A DNA stretch of 64,000 bases from assembly GCA_900142905.1 (NCBI GenBank), contig FSRV01000001.1, forward strand, positions 1 through 64,000, in the 5' to 3' direction. The notes under the pieces are model-generated. The model was not told the origin of the DNA and did not search any database. It was given only the letters and a program-made list of their open reading frames with translations. A program made the translations under genes and the position numbers. Every line of letters starts with the position of its first letter. Position 1 is the stretch's first letter. Shown one piece after another: positions 1-64,000 of the stretch. Source of the stretch: Burkholderia sp. GAS332 (GTDB taxonomy: Bacteria; Pseudomonadota; Gammaproteobacteria; Burkholderiales; Burkholderiaceae).

Positions 1-1
1 A

Positions 2-157
2 AAACATAGTCACGGTGGCACGGTTACTAGCGCCTCGACAATCGCGGCGACAGCCAGCAAAGGTATTGCGCACAATAAGCAGGTCACGTGTCCCATTCAC
101 CGCGATAATCACATTGCGGACGACGACGATACGGTTGTTATTGAAGGCGCAGGCTGA
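2..157 (+). CDS. PAAR-domain protein, C-terminal fragment (5' end outside window)
   Basis: The open frame enters from the left edge and stops with TGA at 155-157. The visible 51 residues include KHSHGG, TCPIH and NHIADDDDT, the pattern of the short PAAR proteins that cap VgrG spikes in T6SS. A full-length paralogue lies at 5022-5282 on the - strand and aligns residue for residue through the CPIH..NHIAD segment. The copy here ends about 20 residues earlier, at EGAG, and so lacks the tail (ARDGYKTACGATL) of the other copy. The next gene starts 30 bases downstream and is also a paralogue of the neighbour of the second PAAR gene. The role as a spike tip is inferred from the family. Confidence 0.8.
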   Translation, partial: KHSHGGTVTSASTIAATASKGIAHNKQVTCPIHRDNHIADDDDTVVIEGAG

Positions 158-187
158 AAATAAGAGAACGATGAACGGGGAAAATGC

Positions 188-1609
188 ATGAGCCAGCGTT
201 CGACGTTACGCAATGTGGCCGCTGTGGCCGCGGTGTTCGTCCTGGTGTGGGGGATCGCACTGTTTTACTGGAGGTCGATCTATCGGGTGCCTAGCGGGCA
301 AGATCTGCTGCTGGTAGGTATCGCGCTGCCGGTGTTGTTGATCGCCAGTTTCATCGGCGTGCGCAAGAGCATTGCCCTGACGCGGACGCCAGCACCCGGC
401 GCGCGCGCGATAAAAGCTACCGCGCCCACCCCCTCCATTGCCGATGACGATTCGTCGACATGGACGCTGGCCGTGCTCGACAGCAGCCTGTCCCTTCCCG
501 CCGGCACCACCTCCGACGAAATTGGCGCGCTGGCAAGGCAACAGCAGGTGGTCGGATTGCATGCCGAACTGAGGCAGGCCGACCAGACACGCATTTTTGC
601 AAGCAACGTCGCCTCGGTTTCGCTAGACGATTTCGATGAAAGCCTGCTCCCTGACGGCACCGCCGCGAACCTTGGCGACCAACACAGGCGCGCGCTGATG
701 CTGGCTGGCGAGGCGCTCGACGATCTGATGCAACGCCATGCGGTGGTGACCCTCGCCTCTCATGAAGACGCGCACCCGGATGTCGCACCCTTCGAACTTC
801 ATCTGCTGCTGCCCGAGCGCTGGAAGCGCGAGGCACCCACCCTCGCCACCTGGTTAGATGCGCACCTGGCTCGCGAACCCTGGTCGCCGGCTACGACGCG
901 CGCGCGCGTGACGACCGTCGCCAATCCGGTTCAGGCCTTGGCTGTAGTAGACGATCTGAATGTGTCGCTCAATCGAGATTCATCGCCGGCCCGCCATATC
1001 GTGCTGGCCTGCGACTCGTGGCTTGGGGAGGACGAGATGACCCTTCTCGAACGCACCGACCGGCTTTACGGTCGCAATCGCCCGGACGGCCATATTCCTG
1101 GCGAAGGCGCTTGCGCCCTGCTGCTCGCGCTTCGAGGCGAAAACGCCGCGTTGCCGGTGGCGCGGGTCCATCGCATGCGGGCAGCCGAGCGTTTGTCCTC
1201 CGCCGACGAACCGGAGCAAGCGCGCGACGACACGACGATGCATCTACTCGACAGTGCGCGCACGCAAACGGCGGCGCCCGGTCTGGAGGTGAAGGCCTGC
1301 GCGCTGGTCAGCGACGCCAGTCAGCGCACTAGCCGGCGCACCGAGATTACCGGCGTGGCCGAGTCAGTCTGGCCCGGTTCGAATGCGGAAAGCCGGTGCC
1401 AGCACCTTGGCCTCGCCAATGGGGAGAGCGGCGCCGTACTGGCGCTGAGCGCGGTCGCGATCGCCGCGGCCCATAGCCTCAACGAATTGCAGCCGACTTT
1501 TGCGGTTTCTCTCGCCGACCCTCTGGCGCGAGCCGCGGTGCTGGTCAGCCCTCCTTGGACGGCGCCGGCGGACGCGCAGACCGAGGCGGTTACGGGCGCT
1601 GCCGCATGA
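188..1609 (+). CDS. Membrane-anchored T6SS-associated protein, degenerate thiolase/KAS-like (copy 1)
   Basis: A 473-residue protein of unproven function. Two membrane helices (about residues 8-28 and 40-58) are followed by a soluble domain of about 400 residues. The motif NRPDGHIPGEGACALLLA (about 297-314) and a C-terminal GLANGESGAVLALSAVAIA segment resemble the GEGA and G(H/N)xGASG elements of beta-ketoacyl synthases. No TACAT-type active-site cysteine is visible and the C-terminal His position is not conserved, so a catalytic role is unlikely. This fold assignment is my inference. The start is ATG at 188 behind GGGGAAAA. A paralogue with the same architecture lies at 3589-5025 on the opposite strand, also adjacent to a PAAR gene, so the protein probably works with PAAR or spike components. 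Confidence 0.75.
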   Translation: MSQRSTLRNVAAVAAVFVLVWGIALFYWRSIYRVPSGQDLLLVGIALPVLLIASFIGVRKSIALTRTPAPGARAIKATAPTPSIADDDSSTWTLAVLDSSLSLPAGTTSDEIGALARQQQVVGLHAELRQADQTRIFASNVASVSLDDFDESLLPDGTAANLGDQHRRALMLAGEALDDLMQRHAVVTLASHEDAHPDVAPFELHLLLPERWKREAPTLATWLDAHLAREPWSPATTRARVTTVANPVQALAVVDDLNVSLNRDSSPARHIVLACDSWLGEDEMTLLERTDRLYGRNRPDGHIPGEGACALLLALRGENAALPVARVHRMRAAERLSSADEPEQARDDTTMHLLDSARTQTAAPGLEVKACALVSDASQRTSRRTEITGVAESVWPGSNAESRCQHLGLANGESGAVLALSAVAIAAAHSLNELQPTFAVSLADPLARAAVLVSPPWTAPADAQTEAVTGAAA

Positions 1610-1710
1610 GCGCATCCACACAAGCCGGGCCGCGGGCTGGCAGCCGGGTTCGTATGGGCTGCGCGCTTCCCGTATCCTGTGCGAACGATATCCCTGCGAG
1701 AGAATGACTC

Positions 1711-3555
1711 ATGGACGACCTGGTACGCTATTACGAACGGGAGCTTGCTCTCTTGCGCGAGCGGGCACGCGAGTTCGCGGAGCGTTACCCCAAGATCGCC
1801 ACGCGCCTCGCCCTCAGGGGGGATAGCGGGAGCGAAGATCCTCATGCAGAGCGTCTGTTCGAAACGTTCGCGTTGCTCGCGGCGCGCGCGGCGAAAAACA
1901 TCGAAGATGACTATCCAGAGTTCACGAAAGCATTGATCGGGACGTTGTACCCGCACTACCTGCGCCCGTTTCCCTCCTGCTCCATCGCCTGCTTCGATGT
2001 GGACAGCAGCCGGGCCGCGCAAATGTCCTCGTCGGTTACTATCCCGCGCGGTACGGAACTCTATAGCCGTCCCGTGCGTGGAACGAAAGTATTCTTCCGT
2101 ACTGCGTACGATGTGACATTGTCGCCACTGCGATTGACCGGAGCCCGCTTTCACGCCATCGCGCAGGTGCCGAGTCTCTCCCGTGCGCCAGCCGGGGCTA
2201 GCGCGCAGATTTCGCTGACTTTCGGGATTCAGTCGGGCCATGCTTCGGCAGCGGAATTGCAGTTGGATTCGGTCCGGCTGTACACGCAGGGCGAACCGCT
2301 ATTTACGGCAGCGCTTCGCGATGCGCTGTCGATGCGCGCGTTGTGCGCCTATGTGGAACCCGGACAAAGCGGACGCTGGATTGCACTCGACCGCTTCCCC
2401 TTCACCGCTGCCGGGATGGCTCGTGCCGACGCGCTGGTACCGTACCCTGAAACGTCGGATCCTGCCTATCTGCTGCTCAGCGAATATTTTGCTTACCCGG
2501 AAAAGTTCGGCTTCTTCGACTGTGATCTCCGGCAGGCTGGCCGTTTAGGTGGAAGACAGTTCACCTTGCATGTGCTGCTGAAGCATATCCTGGCCGATTC
2601 TGCCGAGGCGCGCGTCCTGCAGAGTCTCGCAACGGAGCATGTTTTGCTGGGTTGCACACCGGTCGTCAACCTGTTCGAGACATCGGGCAAACTTGGCGAT
2701 CAGGCCAGTGCGTCATCGACCGAGGCCGCGTATCCGCTGGTGGTGGACGAGCAAATTGCGCACGCTTACGAGGTGTATTCAGTCGACTCCGTCGCCCAGA
2801 CCAAACAAACCCCGCAAGGCGACAAAGTCTCGGTGTTCGATCCGCTTTATTCATTGCGGCACAGTCTGCGTCCCAACCGCGATACGATTTACTGGAAGTT
2901 GCACAGGGACGATCTAGCGGCGCGCAATAGTCCTGGCCTGGAAGTGGCCTTGAGTTTTGTGAACGGCGATCTCGAAGTCGCGCCACCGCCGAACGCCTTG
3001 GATTGCAAGCTCACCTGCAGCAATCGCGACCTGCCCGAACATCTCGAGTATGGCTTGCCGGGTGGAGATTTGACGCTGGAGGGCGGTACGCTCGCCCGGC
3101 GTATTTCCCTGCTGCACCGGCCTACCAAGTCGATACGCTTCAGGCACGGACACAATGCCCTGTGGCGGTTGATTTCGCAGCTGTCGCTCAACCCTGTGCA
3201 GTTGACAGGGGGGGCCGAGCCGATTCGGGACTTGCTTAAACTTCACAACCTTCAGGACTCCGCGATCTCCGTCCGTCAGATAGAGGGCGTGGTGGATCTG
3301 ACGCAGAAAGTTGTGACAGCATGGGTGCCCAGTCAGCCCTTTGCTGGCATGGCGCGCGGCATTGAAATTCACCTCACCGTCGACCCGGACTGCTTCGCCG
3401 GCACGGGTGTTCACGTCTTCGCAAAAGTGATGGACGAACTCGTGAGCTTGTATGTGACCACCAATAGTTTTACCCAGTTGGTGTTGCTTTCCAGTAAGGA
3501 CGGTGAGGAATTGCTGAGATGCCCACGCCGTACCGGCAGCGCGTTTCTGACGTGA
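1711..3555 (+). CDS. tssF: T6SS baseplate subunit TssF (VasA/ImpG family), orphan copy
   Basis: A 614-residue protein of full family length. The N-terminus (MDDLVRYYERELALLRERA, then EFAERYPKIA and a TLYPHYLRPFPS segment) is the standard TssF opening. TssF is a cytoplasmic baseplate wedge component that normally sits in an operon as tssE-tssF-tssG. Here no tssG, tssE or sheath gene is adjacent: the gene is followed head-on by a convergent gene 33 bases away and preceded by the PAAR-membrane protein pair. It is therefore an orphan or auxiliary copy. It could serve a main T6SS cluster elsewhere, act as a variant baseplate subunit, or be a leftover of a rearranged cluster. The frame is intact with no visible damage. 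Confidence 0.92.
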   Translation: MDDLVRYYERELALLRERAREFAERYPKIATRLALRGDSGSEDPHAERLFETFALLAARAAKNIEDDYPEFTKALIGTLYPHYLRPFPSCSIACFDVDSSRAAQMSSSVTIPRGTELYSRPVRGTKVFFRTAYDVTLSPLRLTGARFHAIAQVPSLSRAPAGASAQISLTFGIQSGHASAAELQLDSVRLYTQGEPLFTAALRDALSMRALCAYVEPGQSGRWIALDRFPFTAAGMARADALVPYPETSDPAYLLLSEYFAYPEKFGFFDCDLRQAGRLGGRQFTLHVLLKHILADSAEARVLQSLATEHVLLGCTPVVNLFETSGKLGDQASASSTEAAYPLVVDEQIAHAYEVYSVDSVAQTKQTPQGDKVSVFDPLYSLRHSLRPNRDTIYWKLHRDDLAARNSPGLEVALSFVNGDLEVAPPPNALDCKLTCSNRDLPEHLEYGLPGGDLTLEGGTLARRISLLHRPTKSIRFRHGHNALWRLISQLSLNPVQLTGGAEPIRDLLKLHNLQDSAISVRQIEGVVDLTQKVVTAWVPSQPFAGMARGIEIHLTVDPDCFAGTGVHVFAKVMDELVSLYVTTNSFTQLVLLSSKDGEELLRCPRRTGSAFLT

Positions 3556-3588
3556 GCGCGACTTTCGCGCACACGCACGAACATGGCA

Positions 3589-5025
3589 TCACACCGAGTC
3601 CTGAGCGTTCGACGGCGCGGACGGCTTCTGCGGGAGGCTAACAAGCATCACCCCTCGCGCTGTCGCATCGCTGGTCGAGACGGCGAAAGTCGGCTGTTGC
3701 TCCCTGAGGCTGTGGTCGCCGGCCACTGCGATCGCGCTCAGCGCCAGCACCGCACCGCTCTCGCCGTTTGCGAGACCCAGATGCAGGCAGCGCCCGCTGG
3801 TGTCCGAGTTTGGCCACGCCAGCTCGGCCACAACCGTCATTTCCGCACGCCGGCTGATCCGTTGGTCGGCGTCGCTGACCAGCGCGCACGCCGCGATCTC
3901 CAGTTCGGGCGCCACCGTATGCTTGCGTGCCGAATCGAGCAATTGCATCACAGCGTCTCCCCGCTGTTGGCCGGCTTGCTCGACGGGAGCAGAAAGGCGG
4001 CTCGAGATGAGCCGATGAATGTGCGCTGCTGGAACGACATCCGCCGCCGCAGGATGGGCGAGCAACAATGCGCAGGCGCCTTCGCCGAGCACGTGCCCGT
4101 TGGGGCGCTGCTGCGTGTAGAGCTGGTCGAGATTGTCCAGCGAATCGACCGTGGCCCTGCCGAGGGATGAGTCGAGAGCCAGCACGATGTGACGTGTCGT
4201 GAGCGGCTGCTTACGGAGGACCTCGTTCAGTCGGTCCAGCATCGCCAAAGCTTCGACCGGATCGGCCACGCACACCGGGGCGACGCGCTCCATGCGTGGC
4301 ATCCATTGCTCGCGGGCGAGGTGCGCGTCGAGCCATGCGGCGAGCGTCGCCGCCACCGGTTGCCAACGTTCGGGAAATAGCAGATGCAGCTTGAGCGACG
4401 GTTGTTCCGTCGAGATGTTGGCATCAGCGCTCGCGGCGCCGGCCTGGCGTTCCATCAACTCGTCGAGCGTCTCGGCAGCCAGCAGCATCGCGCGCCGGTG
4501 TTCGTCGTTCAACGCCTCTGCCGAGTCGGGCGGCAGCAGACTTTCATCGAAACGATCGGGCGCGATTGAGGCGACCCCGCTGGCAAAGAGTCTCACGCCG
4601 TCGTGGCGCGTCAGATCGGGGTGCAGTTTAACCACGGCTGCTTCGCGGGCAGCGTCGCCGATTTCCTCGGGCGTGATACCCGACGGCAGGCGCAGGCTGC
4701 TGTCGAGCAATGCCATCGTCCACTGTTGTGCGGAATCGTCGCCGGAAGCCACGCCTGTCGCCTGACCGGCGGGTTGGACGACGCGCTCCGGCTGCCGTAT
4801 CCGCTCGATACTCCTGCGGCCCAGCGCGAGTCCCACGACCAGTAGCATAGGCAATGCCACGCCGCATAGCAGCAGGTCCCGCCAGGTGGGCGCGTGATAG
4901 GTTGTCTTCCAGTACAACGCAGCGACAATCCATACAGAAACGAATATCGCGACCGCTGTCAGGGCGGTGCTCAATCTCGAGCGCTGGACCACGCTTTTCC
5001 CTGCCGATCCCTGTGCCGTGCTCAT
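3589..5025 (-). CDS. Membrane-anchored T6SS-associated protein, degenerate thiolase/KAS-like (copy 2)
   Basis: 478 residues, paralogous over its full length to the protein at 188-1609. Shared features are two N-terminal membrane helices, a conserved LLDSSL(R/S)LP(A/S)G segment, FDESLLP, EHRRA(M/L)LA.E.LD(D/E)LM, NGHVLGEGACALLL and a C-terminal GLANGESGAVLALSAIA block. Function is unknown; the last two blocks recall beta-ketoacyl synthase motifs without the catalytic Cys/His set. Its ATG overlaps the stop of the upstream PAAR gene by four bases (ATGA at 5022-5025), which implies translational coupling with the spike tip protein. It converges on tssF, whose stop is 33 bases away. Confidence 0.75.
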   Translation of the reverse strand: MSTAQGSAGKSVVQRSRLSTALTAVAIFVSVWIVAALYWKTTYHAPTWRDLLLCGVALPMLLVVGLALGRRSIERIRQPERVVQPAGQATGVASGDDSAQQWTMALLDSSLRLPSGITPEEIGDAAREAAVVKLHPDLTRHDGVRLFASGVASIAPDRFDESLLPPDSAEALNDEHRRAMLLAAETLDELMERQAGAASADANISTEQPSLKLHLLFPERWQPVAATLAAWLDAHLAREQWMPRMERVAPVCVADPVEALAMLDRLNEVLRKQPLTTRHIVLALDSSLGRATVDSLDNLDQLYTQQRPNGHVLGEGACALLLAHPAAADVVPAAHIHRLISSRLSAPVEQAGQQRGDAVMQLLDSARKHTVAPELEIAACALVSDADQRISRRAEMTVVAELAWPNSDTSGRCLHLGLANGESGAVLALSAIAVAGDHSLREQQPTFAVSTSDATARGVMLVSLPQKPSAPSNAQDSV

Positions 5026-5282
5026 GCGCCGCCGGTGGTCGACTGGCTCGCGATCAGCGTCGCGCCGCAGGCGGTTTTGTAGCCGTCGCGGGCCGCGCCT
5101 TCGTTTTCGATGATGGCCGTGTCGTCGCCGTCGGCGATGTGGTTGGGGCCATGAATCGGGCAGGTTACTTTATCGTTGCGGCGGGCGATGTTCTTGCCGC
5201 CGATTTTGGCGCTGGTTGCCGCGCTGGTAACGGAGCCGCCGTGGCTGTGTTTGTCGCCGAGGACAATGAATGGACGTGTCAT
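5022..5282 (-). CDS. PAAR-domain protein (T6SS spike tip)
   Basis: 86 residues. MTRPFIVLGDKHSHGGSV opens the domain, and CPIHGPNHIADGDDT is the conserved core of the small single-domain PAAR proteins that sharpen the VgrG trimer. I chose ATG at 5282 because the PAAR fold begins there and a GGAAA ribosome-binding site precedes it; the longer upstream frame to 5411 adds residues foreign to the family. It overlaps the downstream membrane-protein gene by four bases and is paralogous to the fragment at the left edge. The divergent neighbour, 474 bases away, is a vgrG gene. Confidence 0.88.
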   Translation of the reverse strand: MTRPFIVLGDKHSHGGSVTSAATSAKIGGKNIARRNDKVTCPIHGPNHIADGDDTAIIENEGAARDGYKTACGATLIASQSTTGGA

Positions 5283-5756
5283 GCGCTGGTTTCCTTTTCG
5301 TTCCATCCGTTTGCGCCATGCGTATTGGATGAGCTGATCGCACTCGGCCGATTGGCGGAAACGGGGATTCCCGATTTTACTTGCTAATGCCGATAGGAAG
5401 CGATACTCCAATCCGGCGTTTTAATTCAGGCATCAGCGATTCCTCTTTCAGATAAGGCAATGCCGATCACATAAGGCAATGCCGATCGTCAGCGAGGATT
5501 TGAATTGCTTCGGCATAGTGCTGCCAATGTCGAGCCATTTGTTAAATATCAGAGTTTTTATGGCATAAGCCTCGGACTGTCATTTAAAATGTCTGACCGC
5601 AAACGGGGGCCGTATCAACACGCATCTGAATACGCGGGGTGACGCCGTCGGCGTTTCAAGAAAGCGGTCATATTGCCCGACTAATGAATCCCCGGTTTCC
5701 TGTGCGGCAATATGTACTCAAAAACAGCGGTCTTAATTTGAGAGAGCGGGACCCAC
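5283..5756. other. Intergenic region between divergent PAAR and vgrG genes
   Basis: 474 bases without a convincing gene. It must carry the promoters for the leftward PAAR pair and the rightward vgrG module. It is more AT-rich than its surroundings and holds a short tandem repeat (5452-5487). I could not identify a sigma-54 or sigma-70 promoter with confidence. Confidence 0.6.
5452..5487. repeat. Two direct copies of a 17-bp motif
   Basis: The motif ATAAGGCAATGCCGATC occurs at 5452-5468 and again at 5471-5487, a spacing of 19 bases. It lies in the divergent promoter region between the PAAR gene and vgrG. It could be a regulator site or a replication-slippage product; nothing else supports a function. 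Confidence 0.6.
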
Positions 5757-8552
5757 ATGAGCGTTATCGCGCAATTCACGTCGATGTTCAGCACGTTTAA
5801 TCGTCTCTATTCGCTCGAGGGGAGCGGGCCTTTATCGGCCATGCAGATCGAGCGTTGGGTCGGCCGCGAGTCGCTTGGCGACAATTATCAATGGGATGTC
5901 TACGCGTTGGCCACCGATCCGGGCCTGGATCTGGAGGCGATGCTCGGTCAGCGCGCCACGATTCGAACCACGTTGGCTGACGGCACGGTTGCAACCCGTA
6001 GTGGCCTCGTGGCCGAGGCCGAATGTATCGGCTACGACGCGGGCCTTGCCCGCTACTATCTGCAATTGGTGCCTTGGCTGGCGGCATTGACCCACGGCCG
6101 CGACGAGCGCACGTTCGTCAACCAGACGGTGGCCGAGGTGCTCGGCACGATCTTCGGCGATTACGCCAATATCGCCCAATGGCGCTTCACGACGGATGCG
6201 AATCAGCGCATCGAGGCGCTTGGCCCGAGCGATTACATTGTCCAGTACCGCACTCACAGCCACTACGATTTCGTCCGCCATCTGCTTGCCGCGGCGGGCC
6301 TGGGCTTTTGCTTCGTCGAAGATGCGGATGCGCCGTCCGGCCATACGTTGCTGATTTTCGACGACAGCACGCAGCTTCCCGAAGACGATACTTCCGTTCG
6401 CCTCGGCGGCGTGCCGCAACGCCTGAGCGACATGGCGACGGCGGCGGACGACATGATCCTCGGCATGGGGCAGTCGCTGTCGCTAACGGCCGACCGTCTC
6501 ACGTTGATCAGCAGCGACTATCGCAGCAACCAGTCGACCACGGCGGCGGCGAGCCTCGGCAATCCCGGGGGGGCCCGCGAACTGTACGACGACGTCGGGC
6601 CGGAGGCCTTCGCCAGCCTTCGCCAGGCCGAGGACACCGCACGACGCCAGGCGCAAGCGATCGTTTCCGACGCGCGCTTCTGGACCGGCTACAGCACGTT
6701 GCGCACGGCCACGTCCGGCCGGGCGCTGCGGCCAACGCAGGCGCCGTGGGGGCAGGTTCGCGGGGGAGCACAGGTGCCCGATGCGTTTCTGCTGACAGCA
6801 GTGCAGCATGTCGGCGTCAACAATTTGCCGCAGACCGTCATGGAAACGGTTGAGCGGAGTCTCGGTGCATTGCCGTCGGCGGATCTCGATTCGCGCGTGC
6901 TCAAGCAGGCGAAGGCCGGAGGCTACGCGAATCGCTTCGAGGCGGTGCCGCGCTCACAGCCCTGGCGTCCCACGCTGGAGGACGGCACGGGGCAGCGCTT
7001 GAATCCGGTGTCGACGGCGCTCGGCGCGCAGACCGCCATCGTGGTTGGTCCGCAGGGGGAATCCAGTCCGGGTGCGACCGGTCCGGTTCACATGGATGCA
7101 CAGGGCCGGTTGCGGCTGCGCTTTCACTGGCAGGCCGAGGGCGACACCGGCACCTATCCGACCCGCACCATGCAGCGGCTGGCCAGCGACGGGCACGGGC
7201 TGCAGCAGATCCAGCGGATCGGCCAGGAAGTGCTGGTGCAGTTCCACCACGGCTTGATCGACCGACCGATCGTGCTCGGCGGCCTGTTCAACGGCCGCGG
7301 GGAAGGTGGCGAAGCCCCGACGCCCGGCGGCGAACCGGGGCAGACGCTCGACGAATCGGTCTACCGGCAAGCGGCGGACCAGATGGCGAGCGCCCAGGGC
7401 AATCTTTCCGGTGGTCACGGTCCGGCCTGGCATGGCGCGGGTGCGGGCGCGACCCGGCACAATCACGCTGGCGCGCTGTCGGGTTTCAAGAGCCAGGGCT
7501 TCGACGGCGAGGGCGGCAATCAACTGGTGGCGGACGACAGCGACGGCATGGGCCGTCTGCAGATGAGCACGAGTCATGCGGCCACGCAGTTCAATCTGGG
7601 ACATCTACGCTACCAGGCGGATAACTACCTCGGCAGCTTCCGTGGGCAGGGCGTCGAGTTGCGCTCGGATGCCTACGGCGCCGTGCGCGGCGAACGGGGC
7701 GTGCTGATCAGCAGTTACGCGGCGGGCGCGGGGCAGCCCGCGGGCGACGTTGCCCCGCTGCAGTCGTTGCTCGCGCAGCAAATCACCCTGGCCCGTCTGC
7801 TCGACAAGACGGCCGACACGCACCAGACCCTGCCGCTGGCAGCACAGCGCGGTGTGAAGAGCGCCGATCAGTCGACGATCAACGGCCAAGCCGCGCCGCT
7901 TGACGCGCTGGCACAGAGCTTCGGGACCACGGTGAGTGCGGACGGCTTCCAGCAAGGGGTGGCCGATGCACCGAATCGGGCGACGGACAAGCCCCTGCCT
8001 CACACCGGCGACGCCGTGCTGGGCATCGAAGCGCAGGGCGGCCAGGGTGTCCTCGCCGGACAGGCGCTGCAGTGGGCAGCTGGCGAAACCCTGACCGTCG
8101 GCAGCGGCCTCGACACCAACGTGGCCGTCAACAAGGCGCTGCGCGTGCACAGCGGCCAGGGCATTGGCTGGCTCGCGGGCGCCAACGCGGCGAACGGCGT
8201 GGGGTTGAGCGTGATCGCGGGCAAGGACAATCTCGACCTGCAGGCCCAGCACGACGTGCTGGCGCTGCGTTCACGAGACGAGTTGAAGGTGGCGTCCATC
8301 GGTGCGGACGTCGAGCTGGCCGCAAAGAAAACCGTGCACCTCGCGGTGAGCGGCGGCGCGCATCTGACCATCGAGGGCGGCAATGTGACCTTCGGCTGTC
8401 CGGGCGCGTTGGTGGTGCATGCGGCGGAGCACTCGTTCGACGGGCCGGACCAGTTGGATACGCAATTGCCCAATTTTCCCGACAAGGTTTGCGTGGAGTG
8501 TCTGTTGCACGCAATGGAATCGGGTAGTGCTTTGGCGGCGAAGGCGGCCTGA
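5757..8552 (+). CDS. vgrG: T6SS spike protein VgrG (module 1)
   Basis: 931 residues. The N-terminal part (about 1-550) has the gp27/gp5-like VgrG organisation, with a conserved FxxLVPWLAxL..GRDERTFVNQTVxEV segment, the R(V/L)RFHWQAEGD beta-barrel segment and GQEVLVQF. The C-terminal part (about 560-931) is a DUF2345-type extended beta-prism with repeated LRV/LTA-type strands, ending in ALAAKAA. No toxin domain is obvious. VgrG trimers puncture target envelopes and carry effectors docked on them. The stop overlaps the start of the DUF4123 adaptor gene by one base (TGATG), so this VgrG most likely loads the DUF2235 effector encoded downstream. Confidence 0.95.
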   Translation: MSVIAQFTSMFSTFNRLYSLEGSGPLSAMQIERWVGRESLGDNYQWDVYALATDPGLDLEAMLGQRATIRTTLADGTVATRSGLVAEAECIGYDAGLARYYLQLVPWLAALTHGRDERTFVNQTVAEVLGTIFGDYANIAQWRFTTDANQRIEALGPSDYIVQYRTHSHYDFVRHLLAAAGLGFCFVEDADAPSGHTLLIFDDSTQLPEDDTSVRLGGVPQRLSDMATAADDMILGMGQSLSLTADRLTLISSDYRSNQSTTAAASLGNPGGARELYDDVGPEAFASLRQAEDTARRQAQAIVSDARFWTGYSTLRTATSGRALRPTQAPWGQVRGGAQVPDAFLLTAVQHVGVNNLPQTVMETVERSLGALPSADLDSRVLKQAKAGGYANRFEAVPRSQPWRPTLEDGTGQRLNPVSTALGAQTAIVVGPQGESSPGATGPVHMDAQGRLRLRFHWQAEGDTGTYPTRTMQRLASDGHGLQQIQRIGQEVLVQFHHGLIDRPIVLGGLFNGRGEGGEAPTPGGEPGQTLDESVYRQAADQMASAQGNLSGGHGPAWHGAGAGATRHNHAGALSGFKSQGFDGEGGNQLVADDSDGMGRLQMSTSHAATQFNLGHLRYQADNYLGSFRGQGVELRSDAYGAVRGERGVLISSYAAGAGQPAGDVAPLQSLLAQQITLARLLDKTADTHQTLPLAAQRGVKSADQSTINGQAAPLDALAQSFGTTVSADGFQQGVADAPNRATDKPLPHTGDAVLGIEAQGGQGVLAGQALQWAAGETLTVGSGLDTNVAVNKALRVHSGQGIGWLAGANAANGVGLSVIAGKDNLDLQAQHDVLALRSRDELKVASIGADVELAAKKTVHLAVSGGAHLTIEGGNVTFGCPGALVVHAAEHSFDGPDQLDTQLPNFPDKVCVECLLHAMESGSALAAKAA

Positions 8553-9418
8553 TGCCGATGGACACTTCCGACTGGATCGACGCTTACCCCAGCGAGGCAT
8601 TGCCGCAACTTCGGCAGGTGCTGGACCGGGCGTCCGACGCGGCCGGCTATTGGCATGTGCTGTTCGACATGGGGTTCTTGCCGGCGCTGCGTGAGCACTT
8701 GCCGGCGCTGTGCCCTGACAGTCACGTCGTCGCGCTCTATGAAGGGGTGTACGACGGCGAAGATCTGCTGCCGATTTCGCCGTGCCTGATGTCGCTGCCC
8801 ATCGATGCGGAACAGCGCGCGGCGTTGTGCGCGGGCCTGCTGCGGCATACCGATGGACGACCGATGCTCAGTCTGTTGCGCACGGCGTATGGCGTCGACG
8901 CATTGGCGGCGCATCTGCGCAGGCAACTGGAAGCGCGCGCGGCAGACGACGAGGCGTTTCTTGTGCCGTTCGCCGATACACGCTGCTTGCCGGTTTGGGC
9001 CGAGGTGCTGAGCCCCGTGCAGCGAGCGCGGTTTTTTGCCGGGATCGAGAGCTGGTGGTATTTCGATCGCGAGGCTTCGCTCGTGCCGGTGCGGTTCGAT
9101 GCGCAAGGTGTTGCCGGCGAGGTTGGCGATGTCGACGAGGTTGACGCGCAAGCGGATGATCCGTATTCGATCGATGCCCGGCAGATGGCGGTGCTCAGGC
9201 AGGCCGCGAAAATCGATACGCTGATTTTCCATATCCGGCAGCGTCCGGACAGTTTTGGGTTGTTGACGGCAGCGCCGTCGCAGGTGCATGCCTGTGTTAG
9301 CGCGGTGTGGGCGAGCGAGCCGGCTTCCCCTGGCGCTGCGGCGCGGGCGGCGCTGGAGGCGCTCGCGGATGCCGGCATGCTGGTGCCGTTTGATATGCGA
9401 GGAACGAATGCCGCGTGA
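8552..9418 (+). CDS. DUF4123 T6SS adaptor/chaperone (module 1)
   Basis: 288 residues. The DUF4123 region spans about residues 20-160: a YEGVYDGEDLLPISPCLMSL segment, then PMLSLLRT, FLVPFADTRCLPVW and RFFAGIESWWYF, typical of effector adaptors (Tap/TEC proteins) that load a specific cargo onto its partner VgrG. It starts at the TGATG overlap with vgrG; an in-frame ATG two codons on (8558) is an alternative. It is followed by lipoprotein genes and a lipase-type effector, so the likely client is the DUF2235 protein at 10663-13068. The chaperone role is family knowledge and the client is inferred from position. Confidence 0.9.
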   Translation: MPMDTSDWIDAYPSEALPQLRQVLDRASDAAGYWHVLFDMGFLPALREHLPALCPDSHVVALYEGVYDGEDLLPISPCLMSLPIDAEQRAALCAGLLRHTDGRPMLSLLRTAYGVDALAAHLRRQLEARAADDEAFLVPFADTRCLPVWAEVLSPVQRARFFAGIESWWYFDREASLVPVRFDAQGVAGEVGDVDEVDAQADDPYSIDARQMAVLRQAAKIDTLIFHIRQRPDSFGLLTAAPSQVHACVSAVWASEPASPGAAARAALEALADAGMLVPFDMRGTNAA

Positions 9419-10070
9419 GCGTCTCGAGCGTTGTCTGGGTCGGGCGGGTGCCATGAATGGTCATGGCGCAGCCGGGCCTCGGCTCGCGGTTTTGAGCAGC
9501 GCAGTGTGGATGGGGTGGTTGGTGGTTTTGATGCTGGGCGTGGCTGCATGTTCGCGCACGACGGAATCCGCTTCTGAGGAATCGGCAAATGCGAATTCTG
9601 TGGCGACGCAGGCGGCGGATGACACGATGGGTCTCAAGCTGAATGCGTTGAATTACACGGATGTTCCGATCGGTATCTTCTATGTCAATGGGACCTGGGG
9701 CAGCAATGTGTCAAGCCGCATTGGGAGCGGTGGAGGGAGAGTCATTTGTTGCGTCTCTTTGCCGAATAAATGGCATCCGGGTTTGACCGTCAACCTGGAA
9801 TGGCAGGATGACAATCTGTACAAGAAAAATCCAGATGCGATGGCGAGCCGCGTTGTACCGGTTGAGAAGTATGACTACTTCTCAGATGGGTACTTATGGG
9901 TGCTGTTTTTTCCGAACGATAAAATCAAAGTCTATGCGTCACAGTGGATGCCTGGGTTTCCTGGTTTTCCTGAGGGACTGCAACCGCCGGACGAAGCTTG
10001 CCCGGATCATTTTGTCTTGAAGAACAACGATCCCGGTTGCCCGAATCCTGACAGACGGATCAAGTTATGA
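9408..10070 (+). CDS. DUF3304 lipoprotein, candidate immunity protein (copy 1)
   Basis: 220 residues from ATG 9408 (GAGGAA site upstream, overlapping the end of the DUF4123 gene); ATG 9453 would give a shorter leader. A hydrophobic stretch WLVVLMLGVAAC ends in a lipobox cysteine, so the mature protein should be a periplasmic lipoprotein. The mature part has DDTMGLKLNALNYTD, YVNGTWG, GGGRVICCVSLP and HFVLKNNDPGCPNPD, characteristic of DUF3304. A close paralogue follows directly. A periplasmic lipoprotein next to a secreted phospholipase-type effector fits an immunity protein that neutralises the toxin in sister cells. The immunity role is inferred from location and context. Confidence 0.82.
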   Translation: MPRERLERCLGRAGAMNGHGAAGPRLAVLSSAVWMGWLVVLMLGVAACSRTTESASEESANANSVATQAADDTMGLKLNALNYTDVPIGIFYVNGTWGSNVSSRIGSGGGRVICCVSLPNKWHPGLTVNLEWQDDNLYKKNPDAMASRVVPVEKYDYFSDGYLWVLFFPNDKIKVYASQWMPGFPGFPEGLQPPDEACPDHFVLKNNDPGCPNPDRRIKL

Positions 10071-10666
10071 GCTTTAGTTTCGCGTCAGCGAAAAACATCC
10101 TGCGATTGGTTCTACCGCTCGTTCTGCTGTTCGGTATGGCCGCGTGTTCGCGGGCGACTGACTCGTCGTCTACCGCCAAAGCCGGAGCAGATGTTGACGC
10201 CGCGCAGTCTGACGACGATTCAATGGGACTTAAGCTAAACGGCTTGAACTATACGGAAGTACCCATCGGTGATTTTTATGTTGACGGTACTTGGGGAGCG
10301 GCTATTCGAAGTCGCAGAGGGAGCTGGGGAAGTAAAATTATTTGCTGCGTTTCTTTGCCTAAAAAGTGGCATTCCGGTCTTACCGTTGGGGTGCAGTGGC
10401 AGGATGACAACTTATACCGGAAAGACCCGAATGCGATGGAAAGTCGTGTCGTTCCCGTTGAGCCTTATGAGCCGTTTGTCGATGGTTTTCTGTGGGTGTT
10501 GTTTTTTCCAGATGGCAAGATTAAGGCTTATGCTTCCCCTTGGGGGCCAGGGAGTGCCAAATTTCCGGATGGTTGGCAGCAGCCAGGTGAAGCCTGTCCG
10601 AATCACTTTACCCTGAAAAATGATGACCCGCGTTGCCCCAATCCAGATAAAAGGATCAAGCCATGA
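10067..10666 (+). CDS. DUF3304 lipoprotein, candidate immunity protein (copy 2)
   Basis: 199 residues, a tandem paralogue of the preceding gene with the same landmarks (DDSMGLKLNGLNYTE, YVDGTWG, KIICCVSLPKKWH, DDPRCPNPDKRIKP). The signal peptide ends in a lipobox, LLFGMAAC, near residue 27, predicting lipidation and a periplasmic location. It overlaps the upstream copy by four bases and the downstream effector gene by four bases (ATGA), so the three are coupled. The duplication may give dosage or cover variant effectors. Immunity function is inferred. Confidence 0.85.
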   Translation: MSFSFASAKNILRLVLPLVLLFGMAACSRATDSSSTAKAGADVDAAQSDDDSMGLKLNGLNYTEVPIGDFYVDGTWGAAIRSRRGSWGSKIICCVSLPKKWHSGLTVGVQWQDDNLYRKDPNAMESRVVPVEPYEPFVDGFLWVLFFPDGKIKAYASPWGPGSAKFPDGWQQPGEACPNHFTLKNDDPRCPNPDKRIKP

Positions 10667-13068
10667 GTTTTCAATTTGCGGCGGCTGAGAGACCTGATAT
10701 CGGGGCGGTGACTAAAGAGGAACGGGCAGCAATTCTGCATCGTCTCACCGAAGATGAGGGGATGGACTGTTGTAAGACTTTGCATGTAGCATTTTTCTTT
10801 GATGGCACTAGGAATAATGCAGCGCGTGACAGATCGTCCAATAAGCACAGTAATGTCGCGAGACTCTATGATGCTTATCCGACTGATAAATATCACTATC
10901 CTATTTACGTGGCAGGCGTTGGCACGCCTTTCGTAAAAGAAATTGGCGATTACGGTTCGGGCCTGCAAGCGGCAGCAGGTGCCGCGACCGGTTGGGCGGG
11001 CGAGGGGCGCATCAACTGGGCTCTTTTGCAATTCCAGAACTTGATTCATCAATATATTCATACCAACACCCTCAGTTTTGTGATGGGGAAAGAAGACCGG
11101 GATATCGTGAAATCCATGAGCGCCGACATGAATTTCAAAGGCATCAACCTCGGCGGCTCGCCCCCCCAACCCGGCAGTCTCGGCGACATCCAGGCACGTT
11201 CCACCGCCGGCGCGGGTGCCCTCAGGCTGATGGCCGCCGAAAAAGTCGGCGTCGAGCTGGATTGGAGCCTGGATTCCATTTGGGCGCAGTTGAAGGACCA
11301 GTTTAGTTCAGCGAACTGGATTGCCGCCATGCAAGCCTGGGACGCAAAACGTCGCCAGGTCCTGCGTGATCGCCGGGCAGAACTGAAGCAGCGTGTTGGC
11401 GACCAATTGACCAAAGGCAAGCCGAAGCTGCAGCGCATCCGCCTGTCCGTGTTCGGTTTTTCACGTGGCGCGGCCGAGGCGCGTACGTTCAGCAACTGGC
11501 TCGTCGATGCACTGGACGACGACTTCAGCCTCTGTGGCATCCCCGTGTCATTCGACTTTCTAGGCATTTTCGATACGGTGGCCTCGGTGGGCATTGCCCA
11601 GAGTACCGCCGCCACCAAGTTCGACGGCCACGGCGGCTGGGGGCGCAGGGAACTCATGGGGGTGCCTTTCTACGTCCGCCGCTGCGTGCACATGGTGGCC
11701 GCGCACGAACCGCGTGGCTCGTTTCCACTCGACCTGATTGATCGCGAAGCCGCGGGGCGCGAGGAAATCGTCTATCCGGGCGTGCATTCCGATGTCGGCG
11801 GCGGATACGGCGCTGCGGAGCAAGGAAAAGGCAAAGACGACTCCGACAAGCTGTCGCAGATCCCCCTGCTCGACATGTATCGCGAGGCGCGCATAGCCGA
11901 CGTACCGCTCGACATCAAGGGAACCGGCGTTCCGGCGCGGGTGGCCGACGCATTCAAGATTTCACCGGGTCTAAAGCAAGCGTTCACGGCCTACGTAAAG
12001 ACCAGCGCGAGCTACTGCACCAGCGCGGCGCAAGGCACGCCGGACCTGATGCGCGCCCATTACGGCCTCTATCTGCGCTGGCGCCGCATGAGGCTCGCCG
12101 ACATGAAAAAGCAGCCCAGCTTCAAAGCGGCGCAGGCCAGCTACCCGCAGGACGCCATGGATCTCGACAGCGCCAATGTCGAACTGAAAGCGGAATGGGA
12201 CGACTTGCGCGACATTGAAAAAAACGGCGAAGGTCCGTCGACCGTCGGGCGCTATGCAAGGCGCTTTGCTGGCGACTGGGTGCGCGAAAACCCGCTGAAG
12301 GCGGCGAAGTACGCACCGGCCATGTTGCCGATCGCCGCCGGTATCGGCATCACTTCGGGCACGTATGTGTTGTACGGCGGACAACAACTGGAAGCATTCC
12401 TGAACAAGCAGTTGGAAGACAAATGGCAGGAGTGGCTCGAAGTGCGGTCAGACTGGAACATGGACGCCCCGGAAGCACCGATCAGCGCGCTCTACGACAA
12501 CTACATGCACGATTCGCGCGCCTGGTTCAAACCGTTCGGCGCCGACGACGACGCATGGAACTTCGCGCAGATCAAGGAGCTGAAGGAAAAGCAGGCCGCT
12601 TATGAACGGGATCATGCCGTGTGGAAGGCCAACGCGGGCAGTGGATCACCGAGCCCCTCGCAGATTCTGCAAGCCGTAGGAGCGGGGACGATGGGCTTGG
12701 GCCCGATCGGCGTGCCCAGTCCGGCGAGCGAACCCCAATCGCCGCTAACGGCGCAGCAAACCGATCTGCTGAAGCGGTACGACGCGGCGATGCAGTCGGC
12801 ACAGAAGGCGCGGGCGGCGAAAGACCCGTCGGCGCCAAGCGACAGCGCGGTGCTCACCGATACCAAAGTCACCAACGGACTGCCTCTGCAGAACAGCGGC
12901 CGTGAGTTTTATTTCCAGTGGGGTTACTTGCGCTGGCGCACGGTCTATCTCAACGGCGAGCGCTGGATTGCACCGCACGTGCCGACGGCGCAGGAAGACA
13001 ATGAGGCGGCCCAGCGCGCGGCGCAAATGAACGTCGACATGAAGGGTATCGGGGCAATTTTCCAATGA
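10663..13068 (+). CDS. DUF2235 T6SS effector, phospholipase-type alpha/beta hydrolase (Tle1-like)
   Basis: 801 residues. The N-terminal segment LHVAFFFDGTRNN (about 44-56) and VFGFSRGAAEART (GXSXG, Ser about 267) define the DUF2235 hydrolase family, which includes Tle1 T6SS phospholipases. An FLGIFDTVASVG segment and HSDVGGGY around residues 370-380 fit the catalytic Asp/His region. There is no signal peptide, as expected for a VgrG-delivered effector. A long C-terminal region (about 500-801) contains a hydrophobic stretch near 545-565 and low-complexity P/S/G linkers. It is encoded after its presumed immunity lipoproteins and VgrG/DUF4123 carriers. Phospholipase activity is by family; the exact specificity (A1/A2) cannot be read from sequence. 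Confidence 0.9.
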   Translation: MSFQFAAAERPDIGAVTKEERAAILHRLTEDEGMDCCKTLHVAFFFDGTRNNAARDRSSNKHSNVARLYDAYPTDKYHYPIYVAGVGTPFVKEIGDYGSGLQAAAGAATGWAGEGRINWALLQFQNLIHQYIHTNTLSFVMGKEDRDIVKSMSADMNFKGINLGGSPPQPGSLGDIQARSTAGAGALRLMAAEKVGVELDWSLDSIWAQLKDQFSSANWIAAMQAWDAKRRQVLRDRRAELKQRVGDQLTKGKPKLQRIRLSVFGFSRGAAEARTFSNWLVDALDDDFSLCGIPVSFDFLGIFDTVASVGIAQSTAATKFDGHGGWGRRELMGVPFYVRRCVHMVAAHEPRGSFPLDLIDREAAGREEIVYPGVHSDVGGGYGAAEQGKGKDDSDKLSQIPLLDMYREARIADVPLDIKGTGVPARVADAFKISPGLKQAFTAYVKTSASYCTSAAQGTPDLMRAHYGLYLRWRRMRLADMKKQPSFKAAQASYPQDAMDLDSANVELKAEWDDLRDIEKNGEGPSTVGRYARRFAGDWVRENPLKAAKYAPAMLPIAAGIGITSGTYVLYGGQQLEAFLNKQLEDKWQEWLEVRSDWNMDAPEAPISALYDNYMHDSRAWFKPFGADDDAWNFAQIKELKEKQAAYERDHAVWKANAGSGSPSPSQILQAVGAGTMGLGPIGVPSPASEPQSPLTAQQTDLLKRYDAAMQSAQKARAAKDPSAPSDSAVLTDTKVTNGLPLQNSGREFYFQWGYLRWRTVYLNGERWIAPHVPTAQEDNEAAQRAAQMNVDMKGIGAIFQ

Positions 13069-13155
13069 AGGGCACGCCGATCGCCAAATCGAAATCGCCG
13101 AGTCGGGCAATGCGCTCGAGCGAGCAGTACTCGCGCATGAACACAGGACACTGAC

Positions 13156-16100
13156 ATGGATCTTGTTGCCGCACTGACGGGATATTCGCAGGCCACGCGC
13201 CATATCCAGATCGATACCGCATTGCCGCGCAAGTTCGCGGTCGAACGCTTTCACGGTCGCGAAGCCGTCAACGAATCGTTTCGTTTTGAAATCGACTTGC
13301 TGTCGAACGAGCCGTTCCTCGACCTGACCCCGCTGCTCGGCAGCGCGGCGCGTTTGCGTCTCGCGACCGGCGCGGGCGAGCGCTGCTGGAACGGCTACAT
13401 CACCCATGCCGCCTATGCCGACAGCGATGGTGAGATTACCCGCTACCGGCTCACGCTGGAATCGTGGCTCGCCCTCCTCCATCTGCGCCGCAATTGCCTG
13501 TACTTCGCCGATCTCGATACCGAGGGCGTCTGTGAACGGGTGTTCGGCGATTATCCGGAGTCGCGCCGGCGCTACGAGCTCAAGGAGCCGCTGCGCACGT
13601 TCCCTCTGCGGGGTCAATATCGCGAGACCGATTTCGCTTTCGTGATGCGCCAGCTCTCGGAAGCCGGCTTGTCCTTTCGCATCGAACACGCGCAGGATGG
13701 CGGCACGGCACCATCAGGCGACCACACGGTTGTGGTGTTCGACCGCCGGGCCGAGCTCGGCAAGGGCAGCACGATTGCGTTCAATCAACAGGACGTGGGC
13801 GATCCGGACGGTGTGATGACGCAGTTCACCGAGCGCCATCAGATCGTGCCCGACCGCGTCGTCGCGACGAGCTGGAAAGCCAGCGAGTTGCTGGCGCTCG
13901 CCGGTCACGCCCAGGGCCAACCCGATTCCGGGGCGCCCGTAATGCCGGTTCGGGAGATTTTCGATGGGCAGCGCGCCGGGCGTTTCGACACGGCCGACGG
14001 CGCTCAGCGTTATGCCGAGCAACGCTTCGACGCCTTGCGTCTGCCAAAGTTGATCCATCACGGCGCCGGTTCGTCGCGCACATTGGAGGCCGGCAAGGTG
14101 CATACGCTGACCGGCTATCTGGACAAGACGATTTCGTTTGTCCCGCTGTCGATCGAGCATGAGGCGGTCAACAACCTCGGTGCCGAGATCGCCCAACTGC
14201 TGGAGCACGGGGAACTGGAGCAGGGGCATTATCGCAATCGCTTCATCGCGGTGCCTGCGGGCGTGCCGATCGTGCCGCCTTATCGCGACCGGCCGACGGT
14301 ATCCGGGGTGCAGACCGCCATCGTGGTGGGCGAGCCCGGCAGCCGGGTCAGCAGTACGCGGGATCACCAGGTGCGCATCCAGTTCCCGTGGATGCGGGGC
14401 GTGGCGCCGCTGCCCGGCGGTCTCACCGACACGGCGAGCCGCTCGAATCCGGCCGGCCATGCGCCGGGCAACCATCAGTCCGGCGTCGTGGCACGCCTCG
14501 CCGAGCAAACGGCCGGTCCCAATTTTGGGCACAGCTTCACGCCGCGGATCGGTGCGGAAGTGGTGGTCGGTTTCGACTCCGGCAACATCGATATGCCGGT
14601 GGTGTTGGGGCAGGTTTACGGCGGACGTGTGCAGCCGCCGTTCGCCGCCGGTGAAGGCAGCAGTGCGAATCACCCGGGCACCTTGTCGGGTATGCAGACG
14701 CAGACGCTGGACGGCCAATCCGGTAGCCGCTGGGTGATGGACGACGCGTCAGGGCAGTCGCGCCACGAGTTGGTCAATTCGGTTGCGAACAGCGGCCTGT
14801 CGCAGGGCTATCTGATCGCTCAGCAGGGCGCCGTGCGCGGCGCGTATCGCGGTGAAGGATTCGAGCTGGCCACGCAGGGTTGGAGCGTCGTGCGAGCCGG
14901 CGAGGGGGTGCTCGTGTCGAGTACCGCGCGTGCGCAGGGAACCTCTACTCAAATGGACGTCGCCGAAAGCGTAGGCCAGTTGAAACAGGCTGTCGCAACC
15001 GCCAAACGCCTCGACGGCTCGGCCACCGGCGCTAAGGCGGGCGGCTTCGCGGGCAATGCCGCACAAGCCGATTTCCTAAAGGCGATCGATCCGCAGCAGG
15101 ACGGTAAGTACACAGGTGCCGTCAACGGCCAGAGCGCGACTCGGCCGGTGGGCACGCAACGCGACGGCGGCGACCCGGTCGAGCGCTTCGCGACGCCAGC
15201 CGTCGTGCTGGAATCGCCGGAAAACATCGCGTTCACCACGCCGGCCAGTGCGGTTTCCTATGCCGCCGAGCATGTGCATCTGACGGCACAAGGCGACGCG
15301 CATCTGGCTGCGGGAGCGACCGTGGCAGCCGCGTCGGGCGATGCCGTGAGTTTGTTCAGCGCTGCCGGCGGGCTCAAGGCGATCGCCAATCAGGGGCCCG
15401 TGAGCATCGAGGCGCACACGGCCACCATGGAGATTCTCGCGGATCAATCGGTTCGCATCATGTCGACCGAAGACCGCCTCGACGTGCTGGCGCAGGATGC
15501 CATCGTGCTGCAGCAGGGACCGAACCGGATTACGCTCAAGGGCGCGGACATCACAGTCGAGACGCCAGGGCAATTCCTCGTGAAGGCGGGCTCGCATCCC
15601 TTCCCGGGGCCGGCGACGACGACGGTTTCGTTACCCGCGCTGCCCGTAACGCCGCCACCCGGCGATGTCTGCGATTTTCTCGCCGGCGGCTTCACGAGCG
15701 GCGGCACGGGGGCCGCCTCGTCGCTTGCGGCGACGCCGGCGTCCGCAGCGGTGCCAGCGGCTGGGGCATCGATGTCCGCAGCGGCTCCTGCATTCGCGGC
15801 GGCGTCCGCAGCCGCTCCAGCACTAGCCGCAGCATCGGCATCGGCATCCGCATCCGCGCCGACTGCGCCGCCGGGACCGGGCCTGGGATCGCAGGTTGCC
15901 GGCGCGTCGGGACCGAAGCCCTACATACCGATTTCCAGCGAATTGGCCGGGCCGCCTTCAAAGCAGCCCGCGCCGCCGCCGAGCGTATGCGCCCAGCAAC
16001 TGCAGGCGGCGAAGCAGAACGACTACACCGTCAGCATGGGAGGCGCGGACTATTACGAGACGGACGCGTCGGGCCATGCGGTCCTGGATAGCAGCGGCAA

Positions 16101-16875
16101 GCCTACGCTCCTGAACTTTGCGGGTTCAAGCGGGACATTCGATATCGAGTACTCGCCTTCGACCACGCAGTTGAGCGCCACCGTCATCATTAAAGTCTTG
16201 TTGAAGGATCAATATCTGCTCGATGCCAGCGGACAGGTCGCCGTGGACGCGGCCGGCAAGCCCAAGTCGATTCCGTTCAACACCAACGGCATTGCCCCGG
16301 GCGTCAAGCTGAAGCCCATCAATCGCACGGGCGGTCTGGGTAGCGTCGCGGGTTTCCAGAAGCGGATCGAGAGCCGGCTGAACGAGAACAACTACTACAT
16401 GCGACCGAAGGCCTGCCCCCGCGGCGGTGCGTGCACGTGCAAGGTGGCTATCGCCCTGAAGGTGAAGTTTGTCGACACCGGCAGGTCTCACAAGACCATC
16501 AATCTGTATCCGACTACCAGCCGCCCCGACGCCGAAAATTGGGGTGAAGTACAGGTGTCCTGGGACGCGTCTACGCAGTGGTTCAAGCCGATCGAGACAC
16601 AGAACGCGATCGCGCATGAGACGGGGCACCTGTTCGCGTGGCCGGACGAATACTTCGTGGGTGGTGGGACGGTCTACAAGGGCTACATCAATGCGCAGAA
16701 ACTTGTCGATGTGCAGATGAGCCAGTTGACCGACAACTGGCAGCGATCCACCGATACGAATCTGATGGGCCAAGGCATGTATAGCGCCGCGCCGGCGATA
16801 GCGAAGTACTACATGTATGGCTTTCGCGATTGGTTCAAAGGTCGAACCGGCATCGAATGGGAAGTGTTGAAATGA
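13156..16875 (+). CDS. vgrG: Evolved VgrG with C-terminal zinc metallopeptidase domain (module 2)
   Basis: 1239 residues. Residues 1 to about 850 form a complete VgrG plus DUF2345 region (FRFEIDLLS, DFAFVMRQLSEAGLSF, VRIQFPWMRG, GAEVVVGF, NHPGTLSGMQ). An alanine/serine/proline-rich linker (about 853-912) separates a C-terminal domain of about 320 residues. That domain carries AHETGHLFAWPDEY: HEXXH with His1154, Glu1155 and His1158, plus a downstream Asp as possible third ligand, then LMGQGM as a Met-turn candidate. This is a metzincin-like zinc protease signature, so the protein looks like a spike that carries its own protease effector, analogous in plan to VgrG2b of Pseudomonas. Substrate is unknown. 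The next gene overlaps by four bases and is the likely immunity gene. Confidence 0.9.
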   Translation: MDLVAALTGYSQATRHIQIDTALPRKFAVERFHGREAVNESFRFEIDLLSNEPFLDLTPLLGSAARLRLATGAGERCWNGYITHAAYADSDGEITRYRLTLESWLALLHLRRNCLYFADLDTEGVCERVFGDYPESRRRYELKEPLRTFPLRGQYRETDFAFVMRQLSEAGLSFRIEHAQDGGTAPSGDHTVVVFDRRAELGKGSTIAFNQQDVGDPDGVMTQFTERHQIVPDRVVATSWKASELLALAGHAQGQPDSGAPVMPVREIFDGQRAGRFDTADGAQRYAEQRFDALRLPKLIHHGAGSSRTLEAGKVHTLTGYLDKTISFVPLSIEHEAVNNLGAEIAQLLEHGELEQGHYRNRFIAVPAGVPIVPPYRDRPTVSGVQTAIVVGEPGSRVSSTRDHQVRIQFPWMRGVAPLPGGLTDTASRSNPAGHAPGNHQSGVVARLAEQTAGPNFGHSFTPRIGAEVVVGFDSGNIDMPVVLGQVYGGRVQPPFAAGEGSSANHPGTLSGMQTQTLDGQSGSRWVMDDASGQSRHELVNSVANSGLSQGYLIAQQGAVRGAYRGEGFELATQGWSVVRAGEGVLVSSTARAQGTSTQMDVAESVGQLKQAVATAKRLDGSATGAKAGGFAGNAAQADFLKAIDPQQDGKYTGAVNGQSATRPVGTQRDGGDPVERFATPAVVLESPENIAFTTPASAVSYAAEHVHLTAQGDAHLAAGATVAAASGDAVSLFSAAGGLKAIANQGPVSIEAHTATMEILADQSVRIMSTEDRLDVLAQDAIVLQQGPNRITLKGADITVETPGQFLVKAGSHPFPGPATTTVSLPALPVTPPPGDVCDFLAGGFTSGGTGAASSLAATPASAAVPAAGASMSAAAPAFAAASAAAPALAAASASASASAPTAPPGPGLGSQVAGASGPKPYIPISSELAGPPSKQPAPPPSVCAQQLQAAKQNDYTVSMGGADYYETDASGHAVLDSSGKPTLLNFAGSSGTFDIEYSPSTTQLSATVIIKVLLKDQYLLDASGQVAVDAAGKPKSIPFNTNGIAPGVKLKPINRTGGLGSVAGFQKRIESRLNENNYYMRPKACPRGGACTCKVAIALKVKFVDTGRSHKTINLYPTTSRPDAENWGEVQVSWDASTQWFKPIETQNAIAHETGHLFAWPDEYFVGGGTVYKGYINAQKLVDVQMSQLTDNWQRSTDTNLMGQGMYSAAPAIAKYYMYGFRDWFKGRTGIEWEVLK

Positions 16876-17801
16876 ACCGAGCAGCTTTGATGGCGTTGGT
16901 TTCCGTGTTTCTTTTCGGAGTAACAGAAATGGCGAGCGGTAAAAATCCTTCCGACTCTTTCGTGATTCGAAACGGACCAGGCACGACCAACCCCGCTCCG
17001 CCGATGGTCATCAGCGTCGAGGACGGCAAGATTTCGTATTACGCGCGCGGGCGCGACGTCAGCGTCTTCCCCGCAACCACGTACGCGGGAATCGGCAAAT
17101 ACGTGCTGGCTGTAGACAAGGCCACCGGGCAGCAGATCGACTCGCTGAAAGAGGCTTTGAGCAGCCGTACCTTTGCCCCTGTGCATGGTATGACCGGCCG
17201 TCCCGTGCTGGCCTTTTCGTTCGACAAGGACGGGCAACACTATGAAGGCGAATACGACTATAAGGTGGGCGAAGCGTTCAACACCCGGCTCGATCCGTTC
17301 TTTGAGATTGCCGATAAGGCATTGAAGAGCGGCCACCCGGAGATCAATCTCCATCCGGTCTTTACTGCGCACTCGGGCAGAGACGGTTTCGTTCTCGAGC
17401 TGACGTTCGGCAATGACGGGGAGAAGGACATCAGCGTCGCGGGACCTGACACGTGGTCGCCTGACCTCGCGCGTCCCGACCTGCAGAATGTGCAGATCGG
17501 CGCGATCAATGACGCGGGTACCAACTTCTACGTTCGCCTCGCCACCCGGTACCTGAGCGACGCATCGCGACGCTATGCCAAGGAAATCACAGTGAAGCCG
17601 GGCGAGCCGGTCACCTTGGCGTTCCTGGTTCCGTACTCCGCCATTACTTTCAGCAACACCTCTGCCTCGCGTCGAGTCACGTCAGGAAAGTACCGGTTCA
17701 CCGGAGAGATGACGGTCGACATTCTCGCGCCGGGTGAGATGCAAGGAAGGATCTACACGCCAATGAACGATGTGCAATCGATCGAGCTACAGGCGCAGTG
17801 A
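16872..17801 (+). CDS. Exported protein, candidate immunity to the VgrG metallopeptidase
   Basis: 309 residues from ATG 16872, which overlaps the vgrG stop (ATGA). An N-terminal hydrophobic stretch (MNRAALMALVSVFLFGVTEMASG) looks like a cleavable signal peptide, so the protein should act in the periplasm. The rest is soluble with beta-rich character and no motif I recognise. Coupling to the evolved VgrG and the periplasmic location suggest an inhibitor of the metallopeptidase domain. The function is inferred from position only; it could also be an accessory exported factor. Confidence 0.65.
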   Translation: MNRAALMALVSVFLFGVTEMASGKNPSDSFVIRNGPGTTNPAPPMVISVEDGKISYYARGRDVSVFPATTYAGIGKYVLAVDKATGQQIDSLKEALSSRTFAPVHGMTGRPVLAFSFDKDGQHYEGEYDYKVGEAFNTRLDPFFEIADKALKSGHPEINLHPVFTAHSGRDGFVLELTFGNDGEKDISVAGPDTWSPDLARPDLQNVQIGAINDAGTNFYVRLATRYLSDASRRYAKEITVKPGEPVTLAFLVPYSAITFSNTSASRRVTSGKYRFTGEMTVDILAPGEMQGRIYTPMNDVQSIELQAQ

Positions 17802-17849
17802 TATCTCGCGGCGGGTCGTACCGTCGCAGCGATTTTGAGGCATAGAGAA

Positions 17850-20693
17850 ATGGTGACGACTCTGGATATTCGGCAGGCACTGCTCAGCGGCTGGTCGCAG
17901 CAGAACCGCTTCTTGTGGCTGACCACGTCATTGGGCACCCAGGCGCTGGTGGCCGAAAGCCTGCAAGGGTGGGAGGCGATCGACCACGGTGGTTTCCGGT
18001 TCCAGGTGACGGCGCTGTCCGAGCGTCCCGGCTTGCCTCTCGCCCAGTTGATCGGCGCGCCTGTGCTGGCCGAATGGCTGGCGGCCGAGGGCGGCGATAC
18101 GCGTCGCCCGTTGCACGGTCATGTCGTGGCGGCCGAGCTTGTCGGCTACAACGGTGGTCTGGCCCGCTACCGCCTGGTGGTCGAGCCTTGGCTCGCACTG
18201 CTGCGTCAGCGAGTGGACAGCTATAACTATCAGGACGCGAGTGTCATTGATATCAGCGAGCAGATTTTTGGCTACCACACACGCGGCGCAGTGGCTCCCG
18301 CCTGGCGCTGGGCGTTGGGTGATCGCTCGAAATACCGCAAGCGCAGTCTCAGTGCTCAAGCCGGTGAATCCGATTTCGATTTCCTTGAGCGTCTGTGGGC
18401 GGAAGAAGGCATCTTCTATTGGTTCGAGCATGAGGGAGACGCCGATTCTTCAAGCTTCGGTAAACACACGCTCGTGCTGGCCGATTCGAACCAGCGCTTC
18501 ACGCCGGACAATCCGGAGACCATCGGTTTTCACCAGACGAGCGACGGCGACCCGCAAGGGAGTATTCAACATTTCATGCCGGCGCGGCGTTGGCGCATCG
18601 GCAGTGTCGTGCGAGCCAGTTGGGATCACCGGAGCCTGTCGACCCGGCCTACCGGCGCGCGGGCGAACGGTGCCGTGGTCCCGGGCGTGGACCGGGACGT
18701 CGCGGGCCCCTATGCGTTCCAGACGGGATCAGTCGGCGATCAGCGCGCGCAGCAGCAATTGGATGCCCAGCGGGTCGCCGCGTTGCGCAGCGAAGGGGCG
18801 AGCACGCGCAGAGACCTGCGGCCTGGCTTGCGCTTTGCGATCAGCCAGCATCCGACGCTGGGTGCATCGGATGCGTTTATCTGCCTGCGTGTGCAACACG
18901 AAGCCCGTGCGAACCTCGACGCGAATGTTCATAGCGCGATCGCGCAGCGACTCGGCACGATACCGCCGATGCGCGACGTGGATACGAGCGGACAAAACAT
19001 GGCGACGGCGTTGCACGCGGTGCTAGACGCCGGCACCCATGACAGCGGGCCATTGACGGACGGCGATTCGGCTTATCGAAACCGTTTTCTCGCTCTGCCA
19101 GCCACCCAGAGTTATCGTCCACTCGCGGATGCCGGTCATGGCGCGCGCGCTCATCCCGTTGCAGTCGCACAAGGCGCGCAAACGGCGATCACGGTGGGCG
19201 CGGGCAATCCCGTCCATACCGACCGTGACCACCGGATCCGAATTCAGCTCCACGCTCAGCGAGGGCAAAACGCCGCCAGCCGTGAAGATCATCCGTACGC
19301 AGCCAATGCCCCTGCCGATCAGGGTGCCGGCACCTGGACGCGGATGCTGACTCCAGTCGGCGGGGACAACTGGGGTGGCGTGAATGTTCCGCGCGTCGGA
19401 CAAGAGGTGTGGACCGAATGGCTGGAAGGTCAGCCGGATCGCCCGGTGGCGGTGGCGGCGCTCTACAACGGCCAGGGTAATGCCGATGCCCAGCACAATG
19501 CCCAGGCCGGCGGCCCGAGCAGCAGCACGGGCAATGCCGCGGCCTGGTTTGCGGGCAATGGACATCCGGCCGCGCTGACCGGCTTCAAGACCCAGAACAT
19601 GAGTTTGAGCCAGCAGGGTACGGGGGGCTATCGTCAGTTTCTCCTCGACGACTCGGCGGGCCAGTCCGCTGCGCATCTCTACACGACCGACCACAACAGC
19701 GGCTTGACGCTCGGGCATATCAAACAGATCCAGGATAACCAGCGGCAAGCCGATCGCGGGTACGGCGCCGAATTGAAAACCGACGGCGCGGGCGCGCTGC
19801 GCGGCGGCTCGGGCATGTTGATCAGCTCCGCACCCGGCGTGAGCCAGATGGACGCAGTGGCGTCCAGTCAGGTGCTCGTGCAGAGTCAAGAACTAGTGCA
19901 GCGTCTTGCCGATACTGCGCAGACGGATCAGGCAGAGTTGGGGGCGGCGCCCTCTTCTTCGACGACAACACCCGGTGCAACGGATACCGCGGCGCAAGGC
20001 GCTGCGTCCGGTCAGGCTTCGCAATTGGCCGCGGCCAAGGGAATTCAGCAAAGCCACGATGCGCTCGGCGGCGTGCGCGAAAACGGCGCCGCGAGCGAGG
20101 GCGGCGGCAGCGGAAGCGCCATTGCATGGAGCCGTCCGCATCTGCTTGTTCATGGCGAGCAAGGCGTCGCGGCGGTGTCCGCGAAGAGTCACGTGTGGGT
20201 GTCGGGCACGGAGACTGTGCTCAGCGCGGGACAGGATTTGCAACTGACGGCGAAGGGCAAGACCAGCGTGGTGGCCAATCAGGGCATCGCGCTTTATACG
20301 CAAGGCATAGCCGGCAAGGGGCGGCCCGTCTCCGGCCAAGGCATCGCGCTGCATGCCGCGACGGGTTCCGTGAGCGTGCAGGCGCAGAACGGCGGGACGC
20401 TCAGTGCGTCGGCGCAGAAGGCCGTGACGTTGGCCAGTGCACAGTCCGGAGTCAGCCTGCAAGCGCCGAAGCGCGTGCTGCTCAATGCCGCCAAAGCGTA
20501 TCTGAAAATGGAGGGTAATGACGTTGAGGTGGGTGCGCCTGGCACTGTCGAGTTTCATGCTGCAAGCCACACGCTCACCGGGCCGAAAAGTGCGCAAGCC
20601 CAGGCCGAACTACCGCGAAGCGAACCCAAGCTTTGCGAATTCAAAGCCCGTGGTGCCGACGCGATCGGTGCCGGTACCATGAACGCGTCCTGA
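17850..20693 (+). CDS. vgrG: T6SS spike protein VgrG (module 3)
   Basis: 947 residues from ATG 17850 (GAGG upstream); a TTG at 17835 is a weaker alternative. VgrG landmarks: GFRFQVTALSERPGLPLAQLIGAP, ARYRLVVEPWLALLRQR, FDFLERLWAEEGIFYWFEHEGD, HRIRIQLHAQRG, NVPRVGQEVWTEWLEGQPDRPVAVAALYNGQG, followed by a DUF2345 C-terminal beta region (about 700-920). No toxin domain is seen. The adaptor and the BTH_I2691-type effector immediately follow with 1-base and overlapping junctions, so this spike probably carries that pore former. Confidence 0.94.
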   Translation: MVTTLDIRQALLSGWSQQNRFLWLTTSLGTQALVAESLQGWEAIDHGGFRFQVTALSERPGLPLAQLIGAPVLAEWLAAEGGDTRRPLHGHVVAAELVGYNGGLARYRLVVEPWLALLRQRVDSYNYQDASVIDISEQIFGYHTRGAVAPAWRWALGDRSKYRKRSLSAQAGESDFDFLERLWAEEGIFYWFEHEGDADSSSFGKHTLVLADSNQRFTPDNPETIGFHQTSDGDPQGSIQHFMPARRWRIGSVVRASWDHRSLSTRPTGARANGAVVPGVDRDVAGPYAFQTGSVGDQRAQQQLDAQRVAALRSEGASTRRDLRPGLRFAISQHPTLGASDAFICLRVQHEARANLDANVHSAIAQRLGTIPPMRDVDTSGQNMATALHAVLDAGTHDSGPLTDGDSAYRNRFLALPATQSYRPLADAGHGARAHPVAVAQGAQTAITVGAGNPVHTDRDHRIRIQLHAQRGQNAASREDHPYAANAPADQGAGTWTRMLTPVGGDNWGGVNVPRVGQEVWTEWLEGQPDRPVAVAALYNGQGNADAQHNAQAGGPSSSTGNAAAWFAGNGHPAALTGFKTQNMSLSQQGTGGYRQFLLDDSAGQSAAHLYTTDHNSGLTLGHIKQIQDNQRQADRGYGAELKTDGAGALRGGSGMLISSAPGVSQMDAVASSQVLVQSQELVQRLADTAQTDQAELGAAPSSSTTTPGATDTAAQGAASGQASQLAAAKGIQQSHDALGGVRENGAASEGGGSGSAIAWSRPHLLVHGEQGVAAVSAKSHVWVSGTETVLSAGQDLQLTAKGKTSVVANQGIALYTQGIAGKGRPVSGQGIALHAATGSVSVQAQNGGTLSASAQKAVTLASAQSGVSLQAPKRVLLNAAKAYLKMEGNDVEVGAPGTVEFHAASHTLTGPKSAQAQAELPRSEPKLCEFKARGADAIGAGTMNAS

Positions 20694-20694
20694 T

Positions 20695-21567
20695 ATGGTT
20701 GCGCCGTTGCTAAACGAAGCTACCTTGCTGACGTATCCGTACGCGCTAATCAATCCGCTGCAGGTGGATGAGGCCGAGTGGAGCGATCTGCCCTCTGAGC
20801 CGGTTGTGCCTCAGCGATTCAAAGGGCAAGCCGAACTCTTCCCCCGGCTGGTCGAGTTACACCGCATGGACGACCTCGCGCGCGCTGACTTATCAGGCCG
20901 CGCGCAACGATGGGAAGCCGAGTGCGGTACCCCCTATTTTTGCTCATTGCTGCAGGCGCAAGCCGATGCCGACAGAGTGCGCGACCATCTGGCGCGGCAG
21001 ATGACGCAATACCATTCTGCCCGCCGCGCATACGACATCGTCCGCTTGTACGATCCGCGGGTTCTGTGGCATCTCGACTGGCTCCTTGAACCCTCGCAGT
21101 GGGAAAGCTTGCTGGGTCCTCTGCAGGGCTGGGCTTGGCCGGTCTTCGACGGTTCCTGGCAGTCTCGCGGACACGTCCCGGAGACCACCGATGCCCAGTC
21201 ACGCCTGCTCTTTTCTCCGCGGCAATGGGACACGCTGCTAAGGCTCGGCGACATCAACGAGACGTTGAAGCGCTTGAGGCGCAATGCGCCCGATCTTCCG
21301 AATGACGCCGCACTCGCCCGGCGGATCGACGCCGCACTCGACAGGGCATGGACGGTGCATCGTTTGACCGAATCCAGCGACCGGCAGCTTTACGCGGAAC
21401 AGGCTGTCCGTTTTCATCCCGATATCCATACCCATCAGGAATTGCGGTCTTGCCTCGCTCTCGCGCTCACCGGGGAGCTCACCTATGTTGGCGCTTGCCG
21501 TCATCTGGACGAAGCGGCCATGCAACGTATAAGCAGTGAATTAGAACAATTGAAGGAGCGCACATGA
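20695..21567 (+). CDS. DUF4123 T6SS adaptor/chaperone (module 3)
   Basis: 290 residues. The N-terminal half has YPYALINPLQVDEAEW, then ARRAYDIVRLYDPRVLWHL and LLGPLQGWAWPVFDGSW, a DUF4123 pattern. The C-terminal part is helical and charged (SELEQLKERT at the end). It starts one base after the vgrG stop and overlaps the effector start by four bases (ATGA at 21564-21567). It is expected to stabilise the downstream effector and attach it to the module 3 VgrG. The client is inferred from the overlap. Confidence 0.85.
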   Translation: MVAPLLNEATLLTYPYALINPLQVDEAEWSDLPSEPVVPQRFKGQAELFPRLVELHRMDDLARADLSGRAQRWEAECGTPYFCSLLQAQADADRVRDHLARQMTQYHSARRAYDIVRLYDPRVLWHLDWLLEPSQWESLLGPLQGWAWPVFDGSWQSRGHVPETTDAQSRLLFSPRQWDTLLRLGDINETLKRLRRNAPDLPNDAALARRIDAALDRAWTVHRLTESSDRQLYAEQAVRFHPDIHTHQELRSCLALALTGELTYVGACRHLDEAAMQRISSELEQLKERT

Positions 21568-24341
21568 CTGCCGCCGCCACTCCCCCGGTCCAAACCTGTC
21601 CGTTCTGCGATAGAAGCGGCTTGCCGATTCTTCCGCTGCGCTACGCAGTGGCGCGTACCGACCTCGGCGGGAAGGCGCCGGACGTCGTTGCTCCGTTCGA
21701 TGTCGGCAAGGTGGCTTTGCCGGGCGAGAGTGCCAAATACACCCTGCGTATTTTGCGACCGGGCTATCTCTACGTGTTCGACGAAGTCAGAGGCGAGTGG
21801 GGCGCATATATCGTGAACAGTCAGGGACTGCTCTACCATTTCGATATCCATGCGAAGGTGCCTCCGCAGGTTCCGGACAAAACTTTTAACGAAGCTTGCG
21901 TCCGCAAGGCCGATCCATACCTGGCGCGCTGTATCACGGTCAAGGATGCGGCCCGGGCGGGGAATATCTGGCTGGCGTTTTCCGACGTGATGTGGACGGA
22001 AAATGTACTGGCTGCGCATTCCGAAGCCGCTTATCGAAAGAGGCACATGCGCTGCATCAACATGGCCGACGTGCGTGCGCAAAAGGCGGCTGCGCACGTG
22101 GACACGTTCAGTAAGCTCAAGAACGTGGCCGAATTCACGAAAGTACTCAAGCCGGATACCGGAGCAACGAACGCGCGCGACGCGCTTGCCAAGCAAGCCG
22201 CCGCGCTCGAGCAGCAACTCAAACAGATGGAACAGGCGCGCACGGCGCAGCCATTGAATGGCGCTGCTGCACGCGCTGAACAGAAGCAGGAGGCCGACGT
22301 ACAGGCACGCCTCGCTGAATTGAAACAGAACATGGCCGGTACGTGGCTACCTGAAGTGACGATCGTATCGGATCGTGCGTTGGGCTTTTCGCAGCAACCC
22401 CTCAATTTCCTGGGCGATCAGTCTAAGGGTTTGATGGAATGGGGAAAGCAGGTGGCCAAACCGTATGAAGCTGTTATGGTCGCCGTCCCCGATCCCGCCG
22501 GCATTGCCGCTGAACTGTCGCTTCTCATGCGCATACGCATGCAGGCATTTATGCGTGACGAGCGTAACGATAAGGACCGGCCCCGCAAGACCGCTTTGTC
22601 CGGCGTTATCGAGCAGATTCGAGACGCGATCCGGATTCAGGCTGAGCAAGATTTCATCGACGATCGGGAACAACGTGCTCAGCACGACGAGTCGGGCTAC
22701 TCGATGTCTGCCGGGCTGATGGGAGGGATGCAGGTACCCGGTAACGCTGCGTTGGCAGCAATGGACCGAGCCATCACTGCAGATCAATTGCGTCAGGCCA
22801 GTGACGACGCGTGGAAGAAGTACGACGATCTGTACTCCGACAAGCAACGCACTGATTGGCAGAATGGTTTCAATGCCGCTCTGCAGTCATTCGATCAGAG
22901 CGTTATCGGTCCGCTCGCGCTGGCCCATCGCGACTTGATCAAGGGCGATGGATTCTACGACTACTTTGACTGTAATTTCGACAGCACAGTCGTAGCCAGC
23001 GGCGTCGTCTACACGATCGTGTTCGGCCAGTGTATTGCCGGTACGCAGGATAAGAAATGTAGCGCGGATGTTTATAACGAATGGCTTCAGGGCGATCTGA
23101 CCGACAAGCGCAATATCCTGTTGCGCGCGCTTTGCTTACATCAGGATACGCAGGCAAAAGCCATCCAGAGCGCCGCTCAAAACTCCGCGGCGTGGGCAGA
23201 GCTGCCGTGGGACAAACTGATGGGCATCGGAAAGGCAACGTTCGATCAGTTGCTCGAAGCTCAGAAGGACGAAATCGGCCGCCTTGCGAGTGTGGTTTCA
23301 GGCGCCATTACCGCGACTTTAAAGAAGGTCGGCGAGAGTCAGAAAATTTATTCCGGACTCGTCGCGCTCGGGGTCATGGCGCGCAAGCCCTACATACTGG
23401 TGACGATTGAAGGCGGGAAGAAGGCGTTTCGCGCGTCGCTCATCAAGAATATGCTGAAGCTGAGCGGCAAGGCGAAATCGATACCCGAGAACAAGATGGA
23501 GACGGCCGTAGCCGATGAGTTGCGGCGCCAGGAGATATGCGGCGTCGACACCAAAGGCAGTGACAAAAAAACTTGGCTATTGATGATCGACCCGGATGAA
23601 GTCCGCAACATGCCCAAAAACCTGAGCGTCGACGATCAGGCGAAGTGGCTTGCGAAGAGCATCCGGACGCCGGAACAAGTTGACGAACTGAATCTGGCGA
23701 ACTATCGCGAAGCGGTCCTGCGGGGGAGCGAACGCATCAAGGTGAATGTCCCCTTTACCTTCGCTGTTTTGGCTCTGCTCGCGAACGGTTGGGCCATGCA
23801 TTCCATCATGCAGGGGGAGGAGGACGCGCTGACCGTGCACAAGAACGAGATGCTGCGTCGAGTCTACACGCAGGGCCTCGCCATTTTTGGCGCCGTGGCG
23901 GATGCCGTCGAAGGCGGACTGACTCGGCTATCAGTCGCCGGTGTGCGGCTCGGTCAGGCGACCATGACGGCGGGTGCCAAGATCTTCGGCGTTGTGGGTC
24001 GCATTGTGGGCGTCGCGGCCGGGATATTGATGGCCGCATGGGACGGATGGCGCGCATATGAGGAACATAAGGCCGGTCACAACGGCGCTGCCGCAGCGTA
24101 TGGGGTATCCGGGCTATTGGGCGCTGCCGCGACGATGCTGTTGTTTATCGGCTGGACTGGCTGGGGTCTGCTGGTCGTCGGGCTGATGGTGATTTGGGCG
24201 TTCGTGATGACATTGCTCGTCAACAACAAGATTCAGGATTGGCTGGAGTTGACGTACTGGGGGAAAACAAAGAATCGAGCGCTCAAGTATTCGACTATGG
24301 AGATTGAAATGCAGCAACTGGACGTGGCAACGAAAGGTTAA
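21564..24341 (+). CDS. T6SS effector of BTH_I2691/VasX-like family, probable pore former
   Basis: 925 residues. The N-terminus (TCPFCDRSGLPILPLRYAVAR, then LRILRPGYLYVFDE) matches the VasX/BTH_I2691 effector head. A coiled-coil-like charged segment lies at about 205-265. The C-terminal third carries hydrophobic segments near residues 730-755, 805-835 and 850-895 (for example AATMLLFIGWTGWGLLVVGLMVIWAF), consistent with insertion into the target inner membrane. No enzymatic motif was found. It lies downstream of its VgrG and adaptor and overlaps the DUF6708 gene by one base. Pore formation is inferred from the family and the membrane segments. Confidence 0.85.
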   Translation: MTAAATPPVQTCPFCDRSGLPILPLRYAVARTDLGGKAPDVVAPFDVGKVALPGESAKYTLRILRPGYLYVFDEVRGEWGAYIVNSQGLLYHFDIHAKVPPQVPDKTFNEACVRKADPYLARCITVKDAARAGNIWLAFSDVMWTENVLAAHSEAAYRKRHMRCINMADVRAQKAAAHVDTFSKLKNVAEFTKVLKPDTGATNARDALAKQAAALEQQLKQMEQARTAQPLNGAAARAEQKQEADVQARLAELKQNMAGTWLPEVTIVSDRALGFSQQPLNFLGDQSKGLMEWGKQVAKPYEAVMVAVPDPAGIAAELSLLMRIRMQAFMRDERNDKDRPRKTALSGVIEQIRDAIRIQAEQDFIDDREQRAQHDESGYSMSAGLMGGMQVPGNAALAAMDRAITADQLRQASDDAWKKYDDLYSDKQRTDWQNGFNAALQSFDQSVIGPLALAHRDLIKGDGFYDYFDCNFDSTVVASGVVYTIVFGQCIAGTQDKKCSADVYNEWLQGDLTDKRNILLRALCLHQDTQAKAIQSAAQNSAAWAELPWDKLMGIGKATFDQLLEAQKDEIGRLASVVSGAITATLKKVGESQKIYSGLVALGVMARKPYILVTIEGGKKAFRASLIKNMLKLSGKAKSIPENKMETAVADELRRQEICGVDTKGSDKKTWLLMIDPDEVRNMPKNLSVDDQAKWLAKSIRTPEQVDELNLANYREAVLRGSERIKVNVPFTFAVLALLANGWAMHSIMQGEEDALTVHKNEMLRRVYTQGLAIFGAVADAVEGGLTRLSVAGVRLGQATMTAGAKIFGVVGRIVGVAAGILMAAWDGWRAYEEHKAGHNGAAAAYGVSGLLGAAATMLLFIGWTGWGLLVVGLMVIWAFVMTLLVNNKIQDWLELTYWGKTKNRALKYSTMEIEMQQLDVATKG

Positions 24342-25291
24342 TGATGGAGTACACCGGCCTCATCAATAAGTACAAAGTCAATCGCCCGCTCACGGACGAA
24401 GAGCGTCAGAACCGTCTCGACCCCGCGAGGCGGCTGGACGTTTCCCCGAATTATTTCAGTTCCACTATCAGGGTGAATAGCCAGTACCTGGAGGTTGCGG
24501 ATAAGTATTACGGCTGGAAAGGCGCATTGACATGCGTGATGGGTGTCTTGACGCTGATCTGCCTGTTCATTACGGGAATCGGCGCGGACATTTTCTTTGT
24601 CGATGGATTGCTGGGCAATCCCGGAGACCGGCTCGGAAATCTTGTCTTCGGCGCGATTCCGTTGCTGCTAGGCATCTGTCTGGTTGCGGTTCTCCTCTGG
24701 CTGATTTCCAGGGAGTGCTTTCGATACACGCACTACCCGATTCGCCTCGACCGGGAGCGCAGGGTGGTGCATGTGTTCCGGCTGGACGGGACCGTGCTGT
24801 CCGCTCCATGGGATAAGGTTTTTTTCGCTCTAGGACGGGGTAATCGACCGTTTGGCATTCAAACATGGGATGTGCGCGGACATGTACTCGGTGACGATGG
24901 CGTAACTGTGGTCGAGACATTTTGTTTTGCGCTGGCGTGGCCGGTAAAAGAAGAGCTTTACCGGTATTGGGAATATGTCCGGCGATATATGGAGGATGGT
25001 GCGGCGGCGATCATACCGTGCACGCCGGCGTATCTGCCCATTTCCGATCGGCGTGAGACATGGTGGTTTGGTTTGTTGCGACTCGCCTTGAATTTGCCCG
25101 GTCAAACTTTTGTGCAAATACTGTTGTCGCCGGCCCTTCTGCTGTTCTCCTTTGCGCGATGGTTTGCGATGCGCAGTTGCAGAATTCCGGTCTGGCCAAA
25201 AAACATCGAGGATATGTGCGTTGTCGATCCTGGCGATCCTTGCGCAAAGGACGCTCGCTCGAATCCTTCGGACCTCTGGAAAGCGATGTAA
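24341..25291 (+). CDS. DUF6708-like multi-pass membrane protein, candidate immunity protein
   Basis: 316 residues. Two clear membrane helices (about 65-90 and 100-128) and a third hydrophobic stretch (about 247-270) flank a soluble part with YTHYPIRLDRERRVVHVFR and SAPWDKVFFALGRG, a pattern I associate with DUF6708 proteins in Burkholderia T6SS loci. The start overlaps the effector stop by one base (TAATG). An inner-membrane protein coupled to a pore-forming effector fits an immunity protein that blocks the pore. The immunity role is inferred. It is the last gene of the T6SS block. Confidence 0.75.
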   Translation: MMEYTGLINKYKVNRPLTDEERQNRLDPARRLDVSPNYFSSTIRVNSQYLEVADKYYGWKGALTCVMGVLTLICLFITGIGADIFFVDGLLGNPGDRLGNLVFGAIPLLLGICLVAVLLWLISRECFRYTHYPIRLDRERRVVHVFRLDGTVLSAPWDKVFFALGRGNRPFGIQTWDVRGHVLGDDGVTVVETFCFALAWPVKEELYRYWEYVRRYMEDGAAAIIPCTPAYLPISDRRETWWFGLLRLALNLPGQTFVQILLSPALLLFSFARWFAMRSCRIPVWPKNIEDMCVVDPGDPCAKDARSNPSDLWKAM

Positions 25292-25627
25292 TACGGCTGT
25301 CATTACGCGACGGGTGGATTACCTAGGACGGCAAAAAGGCGTGCGCACCAACGGTTTAAGAAATACCGGACGGCGTACGCGCGCGTCGACAGACACGTCA
25401 CGTGACCCACAATGCCTGAGCACACTTCATAGCCGCACACCCGCGCAGCCAAATAAATAACGCACGCATCAAACCGCCCGCTCTTATATCATCACTTCTT
25501 ATTGGGATAACGACGACGCGGCCCATTCGGGGAGAGCCGCCCCTGGCGCCCTATTTCGTCCCGCAAGACCGATCCGATTAGTTATCCCCAGCCGTCTGGG
25601 GGAACCATCACACGAAGAGATTTTGAG
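25292..25627. other. Intergenic region at the T6SS / defence-island border
   Basis: 336 bases with no supported gene. A short perfect hairpin (CCCCAG / CTGGGG, 25586-25601) lies about 27 bases upstream of the MazG-like gene. It has no T-tract, so it is not a terminator. No tRNA or att repeat was seen at this border. Confidence 0.5.
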
Positions 25628-25984
25628 ATGCAAAGTGACCTCGCTAGCTTGCGCGACCTCGTTCGTCAGTTTGCGGATGAGCGCGACTGGGACAAATTTC
25701 ACACGCCGAAGAACCTGGCGACAGCATTGAGCGTCGAGGCAAGTGAGCTACTGGAGCCATTTCAGTGGCTGACCTCGGGAGACAAGAGCGAACTGGATGA
25801 AGGCAAGCAAGTCGCCGTCCGTCACGAAATGGCGGACGTATTGCTCTACCTTGTCCGCCTTGCAGACAAGCTTGATGTCGACCTCTATCAAGCCTGTTTG
25901 GAAAAAATGGATGTCAATCGGACGAAATATCCCACCGAAAAAGTCCGCGGAGATTCGCGTAAGTACTCTGATTACCAAGACTAA
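25628..25984 (+). CDS. MazG-like nucleotide pyrophosphohydrolase
   Basis: 118 residues, a single all-alpha NTP-PPase domain. The metal-binding motif is present as E37xxE40 (VEASELLEPFQW) and E67xxD70 (EMADVLLYLVRLAD), the EXXE...EXXD signature of the MazG/RS21-C6 family. These enzymes hydrolyse (d)NTPs, often dCTP analogues, to the monophosphate plus pyrophosphate and so clean or deplete nucleotide pools. It is a stand-alone gene at the left edge of the defence island, with the first island gene on the same strand 583 bases away. A housekeeping role or a phage-defence accessory role are both possible. Confidence 0.9.
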   Translation: MQSDLASLRDLVRQFADERDWDKFHTPKNLATALSVEASELLEPFQWLTSGDKSELDEGKQVAVRHEMADVLLYLVRLADKLDVDLYQACLEKMDVNRTKYPTEKVRGDSRKYSDYQD

Positions 25985-26567
25985 TAACCAAACCAAAACT
26001 AAAACGAAAATCAAAGACCAATGTGACTGTACGCCCTGCTTCGCGGACGCTGAAACCGAGGCCTACTTTAGAAATCACGTTGCGAAGCATTGCAGTAAGT
26101 AGCGTCTTGTGGGGGCAGCATACTGGATCGGTCCTTTTCCCCAGCGCCGATAGCGCATTGCGCACCCTTACCTAGTAGTTCGCAGACACCCCTTCCGACT
26201 GGCTCGCGCGACCGTCAGTCGGACCTCGACATGCTCGATCTCATCTGACGTCCGTCAGGGCGATTCTGTCTCAAATCCAGCGATGAAATATGTGCCCAGT
26301 TTTGTTGTTCATCGAGCGCTCGATGCTGTTGCACAACCTCCGACAATGGGCGAAAATACATCGGATGCCTAATAACATAGCCGACGATCACGACGCGTTA
26401 CATTTATAAAGCATCACTGAACGATTGGTTCGTTGGAGGGTAGAAGAGGACGCGAAAACACCGAGCCGAGCATCAAGGAGAACGAGGAAGGAGATGAAGC
26501 GCGGGACGCATGGGCTGCCACCCACACGACCCGCTGACCACAAACAACTCAACACAGGAGTTGAATC
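25985..26567. other. Gene-poor region between the MazG-like gene and symE
   Basis: 583 bases without a convincing gene. It begins with an A/C-rich low-complexity stretch (25985-26015). Open frames here lack ribosome-binding sites and family resemblance. In SymE loci an antisense RNA (SymR) is encoded opposite the toxin 5' end, so the last part of this region is where such an RNA or its promoter could lie. I could not identify one. Confidence 0.45.
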
Positions 26568-26831
26568 ATGGCTGACGCCAATCATAAAGCAGTTGCGCCC
26601 GTAACCCAACGCATCTTGACCATTTCGGCACAAAGACGCCCGCGGCCGATGAAAACGTTCGCACCGGCTCATGTCAAATTTTATCCAGACTTGCCGCCGG
26701 CGCCTTGGATTCGGCTTTCGGGGCGGTGGCTCGAACAGGCGGGGTTTGAGATTAGTGGGAGGGTTCGAGTGGAGGTGGAGCGAGGGAGGTTGGTGATTAC
26801 GCCGATTTTTATAGACCCCGCTCGCACCTAA
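26568..26831 (+). CDS. symE: SymE-family type I toxin
   Basis: 87 residues. The C-terminal half, PAPWIRLSGRWLEQAGFEISGRVRVEVERGRLVITP, is the AbrB/SpoVT-like SymE domain. The N-terminal part is basic (RILTISAQRRPRPMKTFAP). An AGGAG site lies 8 bases before the ATG. In E. coli SymE is an SOS-induced toxin that condenses nucleic acid or reduces translation. Its gene sits beside the hsd/mrr/mcrBC restriction cluster and is repressed by the antisense RNA SymR. The location next to a restriction-type operon here is the same association. No LexA site was recognised. Confidence 0.88.
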   Translation: MADANHKAVAPVTQRILTISAQRRPRPMKTFAPAHVKFYPDLPPAPWIRLSGRWLEQAGFEISGRVRVEVERGRLVITPIFIDPART

Positions 26832-27077
26832 CCCATCGCGCCGTTCACCGTACTGATTATTGATTCGAGTGCTCAACGGTACGGTGCGCAAGCATCGCGC
26901 GCGACGAAGTAAAACATCGCATATCAAGATCGCTGCGGAAGTTGAGCGCCAGCGGCGCGTATTTAGTGAAAAGCCGGCCCATAAACCTACGCCGCGACAC
27001 CGGCACTTGGCTATCGTTAATGGCGCGCACGAGCCCGACGCTACCTTCAGAAGTTCTTCTTCTTTCGTGATTCCCTG

Positions 27078-27115
27078 CTAGCATATGGATACACGAATGT
27101 GTATCCATATGCTAG
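27078..27115. promoter_or_regulatory. 17-bp perfect inverted repeat upstream of the RHH gene (probable operator)
   Basis: CTAGCATATGGATACAC (27078-27094), a 4-base spacer GAAT, and its exact reverse complement (27099-27115). The palindrome ends 11 bases before the RHH start codon and overlaps the beginning of the AGGAT ribosome-binding site (27114-27118). Ribbon-helix-helix proteins usually repress their own promoters by binding such dyads, so this is a strong operator candidate. In RNA it could also fold and hide part of the ribosome-binding site. It is not followed by a T-tract, so it is not a terminator. Confidence 0.75.
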
Positions 27116-27126
27116 GATCTCATCAT

Positions 27127-27366
27127 ATGTCATCGAAAGATGTAGGGATCCGTATTCGCGTGGAAAAGGAACTCCGGGAGGCGTTCCAAGGCGCCTGCAT
27201 GTCCGAAAATCGGCAGGTGTCCGACGTGCTCCGAGAGTTTATGCGCGCTTTTGCGGACCGAAACAATGGCGGTAAGCAATCAAGCTTGTTCGCCGCGCCC
27301 CCGGCGGAAGAAGAGGTTAAAGTTGCGGCAACAAAAAAGCGGTCAACAAACACCAAGACAACATGA
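27127..27366 (+). CDS. Small ribbon-helix-helix DNA-binding protein, probable regulator of the defence operon
   Basis: 79 residues from ATG 27127. An in-frame ATG at 27085 lies inside the palindrome and is unlikely. The segment VGIRIRVEKELREAFQGACMSENRQVSDVLREFMRAF has the strand-helix-turn-helix layout of RHH (MetJ/Arc/ParD-like) proteins; the tail is disordered and basic (KKRSTNTKTT). Related small RHH proteins are common on plasmids, which hints at a mobile origin. The large upstream dyad and the 63-base gap to the methyltransferase gene suggest that it autoregulates and sets expression of the operon, like the control proteins of R-M systems. The regulatory role is inferred. Confidence 0.72.
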   Translation: MSSKDVGIRIRVEKELREAFQGACMSENRQVSDVLREFMRAFADRNNGGKQSSLFAAPPAEEEVKVAATKKRSTNTKTT

Positions 27367-27429
27367 GTTTTCGCGTGAACTCTCTCGTAGCCAGCGGTGC
27401 CGTACGAAACGATTCGATCGGGAGCGTCC

Positions 27430-28593
27430 ATGCTTAGCGTAGAGCTATTCAGTGGTTGTGGCGGCCTCGCGCTCGGTTTGTCACGATCCGGTTTCCATCA
27501 TGAAATGATGGTGGAATGGAACGAAGAGGCTGTGGCGACGGTTCTCCACAACAGGCGGCGCCGCATAAAGCACGTCTGTGACTGGCCCCTCGAGCGCGCC
27601 GACGATGTTCGCAATGTCGATTGGAGCCGCTATGCCGGCCGTCTCGACTTGGTCGCGGGCGGACCGCCTTGCCAACCGTTCTCGATCGGCGGAAAACATC
27701 GAGGTCAAGATGATGATCGGGACATGTGGCCTGAAGCAATTCGGGCAGTTGCTGAAACTAAGCCGCGAGCATTTTTATTTGAAAACGTTCGCGGCCTCAC
27801 TCGCGCCGCCTTTGCAGACTATCTGCACTGGATCCTCGCACATCTTCACCACCCGGACGAGTCTCGGCAGCCTGGTGAGGATCACATTGCGCACACGAAG
27901 CGACTCAACGCGATTACTCAGCCTTCGGCGTATCAGGTTTTGGTTGTTCCGGTTAATGCTGCCGATTTCGGAACACCTCAGAAGCGCCATCGAGTCATCA
28001 TCGCTGGAGTCCGGGCCAATCTCGGTGCTACGCTGCAAGCCCCAATCCCGACACACTCGCGAGCGCGTCTTCTTTGGGATCAATGGGTAACCGGCGATTA
28101 CTGGTTGCGCCATGCAATGAGCCGTCCGGACGATTCTTTCATAACGTCTTCGGATGTAGCCTTGGTGAAAAAGTTAAGGGCGTCTGAAGTCGCTCCGGCT
28201 GAGTTTCCTTGGGTCACAGTCAGGGATGCTTTGGCTGGACTTGGCGAACCTACTGGAAAGTCGAATCACGTACTCCAGGAGGGCGCGCGCGTTTATCCTG
28301 GTCACACGGGTAGCCCGCTCGATCAGCCCGCGAAAGCGCTTAAAGCAGGCGATCATGGTGTCCCGGGGGGCGAGAATATGATGGTTCGGGACGACGGAAG
28401 CGTTCGATACTTCACTACTAGGGAAGCTGCTCGTCTCCAAGGTTTGCCAGACTCCTATCAATTTCCCAGATCATGGTCGGAGAGCATGCGACAACTGGGG
28501 AATGCCGTCCCGTCACAGCTGGCTGAAGCAATCGGTGAGTGGATGTCCGAAATCCTTGGCGATACAGACGATAGACAAAGAGTCGCAGCATAA
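27430..28593 (+). CDS. DNA (cytosine-5-)methyltransferase of a type II R-M system
   Basis: 387 residues from ATG 27430 (GGAG 6 bases upstream; the GTG at 27397 is less likely). Conserved C5-MTase motifs: FSGCGG (motif I, 7-12), GGPPCQPFS with catalytic Cys81 (motif IV), ENV 118-120 (motif VI), TPQKRHRV (motif VIII, QxRxR) and GNAVP near the C-terminus (motif X). The target recognition region lies between motif VIII and the C-terminal motifs. It transfers methyl from SAM to cytosine C5 at the site that the partner nuclease cuts. The stop overlaps the start of the Eco29kI-like gene by one base (TAATG). By analogy with Eco29kI the site may be CCGCGG; this is inferred. Confidence 0.96.
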   Translation: MLSVELFSGCGGLALGLSRSGFHHEMMVEWNEEAVATVLHNRRRRIKHVCDWPLERADDVRNVDWSRYAGRLDLVAGGPPCQPFSIGGKHRGQDDDRDMWPEAIRAVAETKPRAFLFENVRGLTRAAFADYLHWILAHLHHPDESRQPGEDHIAHTKRLNAITQPSAYQVLVVPVNAADFGTPQKRHRVIIAGVRANLGATLQAPIPTHSRARLLWDQWVTGDYWLRHAMSRPDDSFITSSDVALVKKLRASEVAPAEFPWVTVRDALAGLGEPTGKSNHVLQEGARVYPGHTGSPLDQPAKALKAGDHGVPGGENMMVRDDGSVRYFTTREAARLQGLPDSYQFPRSWSESMRQLGNAVPSQLAEAIGEWMSEILGDTDDRQRVAA

Positions 28594-29531
28594 TGGCTAC
28601 GAGATCTAAAAAGCCTGAACAAACGGTTATCGGTGAAATCCGCGAGCGCCTAGATCATCTCCGAGGCTTGCTTCCATCGTTATCCCGTCCCGCCGCAAAT
28701 AAAGCAATGGCGGAGCTAGTCGCATTGACGAGTGAAATTGAGTCCACGCGCGCCGGGCTCGATCCAATTAAAGATCCCGGATCGCCATTCGACCCGGCTA
28801 ATCCGGACACGGCCGGTCGTTTGGTTGCGTTGGCTTTGGTAGCTCAAGACCGAATCCCGATCGAGCGCATTGCAAGGACATACGGTTCGGGCGTTTACGC
28901 GATTTACTACAAGGGCAATCACCCCGCATACAAGGCGGTGTCGGGAACCGAAACACCAATCTATGTGGGCAAGGCCGACCCCAAACAAGCAGACGCCGGA
29001 AGTGCTAGAGAACAGGGGCCACAACTTTACGGCAGACTCGCTGACCACCGACGTATGATTCGAACGGTCGGTGACTACGCAATTGCCAACAGCCTCCCCG
29101 ATCCTTTGCGTGTCGACGATTTCGAATGCAGGCGGCTCGTTTGTTCCACAAATGCGCAGTTAGTCGCTGAGCGCCATCTTATCGGGGTATTCAAGCCGGT
29201 CTGGAACAACGAGGTGGGCATTTGTTGGGGCATAAGCAAACACGGTGATGCCGCAAAGACTCGCGCCAACAAACGTTCGCCTTGGGACGTGATGCATCCC
29301 GGGCGTGTATGGGCAATGGCTGAAAGCCTCGAGGACAAAATGTCGGTTAGCCACATCGTAGAGCGCGTGGCGGCCCATTTTGAAGCGAATCCCCCTTATA
29401 GACACCGCGTCAGAATCGTGCGCGATTTCCTTGCCGCATTTGCTCAGAACGCTGCTATGACTCCCGGGGAGGAAGTGCCCGACGATGACGCGGTGGTGCT
29501 GGCTGCAGAAAGTGAAACACCGGGCGAGTGA
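28593..29531 (+). CDS. Eco29kI-family GIY-YIG restriction endonuclease
   Basis: 312 residues. The GIY-YIG core is GVYAIYY (Tyr102) and PIYVGK (Tyr124). The remaining catalytic set is also visible: Arg148 and His152 (GRLADHRR), Glu193 (VAERHLI) and Asn205 (PVWNN). The spacings Arg-His 4 and Glu-Asn 12 match those of Eco29kI (R104/H108, E142/N154), so all six active-site residues appear conserved. Eco29kI cuts CCGCGG. This protein is about 100 residues longer, with an N-terminal helical region (1-95) and an acidic C-terminal tail. It overlaps the MTase stop by one base and the vsr start by 47 bases. Site specificity is an inference. Confidence 0.92.
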   Translation: MATRSKKPEQTVIGEIRERLDHLRGLLPSLSRPAANKAMAELVALTSEIESTRAGLDPIKDPGSPFDPANPDTAGRLVALALVAQDRIPIERIARTYGSGVYAIYYKGNHPAYKAVSGTETPIYVGKADPKQADAGSAREQGPQLYGRLADHRRMIRTVGDYAIANSLPDPLRVDDFECRRLVCSTNAQLVAERHLIGVFKPVWNNEVGICWGISKHGDAAKTRANKRSPWDVMHPGRVWAMAESLEDKMSVSHIVERVAAHFEANPPYRHRVRIVRDFLAAFAQNAAMTPGEEVPDDDAVVLAAESETPGE

Positions 29532-29997
29532 TTCTGCTGCCGTCGATCCGGCGAGGTCCGCCCAGATGGCGTTGGTTCGCTCGCGCGATACTAAACCGGA
29601 AATGCGAGTCCGAAAAGCAGTACATGCTGCCGGGCTGCGCTATCTTCTTCACGATCGACGCTTGCCCGGCACGCCAGATTTAGTATTCCCTTCTCGGCGA
29701 ATTGTGGTTTTCGTTCACGGCTGCTTCTGGCATAGACACTCAGAGTGTCCGGCGGCACGACTGCCCAAAACTCGTATGGAGTTTTGGGAGGCCAAACTAT
29801 CAAACAATGTGGATAGAGACAGGCACCAACGCGCTGAGCTTGAAGAGCGTGGATGGATCGTACTTACAGTGTGGGAATGCGAAACAAGAAGTCCCTTGAT
29901 TCTCGAAAACCTTATCATGACGATCAAAGCGGTCACTCCAACGCGTCGCACCGCCGCTCGCAATATAGGTGGCAACGTCACCAAGCAGTCCAATTAA
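29485..29997 (+). CDS. vsr: Very short patch repair endonuclease Vsr
   Basis: 170 residues. Vsr signatures: RSRDTKPEMRVRKAVHAAGLRY, LPGTPDLVFP (catalytic Asp), VFVHGCFWHRH (zinc/DNA-binding), EFWEAKLSNNVDRD and LTVWECE. Vsr nicks 5' of the T in T:G mismatches made when 5-methylcytosine deaminates, which fits the neighbouring C5 methyltransferase. The start at 29485 lies inside the 3' end of the endonuclease gene (GGAGG 12 bases upstream); GTG 29512 is an alternative. The C-terminal 25 residues are basic and extend past the usual family end. Confidence 0.93.
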   Translation: MTRWCWLQKVKHRASDSAAVDPARSAQMALVRSRDTKPEMRVRKAVHAAGLRYLLHDRRLPGTPDLVFPSRRIVVFVHGCFWHRHSECPAARLPKTRMEFWEAKLSNNVDRDRHQRAELEERGWIVLTVWECETRSPLILENLIMTIKAVTPTRRTAARNIGGNVTKQSN

Positions 29998-30044
29998 GAT
30001 CAACGTCGCAACAGATTGAAATAAATGAGAGGAGGGACTTCGTC

Positions 30045-32387
30045 ATGCTTCAGGAGCTAGATCTCACACCGGACCCGCGCGTGTTGCAGATGTTGGGCGA
30101 GATTAGCCTCCAACCATGGCGCTGCATCGCGGAGCTTATCGACAACGGAATCGATGGGTTTCTGTCAGCAGCGAGAGGGCAGTCTCAGATCGCCAATCCG
30201 GAAATCACCGTCACTGTGCCAACGGTCGACAACGACTCCGTGCGCGTAGTCGTTAAGGACAATGGCCCAGGCATGTCGATCGACATGCTGGAGAATGCAG
30301 TGAAAGCCGGCTGGACCGGGAAAGATTCGCTATCGAATCTTGGACTGTTCGGAATGGGTTTTAACATCGCGACCGCGCGGCTCGGAGTGGTAACGGAAGT
30401 ATGGACGACTCGGGCCGGTGACCTAGAGTCGGTAGGAGTTCGCATCGACCTCGAAGCATTGAACCGGACACGAAACTTCAAAGTTCCACGGCAGACGAGG
30501 CCAAAGCAGGATCCGAATCTACATGGCACAGAGATCGTAATTTCCAGACTGAAGCCGGATCAACGAGCTTTTTTGGCACGTTCGAATAATCTCAAAACCA
30601 TTAGGAAACAACTTGCTCGGACTTATGCGTCGCTTTTGACGAATTCCGAGGCAGGTCGGATTCGTCTGCTGGTGAATGGGACACGTATCATTCCGCGCTT
30701 GCATTGCGTCTGGGACGAAGCGCGATCGGTCGAGCTGAATGACGGCACGCCTGTCAGCGCGGTCGAACGAATTGACAGAACTCTCGCTCCTCGACGCTAT
30801 TGTGCGCACTGCATGCGCACGTTGACGATCGACGACCATACCTGCCCGACGGGCAGCGCGAGCTGCTCAATTTCGGAGACACCGAGACGGTTGCGCGGCT
30901 GGATTGGTATTCAACGCTATCTCGACAAGACTGAATTCGGCATCGACTTTATCCGTAATGGACGAAAGATTGAGATTGCAAACAAGGACTTGTTCGTTTG
31001 GACAGACGGGGAAAGCTCGGAGGTCGAGTATCCCATTGATGATCCTCGAAATCGTGGGCGATTTGTCGGCGAAATTCACATTGATCATTGCAGGGTCAGC
31101 TATACAAAGGATCGCTTCGAACGCGACGATCCGGCGTGGGATGAAATGGTCCGAATCGTTCGCGGCGATGGCCCCTTGCGCCCCATCGCCGCAAGGCAGC
31201 GTGGATATGATGGAAATCAGAGTCCACTCTATAAGTTATTCCAAGCGTTTCGCCGATCAAGCCCTCAAGGAAAGAACAGCTTGTGGTCTCGCGTCATGGT
31301 GGTACGTGACAACGATCGATCCATGCAAATGGCAGAGTCTTTTGCGAATGGCGACCCAGACTATTTGACGGACGAACGCTGGTGGCAATTAGTCGAGGAG
31401 CAAGACAAGGAGGCACTTGGGGAGCACACGTCCGGAAGTGAAAAGCCAAGCGGCGCAGAGATCCCAGACGGATTCTTTGGAGGTAGCAGTGCTGGCGAGC
31501 CAGCACGTGATACATCAGCCACAAAGGATCCGCAAGGCGAAGTTGCTCCTGAGACTTTTCAGCCGACGCTGCGACGACAGCTGCACGAACTAACGCGCAA
31601 ATATGTGCACCCCACCTATCGCGTGGAATACGACGTCCAAGCGTTTGCAGTTTCGTCGAACGACAAAGACTTGCAGCAAGGTGTTCCTTGGCTCGTCAGA
31701 CTGGACGACGTAGCAACGCGAACGTATGGTTTCTTAGTCGATGTGGACAATCCCGTCTTTCGCTCGACGACCATGACTCCGCTCGACGCGCTGCTGACCG
31801 AGCTTTCGCATCGAACTGTCGAGTTCCTGAAAGGGCAAGTGCAAGAAGTATCTATTGCCAGCATATTGACCGAGTTCCGTCTCCAGTATTGCGTGGATAC
31901 TAGGCTGGATCCGCAAGAGATTATCGCGCAAGCTTCCACCGTCATTGGAGAGATCGCCAGATCCGTCCCTGTTCGTCTCAAACCTGGGCAGGGGGCCACT
32001 TTATTTGATGAGCTCAGTCAGGATGAGCGAGAAGCTATTGCGGGAAGGATGGCTGCACGAGGCGTTTCAGATCATAAGGCGATCATTGCAGATGGACGAT
32101 TCTTGGACTACGCCGATCCACAATCGATCAGAGCATTTTTCAATCGCTATCCAAATCTGTTTCTGGACGGTAAGTATTGGGATGACTCATTCGAGTTGAT
32201 TGATTTCGGCAGTGAGCGAATTACGAATCAAGCAAGAGAACGCATTCGTTCTCGTTACGATGCGTATCTTGGCGACGCAGTTTGGTTGGCATACCAAACC
32301 CCAGCCGATCTGGAGGACGCCGATCGCGACGCCATAATTCGCGCAACTTGCTCGTTGCGATTATTGCGTCCGGACGTTGTCGAGTGA
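30045..32387 (+). CDS. MORC/MutL-like GHKL ATPase with four-cysteine cluster (defence operon)
   Basis: 780 residues from ATG 30045 (GAGGAGGG site); the open frame extends upstream but without family features. The Bergerat ATP-binding fold is clear: E30xxD33N34xxD37 (AELIDNGIDG), DNGPGM 72-77 and GLFGMGFN 100-107. A cysteine cluster CxxC...CxxxxxxC (Cys253, 256, 267, 274) interrupts the second domain and should bind zinc. The C-terminal half (about 480-780) is not recognised. GHKL ATPases of this kind occur in restriction-type operons and are related to eukaryotic MORC proteins, where ATP-driven dimerisation clamps DNA. Its role here, as a sensor or clamp that directs nucleases, is inferred. 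It ends one base before the helicase start. Confidence 0.88.
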   Translation: MLQELDLTPDPRVLQMLGEISLQPWRCIAELIDNGIDGFLSAARGQSQIANPEITVTVPTVDNDSVRVVVKDNGPGMSIDMLENAVKAGWTGKDSLSNLGLFGMGFNIATARLGVVTEVWTTRAGDLESVGVRIDLEALNRTRNFKVPRQTRPKQDPNLHGTEIVISRLKPDQRAFLARSNNLKTIRKQLARTYASLLTNSEAGRIRLLVNGTRIIPRLHCVWDEARSVELNDGTPVSAVERIDRTLAPRRYCAHCMRTLTIDDHTCPTGSASCSISETPRRLRGWIGIQRYLDKTEFGIDFIRNGRKIEIANKDLFVWTDGESSEVEYPIDDPRNRGRFVGEIHIDHCRVSYTKDRFERDDPAWDEMVRIVRGDGPLRPIAARQRGYDGNQSPLYKLFQAFRRSSPQGKNSLWSRVMVVRDNDRSMQMAESFANGDPDYLTDERWWQLVEEQDKEALGEHTSGSEKPSGAEIPDGFFGGSSAGEPARDTSATKDPQGEVAPETFQPTLRRQLHELTRKYVHPTYRVEYDVQAFAVSSNDKDLQQGVPWLVRLDDVATRTYGFLVDVDNPVFRSTTMTPLDALLTELSHRTVEFLKGQVQEVSIASILTEFRLQYCVDTRLDPQEIIAQASTVIGEIARSVPVRLKPGQGATLFDELSQDEREAIAGRMAARGVSDHKAIIADGRFLDYADPQSIRAFFNRYPNLFLDGKYWDDSFELIDFGSERITNQARERIRSRYDAYLGDAVWLAYQTPADLEDADRDAIIRATCSLRLLRPDVVE

Positions 32388-32388
32388 G

Positions 32389-34026
32389 ATGGAAAATTCC
32401 TTCCTCGATTCCCGACGATTATTAAACGGACCATGGCAGGCGTTTGAGCGAGACATTGCGCGTCTTCTCGTGTGCAATGGATTCGACGATGTTCGTGTTG
32501 TCGGAAAATCCGGGGCGCGGGGCGCGGATGTCTTAGGTGCGAAAAATGGGGAACTCTGGGTAATCCAATGTCAATTCGCGTCTGCGGGAAGGGCGGAAGG
32601 ATCCGCCGTTGATGAAGTGGCGGAAGCTGCTCGTTATTATCGAGCGGATCGCATTTTTGTCGCGTCTTCACGCCGCGCTGGTGCTGCCACTCATGCAGCG
32701 GTGAAACGATGGCACGCGCTAGGGATGACGATCAAGATTCTAGAGCCAAGCACTCTGCTTGAAATGGCTCGACGCAGCCCGGAGTATGCGAATACGCGGC
32801 GCGAACTTAGAGACTATCAGCAGGAGGCAGTCGACAGCTTCGTGGCCGCCTTGCGCGAGACTGGGCGGGCACAAGTTGTACTCGCGACAGGTCTGGGTAA
32901 AACTGTGGTCTTGGCGGAAACACTCGCTCAGCTTTATCGAGACGAAGCAGTGCCGACAGGCCGAGCGCTGGTTTTGGCTGGAACTAGAGAACTGGTAGAC
33001 CAGCTGCACAAGTCGTTTTGGGATCAGTTGCCCAAATGGGTTCCGACGCACCGCCTCGTTGGCGGAGAATTTCCGTCCTTTTGGGAGGGCGTGACATTCG
33101 CAACAGTTCAAAGCGTTGTGGCGCAACTAGAAATACTGCCAAGCTTCGGAGTAGTTCTGATCGACGAAGCGCATCACGTAGGTTCGGAGACATTTAATAA
33201 AGTCACTGATCGCTTATCGGATGCGATGGTCGGTGGCGCGACGGCGACGCCTTGGCGCGGCGACGGCTACGATATTGACCGCCAGCTAGGACCACCCGTC
33301 ATGCGGGTCGGCATTGCGGAGGGCTTGCGCCGTAAATTTTTGTGCGCGGCCGACTATCGCATGCTGGCAGATAACGTAGACTGGAAATTCGTACGCTCGA
33401 GCTCTCGTCATAACTACTCGATTTCTCAGCTAAATCGGCGTCTCCTATTACCCACACGCGATGAGGAGGCTGCAAAGACAATTCGACAGGTTTTCGACAG
33501 CGAGAATCGTCGCTCAATAATTGTTTTTTGCTCCACAGTGCTGCATGCAAAGAGCTTTGCAGCAATGTTGCGACTTTTCGGCTTACGGACGGAGCCGCTT
33601 ACCGGCGAAATGTCAGCCAGAGAGCGAGACGTAACACTATCGGCGTTTCGAAAGGGCGCTCTAGACGCCATCACTACCCGCGATTTATTTAATGAAGGTG
33701 TCGACGTTCCAGACGTAGACATGCTCGTGTTCATGCGCGTCACGCACAGCCGCAGAATCTTTGTGCAACAACTAGGACGAGGCCTACGCGTAAGCCCCCG
33801 AAAGGAGAAAGTTGTGGTACTCGACTTTGTAAGTGACCTTCGGAGGATTTCTGAGGTGATTGAACTGGAAAAGGCCGTACAAGGAGAGGTAGAACGGTTG
33901 CGACTTCCGGGAATGATACAGTTCCGGAACGGGGAAGCTGCTGATTTTATGCTGAAATGGATGACAGAGCAGGCAGATCTATTCATGCGCGAGGGCGATG
34001 CGCGGCTTGAGTTACCCAATTTTTGA
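32389..34026 (+). CDS. Mrr-like nuclease domain fused to SF2 (DEAH) helicase
   Basis: 545 residues from ATG 32389; a TTG at 32377 overlapping the previous stop is an alternative. Residues 1-130 look like an Mrr/REase-fold domain (FERDIARLL, GARGADVLG with Asp47, LWVIQCQFA). In the usual (D)...(E/Q)xK motif the Lys would be residue 62 but is Gln (Q60-C-Q62), so cleavage activity is doubtful. Residues 135-490 are an SF2 helicase: RDYQQEAV, Walker A ATGLGKT (Lys171), DEAH 259-262, GATATP, and QQLGRGLR as motif VI. It probably translocates on DNA as the motor of the system. It lies between the GHKL ATPase gene and two small genes on a continuous transcript. Confidence 0.9.
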   Translation: MENSFLDSRRLLNGPWQAFERDIARLLVCNGFDDVRVVGKSGARGADVLGAKNGELWVIQCQFASAGRAEGSAVDEVAEAARYYRADRIFVASSRRAGAATHAAVKRWHALGMTIKILEPSTLLEMARRSPEYANTRRELRDYQQEAVDSFVAALRETGRAQVVLATGLGKTVVLAETLAQLYRDEAVPTGRALVLAGTRELVDQLHKSFWDQLPKWVPTHRLVGGEFPSFWEGVTFATVQSVVAQLEILPSFGVVLIDEAHHVGSETFNKVTDRLSDAMVGGATATPWRGDGYDIDRQLGPPVMRVGIAEGLRRKFLCAADYRMLADNVDWKFVRSSSRHNYSISQLNRRLLLPTRDEEAAKTIRQVFDSENRRSIIVFCSTVLHAKSFAAMLRLFGLRTEPLTGEMSARERDVTLSAFRKGALDAITTRDLFNEGVDVPDVDMLVFMRVTHSRRIFVQQLGRGLRVSPRKEKVVVLDFVSDLRRISEVIELEKAVQGEVERLRLPGMIQFRNGEAADFMLKWMTEQADLFMREGDARLELPNF

Positions 34027-34062
34027 TTATTTCGCATTGCCGGCGGAAAGATGCGTTGAACT

Positions 34063-34590
34063 ATGATTCCAGAAAAAATACGCGAGGACATACGCAGCCA
34101 GCTTTGGGCGGAAGCTGACGATATTGGCTGGTCGTCCCTAAGTGACATAGATCGGGCGAAGTGCTACGAGAATTGGACACGCTCGTCCGCTATAGGAGTT
34201 CGCCTAGGCCACTTTATGGACCCTCGAAGAGTTCGGGTCTACATTAAAGATTCACTCTTGAAGCCTTACGAACGCTTACGGCTTTCACAAACGGAGGACT
34301 CCGTTTGGCAAGCGTTGGCATTGCCCACACCAGGACTTAATGCCGAAAGCTTCATAAAACCGCATGGTAGAAGGACGACTGATGGACGCGTTGTCTGTTG
34401 GGGGAAAAGTCGCGACTGGAAATTCGTCCTGTTTGCGGTTTTCGAACGGGCGTGGAGGCACCCTGCGTCGGTGCCCTTCGGCGTAGTGCTGCTTGAGTCT
34501 GGCAAAACCACCAACGCGCGGGAGCGGCAACTGGTACGGGATGCCGCGCAGAAGCTAGGTATTGTGCGAATTGAATGGTTGGAGGAATAG
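34063..34590 (+). CDS. Unrecognised 175-residue protein of the defence operon
   Basis: No family recognised. The protein is soluble, with no signal peptide or membrane helix. The N-terminal half is helical and charged; the C-terminal half has alternating hydrophobic strands (DWKFVLFAVFERAW, FGVVLLESG, GIVRIEWLEE) typical of an alpha/beta domain. Its gene starts 36 bases after the helicase stop and ends one base before the PIN-like gene, so it is transcribed with them. It may be a specificity, adaptor or regulatory subunit of the helicase or PIN protein; this is a guess from position. Confidence 0.7.
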   Translation: MIPEKIREDIRSQLWAEADDIGWSSLSDIDRAKCYENWTRSSAIGVRLGHFMDPRRVRVYIKDSLLKPYERLRLSQTEDSVWQALALPTPGLNAESFIKPHGRRTTDGRVVCWGKSRDWKFVLFAVFERAWRHPASVPFGVVLLESGKTTNARERQLVRDAAQKLGIVRIEWLEE

Positions 34591-34591
34591 C

Positions 34592-35713
34592 ATGAGGCAA
34601 GACTTTCCGGGCTGGTTCCAGAAAACACAGGAAGAGCTCGCCGCAATTTGGGATCACGCTATCTTCGTGCCAGACGCGAATATCCTCCTGCATTGCGTGA
34701 GACACCCGACCAACGTGCGGGAAGAGTTGTTACGTGTCTTTGAGGTGTTGAAGGATTCGCTATGGATACCTTATCAAGTCGGATTGGAATTCAATCGCAA
34801 CAGACTGGATGTGGAATTCGGTGCGCAAGACGCATACGATCGCCTAACAAAAGAATATGAAGGCGCGCTAGGTCAAGCAAAGGAGCGATTACGCCAGCTT
34901 CGGGCACACCCAATGATTAATGTTGAACATGAGATCGCCGCATTGGACGGTTTTCTTGACGACTTTAAGACGCGCATTGCGGAAGCCCGTTTGGCGCATC
35001 CAGCAGGCGAGATTGCGTTGGCCGTCAATCGCCTAACTGATTTATTTAAGGATCGCGTTGGCCCGAAGTGGAAGCACGAGCAATTAATCGCGATTAAAAA
35101 GGAGGGAGAGGACCGATACGCAAAGCAAATTCCTCCTGGCTACAAAGATGCCAAAAAGGATGCCGGTGAGTTCAATAGGTTTGGCGATCTGATCATATGG
35201 AAAGATATGCTTGAGAAAGCAAAATCAGAAAATCGCCCCATCATTTTTATTTCCGATGATGCAAAGGAGGACTGGTGGTGGATTCACCGCGGGCGAAAAC
35301 TCGGAGCACGCCCCGAGCTCATTGAGGAGTTCAAGCTCGCTTCCGACCAGGATTTTCATGTCTATGAGTTTGGCCAGTTTCTTCGGATCGCAGCCGAGCG
35401 GCATCCCGAAATTCAGGCGGGCGTGGAGCAGATCAGCAAGAGCTTGTCTGATGATGAGCAGGCACGCAAACGAGCGCGAGGAGCTGCAGAAATTCAGTCC
35501 CTCAAAGAACTAATCACGCGCCTAGAGGATGAGCGAGATTCGATTGTATCTGCGCTCTCCGGTGCTCCAACCATCGAGCCTATCAAGACTCTGGTCAAGG
35601 ACAAAACTGCACTAAGAGAGAGGCTCACAATGCTTGGCGCAGAGCTCGATGACGCTGTTGCCGCACTAACCGTTGAGACTGACGTAACGGATAGCGGCGA
35701 TCTTCCATCTTAG
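34592..35713 (+). CDS. PIN-like nuclease (PIN_8/DUF4935 type) with C-terminal coiled coil
   Basis: 373 residues from ATG 34592 (GGAGGAATAG upstream); GTG at 34562 is unlikely. The N-terminal AIFVPDANILLH (Asp28), GLEFNRNR (Glu66), a GEFNRFGDLIIWKDM segment and FISDDAKEDWW give the spaced acidic residues of a PIN-like metal site. An internal helical insertion (about 80-185) and a C-terminal coiled coil (about 285-350) surround it. PIN domains cleave RNA, or DNA in some defence systems. As the last gene of the operon it is a candidate effector nuclease. Nuclease activity is by family; the substrate is unknown. Confidence 0.82.
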   Translation: MRQDFPGWFQKTQEELAAIWDHAIFVPDANILLHCVRHPTNVREELLRVFEVLKDSLWIPYQVGLEFNRNRLDVEFGAQDAYDRLTKEYEGALGQAKERLRQLRAHPMINVEHEIAALDGFLDDFKTRIAEARLAHPAGEIALAVNRLTDLFKDRVGPKWKHEQLIAIKKEGEDRYAKQIPPGYKDAKKDAGEFNRFGDLIIWKDMLEKAKSENRPIIFISDDAKEDWWWIHRGRKLGARPELIEEFKLASDQDFHVYEFGQFLRIAAERHPEIQAGVEQISKSLSDDEQARKRARGAAEIQSLKELITRLEDERDSIVSALSGAPTIEPIKTLVKDKTALRERLTMLGAELDDAVAALTVETDVTDSGDLPS

Positions 35714-36009
35714 TGGACTTGACTAGCGCAACAAAAGCCCGCCAAGATATTAAGCGTTGTGCAGGCTGATCATCTCAACCGTCTGCAGGAGATGCGCTCG
35801 ACCATTTGCCTAACGTCAGCAAAATGGTCCTTCGAATCGAAAGAAAACGGTCGACAATTGCTTTGCCGGTAAGCGCTACCGGGAAAATTCTGGGTCTAAC
35901 CCGAGCGCCGCTGTCGCGAACCGGAAGCGCGAAGATATAGTGTCTTGCCTGCATGATTCCATTGGCCGCCTCGCGCACGTCGTCGCTGGATGAGTGCCCT
36001 TTAAGCATG
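35714..36009. other. Intergenic region between the defence operon and gyrB
   Basis: 296 bases on the far side of the gyrB terminator. A 77-codon open frame on the - strand (35775-36008) starts against the terminator stem without a ribosome-binding site and resembles nothing I know, so it is not called. No att-like repeat or tRNA was recognised at this island border. Confidence 0.5.
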
Positions 36010-36040
36010 AAAAAAGCCAGCCCTTATGGGCTGGCTTTTT
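36010..36040. terminator. Bidirectional rho-independent terminator
   Basis: A perfect stem AGCCAGCCC / GGGCTGGCT with a TTAT loop (36015-36036), flanked by A6 on the left and T5 on the right. It can end transcription from gyrB (- strand) and from the defence operon (+ strand). Confidence 0.92.
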
Positions 36041-36116
36041 CGATCCATCTTGGCGACAGAAGGACATTTGTAGTGGCCGAGACCTTCTTCCCACAGTCGC
36101 AAAAAGGCACGCTACC

Positions 36117-38639
<2,523 letters not shown>

Positions 38640-38655
38640 TCAAAACACCATAAAA

Positions 38656-38682
38656 ACGCCAAAGGGGCGCTGCGCCCCTTGG
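38656..38682 (-). terminator. Hairpin between dnaN and gyrB (possible attenuating terminator)
   Basis: On the - strand a GC-rich stem (AAGGGGC / GCCCCTT, 38662-38680) is followed by a T-rich run broken by GGCG. It would give weak or partial termination after dnaN before gyrB, allowing separate control of gyrB. Confidence 0.6.
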
Positions 38683-38705
38683 TGTGTTCTTGGTTTTTGG
38701 ACGCG

Positions 38706-39809
38706 TTAGATGCGCATCGGCATCACGACGTATTTGAATTCGTCGTTCTCGGGAATCGTGATCAACGCGCTGGAGCTGGCGTCGCCAAGGCTCACTTGCA
38801 ACATGTCGACCTTCAGGTTCGCGAGCACGTCGAGCAGATACGTGACGTTGAACCCAATATCGACGCTGTCGCCGTCGTACGCGATTTCCAGTTCTTCCTG
38901 CGCCTCTTCCTGATCGGCGTTGGTCGACATGATCTTCAACTGGCCCGGCTCGATGATGCAGCGCACGCCCTTGAATTTGTCCGACGTCAGAATCGCGGCG
39001 CGTTGCAGCGAACGCTGCAGTTCTTCACGGCCGATCAAGAACTGATTCTTGTGCGACTTCGGAATCACGCGCTGGAAGTCGGGGAATTTGCCTTCCACCA
39101 GCTTCGACACCAGTTCGACCTGGCCGAAGGTGAACTTCACCTGCGTCGCGGCGATGTCGATCTTCAGCGTGTCGTCGATGTCTTCCAGCAGACGCTGCAA
39201 TTCCAGAATCGTCTTGCGCGGAATGATCACTTCCTGACGCGCGAACGAGCCTTCGATCTTCATCGACGAGAACGCCAGACGGTGGCCGTCCGTTGCGACT
39301 GCCATCAGCTGGTCGCCGTCCACTACCAGCAGCATGCCGTTCAGGTAGTAGCGGATGTCCTGCTGGGCCATCGAGAAATGGACCATGCCGAGCAACTGAC
39401 GGAACGTCTTCTGGGGAACCACCAGGTTCGCGCCGTAGTCTTTAGCTTGAGCGACGGTCGGGAACTCGTCGGCCGCCAGCGTTTGCAGCGCAAAGCGGCT
39501 CTTGCCGGATTGCACGGTCAAACGCTTGTCGTTCAGGGTCAGCGTGACCTGCCCGTCGGGCATCGCACGCAGAATGTCGAGGAGCTTTCTTGCTGCCACC
39601 GTGGTCGCGACCGAATCGCCGCCCACGCCGAAATCGGCACGCGTGGTGATCTGCAACTCGAGGTCGGTCGACAGGAACGACACGTCAGGGCCGTTCTTGG
39701 TAATCAGCAAATTGGCGAGGATCGGCAACGTATGGCGGCGTTCGACGATGCCGCTCACGGTTTGCAGCGGCCTGAGGAGGTTATCGCGTTCGGTCTTGAC
39801 CAGTTGCAT
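38706..39809 (-). CDS. dnaN: DNA polymerase III beta subunit (sliding clamp)
   Basis: 367 residues from ATG 39809 (MQLVKTERDNLLRPLQTVSGIVERRHTLPILANLL); the frame upstream to 39869 is not part of the family. It ends with YVVMPMRI, the conserved clamp C-terminus. It forms a ring that tethers Pol III and other enzymes to DNA. It lies 219 bases downstream of dnaA on the same strand, the standard origin-proximal arrangement. Confidence 0.99.
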   Translation of the reverse strand: MQLVKTERDNLLRPLQTVSGIVERRHTLPILANLLITKNGPDVSFLSTDLELQITTRADFGVGGDSVATTVAARKLLDILRAMPDGQVTLTLNDKRLTVQSGKSRFALQTLAADEFPTVAQAKDYGANLVVPQKTFRQLLGMVHFSMAQQDIRYYLNGMLLVVDGDQLMAVATDGHRLAFSSMKIEGSFARQEVIIPRKTILELQRLLEDIDDTLKIDIAATQVKFTFGQVELVSKLVEGKFPDFQRVIPKSHKNQFLIGREELQRSLQRAAILTSDKFKGVRCIIEPGQLKIMSTNADQEEAQEELEIAYDGDSVDIGFNVTYLLDVLANLKVDMLQVSLGDASSSALITIPENDEFKYVVMPMRI

Positions 39810-40028
39810 AGAGTTCCTTCGTTGATATAACGGCCTGCGCGCCTGACTTGCCAGCCTTACAGCGCGCAACCGCGGCTCCCCGCCGGCGCCACGCAGCGCC
39901 TGTCACGGCGTGAATTCCGCCCGCGGCCGCCGGGCGGTTAAACCTGTATTGTGCCTGAAAACAGAACCGCTCCCCTAAAATGGGGGCGAGTTCCGAAATA
40001 AACAGGTCGATTTTTACGTCCGGCCTGC

Positions 40029-41666
40029 TTAACCCTTCAGCGTTTGCTCCAGCACGTGCAGTTCGTGGTTCAGCTGCGCGTCCGTGCTGCGCTCGGCGGC
40101 GATCTTGCGCACCGCGTGCAGCACGGTGGTGTGGTCGCGGCCGCCGAACAGCTCGCCGATTTCCGGCAAACTTTTCTGGGTCAGCTCCTTCGCCAGATAC
40201 ATCGCGATCTGCCGCGGCCGCGCAATGTTCGCCGGACGCTTCTTCGAATACATGTCCGCGACCTTGATGCTGTAGAAGTCAGCCGTGGTCTTCTGGATGT
40301 TTTCCACCGAAATCTGCCGGTTCTGTACCGTCAGCAGGTCTTTCAGCGCTTCTTTCGTCACTTCAATCGTGATTTCGCGGCCGTGGAACTTCGAATACGC
40401 GAGGATCTTGCGCAGCGCGCCTTCCAGTTCACGGACGTTCGAGCGCAGATGCTTGGCGACGAAGAACGCGACGTCTTCATTCAGGCTCACGAACTCGGAT
40501 TGCGCCTTGCGCATCAGAATCGCGACGCGCATTTCCAGCTCGGGCGGCTCGATTGCCACCGTCAGGCCGGAGTCGAAGCGCGAGATCAGGCGGTCGTCGA
40601 TGCCGGAGATTTCCTTCGGATACGTGTCGCTGGTGATGATCACCTGCGCCTTGTTCGCGACCAGCGCCTCGAACGCGTAGAAGAATTCCTCTTGTGTCCG
40701 CGACTTGCCGGAGAAGAACTGAATATCGTCGATCAGCAGCAGGTCGAGCGAGTGGTAGTAACGCTTGAAGTCGTCGAACGCCTTGCGCTGGTAGGCCTTC
40801 ACCACGTCGGACACGTACTGTTCCGCGTGGATGTAACGAATCCGCGCTCCGGCCTTGTCCATCAGAAGCTGGTTGCCGATTGCGTGAATCAGGTGGGTCT
40901 TGCCCAGACCCACGCCGCCGTACAGAAACAGCGGGTTGTACGAGATGCCGGGGTTGTCCGCGACCTGAATCGCCGCGGCGCGCGCCAACTGGTTGGCCTT
41001 GCCGGTCACGAAGTTGTCGAAGGTCAGCACGGGGTTGAGCTTCGAGCGCTCGTACATCGAGTCGTTCTCACCATTGCCGTTCGAGCTCGCGCTTTGGCCC
41101 GGACGCCACGTGCGGCGTGCGGCCGCAGCTTCATTCGCGTCGAGGCTGGGGAGATCGAGGTCGGCGGCATCTTCGGCGGCCGCGCGTGCGTTTGCGTTGT
41201 GGTCAGCCGCAGCGCGTGCATTCGCGTTGAGGGTCGCCATCGCGCTGTTCGCGCCATTGGCGCGCGCGGCTTGCGACGCTTGTACAGCACCGACGGCTGC
41301 GTCCACGGCGGCCCCGCCGCCGTTTGAACCAGACGAATGGCCATTGCCCATGGAGCCAGCCGCGGAAGACGGCCGCGACGGAGCCGGCGACGAGGTCGCC
41401 GCCGGCGCGCGCATGCCGGCTTTGGGGTCCAACACAAATTGCACATCGACCGGCGTCTGCCAGAAATCACGGGCCATATCCGAGATCCGGCCGGAGAACT
41501 GGCTCTTGACCCAATCGAGCTTGAAGCGGTTCGGCGCAGCGATGCTAAGCGTGTTCGCAGCGGCGTCGAAGGCGACCGGGGCCAACGGTTTGATCCACGT
41601 CACGTACTGCTGGGGCGTAAGCTCACGCTCCAGCAATGCGGAACAGTGTTGCCAAAAATCGTTCAT
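40029..41666 (-). CDS. dnaA: Chromosomal replication initiator DnaA
   Basis: 545 residues from ATG 41666 ([21 protein letters not shown]); the upstream frame to 41801 is non-homologous. Domain I is about 1-85. A long A/N/S-rich domain II linker (about 100-205) explains the size above E. coli DnaA. The AAA+ domain has [16 protein letters not shown] and LLIDDIQFF. The C-terminal DNA-binding domain has [36 protein letters not shown]. DnaA-ATP binds DnaA boxes and opens oriC. The gene is divergent from rpmH, with a perfect DnaA box in the shared upstream region that may mediate autoregulation. Confidence 0.99.
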
Positions 41667-41875
41667 CGAGTTGCTGTCGTTATGGTGTGCACGGCGGTTC
41701 GCCGCTGCCCCTGTCGCGCATACGCAACAAGGCCCTGAGCAGCCAGGCCGAACCAGGCGTAATGGCTCCAGGCGCTTGTGCCACAAGGGTTTGCGGGGCA
41801 AGCGAGCCGGAGCGGCGTGCAGAATTTTTGGGAAGTAAGGCGAGATTCTAACGCCAAAACGTCGGCGAAAGGGAG

Positions 41876-41884
41876 TTATCCACA
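41876..41884 (+). promoter_or_regulatory. Consensus DnaA box
   Basis: TTATCCACA, a perfect match to the consensus, lies about 210 bases upstream of dnaA. It could act in origin function or dnaA autorepression. Confidence 0.7.
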
Positions 41885-41939
41885 GGGACGGATCATCTGG
41901 CGAAGTCTTCCTGGGGTCAGGCCAAACCTGGCTAAACTA

Positions 41940-41968
41940 TTGACGGCCAAAAGAAAACCGGTTTAAAT
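41940..41968 (+). promoter_or_regulatory. Probable sigma-70 promoter of rpmH
   Basis: TTGACG (41940-41945), a 17-base spacer and TTAAAT (41963-41968) lie about 100 bases upstream of rpmH on its strand. Both elements are close to consensus. Confidence 0.6.
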
Positions 41969-42068
41969 AGCGGGTTCCGCGAAAACCAATTCTGTAAACC
42001 TCCGGCCATTGCCGCTTCAGCGATGATCGTGCGGTTAATTTTCGATCAGTCGATCAAGTGAGAGCAAC

Positions 42069-42203
42069 ATGAAACGTACTTACCAACCTTCCGTTACCCG
42101 TCGCAAGCGCACCCACGGCTTCCGCGTTCGCATGAAGACCGCAGGTGGCCGCAAGGTCATCAACGCACGTCGCGCGAAGGGCCGCAAGCGCCTCGCCATC
42201 TAA
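42069..42203 (+). CDS. rpmH: 50S ribosomal protein L34
   Basis: 44 residues: [18 protein letters not shown], then [24 protein letters not shown], the full universal L34 sequence. A GAGAGCAAC ribosome-binding region precedes the ATG. It sits in the rpmH-rnpA-yidD-yidC order shared by most bacteria. Confidence 0.99.
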
Positions 42204-42217
42204 GGCAGGCGAGCGGA

Positions 42218-42715
42218 TTGCGCGCTCCGTCTGTGGCTAGCGATGCCCGCGGCGAAGCGGGAGCGGCAGGGGCGCCGCAACTGGGCTCGGTTCCGTTGCG
42301 AGCGCAAGCCGCCTTCCCCAAAGCCGCAAGGCTACTGAAAACGGATGAATTTTCATCCGTTTTTCGTTTGCGCCCGTGGCGCCGCACCGCGCACTTCGTG
42401 GTGTACGGCCGGCCCACCGGAAATGACGCTCGCTTAGGTCTCGTGATCGGCAAGAAGTATGCGCCGCGCGCGGCCACGCGTAATCTGGTACGTCGACTCG
42501 CGCGTGAAGCCTTCCGGCTGCGTCGCGCGGAATTCGGCGGTTGGGATGTGCTGCTGCGTCTGCACACGCGCTTCGACAAGAAAGCTTTGCCGAGCGCTTC
42601 GTCGCCGCCGTTGAGGGCGCTGTGCCGCAGCGAGATAGAGGCGCTGCTCGACAAGGCAGCGCGCGAAATTATCCGTCGCGAGGCGCCGCCCGCGGAAGCG
42701 CCCAAGACGGAATGA
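42218..42715 (+). CDS. rnpA: Ribonuclease P protein component
   Basis: Up to 165 residues. The core [53 protein letters not shown] (the RNR motif) is unmistakable. The start is uncertain: TTG 42218 follows the rpmH stop by 14 bases with a purine-rich site, while TTG 42296 ([13 protein letters not shown]) would give the usual Burkholderia length. The protein assists the RNase P RNA in maturing tRNA 5' ends. The 3' part is extended and charged. Confidence 0.97.
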
Positions 42716-42821
42716 CGCTCAAGTGAGTGCCCACTTTGCAGTTCAGGCCGCTCCGGCGGCCCTGCTGGGTGGGCGTCACCCGGTACTCCACGTTGCGCGG
42801 CGCTGTTAGGCCGCACCAGCC

Positions 42822-43052
42822 ATGCAAACGGTACTCATCGCTTTACTGCGTTTCTACAAGGTTGCTGTGAGCCCTATGCTCGGCAACCGGTGCCGTTTTT
42901 ACCCTTCCTGTTCTGATTACGCGCGCGAAGCAATCCAGTATCATGGCGCCGCGCGCGGGACTTATCTCGCCGCCAGGCGTATTTGCCGCTGCCACCCGTT
43001 TTCCGCGGGCGGTATCGATCTCGTCCCGCCTCCCACTTCTGAAAAGCGCTGA
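42822..43052 (+). CDS. yidD: Membrane protein insertion efficiency factor YidD
   Basis: 76 residues with the YidD pattern: [31 protein letters not shown] and [19 protein letters not shown]. The three conserved cysteines in [10 protein letters not shown] and RCHP are present. It lies between rnpA and yidC, as in most bacteria, and helps YidC-dependent insertion. Confidence 0.97.
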
Positions 43053-43082
43053 CGCGCCGTTCCATCGACACTGAGACAACGC

Positions 43083-44744
43083 ATGGATATCAAACGCACC
43101 GTCCTATGGGTCATCTTTTTCATGTCAGCGGTCATGCTGTTCGACAACTGGCAACGCGACCACGGACGCCCGTCGATGTTCTTCCCGAGCGCCAACCCGA
43201 CCAAGACCGTCGGTAGCGCCGCACCGGGAACCACGACGCCGGGAACCCAGTCCGCCGATCTGCCGGCCACCAACGGAGCAGCGCCGGGCAATGCGCCGGC
43301 TGCCGCGGCCCAGGGCCAACTGATCAGCTTCAGCACCGACGTCTATAACGGCGAGATCGACACCCGCGGCGGCACGCTGTCGAAGCTGTCGCTCGTCAAG
43401 CAAGGCGACGGCAAGACGCCCGATCTGGTCATCACGCTGTTCGACCGCACCGCGAACCATACGTATCTGGCGCGCACCGGTCTGCTCGGCGGCGATTTCC
43501 CGAACCATACCGACATTTACACGCCGCTGCCGAACCAGCCGCACGATCTGACGGGCGACGCCAAGTCGTTCCAGCTCAGCTTCGAGTCGCCGGTCAAGGG
43601 TGGTGTGAAGGTCATCAAGACCTACACGTTCACGCGCGGCAGCTATGTGATCGGTGTCGACACGAAGATCGAGAACGTCGGTACCGTGCCGGTCACGCCG
43701 TCGGTCTATATGGAACTGGTGCGCGACGACACGCCGGTGGAAACGCCGCGCTTCTCGCACACGTTCATCGGACCGGCTGTGTACACCGAGCAGCACCACT
43801 TCCAGAAGATGACGTTCAGCGACATCGACAAGAACAAGGAAGACTTCGTTACGTCGGCCGACAACGGCTGGATCGCGATGGTGCAGCATTACTTCGCGTC
43901 GGCGTGGATTCCGCAGCAAGGTGTGAAGCGCGACATCTATGTCGAGAAGATCGATCCGGCGCTGTATCGCGTCGGCGTAAAGGAACCGGTGGCGACGATC
44001 GCTCCGGGCCAATCGGCTGATGTGTCCGCGCGTCTGTTCGCCGGTCCGGAAGAAGAGCGCATGCTCGAAGGCATTGCGCCGGGCCTGGAACTGGTGAAGG
44101 ACTATGGCTGGGTCACGATCATCGCGAAGCCGCTGTTCTGGCTGCTCGAAAAGATCCACAGCTATGTCGGCAACTGGGGCTGGTCGATCGTGCTGCTCAC
44201 GTTGCTGATCAAGGCCGTGTTCTTCCCGCTGTCGGCTGCCAGCTACAAGTCGATGGCGCGCATGAAGGCGATCACGCCGCGCATGCAAGCCCTGCGTGAA
44301 CGCTTCAAGGGCGATCCGCAGAAGATGAACGCCGCGCTCATGGAGCTGTACAAAACCGAGAAGGTCAATCCGTTCGGCGGCTGTCTGCCGGTCGTGATTC
44401 AGATTCCGGTGTTCATCTCGCTGTACTGGGTGCTGCTGTCGTCGGTGGAAATGCGCGGTGCGCCGTGGATTCTCTGGATTCACGATCTGTCGCAGCAAGA
44501 CCCGTTCTTCATCCTGCCGGTGCTGATGGCCGTCTCGATGTTCCTGCAGACGCGTCTGAACCCGACGCCGCCGGACCCGGTTCAAGCCAAGATGATGATG
44601 TTCATGCCGATCGCGTTCTCGGTCATGTTCTTCTTCTTCCCGGCCGGTCTGGTGCTGTACTACGTCGTGAACAACGTGCTGTCGATCGCCCAGCAGTACT
44701 ACATCACGCGGATGATGGGTAAGCCGAAGACGAAAACGGCCTGA
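43083..44744 (+). CDS. yidC: Membrane protein insertase YidC
   Basis: 553 residues. It has an N-terminal signal-anchor helix (about 5-22), a proline/alanine linker, a large periplasmic beta domain (about 75-340) and the conserved C-terminal five-helix core starting at [24 protein letters not shown]. The hydrophilic-groove region [23 protein letters not shown] and the last helices ([24 protein letters not shown]) are intact. It inserts and folds inner-membrane proteins alone or with SecYEG. A strong terminator follows. Confidence 0.99.
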
Positions 44745-44818
44745 TCCTGATGATGTCTTGCCTGAAGCGGGCGGTGGTAGCGCCCGCTGGCTGACAGGCA
44801 GAAGCAGAAGCTAGCCGT

Positions 44819-44855
44819 AAAAAAAGCCGCCCGGTTTGCGCCGGGCGGCTTTTTT
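44819..44855. terminator. Rho-independent terminator after yidC (bidirectional)
   Basis: A perfect 10-bp stem AGCCGCCCGG / CCGGGCGGCT (44825-44850) with A7 before and T6 after. It separates yidC from the convergent regulator gene and can stop both. Confidence 0.93.
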
Positions 44856-44868
44856 GTTGACCGTCGGT

Positions 44869-45324
44869 CTACTGGCCTTTTGGGTTTGACGCGTCTTCAG
44901 GCGAGTCGGCGGTTTCCTGCTGCGTGCCGCCGTCGAATTCAGTGATCAATTCTTCCACCAGGTTGCGCTGCTTCGGCGATAAACCCGCGAACCGGTTAGC
45001 CATCTGCGTAACCAGTTCGATCGTTTCCGGCGTCATCGGATACTTCTCGCCACGAGCAAGCGGTTTGGTCTTGCCGGATGGCGCGGGCCCGTAGTGCAGC
45101 CAGTGAATGTCCTTTTGCAGCCACGTCGCTAAAACCTGCAACTTATCGCGCTTCGGAATCGTCGTCCCCGCGAGCCATTTGTGCGCGGTTTGCGGCGAGA
45201 CGGCAGGGCCACTGCTATAAAGCAGATTGAATTCCCTGGCTAAATCGGTCCCACCCTGAACGTCGTTGGGGAGTGAGTCTTTCAGCCGTTTGGCGAAAGC
45301 TGCTTTTTCTTTAGAGGTCGGCAT
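44869..45324 (-). CDS. XRE/phage-type helix-turn-helix transcriptional regulator
   Basis: 151 residues from ATG 45324 (MPTSKEKAAFAKRLKDSLP). The N-terminal 65 residues carry an HTH of the phage repressor type (GGTDLAREFNLLY, VSPQTAHKWLAGTTIPKRDKLQVLATWL). The second half (MTPETIELVTQMANRFAGLSPKQRNLVEELITEFD) is helical and may be a dimerisation domain. It is an insertion into the usual yidC-mnmE neighbourhood and is divergent from mnmE. The upstream region has repeat motifs that could be its operators. Target genes are unknown. Confidence 0.8.
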   Translation of the reverse strand: MPTSKEKAAFAKRLKDSLPNDVQGGTDLAREFNLLYSSGPAVSPQTAHKWLAGTTIPKRDKLQVLATWLQKDIHWLHYGPAPSGKTKPLARGEKYPMTPETIELVTQMANRFAGLSPKQRNLVEELITEFDGGTQQETADSPEDASNPKGQ

Positions 45325-45671
45325 GGGCCCGATTGTGCAATTCGGCGCATAATCAGTGGACAACCAAACACGCAATTTTATTGCTCAAATAAGCTATTTT
45401 TAGCCTGAAATCGCCAGCTAATAACGTGTTTCGCGATTTCGTCGAAAGTCTTCTTTTCCTTGTGCAGCGTGCGTTTTAGGCATCCTAGTGTGCTCATTTG
45501 TCGCAAATGTGTCTTAGGCTATCTTAGCTTGTGTGAGATAAATCTCTACTTGTCTTAAGAGGCTCGTGTCACGTTAGGAATGCGGCCCGAGTCCAGAGCC
45601 GGTGGATGCCCGCGTTACAATGCCCCGCGCCCGCTCCTGCGTATTCAATCCCTTCTGATAGCCTCGTCCCC
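45325..45671. other. Divergent regulator-mnmE intergenic region with TTAGG-type repeats
   Basis: 347 bases. Imperfect direct repeats beginning TTAGGC lie at 45476-45492 and 45514-45533, with a related TCTTAAG at 45553-45559. They lie in an AT-richer stretch between the XRE-like regulator and mnmE and could be operator half-sites. Promoters for both genes must be here, but none is clear enough to call. Confidence 0.4.
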
Positions 45672-47066
45672 ATGCTCGCCACCGATTCCGATCCGATCGT
45701 CGCCATTGCCACCGCACCCGGCCGAGGCGGAATCGGGGTCGTGCGGATTTCGTTCGGCCGCGCTGCGGAAGCTGCTGCGCAGCCGTTGATGCAAGCACTC
45801 ACTGGCCAAGCGCTCGCGCCGCGTCACGCGAGCTATGTGCCCTTCCTTGACGACAGCGGCAGCGCACTCGATCGCGGCATCGCGCTGTACTTTCCCGCCC
45901 CGCACTCCTACACCGGCGAGCATGTGCTCGAGTTGCAAGGCCATGGCGGTCCGGTCGTGCTGCAACTGGTCTTGCAGCGTTGCATCGAAGCCGGCCGAGC
46001 GTTCGGTCTGCGTCTGGCCGAGCCGGGTGAATTCACGCGACGCGCGTTTCTCAACGACAAGCTGGATCTGGCGCAAGCGGAAGCCGTCGCCGATCTGATC
46101 GAGGCCAGCACTGAGGCCGCGGCGCGCTCGGCGGGCCGCTCGCTCGACGGCGCGTTTTCGCGCGACATCCACGCCCTGGTCGAAGAGGTCATCACGCTGC
46201 GGATGCTGGTCGAAGCGACGCTCGATTTCCCGGAAGAAGAAATCGACTTTCTCGAAGCCGCCGATGCCCGCGGCAAACTCACGCGGATTCGCGAGCGCCT
46301 CGCGCACGTGCTGAGCGAAGCGCGTCAGGGGGCCTTGCTGCGCGAGGGTTTGTCGGTGGTGTTGGCGGGACAGCCGAACGTCGGCAAGTCGTCGCTGCTG
46401 AACGCGCTGACCGGCGCGGAGTTGGCCATCGTCACGCCAATCGCCGGCACGACGCGCGACAAGGTCGCGCAAACCATCCAGATCGAAGGTATTCCGCTGC
46501 ATGTGATCGACACGGCCGGCCTGCGCGATACGGAAGACGAGGTGGAAAAGATCGGCATTGCGCGCACGTGGAGCGAGATCGAGCGCGCGGACGTCGTGCT
46601 GCATCTGCTTGATGCACGGACCGGCATGACGGTCGAAGACGGAGCGATTGCTGACCGTTTCCCGAGTGGGGTGCCGGTGGTGCGCGTGTTGAACAAGACG
46701 GATCTGACGGGGCTTGCACCGGCCGTGACAGCGCTGGACGCGGATCTCGAGCTCAGCGAAGTACGGCTGTCGGCGAAACAAGGCGATGGTGTCGCGTTGC
46801 TGCGCGAGGAATTACTGCGAATCGCCGGATGGCAGGCCGGCGCGGAGAGCGTCTACCTCGCGCGCGAGCGGCATCTGACTGCGCTACGTGCGGCCCAGGA
46901 GCATCTGGCGACGGCTGCGGCGCACGCCGATCAGAACGCTCAGGCGCTGGATCTGTTTGCCGAGGAACTGCGGCTCGCGCAGGACCAACTGAACTCGATC
47001 ACCGGGGAATTCAGTTCGGACGACCTGCTCGGCGTGATTTTCAGCCGGTTTTGTATCGGCAAGTAG
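45672..47066 (+). CDS. mnmE: tRNA-modifying GTPase MnmE (TrmE/ThdF)
   Basis: 464 residues from ATG 45672 ([25 protein letters not shown]). The N-terminal tetrahydrofolate-binding domain, helical domain and inserted G domain are present: GQPNVGKSS (G1), AGTTRDK (G2), DTAG (G3), NKTD (G4). The protein ends in the conserved FCIGK, whose Cys is part of the active site. With MnmG it builds the 5-carboxymethylaminomethyl group on U34 of tRNAs. The 3' end of this gene is a known integration site for SGI1-type islands; an integrase gene follows 177 bases downstream. Confidence 0.98.
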
Positions 47067-47243
47067 AAAGTGTTGGCTAATTTTTCGCGAAAGGCTTATT
47101 TGGCATGCCCTGTTCGGACTCTTAGCGCGGACATCTGAACGCCCACCGAACGTCATCTGTCGACCTAAATCTGCGCGTTTCTTTGGTACACAAGAACACA
47201 GCCGGTTTAAAATCACCGCTGTCCGTGTATCAAACGATCCGCC

Positions 47244-48455
47244 ATGCCAAAACTCGCCGCCCCCCTCACTGAAACGCAGATCCGCGCGCTCGAGCCGCGT
47301 GCCACCCGATATTGCGTCGCGGACGGCAACGGCCTCGTCATCGAAATCATGACGACGGGCACCAAGGTCTGGCGTTTCCGCTACTCACTGAACGGCAAGC
47401 GCCAGCCGCTCGTCACGATCGGCGACTATCGGATGATTTCGCTGCGGGTCGCGCGCGCCAAGGCGCAGAAGTACGCGGACATGGTCGCAAGCGGCGTCTC
47501 GCCGGTGGCGACGGCGCGCCGCGATCGCGGCGCCGAGAGCAAGGCCGAGGTGCTGCGCGAGGGCGCGGAGCTCTATCTCGCGACGGAGATGGCTGGCAAG
47601 TCGGCGGAGTATCAGCGCACCACGCGGCGCGCGCTCGAAAAAGATGTGCTCCCCGCCATTGGCGCCAAGCCGATCAAAGCCGTGACGGACGACGACATCC
47701 GCGCGATATGCGACCAGATCAAAAGCCGTGGCTCGCCCAAGATGGCGCTGCACACGCGCAACGCGGTCAAGCGACTCTATGAGTACCTGATTGCCCGGCA
47801 ACTCGCCACGGCCAATCCGGCAGAGCTCATCCCGGCGCGCTTCATCGCAACGCCGGACAGCCGCACCCGCGTACTCGCGCCAGACGAATTAGGCGCCATG
47901 CTCCGGGCGATCTACGCATCGAACATTCGACGCCCGCTGAAATTGGCTTTGCACCTGCTCGTGCTGACGATGGTGCGGAAATCGGACATCGTCGAGGCCG
48001 CCTGGTCCGAATTCAACCTCAACGCAGCGCGATGGACGATTCCCGCCGCGCGAATGAACAAGGGCCGCGACCATGTGGTGTATCTCTCGCATCAGGCGGT
48101 CGCCCTACTGCGCGAGCTTCAGGACACGAAGACCAGTCGAAATTTCGTCTTCCCGAGCGTCAGGGGCGACGATCGGCCGATCGCGAAGAGCACGCTCAAT
48201 CAGGCCGTCAAATCGCTCGGGCTCGACGTCGAGCATTTTGTCCTACATGACTTTCGACGCACCGCCGCGACCCACTTGCGCGAGATGGGGCAGCCTGCGG
48301 ACGCGATTGAGAATGCGCTGGCGCATACCGTCAAAGACGGCCCGAGCGAAGACAACCACGCCGAGCATGCCGCGGAACGGCGTCGGACTTTGCAGCAGTG
48401 GGCAGATTTCGTCGACGCGCAGATCGAGAGCGGCCGACAGGGCGTGATCGGCTAA
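47244..48455 (+). CDS. P4-type tyrosine recombinase/integrase, nucleophile Tyr apparently lost
   Basis: 403 residues. An N-terminal DUF4102 arm-binding domain (LTETQIRALEP, YCVADGNGLVIEI, WRFRYSLNGKRQPLVTIGDY), a SAM-like core-binding domain (about 105-195) and a catalytic domain: Arg in TMVRKSDIVEA, HDFRRTAATHLREMG, then LAHTV. In this family the nucleophile sits nine residues after that His, in YNxAxY; here the residue is Asp370 (codon GAC at 48351-48353) in DNHAEHAAERR. A single T-to-G change from TAC would explain it. No other Tyr is close, so strand cleavage should be abolished. It is otherwise full length. It lies downstream of mnmE with no attached cargo, which suggests a fossil element. 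Confidence 0.9.
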   Translation: MPKLAAPLTETQIRALEPRATRYCVADGNGLVIEIMTTGTKVWRFRYSLNGKRQPLVTIGDYRMISLRVARAKAQKYADMVASGVSPVATARRDRGAESKAEVLREGAELYLATEMAGKSAEYQRTTRRALEKDVLPAIGAKPIKAVTDDDIRAICDQIKSRGSPKMALHTRNAVKRLYEYLIARQLATANPAELIPARFIATPDSRTRVLAPDELGAMLRAIYASNIRRPLKLALHLLVLTMVRKSDIVEAAWSEFNLNAARWTIPAARMNKGRDHVVYLSHQAVALLRELQDTKTSRNFVFPSVRGDDRPIAKSTLNQAVKSLGLDVEHFVLHDFRRTAATHLREMGQPADAIENALAHTVKDGPSEDNHAEHAAERRRTLQQWADFVDAQIESGRQGVIG

Positions 48456-48748
48456 GCGCGGCAGGTGTGGCAATTTCCTGGCCGGTTGCCGCAGCTCGTC
48501 GCACCAGCAACGCTGGCAACACCAGCAAATTTTATGGTACACAGAGAAATAAGCACCGACTGTAAGTATCAGCCAATAAAAAGAAAACTGTCTTCTTCAC
48601 TAGGTTCTCAGTCGCTACCTTCTACACCGCTGCCGGCGCATCCACGCCCATCCCACCGCGCTGCCAGCCAACCCATCACGGCGTCCTTTTTTCCCGGCGA
48701 TCATCGCCTAAACTACTAGGACCGATGCAAGCCGGGACGGAGGCTCCC
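48456..48748. other. Intergenic region downstream of the integrase
   Basis: 293 bases with no supported gene. It includes TGGTACACA at 48535-48543, which also occurs at 47184-47192 on the other side of the integrase gene; the two may be remnants of a direct repeat. Nothing else was recognised. Confidence 0.4.
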
Positions 48749-48910
48749 ATGTCTGAATCGTTAATGGCTTATTTGCTGGGACCCTTGGTGATGCTGGTGG
48801 TCGGCGTGGCGATCTGGGCCTCGTCCCACTATCGCGACAAGACCAAGCCGGAGCGCCTCGAGCGCTGGCTCGACACGCATTATGCGGAGTGGCTGCATCA
48901 CAAGCATTGA
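48749..48910 (+). CDS. Small single-pass membrane protein
   Basis: 53 residues from ATG 48749, with a GGAGG site 6 bases upstream. One membrane helix (LMAYLLGPLVMLVVGVAIWAS) is followed by a basic then acidic amphipathic tail (HYRDKTKPERLERWLDTHYAEWLHHKH). No family recognised. A strong terminator lies 20 bases after the stop, which supports a real short transcript. Confidence 0.65.
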   Translation: MSESLMAYLLGPLVMLVVGVAIWASSHYRDKTKPERLERWLDTHYAEWLHHKH

Positions 48911-48930
48911 GCGGATACACCCAATAAGAC

Positions 48931-48962
48931 AAGGCCGTCGCACCCTGCGACGGCCTTTTTCG
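48931..48962 (+). terminator. Rho-independent terminator
   Basis: A perfect 12-bp stem AAGGCCGTCGCA / TGCGACGGCCTT with a 3-base loop (48931-48957), followed by TTT. It ends the small membrane protein transcript and lies between convergent genes. Confidence 0.92.
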
Positions 48963-49006
48963 CTGTGCGCGCGAGCATCGAGACCGCGCGCGTCAGTGCA
49001 TTTCAT

Positions 49007-49333
49007 TTACCAGCCCGGTTGGGGCTCCTGCGGATACCCGTATTGTGCGGGCGGCGGCGCACCGCACGCGACGTACGCGCGCTGGTACTGGTCATAGCAG
49101 TATCCCGGCGGCGGTCCCGCATACACGGGCGCCGGCTGATACACCGGCTGCGCGTAGACCGGCTGCTGGTAAGCGACCACAGGTGCCGGATTCAACGCGG
49201 ACGTCACTACCGCGCCCAGCACGGCACCGCCGATCAGCGCACCGACCACATCGCCGCCATCGCCATGAGCCGACGCTTGCCCCGCCACGCTCAGACTCCC
49301 GACCATCAACAACGCCATCGCAATTTTTTTCAT
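49007..49333 (-). CDS. Secreted/envelope glycine-zipper protein
   Basis: 108 residues from ATG 49333 (GGGAGCG upstream). The signal peptide MKKIAMALLMVGSLSVAGQASA is followed by a glycine-zipper segment GGDVVGALIGGAVLGAVV and then a repetitive P/Y/Q/A-rich tail (YQQPVYAQPVYQPAPVYAGPPPG) with two Cys. Proteins of this make-up are common envelope components of Burkholderiales. The function is unknown; the zipper suggests membrane association or oligomerisation. Confidence 0.8.
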   Translation of the reverse strand: MKKIAMALLMVGSLSVAGQASAHGDGGDVVGALIGGAVLGAVVTSALNPAPVVAYQQPVYAQPVYQPAPVYAGPPPGYCYDQYQRAYVACGAPPPAQYGYPQEPQPGW

Positions 49334-49622
49334 GTTTCGCTCCCGCCGTTCAGGCATGGAGCGGATTGTGTAGTGCGCGCGCAGAAATAGATGCTGCAGT
49401 TGGTAACTGGGCATTACCGATGTAACGTCGCGCGAGCAAGGTGGCTATGACCTCACAAGACGCGGCGTAAGAAATCCGCTCTTTCCGGCGAGGAATACGC
49501 TGACGCTCTGTCGTCTCCGTCCGATCGCCGAGGCGGGGCCTACTCGATAGAATCACAGCGCCACTCAGGAAGGTTCACAACGCCTATAGCTGCCTTCCTG
49601 CGCAACGGGTTAGGGAGCCACG

Positions 49623-50438
49623 ATGACGAATCACAACTTTGACAAAATCAAGCAAGTCAACGAAGTAAATGCCGAATTCTGGTCAGCGCGAGAACTTCAG
49701 CCACTTCTCGACTACGCGACATGGGACAAATTCAAGCGTGTCATCGAGAAGGCAAGCGTGGCTTGCGAGCGCTCGGGGCATCGCGTTGACGACCATTTTT
49801 CCCAAGTGGGAAAAATGGTCATAGTGGGTTCTGGCGCCCAGCGTACCGTCGAAGATTTCCGGCTTTCCCGCTACGCATGCTACCTGGTCGTCCAAAACGG
49901 TGACCCGTCGAAGCCCGTCATTGCAAACGGCCAGACCTACTTTGCCCTTCAGACACGGCGCCAGGAACTCGGTGACGAAAAGGCGTTCGCCGGCATGATG
50001 GAAGATCAGCGTCGACTGATGTTGCGCGTCGAACTCACTCACCACAACAAAAAACTAAGCGCAGCGGCCCGCACTGCCGGCGTGCAAACCACGCTCGACT
50101 ATGCGGTCTTCCAGGACCATGGCTATCGAGGCCTATACGGCGGCTTGGGTGCAAAGGACATTCACGTGCACAAGAATTTGAAGAAAAGCCAGAAAATTCT
50201 CGACCATATGGGCAGCACGGAACTCGCAGCCAACCTTTTCCGCGCGACACAAACCGAAGAGAAACTCCGGCGTGATGGCGTGCACGGCAAGCAGCAAGCT
50301 AATCAGACGCACTTCGAAGTTGGCGGCAAAGTCCGCGACACGATCCGCGAGCTAGGCGGGACCATGCCCGAAGCGTTGCCGACGCCAAAAACAAGCATTC
50401 GGCACCTTGCAAAGGAAAGCAAAAAGCCGGAGGGCTAA
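49623..50438 (+). CDS. dinD: DinD-family DNA damage-inducible protein
   Basis: 271 residues. The N-terminal BRO-like region (EFWSARELQPLLDYATWDKFKRVIEKA) and VEDFRLSRYACYLVVQNGDPSKP are the DinD/DNA-damage-inducible protein D pattern. The C-terminal half has ARTAGVQTTLDYAVFQDHGYRGLYGGLGAKDIH. E. coli DinD is LexA-controlled and inhibits RecA functions. No CTGT-N8-ACAG LexA site was found in the 289 bases upstream. It sits beside the integrase scar, so it may be cargo of the same past insertion. Confidence 0.88.
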   Translation: MTNHNFDKIKQVNEVNAEFWSARELQPLLDYATWDKFKRVIEKASVACERSGHRVDDHFSQVGKMVIVGSGAQRTVEDFRLSRYACYLVVQNGDPSKPVIANGQTYFALQTRRQELGDEKAFAGMMEDQRRLMLRVELTHHNKKLSAAARTAGVQTTLDYAVFQDHGYRGLYGGLGAKDIHVHKNLKKSQKILDHMGSTELAANLFRATQTEEKLRRDGVHGKQQANQTHFEVGGKVRDTIRELGGTMPEALPTPKTSIRHLAKESKKPEG

Positions 50439-50633
50439 ATCATCAAGCGCTGTCGTCCGCAGCGGCCGCGCAAGAACGACGGCCGCCTCCATTCCCACGA
50501 TCAATGTAAAATTCGCCGCATGACCCGTCGGACAAATCCGACGACCCGCAAAGCTTTCCGATTTTTCGACCCCGAGACCCACCAGTCGACAACCGGGCGT
50601 CGAGCCCAAGCCAAAAAGTTAAGGGGCGTGCGC

Positions 50634-52259
50634 GTGAAACAATGGACCATCCGGCAACGGATTCTGTGCAGCTTCGGGATCGTGCTGATCGTGATGCTGG
50701 CAATGGCAATCGTCACCTTCGAGCAACTCGGCGGCATCGACCGCGACGCGAAGAGCCAGCAGCAGGACTCGATGCCCGGCCTCTACTACGCAACCGCGAT
50801 GCGCGCGGCCTGGTTCGAGAACTACACCGTCACCCAGCGTCTCGTCTATGTCGATACGGACCCCGATACCGTCAAGCGCGATTCCGCGCGCCTCGTTGAG
50901 ACCCAGCAAACGCTGCAGAAGCTGCTCAACGATTACGGCGGCACGATTTTCCGTCAGGACGACCGTGACCTCTTCAACGACTTCCGGCAGCAACACACGC
51001 AATACCTGCCAATCCAGGCGTCGCTGATGACCACCCTGTCGACCTCGAAAGAGGGCGCCGCGCGTATCTTCAACGCGCAGCTCACGCCGGTCTGGGAATC
51101 CGGCCGGGTCGCCGTGCGCAAGCTGGTGGACGACAACAAGACCTACGCTGACCAATCCGCGGAAAGCATCCGCAGATCGGTCGAGACGACCCGTATCGTG
51201 CTGCTCGTGATGCTGCTGATCGCCGCCGTCGCCGCCGTGCTGGCCGGTTACTGGCTGCTGCGCGCAGTCACCACGCCGATGGCGAAGGTGCTGCAAGTCG
51301 TCGACGTCATGCGCACGGGGGACCTCACGCAACGTCTGCAACTGAACCGCGCGGATGAAATCGGCGCGCTCGAAGCGGGCTTTAACCGTATGACCGACGA
51401 GCTCACCGCACTGGTCGGCCAGGCGCAGAAGTCGGCGGTCCAGGTCACCACGTCGGTGACGGAGATCGCCGCGACGTCACGTGAACAGCAAGCCACCGCG
51501 AACGAAACCGCGGCGACTACCACTGAGATCGGCGCCACGTCGCGCGAAATCTTCGCGACCTCGCGCGATCTGCTGCGCACGATGAACGAAGTCTCCGAAG
51601 TGGCCGGCCAGTCGGCGGCGCTCGCCGGCACCGGCCACGCCGGCCTCGCGCGCATGGAAGAGACCATGCGCCTCGTGATGGAAGCAGCCGGCTCGGTCAA
51701 CGCGAAGCTCGCGATCCTCAACGAGAAGGCCAGCAACATCAACCAGGTCGTCGCCACCATTACCAAGGTCGCGGATCAGACCAACCTGCTCTCGCTGAAC
51801 GCGGCGATCGAAGCAGAAAAGGCCGGCGAATACGGCCGCGGTTTCGCGGTCGTGGCGACCGAGATTCGCCGTCTCGCCGATCAGACCGCCGTCGCGACCT
51901 ACGACATCGAACAGATGGTCAAGGAGATCCAGTCCGCGGTGGCTGCCGGCGTGATGGGCATGGACAAGTTCTCCGAAGAAGTGCGGCGCGGCATGCTCGA
52001 CGTCCAGAACGTGGGCGGCCATCTCACGCAGATCATCCAGCAGGTGCAAGCGCTCGCGCCACGCTTCTCGATGGTCAACGAAGGCATGCAGACGCAAGCC
52101 ACCGGCGCCGAACAGATCACCCAGGCGCTGACGCAGCTTTCGGAGGCCGCGCAGCAGACGGCGGAATCGCTGCGCCAGTCGACCCAGGCCATCGACGATC
52201 TGACGCACGTCGCCAATAGTCTGCGCACCGGTGTATCGCGCTTCAAGGTGATCGCCTGA
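50634..52259 (+). CDS. wspA: WspA methyl-accepting chemotaxis receptor
   Basis: 541 residues from GTG 50634 (AAGGGG site; VKQWTIRQRILCSFG), matching the usual WspA length. It has a first membrane helix (about 10-30), a periplasmic four-helix domain, a second helix (about 190-212), HAMP (about 213-265) and a signalling domain with the tip ADQTNLLSLNAAIEAEKAGEYGRGFAVVATEIR. WspA senses surface contact or envelope stress and drives WspE. It heads a complete wsp operon; the 100 or so bases before the start hold its promoter. Confidence 0.95.
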   Translation: MKQWTIRQRILCSFGIVLIVMLAMAIVTFEQLGGIDRDAKSQQQDSMPGLYYATAMRAAWFENYTVTQRLVYVDTDPDTVKRDSARLVETQQTLQKLLNDYGGTIFRQDDRDLFNDFRQQHTQYLPIQASLMTTLSTSKEGAARIFNAQLTPVWESGRVAVRKLVDDNKTYADQSAESIRRSVETTRIVLLVMLLIAAVAAVLAGYWLLRAVTTPMAKVLQVVDVMRTGDLTQRLQLNRADEIGALEAGFNRMTDELTALVGQAQKSAVQVTTSVTEIAATSREQQATANETAATTTEIGATSREIFATSRDLLRTMNEVSEVAGQSAALAGTGHAGLARMEETMRLVMEAAGSVNAKLAILNEKASNINQVVATITKVADQTNLLSLNAAIEAEKAGEYGRGFAVVATEIRRLADQTAVATYDIEQMVKEIQSAVAAGVMGMDKFSEEVRRGMLDVQNVGGHLTQIIQQVQALAPRFSMVNEGMQTQATGAEQITQALTQLSEAAQQTAESLRQSTQAIDDLTHVANSLRTGVSRFKVIA

Positions 52260-52331
52260 CGCGCCGCGGCGGGCTCATTCAGACACGCGAAGCGAACCAC
52301 CCGCACTCCACCTCAGCCCACGTCCACGCCG

Positions 52332-52796
52332 ATGCTCTTCATCCTCTTCACGCTCGATAGCGAACGCTACGTGATCGACGCGACGCAGGTGGAGCGCATG
52401 ATGCCGCTCACGCCGCAGGCGCCGCCGAAGACGATCCCCGGCGCGCCGTCGTGGGTCGCGGGCGTGCTCGATCACGAAGGCGCACCGCTGCCGGTGATCG
52501 ATCTGCCGGCGCTCGCGCTCGGCCGCCCCGCCGCGCAGTTGATGTCGACGCGTATCGTGCTGGTGCGCTATCCGCATGCCGGCACCGTGCGCCTGCTCGC
52601 GCTCCTGCTCGAAGGCGCAACGCGCACCATCCGTCTGAACAGCGACGCGTTTCATGATGCCGGCATCGACATGCCGCACGCGCGCTATCTGGGCCCGGTC
52701 GCGAGCGAAGCAGGCGGTCTGGTGCAATGGATTCGCGTCGAGCACCTGCTGCCCGACGATGTCAAAGCCCTGCTGTTTCCCGAGGCGCACGCATGA
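52332..52796 (+). CDS. wspB: WspB CheW-like coupling protein
   Basis: 154 residues, a single CheW domain (LFILFTLDSERYVIDATQVERMMPL, WVAGVLDHEGAPLPVIDL, TRIVLVRY). It couples WspA to the kinase WspE. Its stop overlaps the wspC start by four bases (ATGA). Confidence 0.93.
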   Translation: MLFILFTLDSERYVIDATQVERMMPLTPQAPPKTIPGAPSWVAGVLDHEGAPLPVIDLPALALGRPAAQLMSTRIVLVRYPHAGTVRLLALLLEGATRTIRLNSDAFHDAGIDMPHARYLGPVASEAGGLVQWIRVEHLLPDDVKALLFPEAHA

Positions 52797-54346
52797 ACGC
52801 GCATCACGACAACGCGCCGCTCTATCGACGCTTCGTCGATCTGCTGCATCGAACCATCGGGCTCGATGCAGCCTCGCTCGGTCATAGCGCGATCGAGCGC
52901 GCGATCGATCAGCGCGCCGCGGCCTGGTGCGAGGACGGTCACGCCGGCGCCACGCTCGCCGACTACTGGGACGCCGCGCAAGCGTCGCCTTCGATGGTGC
53001 AGGCGCTGGTCGAAACGGTGGTGGTGCCGGAGACCTGGTTCTACCGCGACGCGGACGCGTTCAGGGCGCTCGCGCGTCTCGCGCACGAACGCCTCGACGA
53101 GCGCGGCACCGCGCTGCCGCTGCGGATTTTGAGCCTGCCCTGCTCGACCGGCGAAGAGCCGTACACGATCGCGATGACGCTGCTCGACGCCGGCATCGAC
53201 GCCGCGCACATGCGCATCGACGCCATGGATATCAGCGAGCGCTCGCTGGCCCTCGCGCAGCGCGCCGTGTACAGCCGCAACTCGTTTCGTGGCAACGCGT
53301 TCCCGTTTCGCGACATCCACTTCACGCGCACCGAAGACGGTTGGCGTCTCGCGCCGCGCATCGCCGAGACAGTCCGGTTCTCGCGCGCCAATCTGATGCA
53401 ACTCGATGCCACGGCGCTCGGCGTCTATGACTTCGTGTTCTGCCGCAACGTGCTGATTTACTTCGACCGTGACGCACAGCAAAAGGCCTTGCATGCGCTC
53501 AACAACGTGCTGGTCGAAAACGGCACGCTGTTCGTCGGTCCTGCGGAAACCGGGCTGTTGATGCGTTACGGCATGCAGTCGGCGAAGATTCCTTTGGCGT
53601 TCGCGTTCCACCGCGCCACACCCGCTGAAGCGCAGCTCAACGGCTGGCACACCGCGCCGCTCGCCACCGCCGCGGCACTCGCAATGGCGCATTCGCCGGT
53701 GCCCGCGCTCGCGCCGCTGCAGGTGTTCTCAGCAGAGCCGTTCGCGTGGCCCGATCCGGTTGCGCGCACACCGTTCAATGGCAGTTTGGCTCAGACGCCG
53801 TTTAGCGGAATGTCGCCGCACACACCGTCGGCGGGTATTTCGCAACGCTTGCCGTCGGATGGAGTCTCGCGGCACACGTCATTGAACGGTATTTCTCAGA
53901 ACATGCCGTCGAATGACATTTCACAGCGCACGCCTTTAAGCGGTATTCCGCAACACACGCCGAAGGCGTCCAGCGCTGCGTCGCAGTCGCACGAGTTCAT
54001 GTCACCGCACGTCACCTCGCCCACCAACGCCGCACGCGACACGCTGCAAGCCGCGCACGCGCTGGCCGACGCGGGCCGTCTGACGGAAGCGGCGAACGCG
54101 ATCAACGTCTATCTGGAACAGCACGCACCGCACGCCGAGGCGTTCTACCTGCTCGGTGTGCTGGCCGACGCCGGCGGCGATACGAACCTCGCGCGCGGCC
54201 AGTATCGCAAGGCGCTCTATCTCGACCCGCAGCACGGCGAAGCGCTCGCGCATCTGGCGACGCTGCTCGAACTCGAAGGCGATCGCAACGGCGCCCGTCT
54301 GTTGATGGAACGCGCGGCGCGCGCACAGGGAGCGCAACGTGGTTGA
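52793..54346 (+). CDS. wspC: WspC CheR-type methyltransferase with TPR tail
   Basis: 517 residues from ATG 52793. The CheR catalytic domain (about 1-270) has PETWFYRDADAFRAL, LSLPCSTGEEPYTIAMTLLDAG, DISERSLALAQRAVY and FCRNVLIYF. It methylates glutamates of WspA using SAM. A linker of about 130 residues contains seven 9-residue repeats (326-388). C-terminal TPR units (about 405-510) include AHALADAGRLTEAANAINVYLEQHAPHAEAFYLLGVLADAGGDTNLARGQYRKALYLDP. The next gene begins inside its 3' end. Confidence 0.94.
   Translation: MNAHHDNAPLYRRFVDLLHRTIGLDAASLGHSAIERAIDQRAAAWCEDGHAGATLADYWDAAQASPSMVQALVETVVVPETWFYRDADAFRALARLAHERLDERGTALPLRILSLPCSTGEEPYTIAMTLLDAGIDAAHMRIDAMDISERSLALAQRAVYSRNSFRGNAFPFRDIHFTRTEDGWRLAPRIAETVRFSRANLMQLDATALGVYDFVFCRNVLIYFDRDAQQKALHALNNVLVENGTLFVGPAETGLLMRYGMQSAKIPLAFAFHRATPAEAQLNGWHTAPLATAAALAMAHSPVPALAPLQVFSAEPFAWPDPVARTPFNGSLAQTPFSGMSPHTPSAGISQRLPSDGVSRHTSLNGISQNMPSNDISQRTPLSGIPQHTPKASSAASQSHEFMSPHVTSPTNAARDTLQAAHALADAGRLTEAANAINVYLEQHAPHAEAFYLLGVLADAGGDTNLARGQYRKALYLDPQHGEALAHLATLLELEGDRNGARLLMERAARAQGAQRG
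53768..53956 (+). repeat. Seven 27-bp imperfect repeats inside wspC
   Basis: Consecutive 9-codon units: TPFNGSLAQ, TPFSGMSPH, TPSAGISQR, LPSDGVSRH, TSLNGISQN, MPSNDISQR, TPLSGIPQH, then a partial TP. They encode residues 326-388 in the linker between the CheR and TPR parts. Units diverge in sequence but keep frame and length, so they are an old tandem expansion under some length constraint. Confidence 0.88.
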
Positions 54347-55022
54347 GGACCGCACGGTGACCTTCGACGACTGCTGGAACCGCATCGGCGTGCGCGGCGA
54401 TTCGTCGTGCGAGCGGCTGGTCGAATACGTGCGCTGTCTGAATTGCCCCGTGTTCGAAGCGGCTGCGGCCAAATTGCTGGAGCGGCCGATTCCGCTCGTG
54501 GAGCTCGCGCAGCATGACGCCCGCACACCGGCACAACAGCAACGACATGATCCGCAAGGGGCGAGTGAGTCGTTTCTCATCTTTCGTATCGGCGGCGAAT
54601 GGCTCGGGCTGCCCACACCGATCTTCAAGCGCATCGTGCAGACCCGGCCGATTCATACGTTGCCGCACCGGCAACATCGCGCGGTACTGGGCGTGGTGAA
54701 TGTGCAGGGCGACTTGCTGGTGTGCCTGTCGCTCGCGCATCTGCTGGGTTTCGAGGCCGACACCACCGCGGCAGACGATAAAGCGCGTCACGATCTGCCG
54801 CGTTTGCTGGTGGTTTCGCGCGCAGAAGAGCATGCCGTGCTGCCCGTCGATCAGGTCGACGGCGTGCATCGGATCGCGGTCTCTACCTTTTGCCCGCCGC
54901 CGGCGACGCTGTCACACGCTGCCGCTGCGCATACGCGCGCCGTGGCCCCGTGGCGCGGCATGACGGTCGGCCTGCTAGACGCTGATGCATTGTTCGATAC
55001 CTTGAACCGGAGTCTCGGATGA
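54339..55022 (+). CDS. wspD: WspD CheW-like coupling protein
   Basis: 227 residues from GTG 54339, overlapping wspC by eight bases. The N-terminal region (TFDDCWNRIGVRGDSSCERLVEYVRCLNCPVFEAAAAKLLERP) is typical of WspD and precedes a CheW domain (FLIFRIGGEWLGLP, HRQHRAVLGVVNVQGDLLVCLSLAHLLGF). It is the second coupling protein of the Wsp array. The stop overlaps wspE by four bases. Confidence 0.94.
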   Translation: MVEDRTVTFDDCWNRIGVRGDSSCERLVEYVRCLNCPVFEAAAAKLLERPIPLVELAQHDARTPAQQQRHDPQGASESFLIFRIGGEWLGLPTPIFKRIVQTRPIHTLPHRQHRAVLGVVNVQGDLLVCLSLAHLLGFEADTTAADDKARHDLPRLLVVSRAEEHAVLPVDQVDGVHRIAVSTFCPPPATLSHAAAAHTRAVAPWRGMTVGLLDADALFDTLNRSLG

Positions 55023-57508
55023 CGGACGACCCGCGCCGCCCGTCGCTCATCGATCTCTTCCGCGAAGAAGCGCGGACCCAGGCACGCGTGCTCAACGACG
55101 GCCTGCTCGCCCTCGACCGCGCGCCGCGCGATGCCGCCGCGCTCGAGGCCTGCATGCGCGCGGCGCATTCGCTGAAGGGCGCGGCGCGCATCGTCGGTGT
55201 GCAGGTCGGTGTCGAACTCGCGCACGCGATGGAAGATTGTTTCGTCGCGGCGCAGGAAGGGCGCGCGTTGCTCGACGCCGCGTGGATTGATGCGTTGCTG
55301 CGCGGTGTCGATATCGTTGCGCGCATCGGCAATGATGAGGACGAGTCGGCGCGTGACGCCGTCAGCGCATGCGTGGCGTCGCTGCAAGCGCGTATGGCGG
55401 GTGTCGTGCCGCATGGCGTGGCAATGCGGCGGGATGCCTTACCACCGGCTGCCGCTACGCCTGCCGCGAGTCCTGCTCGCGTCGACGCCTCTGCACCTGC
55501 ACCCAGCGTAGCCACCGAACCGCAGACCGCTCCGGCCGACGCCGACCATGACGCCGATGCCGCATTCAATCTCCTAGCCAACGCCCTGCGCGCTGAAGCG
55601 ACCCCCGCCTCAGCCGCATCAGTCAGCACGACTGCAAATGCGACGTCCGCGTTCGCCTCAGCGCCCGCCTCCGCGACCTCGTTCACCTCTGCAAGCGCTT
55701 CTGCATCGACCGCCGCATCCGCGTCCACCCCGACCGAAGCAAGCGCCCCGGCAACCGACCCCGGCCGCATGCTGCGCGTACGCGCCGACAACCTCGACCG
55801 GCTCTTATCCCTATCCGGCGAGTCGCTGGTCGAATCCCGCTGGCTCAAACCCTTCGCGCAATCCATGCTGCGCGTCAAGCGCGTCCAACGCGACGGCTCG
55901 CGCGCGCTGGATCAGTTGCACGAAACGCTCGCCGACCTGAAGCTCGATCCGCGCACGCACGCCGCGCTCGAAGAATTGCGCCGCCTCACGGCAGAATCGC
56001 AGCATCTGCTCGCCGAGCGTCTGGCCGATCTGGAAAGCTTCGACCGCCGCTCGACGCATCTGTCGCAGCAGCTTTACGACGCCGCCCTGCAATGCCGGAT
56101 GCGCCCCTTCGGCGACGGCACCAGCGGTCTCGCACGCATGGTGCGCGACGTCGCCCGATCGCTCGGCAAGAAGGTGCGCTGGCAACTGGTCGGTGAATCG
56201 ACCCAGGTGGACCGCGACATTCTCGATCTGCTCGAAGCGCCGCTCGGCCACATGCTGCGCAACGCGCTCGACCATGGCATCGAAGCGCCAGCGGTCCGCC
56301 TCGCGCACGGCAAGCCCGAAGAAGGCACGCTCACGCTCGACGCACGCCACACCGCCGGCGCGCTGCTCATCACCGTCACCGACGACGGCGCGGGCATCGA
56401 CCTCGATGCATTGCGCGCCTCGATCGTCCGCAAAAAACTGGCGAGCGCGGAAACAGCCGCGCGCCTGTCCGAGACCGAACTGCTCGAATTCCTTTTCCTG
56501 CCCGGTTTCTCGCTGCGCGATCAGGTCACCGAGGTCTCGGGCCGCGGCGTCGGACTCGATGCGGTGCATAACGTCGTCAAACGCGTACGCGGCACGGTAC
56601 GCATCACGCACGAACCCGGCCTCGGCACGCGCGTGCAGTTGCAGTTGCCACTCACGCTCTCGGTAATCCGCAGCCTGCTCGTCGAAGTCGCGGGCGAGCC
56701 ATACGCCGTGCCGCTCGCGCATGTGAACCGCACGCTGCACGTGAGCCGCGCGGATATCGAATTGCTCGAAGGCCATCAGCACATTGCCTTCGACGGCCGC
56801 CGCATCGGCGTCGTCACCGCGCATCAGATCCTCGACACCGCGCCACCCGCCAACGAATCCGATACCGTCAGCATGATCGTGATCGGCGACGGCGAAGAGA
56901 CCTACGGCGTGGTGGTCGATCGCTTTCTCGGCGAGCGGATGCTGGTCGTGCAGCCGCTCGACCCGCGCCTCGGCAAGATCCGAAACATCACCGCCGGCGC
57001 GCTGATGGAAAACGGCGACCCGGTGCTGATCGCCGACGTCGACGACTGGCTGCGCTCGGTCGAACGGCTGGTGGCGGGCGGCGATCTGAAACACACGCAG
57101 CACGGCGCCGCTCTCGCCGCCCGGCGCGTCACGCGACGCGTGCTGGTGGTCGACGATTCGCTCACCGTACGCGAACTCGAACGCAAGCTGCTGGCGACGC
57201 GCGGCTACGACGTGACGATCGCCGTCGACGGTATGGACGGCTGGAACGCGGTGCGCAGCGAGCGCTTCGACCTCGTGATTACCGACATCGACATGCCGCG
57301 GATGGACGGCATCGAACTCGTCACGCTCATCAAGCGCGATCCGCAACTGCAAGCGCTGCCCGTGATGATCGTGTCGTACAAGGATCGTGAAGAGGACCGC
57401 CGCGCCGGCCTGAACGCAGGCGCGGATTACTATCTGGCGAAAGGCAGTTTCCATGACGAAGCACTGCTCGATGCAGTGCGTGATTTGATCGGCGAAGCGT
57501 ACGGTTAA
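55019..57508 (+). CDS. wspE: WspE hybrid CheA histidine kinase with receiver
   Basis: 829 residues. HPt domain with phospho-His50 (AAHSLKGAARIVG), an Ala/Ser/Thr-rich linker (about 140-245), dimerisation helices, HATPase (HMLRNALDHGIEAP, DDGAGIDLDAL, SGRGVGLDAVHNV), a CheW-like regulatory domain (about 555-680) and a C-terminal receiver (LVVDDSLTVRELE, phospho-Asp756 in VITDIDMPRMDG). It phosphorylates WspR and WspF in response to WspA. It overlaps wspD by four bases and precedes wspF by 17. Confidence 0.95.
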   Translation: MTDDPRRPSLIDLFREEARTQARVLNDGLLALDRAPRDAAALEACMRAAHSLKGAARIVGVQVGVELAHAMEDCFVAAQEGRALLDAAWIDALLRGVDIVARIGNDEDESARDAVSACVASLQARMAGVVPHGVAMRRDALPPAAATPAASPARVDASAPAPSVATEPQTAPADADHDADAAFNLLANALRAEATPASAASVSTTANATSAFASAPASATSFTSASASASTAASASTPTEASAPATDPGRMLRVRADNLDRLLSLSGESLVESRWLKPFAQSMLRVKRVQRDGSRALDQLHETLADLKLDPRTHAALEELRRLTAESQHLLAERLADLESFDRRSTHLSQQLYDAALQCRMRPFGDGTSGLARMVRDVARSLGKKVRWQLVGESTQVDRDILDLLEAPLGHMLRNALDHGIEAPAVRLAHGKPEEGTLTLDARHTAGALLITVTDDGAGIDLDALRASIVRKKLASAETAARLSETELLEFLFLPGFSLRDQVTEVSGRGVGLDAVHNVVKRVRGTVRITHEPGLGTRVQLQLPLTLSVIRSLLVEVAGEPYAVPLAHVNRTLHVSRADIELLEGHQHIAFDGRRIGVVTAHQILDTAPPANESDTVSMIVIGDGEETYGVVVDRFLGERMLVVQPLDPRLGKIRNITAGALMENGDPVLIADVDDWLRSVERLVAGGDLKHTQHGAALAARRVTRRVLVVDDSLTVRELERKLLATRGYDVTIAVDGMDGWNAVRSERFDLVITDIDMPRMDGIELVTLIKRDPQLQALPVMIVSYKDREEDRRAGLNAGADYYLAKGSFHDEALLDAVRDLIGEAYG

Positions 57509-57525
57509 GCCCACGGGTAAAACAA

Positions 57526-58542
57526 ATGAAAATCGGAATCGTCAATGACCTGCCACTCGCCGTCGAGGCGCTGCGCCGCGCGCTTGCGGCGCGCCACGAC
57601 TACGAGGTGCTGTGGGTTGCGCAGGACGGCCAGCAGGCGGTCGATTTCTGCACCGCGCAGCGGCCCGACATCGTGCTGATGGATTTGGTAATGCCGAATG
57701 TCGACGGCATCGAGGCCACCCGCCGCATCATGGCGAAGGCGCCATGCGCGATCCTGATCGTGACCGTCGACGTGGGCGCGAACGCGTGGCGGGTCTACGA
57801 AGCGATGGGCGCGGGCGCGCTCGACGCGGTGGATACGCCCTCGCTGAGCGGCCCGGACGCGCACAAGAGCATCGCCACCCTGATCGCGAAGATCGACCGC
57901 ATCGCCGCGCTGGTCACCGAGCGCAACACGCCTGGCGCTGCTGCCGCGGCGGCACCCCAAAGCACGACGAATCGCGACACGCCGCTGGTTGCGATCGGCG
58001 CTTCGGCAGGCGGGCCAGCGGCACTCGCGACGTTGCTCGCCGGCTTGCCGAAGGATTTTCCGGCGGCCGTCGTCATCGTCCAGCACGTCGACGCGGCATT
58101 CGCCGCCGGCATGGCCGACTGGCTCAACCAGCAATCGGCGCTGCCGGTGCGGATCGCCTGCGAAGGCGACCGACCGCAAGCAGGCGTCGTGCTGCTCGCC
58201 GCCACCGACGATCATCTGCATCTGAAACTGCCGAACGTGCTCGGCTACACGAACGTGCCGACCGAAACGCCCTATCGGCCTTCCGTCGACGTGTTTTTTC
58301 ATAGTGTCGTGGCGCGCTGGCAGGCGCGGGCATTCGGTGTGCTACTGACCGGCATGGGCCGCGACGGCGCGATCGGGCTCAAGGCGATGCGTACCAAGGG
58401 ATATCACACGATCGCACAGGACGAAGCGACATGCGCCGTGTACGGCATGCCGAAGGCGGCCGCGGCGCTCGACGCCGCCGCCGCGATCCTACCTCTGCCG
58501 CGTATCGCCGCTGCGCTCGCAGCCGCCGTCGCTGCACGTTAA
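57526..58542 (+). CDS. wspF: WspF CheB-type methylesterase
   Basis: 338 residues. Receiver with Asp53 (VLMDLVMPNVDG) and an alanine-rich linker, then the CheB esterase with catalytic Ser160 (AIGASAGGPAAL), His187 (IVQHVDA) and Asp280 (TGMGRDGA). It removes methyl groups from WspA and so resets the pathway. Loss of WspF in Pseudomonas and Burkholderia gives constitutive c-di-GMP and wrinkly colonies. Confidence 0.95.
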   Translation: MKIGIVNDLPLAVEALRRALAARHDYEVLWVAQDGQQAVDFCTAQRPDIVLMDLVMPNVDGIEATRRIMAKAPCAILIVTVDVGANAWRVYEAMGAGALDAVDTPSLSGPDAHKSIATLIAKIDRIAALVTERNTPGAAAAAAPQSTTNRDTPLVAIGASAGGPAALATLLAGLPKDFPAAVVIVQHVDAAFAAGMADWLNQQSALPVRIACEGDRPQAGVVLLAATDDHLHLKLPNVLGYTNVPTETPYRPSVDVFFHSVVARWQARAFGVLLTGMGRDGAIGLKAMRTKGYHTIAQDEATCAVYGMPKAAAALDAAAAILPLPRIAAALAAAVAAR

Positions 58543-58613
58543 GGCCCGGTAGGCGCACACTAGCTGCACATTAGCCCGCTACGACTCATAGACATTCATT
58601 CTGGCTGACCCAC

Positions 58614-59723
58614 ATGGACACTTCCAAACCGCATCAGAACGCCACCGCGCCGGCCCTCGCAGAACACGACGCGAACGCGCAGGCGTACGCGGAGGACGCG
58701 CCCAACAGCGCCATTGACGACGCGTTGGCGCGCATCCTCGGCAATCCGCCCGCGGCCGAGTGCCCGATCATGGTGCTGCTGGTCGACGATCAGGCGATCA
58801 TCGCCGAGGCGGTTCGCCAGGCGCTGGCCGGCGAAGGGAGCGTGGACTTCCACTATTGCGCGTCGCCTGAAGAGGCGGTGCGCTGCGCCGCGGAAACCCG
58901 CGCGACGGTAATCCTGCAAGACCTCGTGATGCCCGGCACCGACGGCCTCACCCTCGTGCGTCAATACCGGCAAAATCCGGCGACGCGCGATATTCCGATC
59001 ATCGTGCTGTCGACCAAGGAAGAGCCGCTGGTGAAAAGCGCGGCCTTTGCTGCGGGCGCCAATGACTACCTCGTGAAGCTGCCGGATCGCATCGAGTTGA
59101 TCGCACGGATTCGCTATCACTCGCGCTCGTATCTGAATCTGCTACAGCGCGACGAGGCCTATCAGGCGCTGCGCCAGTCGCAACAGCAGTTGCTCGCGAC
59201 CAATCTGGAATTGCAGCGGCTCACGCATTCGGATGGGCTAACGGGTTTGTCGAATCGCCGTTATCTCGATCAGTACCTCGCCGCCGAATGGCGTCGCGGC
59301 ACACGCGACAAGACCGCGCTCGGCTTTTTGATGATCGATGTGGATAACTTCAAGGCCTACAACGACACCTATGGCCATGTTGCCGGCGACGAAGTGCTTA
59401 AACGCGTCGCACACACCGTCGAGTCGTGTCTGGGACGTTCGCCCGATCTCGCGGCGCGCTTCGGCGGTGAAGAGTTCGCGGTGGTGTTGCCGGGAACGTC
59501 GTCGGGTGGCTTGCGGTTGCTGGCCGAGAAAATCCGCCTGGCGATCGAGGGGCTGGGGATTCCGCATGCAGGATCGGCCGCAGGCGTCGTGACGATCAGC
59601 GTCGGTGCGGCGAACATCGTGCCGTCCGCAGCGGAACCGGTGACGACGCTGATCGAAGCCGCCGATGTGGGGCTCTATCGGGCGAAACGGGATGGGAAGA
59701 ATCAGGTGGCGGTGAGCGGCTGA
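58614..59723 (+). CDS. wspR: WspR diguanylate cyclase response regulator
   Basis: 369 residues. Receiver domain (VLLVDDQ; phospho-Asp103 in LQDLVMPGTDG) and a GGDEF domain with GGEEF 284-288. An RxxD inhibitory site (RSPD 275-278) precedes it by five residues, so product inhibition is expected. An extra N-terminal 50 residues are disordered. It makes c-di-GMP from two GTP when phosphorylated by WspE, promoting biofilm formation. It closes the wsp operon. Confidence 0.96.
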   Translation: MDTSKPHQNATAPALAEHDANAQAYAEDAPNSAIDDALARILGNPPAAECPIMVLLVDDQAIIAEAVRQALAGEGSVDFHYCASPEEAVRCAAETRATVILQDLVMPGTDGLTLVRQYRQNPATRDIPIIVLSTKEEPLVKSAAFAAGANDYLVKLPDRIELIARIRYHSRSYLNLLQRDEAYQALRQSQQQLLATNLELQRLTHSDGLTGLSNRRYLDQYLAAEWRRGTRDKTALGFLMIDVDNFKAYNDTYGHVAGDEVLKRVAHTVESCLGRSPDLAARFGGEEFAVVLPGTSSGGLRLLAEKIRLAIEGLGIPHAGSAAGVVTISVGAANIVPSAAEPVTTLIEAADVGLYRAKRDGKNQVAVSG

Positions 59724-59833
59724 TTGCTTGAGCTGCCGTTCGGTTCAAGCACCACGCGTTGTAACAGATGTAGTGGACAATATCGCCGACAGCAGCTTCA
59801 CCTTGACCGTACCGCAACCCGAGAGGACGCGTG

Positions 59834-60259
59834 ATGAACTACGACGACAGCAATCCCTTCGCGAAGATTCTGCGCGGCGAACTACCCTGCATCAAAGTGG
59901 CGGAAAGCGACGCCGCGCTGGCCTTCATGGACCTGATGCCGCAAGCCGACGGCCACGTGCTGGTCGTGCCGAAAGAAGCGGCGGTTGAAATTTTCGAGTT
60001 GTCGGATGCCTCGACGGTGGCCTGCATGCGCATGACGCAAAAGCTCGCCATCGCCGTTCGCGCGGCGCTACGCCCCGACGGCGTGTTCATCGGACAGTTC
60101 AACGGTGCCGCGGCGGGACAAACGGTGCCGCATGTGCATTTTCACGTGATCCCGCGCTGGGAAGGACAGCCCCTGCGCATGCATGCGCGCGATGTCGCCG
60201 ATGCCGCCACGCTCGAAGCGCTGGCCACGCGTATCCGCGACCATTGGCGCGCCGACTGA
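59834..60259 (+). CDS. HIT-family nucleotide hydrolase
   Basis: 141 residues from ATG 59834 (AGAGGA site, 6 bases); GTG 59831 is an alternative. The fold markers are FAKILRGELPCIKVAE, DLMPQADGHVLVVPKEAA, and the histidine triad VPHVHFHVIPRW. HIT proteins hydrolyse nucleotidyl phosphoramidates or dinucleoside polyphosphates. It lies after wspR but with its own spacing of 110 bases. Confidence 0.94.
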   Translation: MNYDDSNPFAKILRGELPCIKVAESDAALAFMDLMPQADGHVLVVPKEAAVEIFELSDASTVACMRMTQKLAIAVRAALRPDGVFIGQFNGAAAGQTVPHVHFHVIPRWEGQPLRMHARDVADAATLEALATRIRDHWRAD

Positions 60260-60388
60260 CACCGGGCGAGGCCCAACTGGTCACGCCCCGTAATATGTGT
60301 AATGGCCGGTGAAACCAGCAGAACGCGCTGTACGGCTAGACTGGCGTCTGCCTTGTACCCGCAAGGCATTGAGTGTGGATCTCTTTTT

Positions 60389-60416
60389 AGCCTGCCCGAA
60401 ACGGCAGGCTTTTTTA
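60389..60416 (+). terminator. Rho-independent terminator downstream of the HIT gene
   Basis: Stem AGCCTGCC / GGCAGGCT (60389-60410) with a 6-base loop and T6 after. It is about 130 bases beyond the HIT stop; a T-rich run upstream also fits weak function on the other strand. Confidence 0.88.
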
Positions 60417-60500
60417 TTTGCGGATCTCATTGGCTCGCGAACGGCCCTCGCCTCACAGCGACGCGCGCAGCACGACGATCAATGCAGGCGACCCAATGAC

Positions 60501-60695
60501 TCAAACCCGAGGCCGCGAGCGGCGCAGCGGATGCCGCCAGTCAATGCGGCGAGGTCTCGCGTACAGGGGCTCCGTGTGGTCGTGCAAATGCCGATGTTCT
60601 TGCCACAATTCGTCAGAGAAAAGAAACGCGACGATAAGCAGCGGGATGACCAGAAAAGCGCCTAATATCAAGTGCTCGATCACGGTAGCCTCCAT
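60501..60695 (-). CDS. Possible small membrane protein
   Basis: 64 residues with one strong membrane helix (VIEHLILGAFLVIPLLIVAFLFS), then an acidic/histidine-rich and a basic tail. The ribosome-binding site is weak (AGG 9 bases upstream). No family recognised. The well-formed helix immediately after the start argues for a real gene, but the support is limited. The rest of the 60260-60960 gap holds only the terminator at 60389-60416. Confidence 0.35.
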   Translation of the reverse strand: MEATVIEHLILGAFLVIPLLIVAFLFSDELWQEHRHLHDHTEPLYARPRRIDWRHPLRRSRPRV

Positions 60696-60960
60696 CGCAA
60701 GAGCCTGATTTCATTGTAGAGCACCGCATGTGCCCGCACGGTGCCGCGCCCCTCACAAATTTGCGATAAGCAGCCTGCGACAATGCGACGCCCCACCCTC
60801 GCCGAACCCGCGCGGCGCCTCGCCCTTTGTAAGAACGCGCTGCGCCGGACCGAGGCGTTGCAAGAACTCCCCGCGCTGAGCCCGGACTAACAGGAACGGC
60901 AAGCTGGGGCTCTCACACTGAGCTTGCGCACTCAAACCAATAATTCTGAAGGGGAATCCA

Positions 60961-61503
60961 ATGACTATCGAACGCAGCAGCGAACTGACCCTGCGCCCAC
61001 TCGAGCGCACCGATCTGCGCTTCGTCCACGAGGTGAACAACAACGCAAAGATCATGCGTTACTGGTTCGAAGAGCCTTATGAAACGTTCTCTGAACTGAC
61101 CCAGTTGTACGACCAGCACGTGCACGATCTGCGCGAGCGCCGCTTCGTGGCGATCGACAACTCGGGCGAAACCGTCGGCGTCGTCGAGTTGATCGAGCTG
61201 GACTATATCCACCGGCGCGGCGAGTTCCAGATCATCATCGCGCCGCAGGCCCAGGGCCGCGGCTATGCCACCGTCGCCACACAGCTCGCGATCGACTACG
61301 CGTTTTCGGTGCTGAATCTGCGCAAGGTCTACCTGATCGTCGACAAGTCGAATACCGCTGCCATCCACATCTATGAGAAGTGTGGTTTCCGGCACGAGGC
61401 CGAGTTGATCGAGGAGTTTTTCGGCAATGGCCGTTATCACAATGCGTTGCGCATGTGCATGTTCCAGTCCGAGTTTTTCAAGGCCAACGAGCACGGCGAG
61501 TGA
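60961..61503 (+). CDS. speG: Spermidine N1-acetyltransferase SpeG
   Basis: 180 residues, GNAT fold. It matches SpeG throughout: [66 protein letters not shown] (the acetyl-CoA QGRG loop) and [20 protein letters not shown]. It acetylates spermidine/spermine to limit polyamine toxicity. Single gene with a GAAGGGGAA ribosome-binding region. Confidence 0.96.
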
Positions 61504-61948
61504 CCCCAGCCTACGTCGCCCAGGCACGCCATGTTGCGTCGCCTGGCAGACCTGGCACCGTTTATCTTCTGCACATACACCGTTATTTCGTGATTTTTGA
61601 TTAGTCGGATGAATGACTTTGTGTGCGATGCACCAAATGCGCCCGATGATTGTATTAATTCACTTAATTGGTGCCCCTCGTTTACGCCAATACGCACCGC
61701 AAAGCTTTACTGGTTAAAGCGGTGCGCCCTGCCCGTCTTTTAGTTATCCGTTTCAATCCGCCCTGTTTAAGCTGCTGCTTAAGGTTTAAGCAGGTGCGAC
61801 AGGTGGTGCGACAATTCGCCGCTGTTGCGACCGCACACAAGATGTGCTTGTCGTTCTCTCGCGTTCTCCTAAAGTGCAAGGTGCGGGTTCGACGTTAAAG
61901 TTAAATACATAGCTAACCTGAGTAATTCAACCCGCACCGGAGGAAAAT
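61504..61948. other. Intergenic region between speG and a small secreted protein gene
   Basis: 445 AT-richer bases with no supported gene. Short open frames have no ribosome-binding sites. A loose dyad (GCACCAA ... TTGGTGC, 61630-61675) is the only structure noted. The promoter of the downstream gene must lie here. Confidence 0.45.
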
Positions 61949-62287
61949 ATGAGAATGCGAATCGCCCTTGTTTTCGCCATTGCGGGTTTGGCTGCCGCTT
62001 CTGTTCAGGCGCAAGACTCCATGGTCAAGCCGCAGCAAACGATCCAGTTCAAGGCCAATGCGTATGGCTGCCTGTCGAAGGATAAACTCGACGCTGCCGA
62101 TCAACATGCGCAAGCCGGCGAACAGCAAAAGATGCAGGAATTCTTCTCCGGATATCAATGCGTCTCCACGCCGGAGAACTCCAGTTTCCGCGTTGTGCGC
62201 GTGGTCGGCCATGATGTCGAATTTGTGAATTCCGCCAATAGCGACACGCAAGGCCTCTGGGCAAACGATCGATTTATTAAGCAATAA
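61949..62287 (+). CDS. Small secreted protein of unknown function
   Basis: 112 residues; a strong GGAGGAAAAT site precedes ATG 61949. A signal peptide (MRMRIALVFAIAGLAAASVQAQ) is followed by a mature domain of about 90 residues with two Cys (GCLSKDKL and YQCVSTPEN) that could form a disulfide, ending in the strand-like VVRVVGHDVEFVN. No family recognised. It has its own downstream terminator. Confidence 0.78.
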   Translation: MRMRIALVFAIAGLAAASVQAQDSMVKPQQTIQFKANAYGCLSKDKLDAADQHAQAGEQQKMQEFFSGYQCVSTPENSSFRVVRVVGHDVEFVNSANSDTQGLWANDRFIKQ

Positions 62288-62340
62288 GCTAAACGCCAAC
62301 GTTCCGGCTAAACGCCGGGGCGTCTGATTTTCTGCATAAA

Positions 62341-62365
62341 CCCACCGACTTTTAAAGCCGGTGGG
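62341..62365. repeat. 25-base near-perfect hairpin
   Basis: CCCACCG ... CGGTGGG with CTTT/AAAG inside; one mismatch in 12 pairs. It lies between the small secreted protein gene and its terminator. It has no T-tract and may stabilise the mRNA 3' end. Confidence 0.6.
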
Positions 62366-62389
62366 GCTGTGAACCTGCGAGTTATAAAG

Positions 62390-62418
62390 CGGCTGGGCAT
62401 TGCGTGCCCGGCCGTTTT
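62390..62418 (+). terminator. Rho-independent terminator
   Basis: Stem CGGCTGGGCA / TGCCCGGCCG (62390-62414, one G-T pair) with a 5-base loop, followed by TTTTTA. It ends the small secreted protein transcript. Confidence 0.88.
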
Positions 62419-62454
62419 TATTTGTGCCCATTTTTTCGATGAAATGAAACCGAT

Positions 62455-62489
62455 AAAAAAGCCGATGCGGGCTGTCGATCCGCATCGGC
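62455..62489 (-). terminator. Rho-independent terminator of the dehydratase gene
   Basis: Stem GCCGATGCGG / CCGCATCGGC (62461-62489), preceded on the + strand by A6, which is T6 on the - strand. It lies 54 bases beyond the stop of the leftward dehydratase gene. Confidence 0.92.
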
Positions 62490-62542
62490 AATACGCCTTC
62501 TCGCAAAGCGCAGGGAGAAACACCTAGCCGTTCAAACGGCGA

Positions 62543-64000
62543 TCAATGCGAATCGCGCGGCACCGGCGCGCCGCTCGATCCGACCAGGAAGTCGAGGTCG
62601 GCGCCCTGGTCCGCTTGCAGCACGTGTTCGACGTAGAGCTTGTAGTAGCCGCGCGTGGGCGGCGCAGGCGGCTGCCAGGCCGCGCGGCGACGCGCGAGTT
62701 CTTCGTCGGTGACGTCCAGATGCAGACGGCGCGCGTCGACGTCGAGTTCGATCATGTCGCCGGTTTGCACGAACGCGAGCGGCCCACCTGCGGCCGCTTC
62801 CGGCGATACATGCAGCACCACCGAGCCGTAGGCCGTGCCGCTCATGCGGCCGTCCGAAATGCGCACCATGTCCGTGATGCCTTTTTGCAGCACCTTCTTC
62901 GGCAGCGGCATGTTGCCGACTTCCGCAAAGCCCGGATAGCCCTTCGGCCCCGCGCCCTTGAGCACCATGACGCAGTGTTCGTCGATATCGAGCGATTCGT
63001 CGTCGATCTTCGCGTGCAATTCCTCGATGGTCTCGAACACCACGGCGCGGCCGCGATGCTTCAGCAGCTGCGGCGTCGCGGCCGACGGCTTGATCACCGC
63101 GCCGTTCGGCGCCAGGTTGCCCTTGAGCACCGCAATGCCGGCCTTCGGCTTGAACGGTTCGGCGAACGTCGTGATGACCTTCTCGTCGTAATTCGACGCG
63201 TTGCGCACGTTGTCCCAGATCGTCTTGCCGTTCACCGTCAGCGCTTCACGATGCAGAAGGCCTTGTTCGCCGAGTTGCTTGAGCACCGCAGGCAAACCGC
63301 CCGCGTAGTAAAAGTCTTCCATCAGGTATTCGCCTGACGGTTGCAGATTCACCAGGCACGGCACGTTCGAGCCGAGCTCCCAGTCTTCCAGCGAAAGCTC
63401 AACGCCGATGCGTTTGGCCAGCGCGATCAGATGCACGACCGCATTGGTCGAGCCGCCGATCGCCGCATTGGTGCGGATCGCGTTTTCGAACGCCTCGCGC
63501 GTAAGGATCTTGTCCATCGTCAGATCCTCGCGGACCATGTCGACGATGCGCCGCCCAGCGAGATGCGCGAGCACCTGCCGGCGGGCGTCGACGGCGGGAA
63601 TCGCCGCGTTGTGCGGCAAGCCCATGCCGAGCGATTCAACCATCGAGGCCATTGTCGATGCCGTACCCATCGTCATGCAATGGCCGCGCGAGCGGTTCAT
63701 GCACGACTCGGCTTCGGTGAATTCTTCCTGCGTCATGGTCCCGGCGCGCACTTCCTCTGACATCTGCCAGACGCCCGTTCCAGAGCCAATGTTCTTGCCG
63801 CGAAACCGTCCGTTGAGCATCGGCCCGCCGGACACCGCCAGTGCGGGCAGGTTGCACGACGCCGCGCCCATCAGCAGCGCGGGCGTGGTCTTGTCGCAAC
63901 CCACCAGCAGGATCACGCCGTCCATCGGATTGCCGCGAATCGACTCCTCGACGTCCATCGAAGCGAGGTTGCGGAATAGCATGGCGGTCGGCCGCAAATT
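62543..64000 (-). CDS. IlvD/Edd-family dehydratase, L-arabinonate dehydratase-like (5' end outside window)
   Basis: 485 codons visible, running off the right edge; family members are about 580 residues, so roughly 95 N-terminal residues are missing. Conserved features: GCDKTTPALLMGAASCNLPALAVSGGPMLNG and SRGHCMTMGTASTM (Fe-S cluster cysteines), GGSTNAVVHL, SDGRMSGTAYG (catalytic Ser) and the C-terminal ADLDFLVGSSGAPVPRDSH. The overall pattern is closer to sugar-acid dehydratases such as L-arabinonate dehydratase than to IlvD of branched-chain synthesis. The exact substrate is uncertain. Confidence 0.9.
   Translation of the reverse strand, partial: NLRPTAMLFRNLASMDVEESIRGNPMDGVILLVGCDKTTPALLMGAASCNLPALAVSGGPMLNGRFRGKNIGSGTGVWQMSEEVRAGTMTQEEFTEAESCMNRSRGHCMTMGTASTMASMVESLGMGLPHNAAIPAVDARRQVLAHLAGRRIVDMVREDLTMDKILTREAFENAIRTNAAIGGSTNAVVHLIALAKRIGVELSLEDWELGSNVPCLVNLQPSGEYLMEDFYYAGGLPAVLKQLGEQGLLHREALTVNGKTIWDNVRNASNYDEKVITTFAEPFKPKAGIAVLKGNLAPNGAVIKPSAATPQLLKHRGRAVVFETIEELHAKIDDESLDIDEHCVMVLKGAGPKGYPGFAEVGNMPLPKKVLQKGITDMVRISDGRMSGTAYGSVVLHVSPEAAAGGPLAFVQTGDMIELDVDARRLHLDVTDEELARRRAAWQPPAPPTRGYYKLYVEHVLQADQGADLDFLVGSSGAPVPRDSH

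Follow-up and report, generated by a model that had tools for sequence, protein, structure and literature searches.

A MORC ATPase, an Mrr-helicase and an unnamed protein accompany an Eco29kI-type DNA methyltransferase in a putative two-part restriction operon

In a Paraburkholderia bacterium, a tightly packed cluster of eight genes adjoins a gyrase gene. Its front encodes a small ribbon-helix-helix (RHH) protein, a C5-cytosine DNA methyltransferase (MTase) and a GIY-YIG restriction endonuclease (REase); a Vsr gene follows, and the rear encodes a MORC-type ATPase (MORC), an Mrr-helicase fusion (HelMrr), an unnamed protein of 175 residues (U175) and a member of the PIN_8 family. We give about an even chance to the proposal that this operon specifies a two-part DNA restriction system, in which an Eco29kI-type pair is combined with an ATP-driven engine (MORC, HelMrr and U175) that would attack unmarked DNA. 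The C5-MTase, MORC, HelMrr and U175 were each found in 23/23 usable loci, the REase in 16/23 and PIN_8 in 17/23, and we therefore consider the trio and the MTase as the core, and the REase and PIN_8 as add-ons.

A four-protein core with optional nucleases

We performed a profile search of 31 locus sequences, including that of the window (the whole 64-kb stretch of DNA that was analysed), of which 23 were distinct and usable. Duplicates (L003, L006, L061), a broken near-duplicate (L007), loci at contig edges (L004, L022), a locus split by an insertion sequence (L025) and a fragment (L064) were left out. Among the loci that could be judged, MORC, HelMrr and U175 occur with the same MTase class in 23 of 24. 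Vsr is present at 21/23 usable loci, and the core is still found where it is missing (L026 and L067). PIN_8 accompanies the REase at all 16 loci that carry the latter, as compared to 1/7 REase-free loci (Fisher p = 7e-5, a value that ignores the kinship of the loci). Fourteen loci carry all seven proteins, 11 of them in alphaproteobacteria as judged by genus name. The initial annotation had regarded the rear genes as an extra on a complete restriction-modification (R-M) set, a view that does not hold, since the REase is itself optional. It had also expected the last four genes to travel with the R-M core; MORC, HelMrr and U175 do travel with a C5-MTase, and PIN_8 proved to be dispensable. Nothing observed here speaks for its suggestion that the four extra genes act as a second layer against phage that evade the first by methylation. 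One REase-free type of locus is that of Paraburkholderia hiiakae (RHH-Vsr-MTase-MORC-HelMrr-U175). REase-free loci could carry an unrecognised nuclease nearby; at L023, the flank covers only 2.5 kb on one side.

A MORC-anchored search identified 7 plasmid records. In the 4 records with at least 80% MORC coverage, the MORC gene is followed by those of HelMrr and U175, with an insertion sequence between trio genes in one of them, and the U175 of the Rhodococcus and Deinococcus plasmids was confirmed by profile comparison; in three weaker matches (Streptomyces, Haladaptatus and Rathayibacter) the trio is absent. HelMrr and U175 likewise follow MORC in genome G898. No intact rear was seen without a C5-MTase, the lone exception being genome G1202, where MORC and HelMrr are present and a search for a C5-MTase gave no match (a weak negative); its U175 frame breaks off and its contig ends. 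In G898, a phage-type DNA methyltransferase (phrog_799) is encoded upstream, and G1202 has a protein 69% identical to it.

The operon is patchily distributed (3/398 genomes of the family, its own included), occurs on plasmids, and is found as near-identical copies in different genera. Its G+C content is 0.54, versus 0.62 for the rest of the window (region 25001-36100 excluded). The lower G+C, the plasmid copies and the near-identical copies across genera all fit the horizontal gain that had been suggested initially.

Two blocks, one recognition class

Correlations between pairwise distances were high for MTase and REase (r = 0.98) and within the MORC, HelMrr and U175 trio (0.90-0.98), and low for REase and MORC (0.38); values across blocks reached 0.70 (MTase and HelMrr), indicating that the blocks are not wholly separate. 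These tests were run without L003, L006, L007, L022 and L025, the second set also without L004, and one run without L026. When L014 is compared to L016, identities are 93% for MORC, 96% for HelMrr and 94% for U175, versus 48% for the MTase and 38% for the REase.

Within the MTase, the most conserved stretch among loci is the recognition segment (residues 278-328; 28261..28413, + strand), whose bounds were set after inspection of the alignment and which we take, from what we recall of M.HhaI, to be the DNA-recognition region. When REase-bearing and REase-free loci are compared, its mean identity is 0.73, versus 0.38-0.49 for other MTase segments, and the value drops to 0.24 against three other C5-MTases. 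The segment of the operon MTases is 0.68 identical to that of M.Eco29kI; for the window enzyme, the corresponding value is 0.67, with 0.34-0.49 elsewhere in the protein. An M.Eco29kI-like recognition segment is thus found at REase-free loci as well, though the MTases otherwise vary.

The front also occurs alone, on plasmids of Xanthomonas, E. coli, Methylocaldum, Rhizobium and others, and a related MTase is present on 38 plasmid records, 4 of which carry the rear. The five front-only MTases that we compared share the recognition segment too, and therefore its constancy may reflect common MTase ancestry rather than a demand of the rear.

Gene products of the operon

All eight frames lie on the + strand and are open, with a single stop each (ORF check), and the gene identities and positions initially proposed for the seven-gene operon behind the RHH gene were confirmed by ORFs and Pfam. 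The MTase and REase genes share 1 base, and those of REase and Vsr share 20 if the Vsr start is at 29512; MORC and HelMrr genes are 1 base apart, as are those of U175 and PIN_8. The RHH-MTase, Vsr-MORC and HelMrr-U175 gaps measure 63, 47 and 36 bases. The packing is tight, as had been described, but mixed.

The C5-MTase (27430..28593; PF00145, 6e-51), of the M.Eco29kI recognition class, carries all of the PPCQ, ENV, QxRxR and GNAVP motifs. The Eco29kI-type GIY-YIG REase (28593..29531; PF09517, 3e-30) matches the Eco29kI structures 3mx4, 3mx1 and 3nic (3e-15 to 5e-15) and is 77% identical to the REase of a Xanthomonas plasmid. The catalytic residues of Eco29kI are Y, Y, R, H, E and N; in the alignment to 3mx4, the GVY, YVGK, RxxxH and WN motifs are kept, the Glu being placed by counting back from WN. 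The Vsr mismatch endonuclease (29512..29997, start uncertain; PF03852, 3e-27) scores 139.6 bits with TIGR00632 (cut-off 97.85) and matches E. coli Vsr (1cw0, 9e-30).

MORC (30045..32387; 780 residues; PF13589, 4e-10) is a GHKL ATPase whose Cys4 cluster, already noted in the initial annotation, is confirmed: C253, C256, C267 and C274 are invariant in 27/27 aligned sequences, including that of the window, as are the GHKL motifs. Comparison of its profile to the PDB yielded weak matches to three sequences, of MORC3 and MORC4 (7e-4 to 7e-3). A weak model (pLDDT 58) matches GHKL folds including TRAP1 and SMCHD1, with low confidence in the S5 stretch; residues 299-309 (GIDFIRNGRKI) fit the MORC S5 motif GhXhhpXXRhl at 10/11 positions, with a Lys at an expected hydrophobic position. 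The relative at L024 gives a borderline match to the MzaB model (E 0.0095).

HelMrr (32389..34026; 545 residues, with an alternative TTG start at 32377) combines an N-terminal Mrr-type nuclease domain (PF04471; Mrr_cat, 3e-10) with a RadD/XPB-like SF2 helicase (PF04851, PF00271). Its best NCBIfam match is the RadD model, at 132.6 bits and under its cut-off, and it also matches XPB/RAD25 in the PDB; the five helicase-motif residues are intact in 120/120 sequences. In the nuclease domain, residue 43 (32515..32517) is Ala, where the nearest homologues have Asp (116/119) or Asn (3/119), and Asn replaces Asp in 3 of the 4 nearest relatives. Residue 62 (32572..32574), the position of the QCK lysine that is presumably catalytic, is Gln, as compared to Lys in 119/119 nearest homologues and 25/25 locus sequences; among the 120 and 25 sequences compared, the lysine is lost in the window copy only. 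The Mrr-like domain recognised initially is present, but without this lysine. HelMrr also stops approximately 12 residues early, so that its gene no longer overlaps the start of U175 as it usually does. In this copy, the REase would therefore have to do the cutting.

U175 (34063..34590), a core member conserved across loci, matched no Pfam family at E 0.01 and gave no Foldseek match with E < 0.001, and a literature search of openly licensed papers found none that names it or this gene set. The accessory PIN_8 nuclease-like protein (34592..35713; PF18476, 1.4e-54) was aligned without the split L020 copy; its acidic positions, which we take to be catalytic, are kept in 20 other aligned copies, except at L008, where the frame starts late.

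Proposed mechanism and alternative explanations

Eco29kI methylates and cuts CCGCGG, and the window MTase is predicted from its sequence to mark CCGCGG-like sites of the host. In the proposed scheme, the C5-MTase would protect self DNA, and MORC would clamp or loop unmodified DNA; U175 could be a DNA-binding adaptor with a nuclease-like fold devoid of a recognisable active site, while the helicase would pull DNA through and the Mrr domain would cut. Where present, the GIY-YIG enzyme would cut directly at the unmarked site and PIN_8 would be a further nuclease; Vsr would repair T:G mismatches arising from methylation. At REase-free loci (7/23), the trio probably suffices for restriction. In the window copy, the trio would serve as motor and sensor, and cutting would be performed by the Eco29kI-type enzyme, perhaps by PIN_8. 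We also put forward, tentatively and as a doubtful extension, that MORC, HelMrr and U175 may be an engine of their own kind, with a fixed Eco29kI self mark and no need of a classical REase, which has joined R-M cassettes of the same site time and again, exchanging the cassette while keeping the site; U175 would be the subunit that senses this site, or its methylation, by means of a repurposed nuclease fold. If the engine does restrict DNA on one methylation site with no classical REase, this would point to an origin of MORC proteins in defence, in partnership with DNA methylation, and type II restriction would gain a further, ATP-driven layer.

It is unlikely that an ordinary Eco29kI-type R-M system merely lies beside an independent MORC defence module, without cooperation. 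The occurrence of the front alone on several plasmids, and its replacement between L014 and L016 while the rear is nearly unchanged, speak for such modules, but the rear is found with a single MTase recognition class in 23/23 loci and in several gene orders, where chance neighbours should display many classes. Mrr domains are mainly found in type IV enzymes, and both the best PDB match of the helicase (7clg, which we take to be SauUSI) and its best PADLOC match (a type IV model, among the best 25 of 29 matches) would agree with a modification-dependent, type IV-like system, in which the rear attacks foreign-modified DNA and the MTase is a mere marker neighbour. These matches, however, span the helicase only (residues 148-490 of the 549-residue frame), Pfam detects nuclease-type and helicase/ATPase domains in HelMrr and no SRA or other methyl-binding domain, and being constantly paired with an enzyme that methylates the host's own DNA would carry a danger of autoimmunity; we consider this explanation very improbable.

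A dedicated repair pathway, in which Vsr nicks T:G at deaminated 5-methylcytosine and a MutL-like MORC and RadD-like helicase process the product, protecting the genome without phage restriction, is distinctly unlikely. It would agree with Vsr at 21/23 loci, with RadD as the best, albeit below cut-off, NCBIfam match, and with the MutL-Vsr interaction in E. coli cited in the available part of PMC2292703; yet the core survives without Vsr at L026 and L067, and defence is the better fit for retention of the Mrr lysine in the 119 nearest homologues, for the patchy distribution and for the occurrence on plasmids. The absence of the nuclease lysine and of approximately 12 residues from HelMrr indicates that the window copy may be decaying, i.e. 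a largely inactive remnant of a system that works elsewhere. Two changed Mrr residues, one of them that lysine, the early end with its lost U175-start overlap, and the Asn that already replaces Asp in 3/4 nearest relatives are all consistent with decay, but the eight frames are all open, and the inspected motif residues of the MTase, GIY-YIG, Vsr, GHKL, helicase and PIN proteins are kept, and we consider decay quite unlikely.

Relation to known systems

In plants and animals, MORC ATPases act in transposon silencing and chromatin compaction. That bacterial MORC proteins take part in restriction was predicted in 2008 (PMC2292703, available part), and the set of four genes (MTase, MORC, helicase-nuclease and U175), thinly spread over distant bacteria and unrecognised as a system by PADLOC, offers a testbed for it. 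In the available part of that work (Iyer, Abhiman and Aravind 2008; PMC2292703), the first type of neighbourhood comprises a MORC GHKL ATPase, an SFII Rad25-like helicase fused N- or C-terminally to an RE-fold nuclease, cytosine methylases and Vsr. The window operon resembles this type, with a MORC protein, a Rad25-like helicase with a nuclease domain, a cytosine methylase and Vsr all present, and since the neighbourhood was thus outlined in 2008, the operon is not unprecedented. By word search, the same available text does not contain PIN, GIY, Eco29kI or Mrr, and it describes no U175 counterpart with this helicase type, no single recognition class and no optional REase. With respect to the part available, U175, PIN_8 and a modular layout tied to one site would be new. 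The initial statement that no described system has this exact combination stands for MORC, U175 and PIN_8, for which PADLOC gave no match in the window at E 0.01, but not for the MORC-helicase-methylase-Vsr type, known since 2008 from the available part of PMC2292703.

The Eco29kI system of plasmid pECO29 (L073) shares the GIY-YIG REase and a C5-MTase of the same recognition class; it has two annotated genes, and no Vsr, MORC, helicase, U175 or PIN_8. SauUSI and RadD have an SF2 helicase core similar to that of HelMrr (6e-27 and 3e-26), which differs from them by its N-terminal Mrr domain, by a match over the helicase only and by the adjoining methyltransferase. As stated initially, DISARM has other hallmark genes: DrmB (DUF1998), as well as DruE of Druantia, was not found among the PADLOC matches listed (for HelMrr, the best 25 of 29), and the DruM and DrmMII matches are limited to the MTase among those listed. 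The Mza system was reportedly described by Gao et al. 2020. In the available part of PMC9523054, as in a Mza-like Rathayibacter plasmid locus (L066), a C5-MTase also lies by a GHKL ATPase, an ATPase/helicase and a PD-(D/E)XK protein, following the same logic.

The RHH gene and its upstream repeat

The RHH protein (27127..27366), assigned by eye, is likely an autoregulator. It matches no Pfam family at E 0.01, and matches phrog_28287 (function unknown) at 5e-6. An RHH-like small gene, also judged by eye, is first in the operon at L019, L020, L021, L023 and L060, and an annotated RHH gene heads the front-only cassette on a Xanthomonas plasmid; blastp gave no alignment between the Xanthomonas and window RHH proteins. 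Upstream of the window gene, a perfect inverted repeat with 17-bp arms and a 4-bp spacer (27078..27115) stops 11 bases 5' of the ATG. Like the altered Mrr active site, this repeat is absent from the initial annotation. Among perfect inverted repeats with a spacer of 0-8 in the 64-kb window it is the longest, and it is likely the operator of the RHH gene.

Conservation of the operon across loci

Eight tightly packed open genes occupy 27127-35713 on the + strand, coding in order for an RHH protein, a C5-MTase, an Eco29kI-type GIY-YIG REase, Vsr, a MORC-type GHKL ATPase, HelMrr (an SF2 helicase carrying an Mrr domain at its N-terminus), the unnamed protein U175 (175 residues) and a PIN_8 protein. 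Families were assigned by Pfam, NCBIfam and PADLOC scans and by PDB comparisons; at E 0.01 none of Pfam, NCBIfam, PADLOC and PHROGs gave a match for U175.

A U175 alignment of 34 sequences led to 22 loci in named genomes, tblastn with U175 itself to three plasmid records, and MORC-anchored searches to seven plasmids (four with at least 80% of MORC covered) and the genomes G898 and G1202. The trio of MORC, HelMrr and U175 was absent from the three weaker MORC plasmid matches (a Streptomyces fragment beside transposases, Haladaptatus and Rathayibacter). We searched seven protein profiles against 31 locus sequences, the window among them, and 23 usable loci were left after removal of duplicates (L003, L006, L061), a broken near-duplicate (L007), contig-edge loci (L004, L022), an IS-split locus (L025) and a fragment (L064).

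The initial annotation implied that the rear genes, from MORC to PIN_8, travel with the R-M core. This was borne out for the trio, since MORC, HelMrr, U175 and the C5-MTase were each detected by profile in 23/23 usable loci, but not in full for PIN_8 (17/23) or on the REase side (16/23); Vsr was found in 21/23. PIN_8 is present in 16/16 loci with the REase versus 1/7 without, in raw counts that ignore kinship. In L025, MTase and REase lie some kilobases upstream, with insertion sequences intervening. G1202 carries MORC and HelMrr, its U175 frame breaks off, and the lack of a C5-MTase match there is a weak negative; counting it, the trio accompanies a C5-MTase in 23 of 24 cases. Upstream of MORC, G898 encodes a phage-type DNA methyltransferase (L067 5672-6310; phrog_799, NPPF motif), and G1202 (L079) a protein 69% identical to it.

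Front and rear blocks

Protein distances correlated at 0.98 between MTase and REase and at 0.90-0.98 within the trio, with PIN_8 at 0.80-0.90 against the trio. Cross-block values were 0.38 for REase-MORC, 0.39-0.64 for MTase-MORC and up to 0.70 for others; the two blocks are therefore not independent. Between the Xanthobacter (L014) and Herbaspirillum (L016) loci the trio is 93-96% identical, the MTase 48% and the REase 38%, and DNA similarity comprises one 6-kb piece from Vsr to PIN_8 but in the front is limited to about 230 bases. A related MTase occurs on 38 plasmid records, many of them E. coli copies, and the rear on four of these. As sampled, the front occurs alone and the intact rear does not. 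The nearest relative found of the window front is a Xanthomonas plasmid RHH-MTase-REase cassette, with MTase and REase 75-77% identical.

Recognition segment of the MTase

MTase residues 278-328 lie between motifs VIII and IX, the region with which M.HhaI reads DNA. This segment is the most conserved part of the enzyme between REase-bearing and REase-free loci (mean identity 0.73, versus 0.38-0.49 elsewhere), and its identity to three other C5-MTases, one a fragment, is 0.24. It is shared by M.Eco29kI of pECO29 (0.68 versus 0.37-0.45 elsewhere) and is common to the four other front-only cassettes compared. Because the segment is shared, the MTases of the loci, M.Eco29kI and the front-only enzymes probably mark one common site, which would be CCGCGG if the site of Eco29kI holds.

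State of HelMrr and accessory nucleases

In place of the lysine of the QCK nuclease motif, the window HelMrr alone has Gln; 25/25 locus sequences and the 119 nearest homologues keep Lys. At the position of the preceding Asp the window protein has Ala; of these homologues, 116 keep Asp and three, all among the four nearest relatives, have Asn. The window protein ends about 12 residues short of its relatives; in most of these the gene overlaps the start of U175 by 4 bases, an overlap missing here. Given the changed Mrr residues and the early end, DNA cutting by this HelMrr is unlikely. The residues checked in its helicase motifs are unchanged, and the REase looks intact by alignment; the altered HelMrr could reflect division of labour or decay.

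The Eco29kI-type REase was not found in the fetched stretches of L002, L021, L023, L026, L060, L063 and L067. Pfam scans of ten flanking genes chosen from L060, L067, L023, L063 and L026 gave no known-type restriction enzyme, apart from a GHKL protein of L060 with a weak HSDR_N_2 match. That protein (10894-12945), immediately 3' of the operon, is a second, different GHKL protein, the weak HSDR_N-like match being at its C-terminus. Among selected neighbours in L002 and L021 (Paraburkholderia hiiakae) are a SAVED protein that weakly matches HNH and a GmrSD_N protein; these are signs of defence islands, and another nuclease may lie near these two loci. GIY-YIG enzymes of the loci vary in subfamily and lie before MORC or after PIN_8. 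Beyond its replication and mobilisation functions and a single small hypothetical gene, the tiny Psychrobacter plasmid pA48P2 (L068, 4204 bases) carries a PIN_8 protein as its sole cargo, which suggests that PIN_8 can act alone.

Distribution and genomic setting

The system is rare: 3/398 genomes of the host's family carry it, its own included, and MORC-based counts gave 1/369 in the class (its own), 2/398 in the phylum (its own and G898) and 2/385 in the class of G898. Among phage records no copy was found. Loci L005 and L006, from two genera, have 13.9 kb in common at 99.96%; copies therefore move, or the assemblies are mixed. L002 and L003, assigned to 'Deltaproteobacteria' and 'Spirochaetaceae' MAGs, are identical over 20.5 kb, likely a binning error.

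By blastn, the operon was found after gyrB in none of 14 congeners (12 stretches of at least 7 kb and two shorter than 1.4 kb); beyond gyrB, a single stretch (L047, from G040) matched the window, at SymE. The SymE-type toxin gene (PF08845, 8e-15) lies just 5' of the operon at 26568-26831, and 26486-26802 has 76.5% DNA identity to the stretch downstream of gyrB in G040. From window 35713-36117 and L046-L059, the post-gyrB stretch varies among congeners, with reverse transcriptase-like, HNH/SymE, T6SS-like and HsdR/HsdM-like genes by eye; it is likely an integration hotspot. Elsewhere, the window carries a MazG-like pyrophosphohydrolase gene at 25628-25984 (PF12643, 5e-13) and, at 44820-44855, a perfect inverted repeat with 15-bp arms, its second longest.
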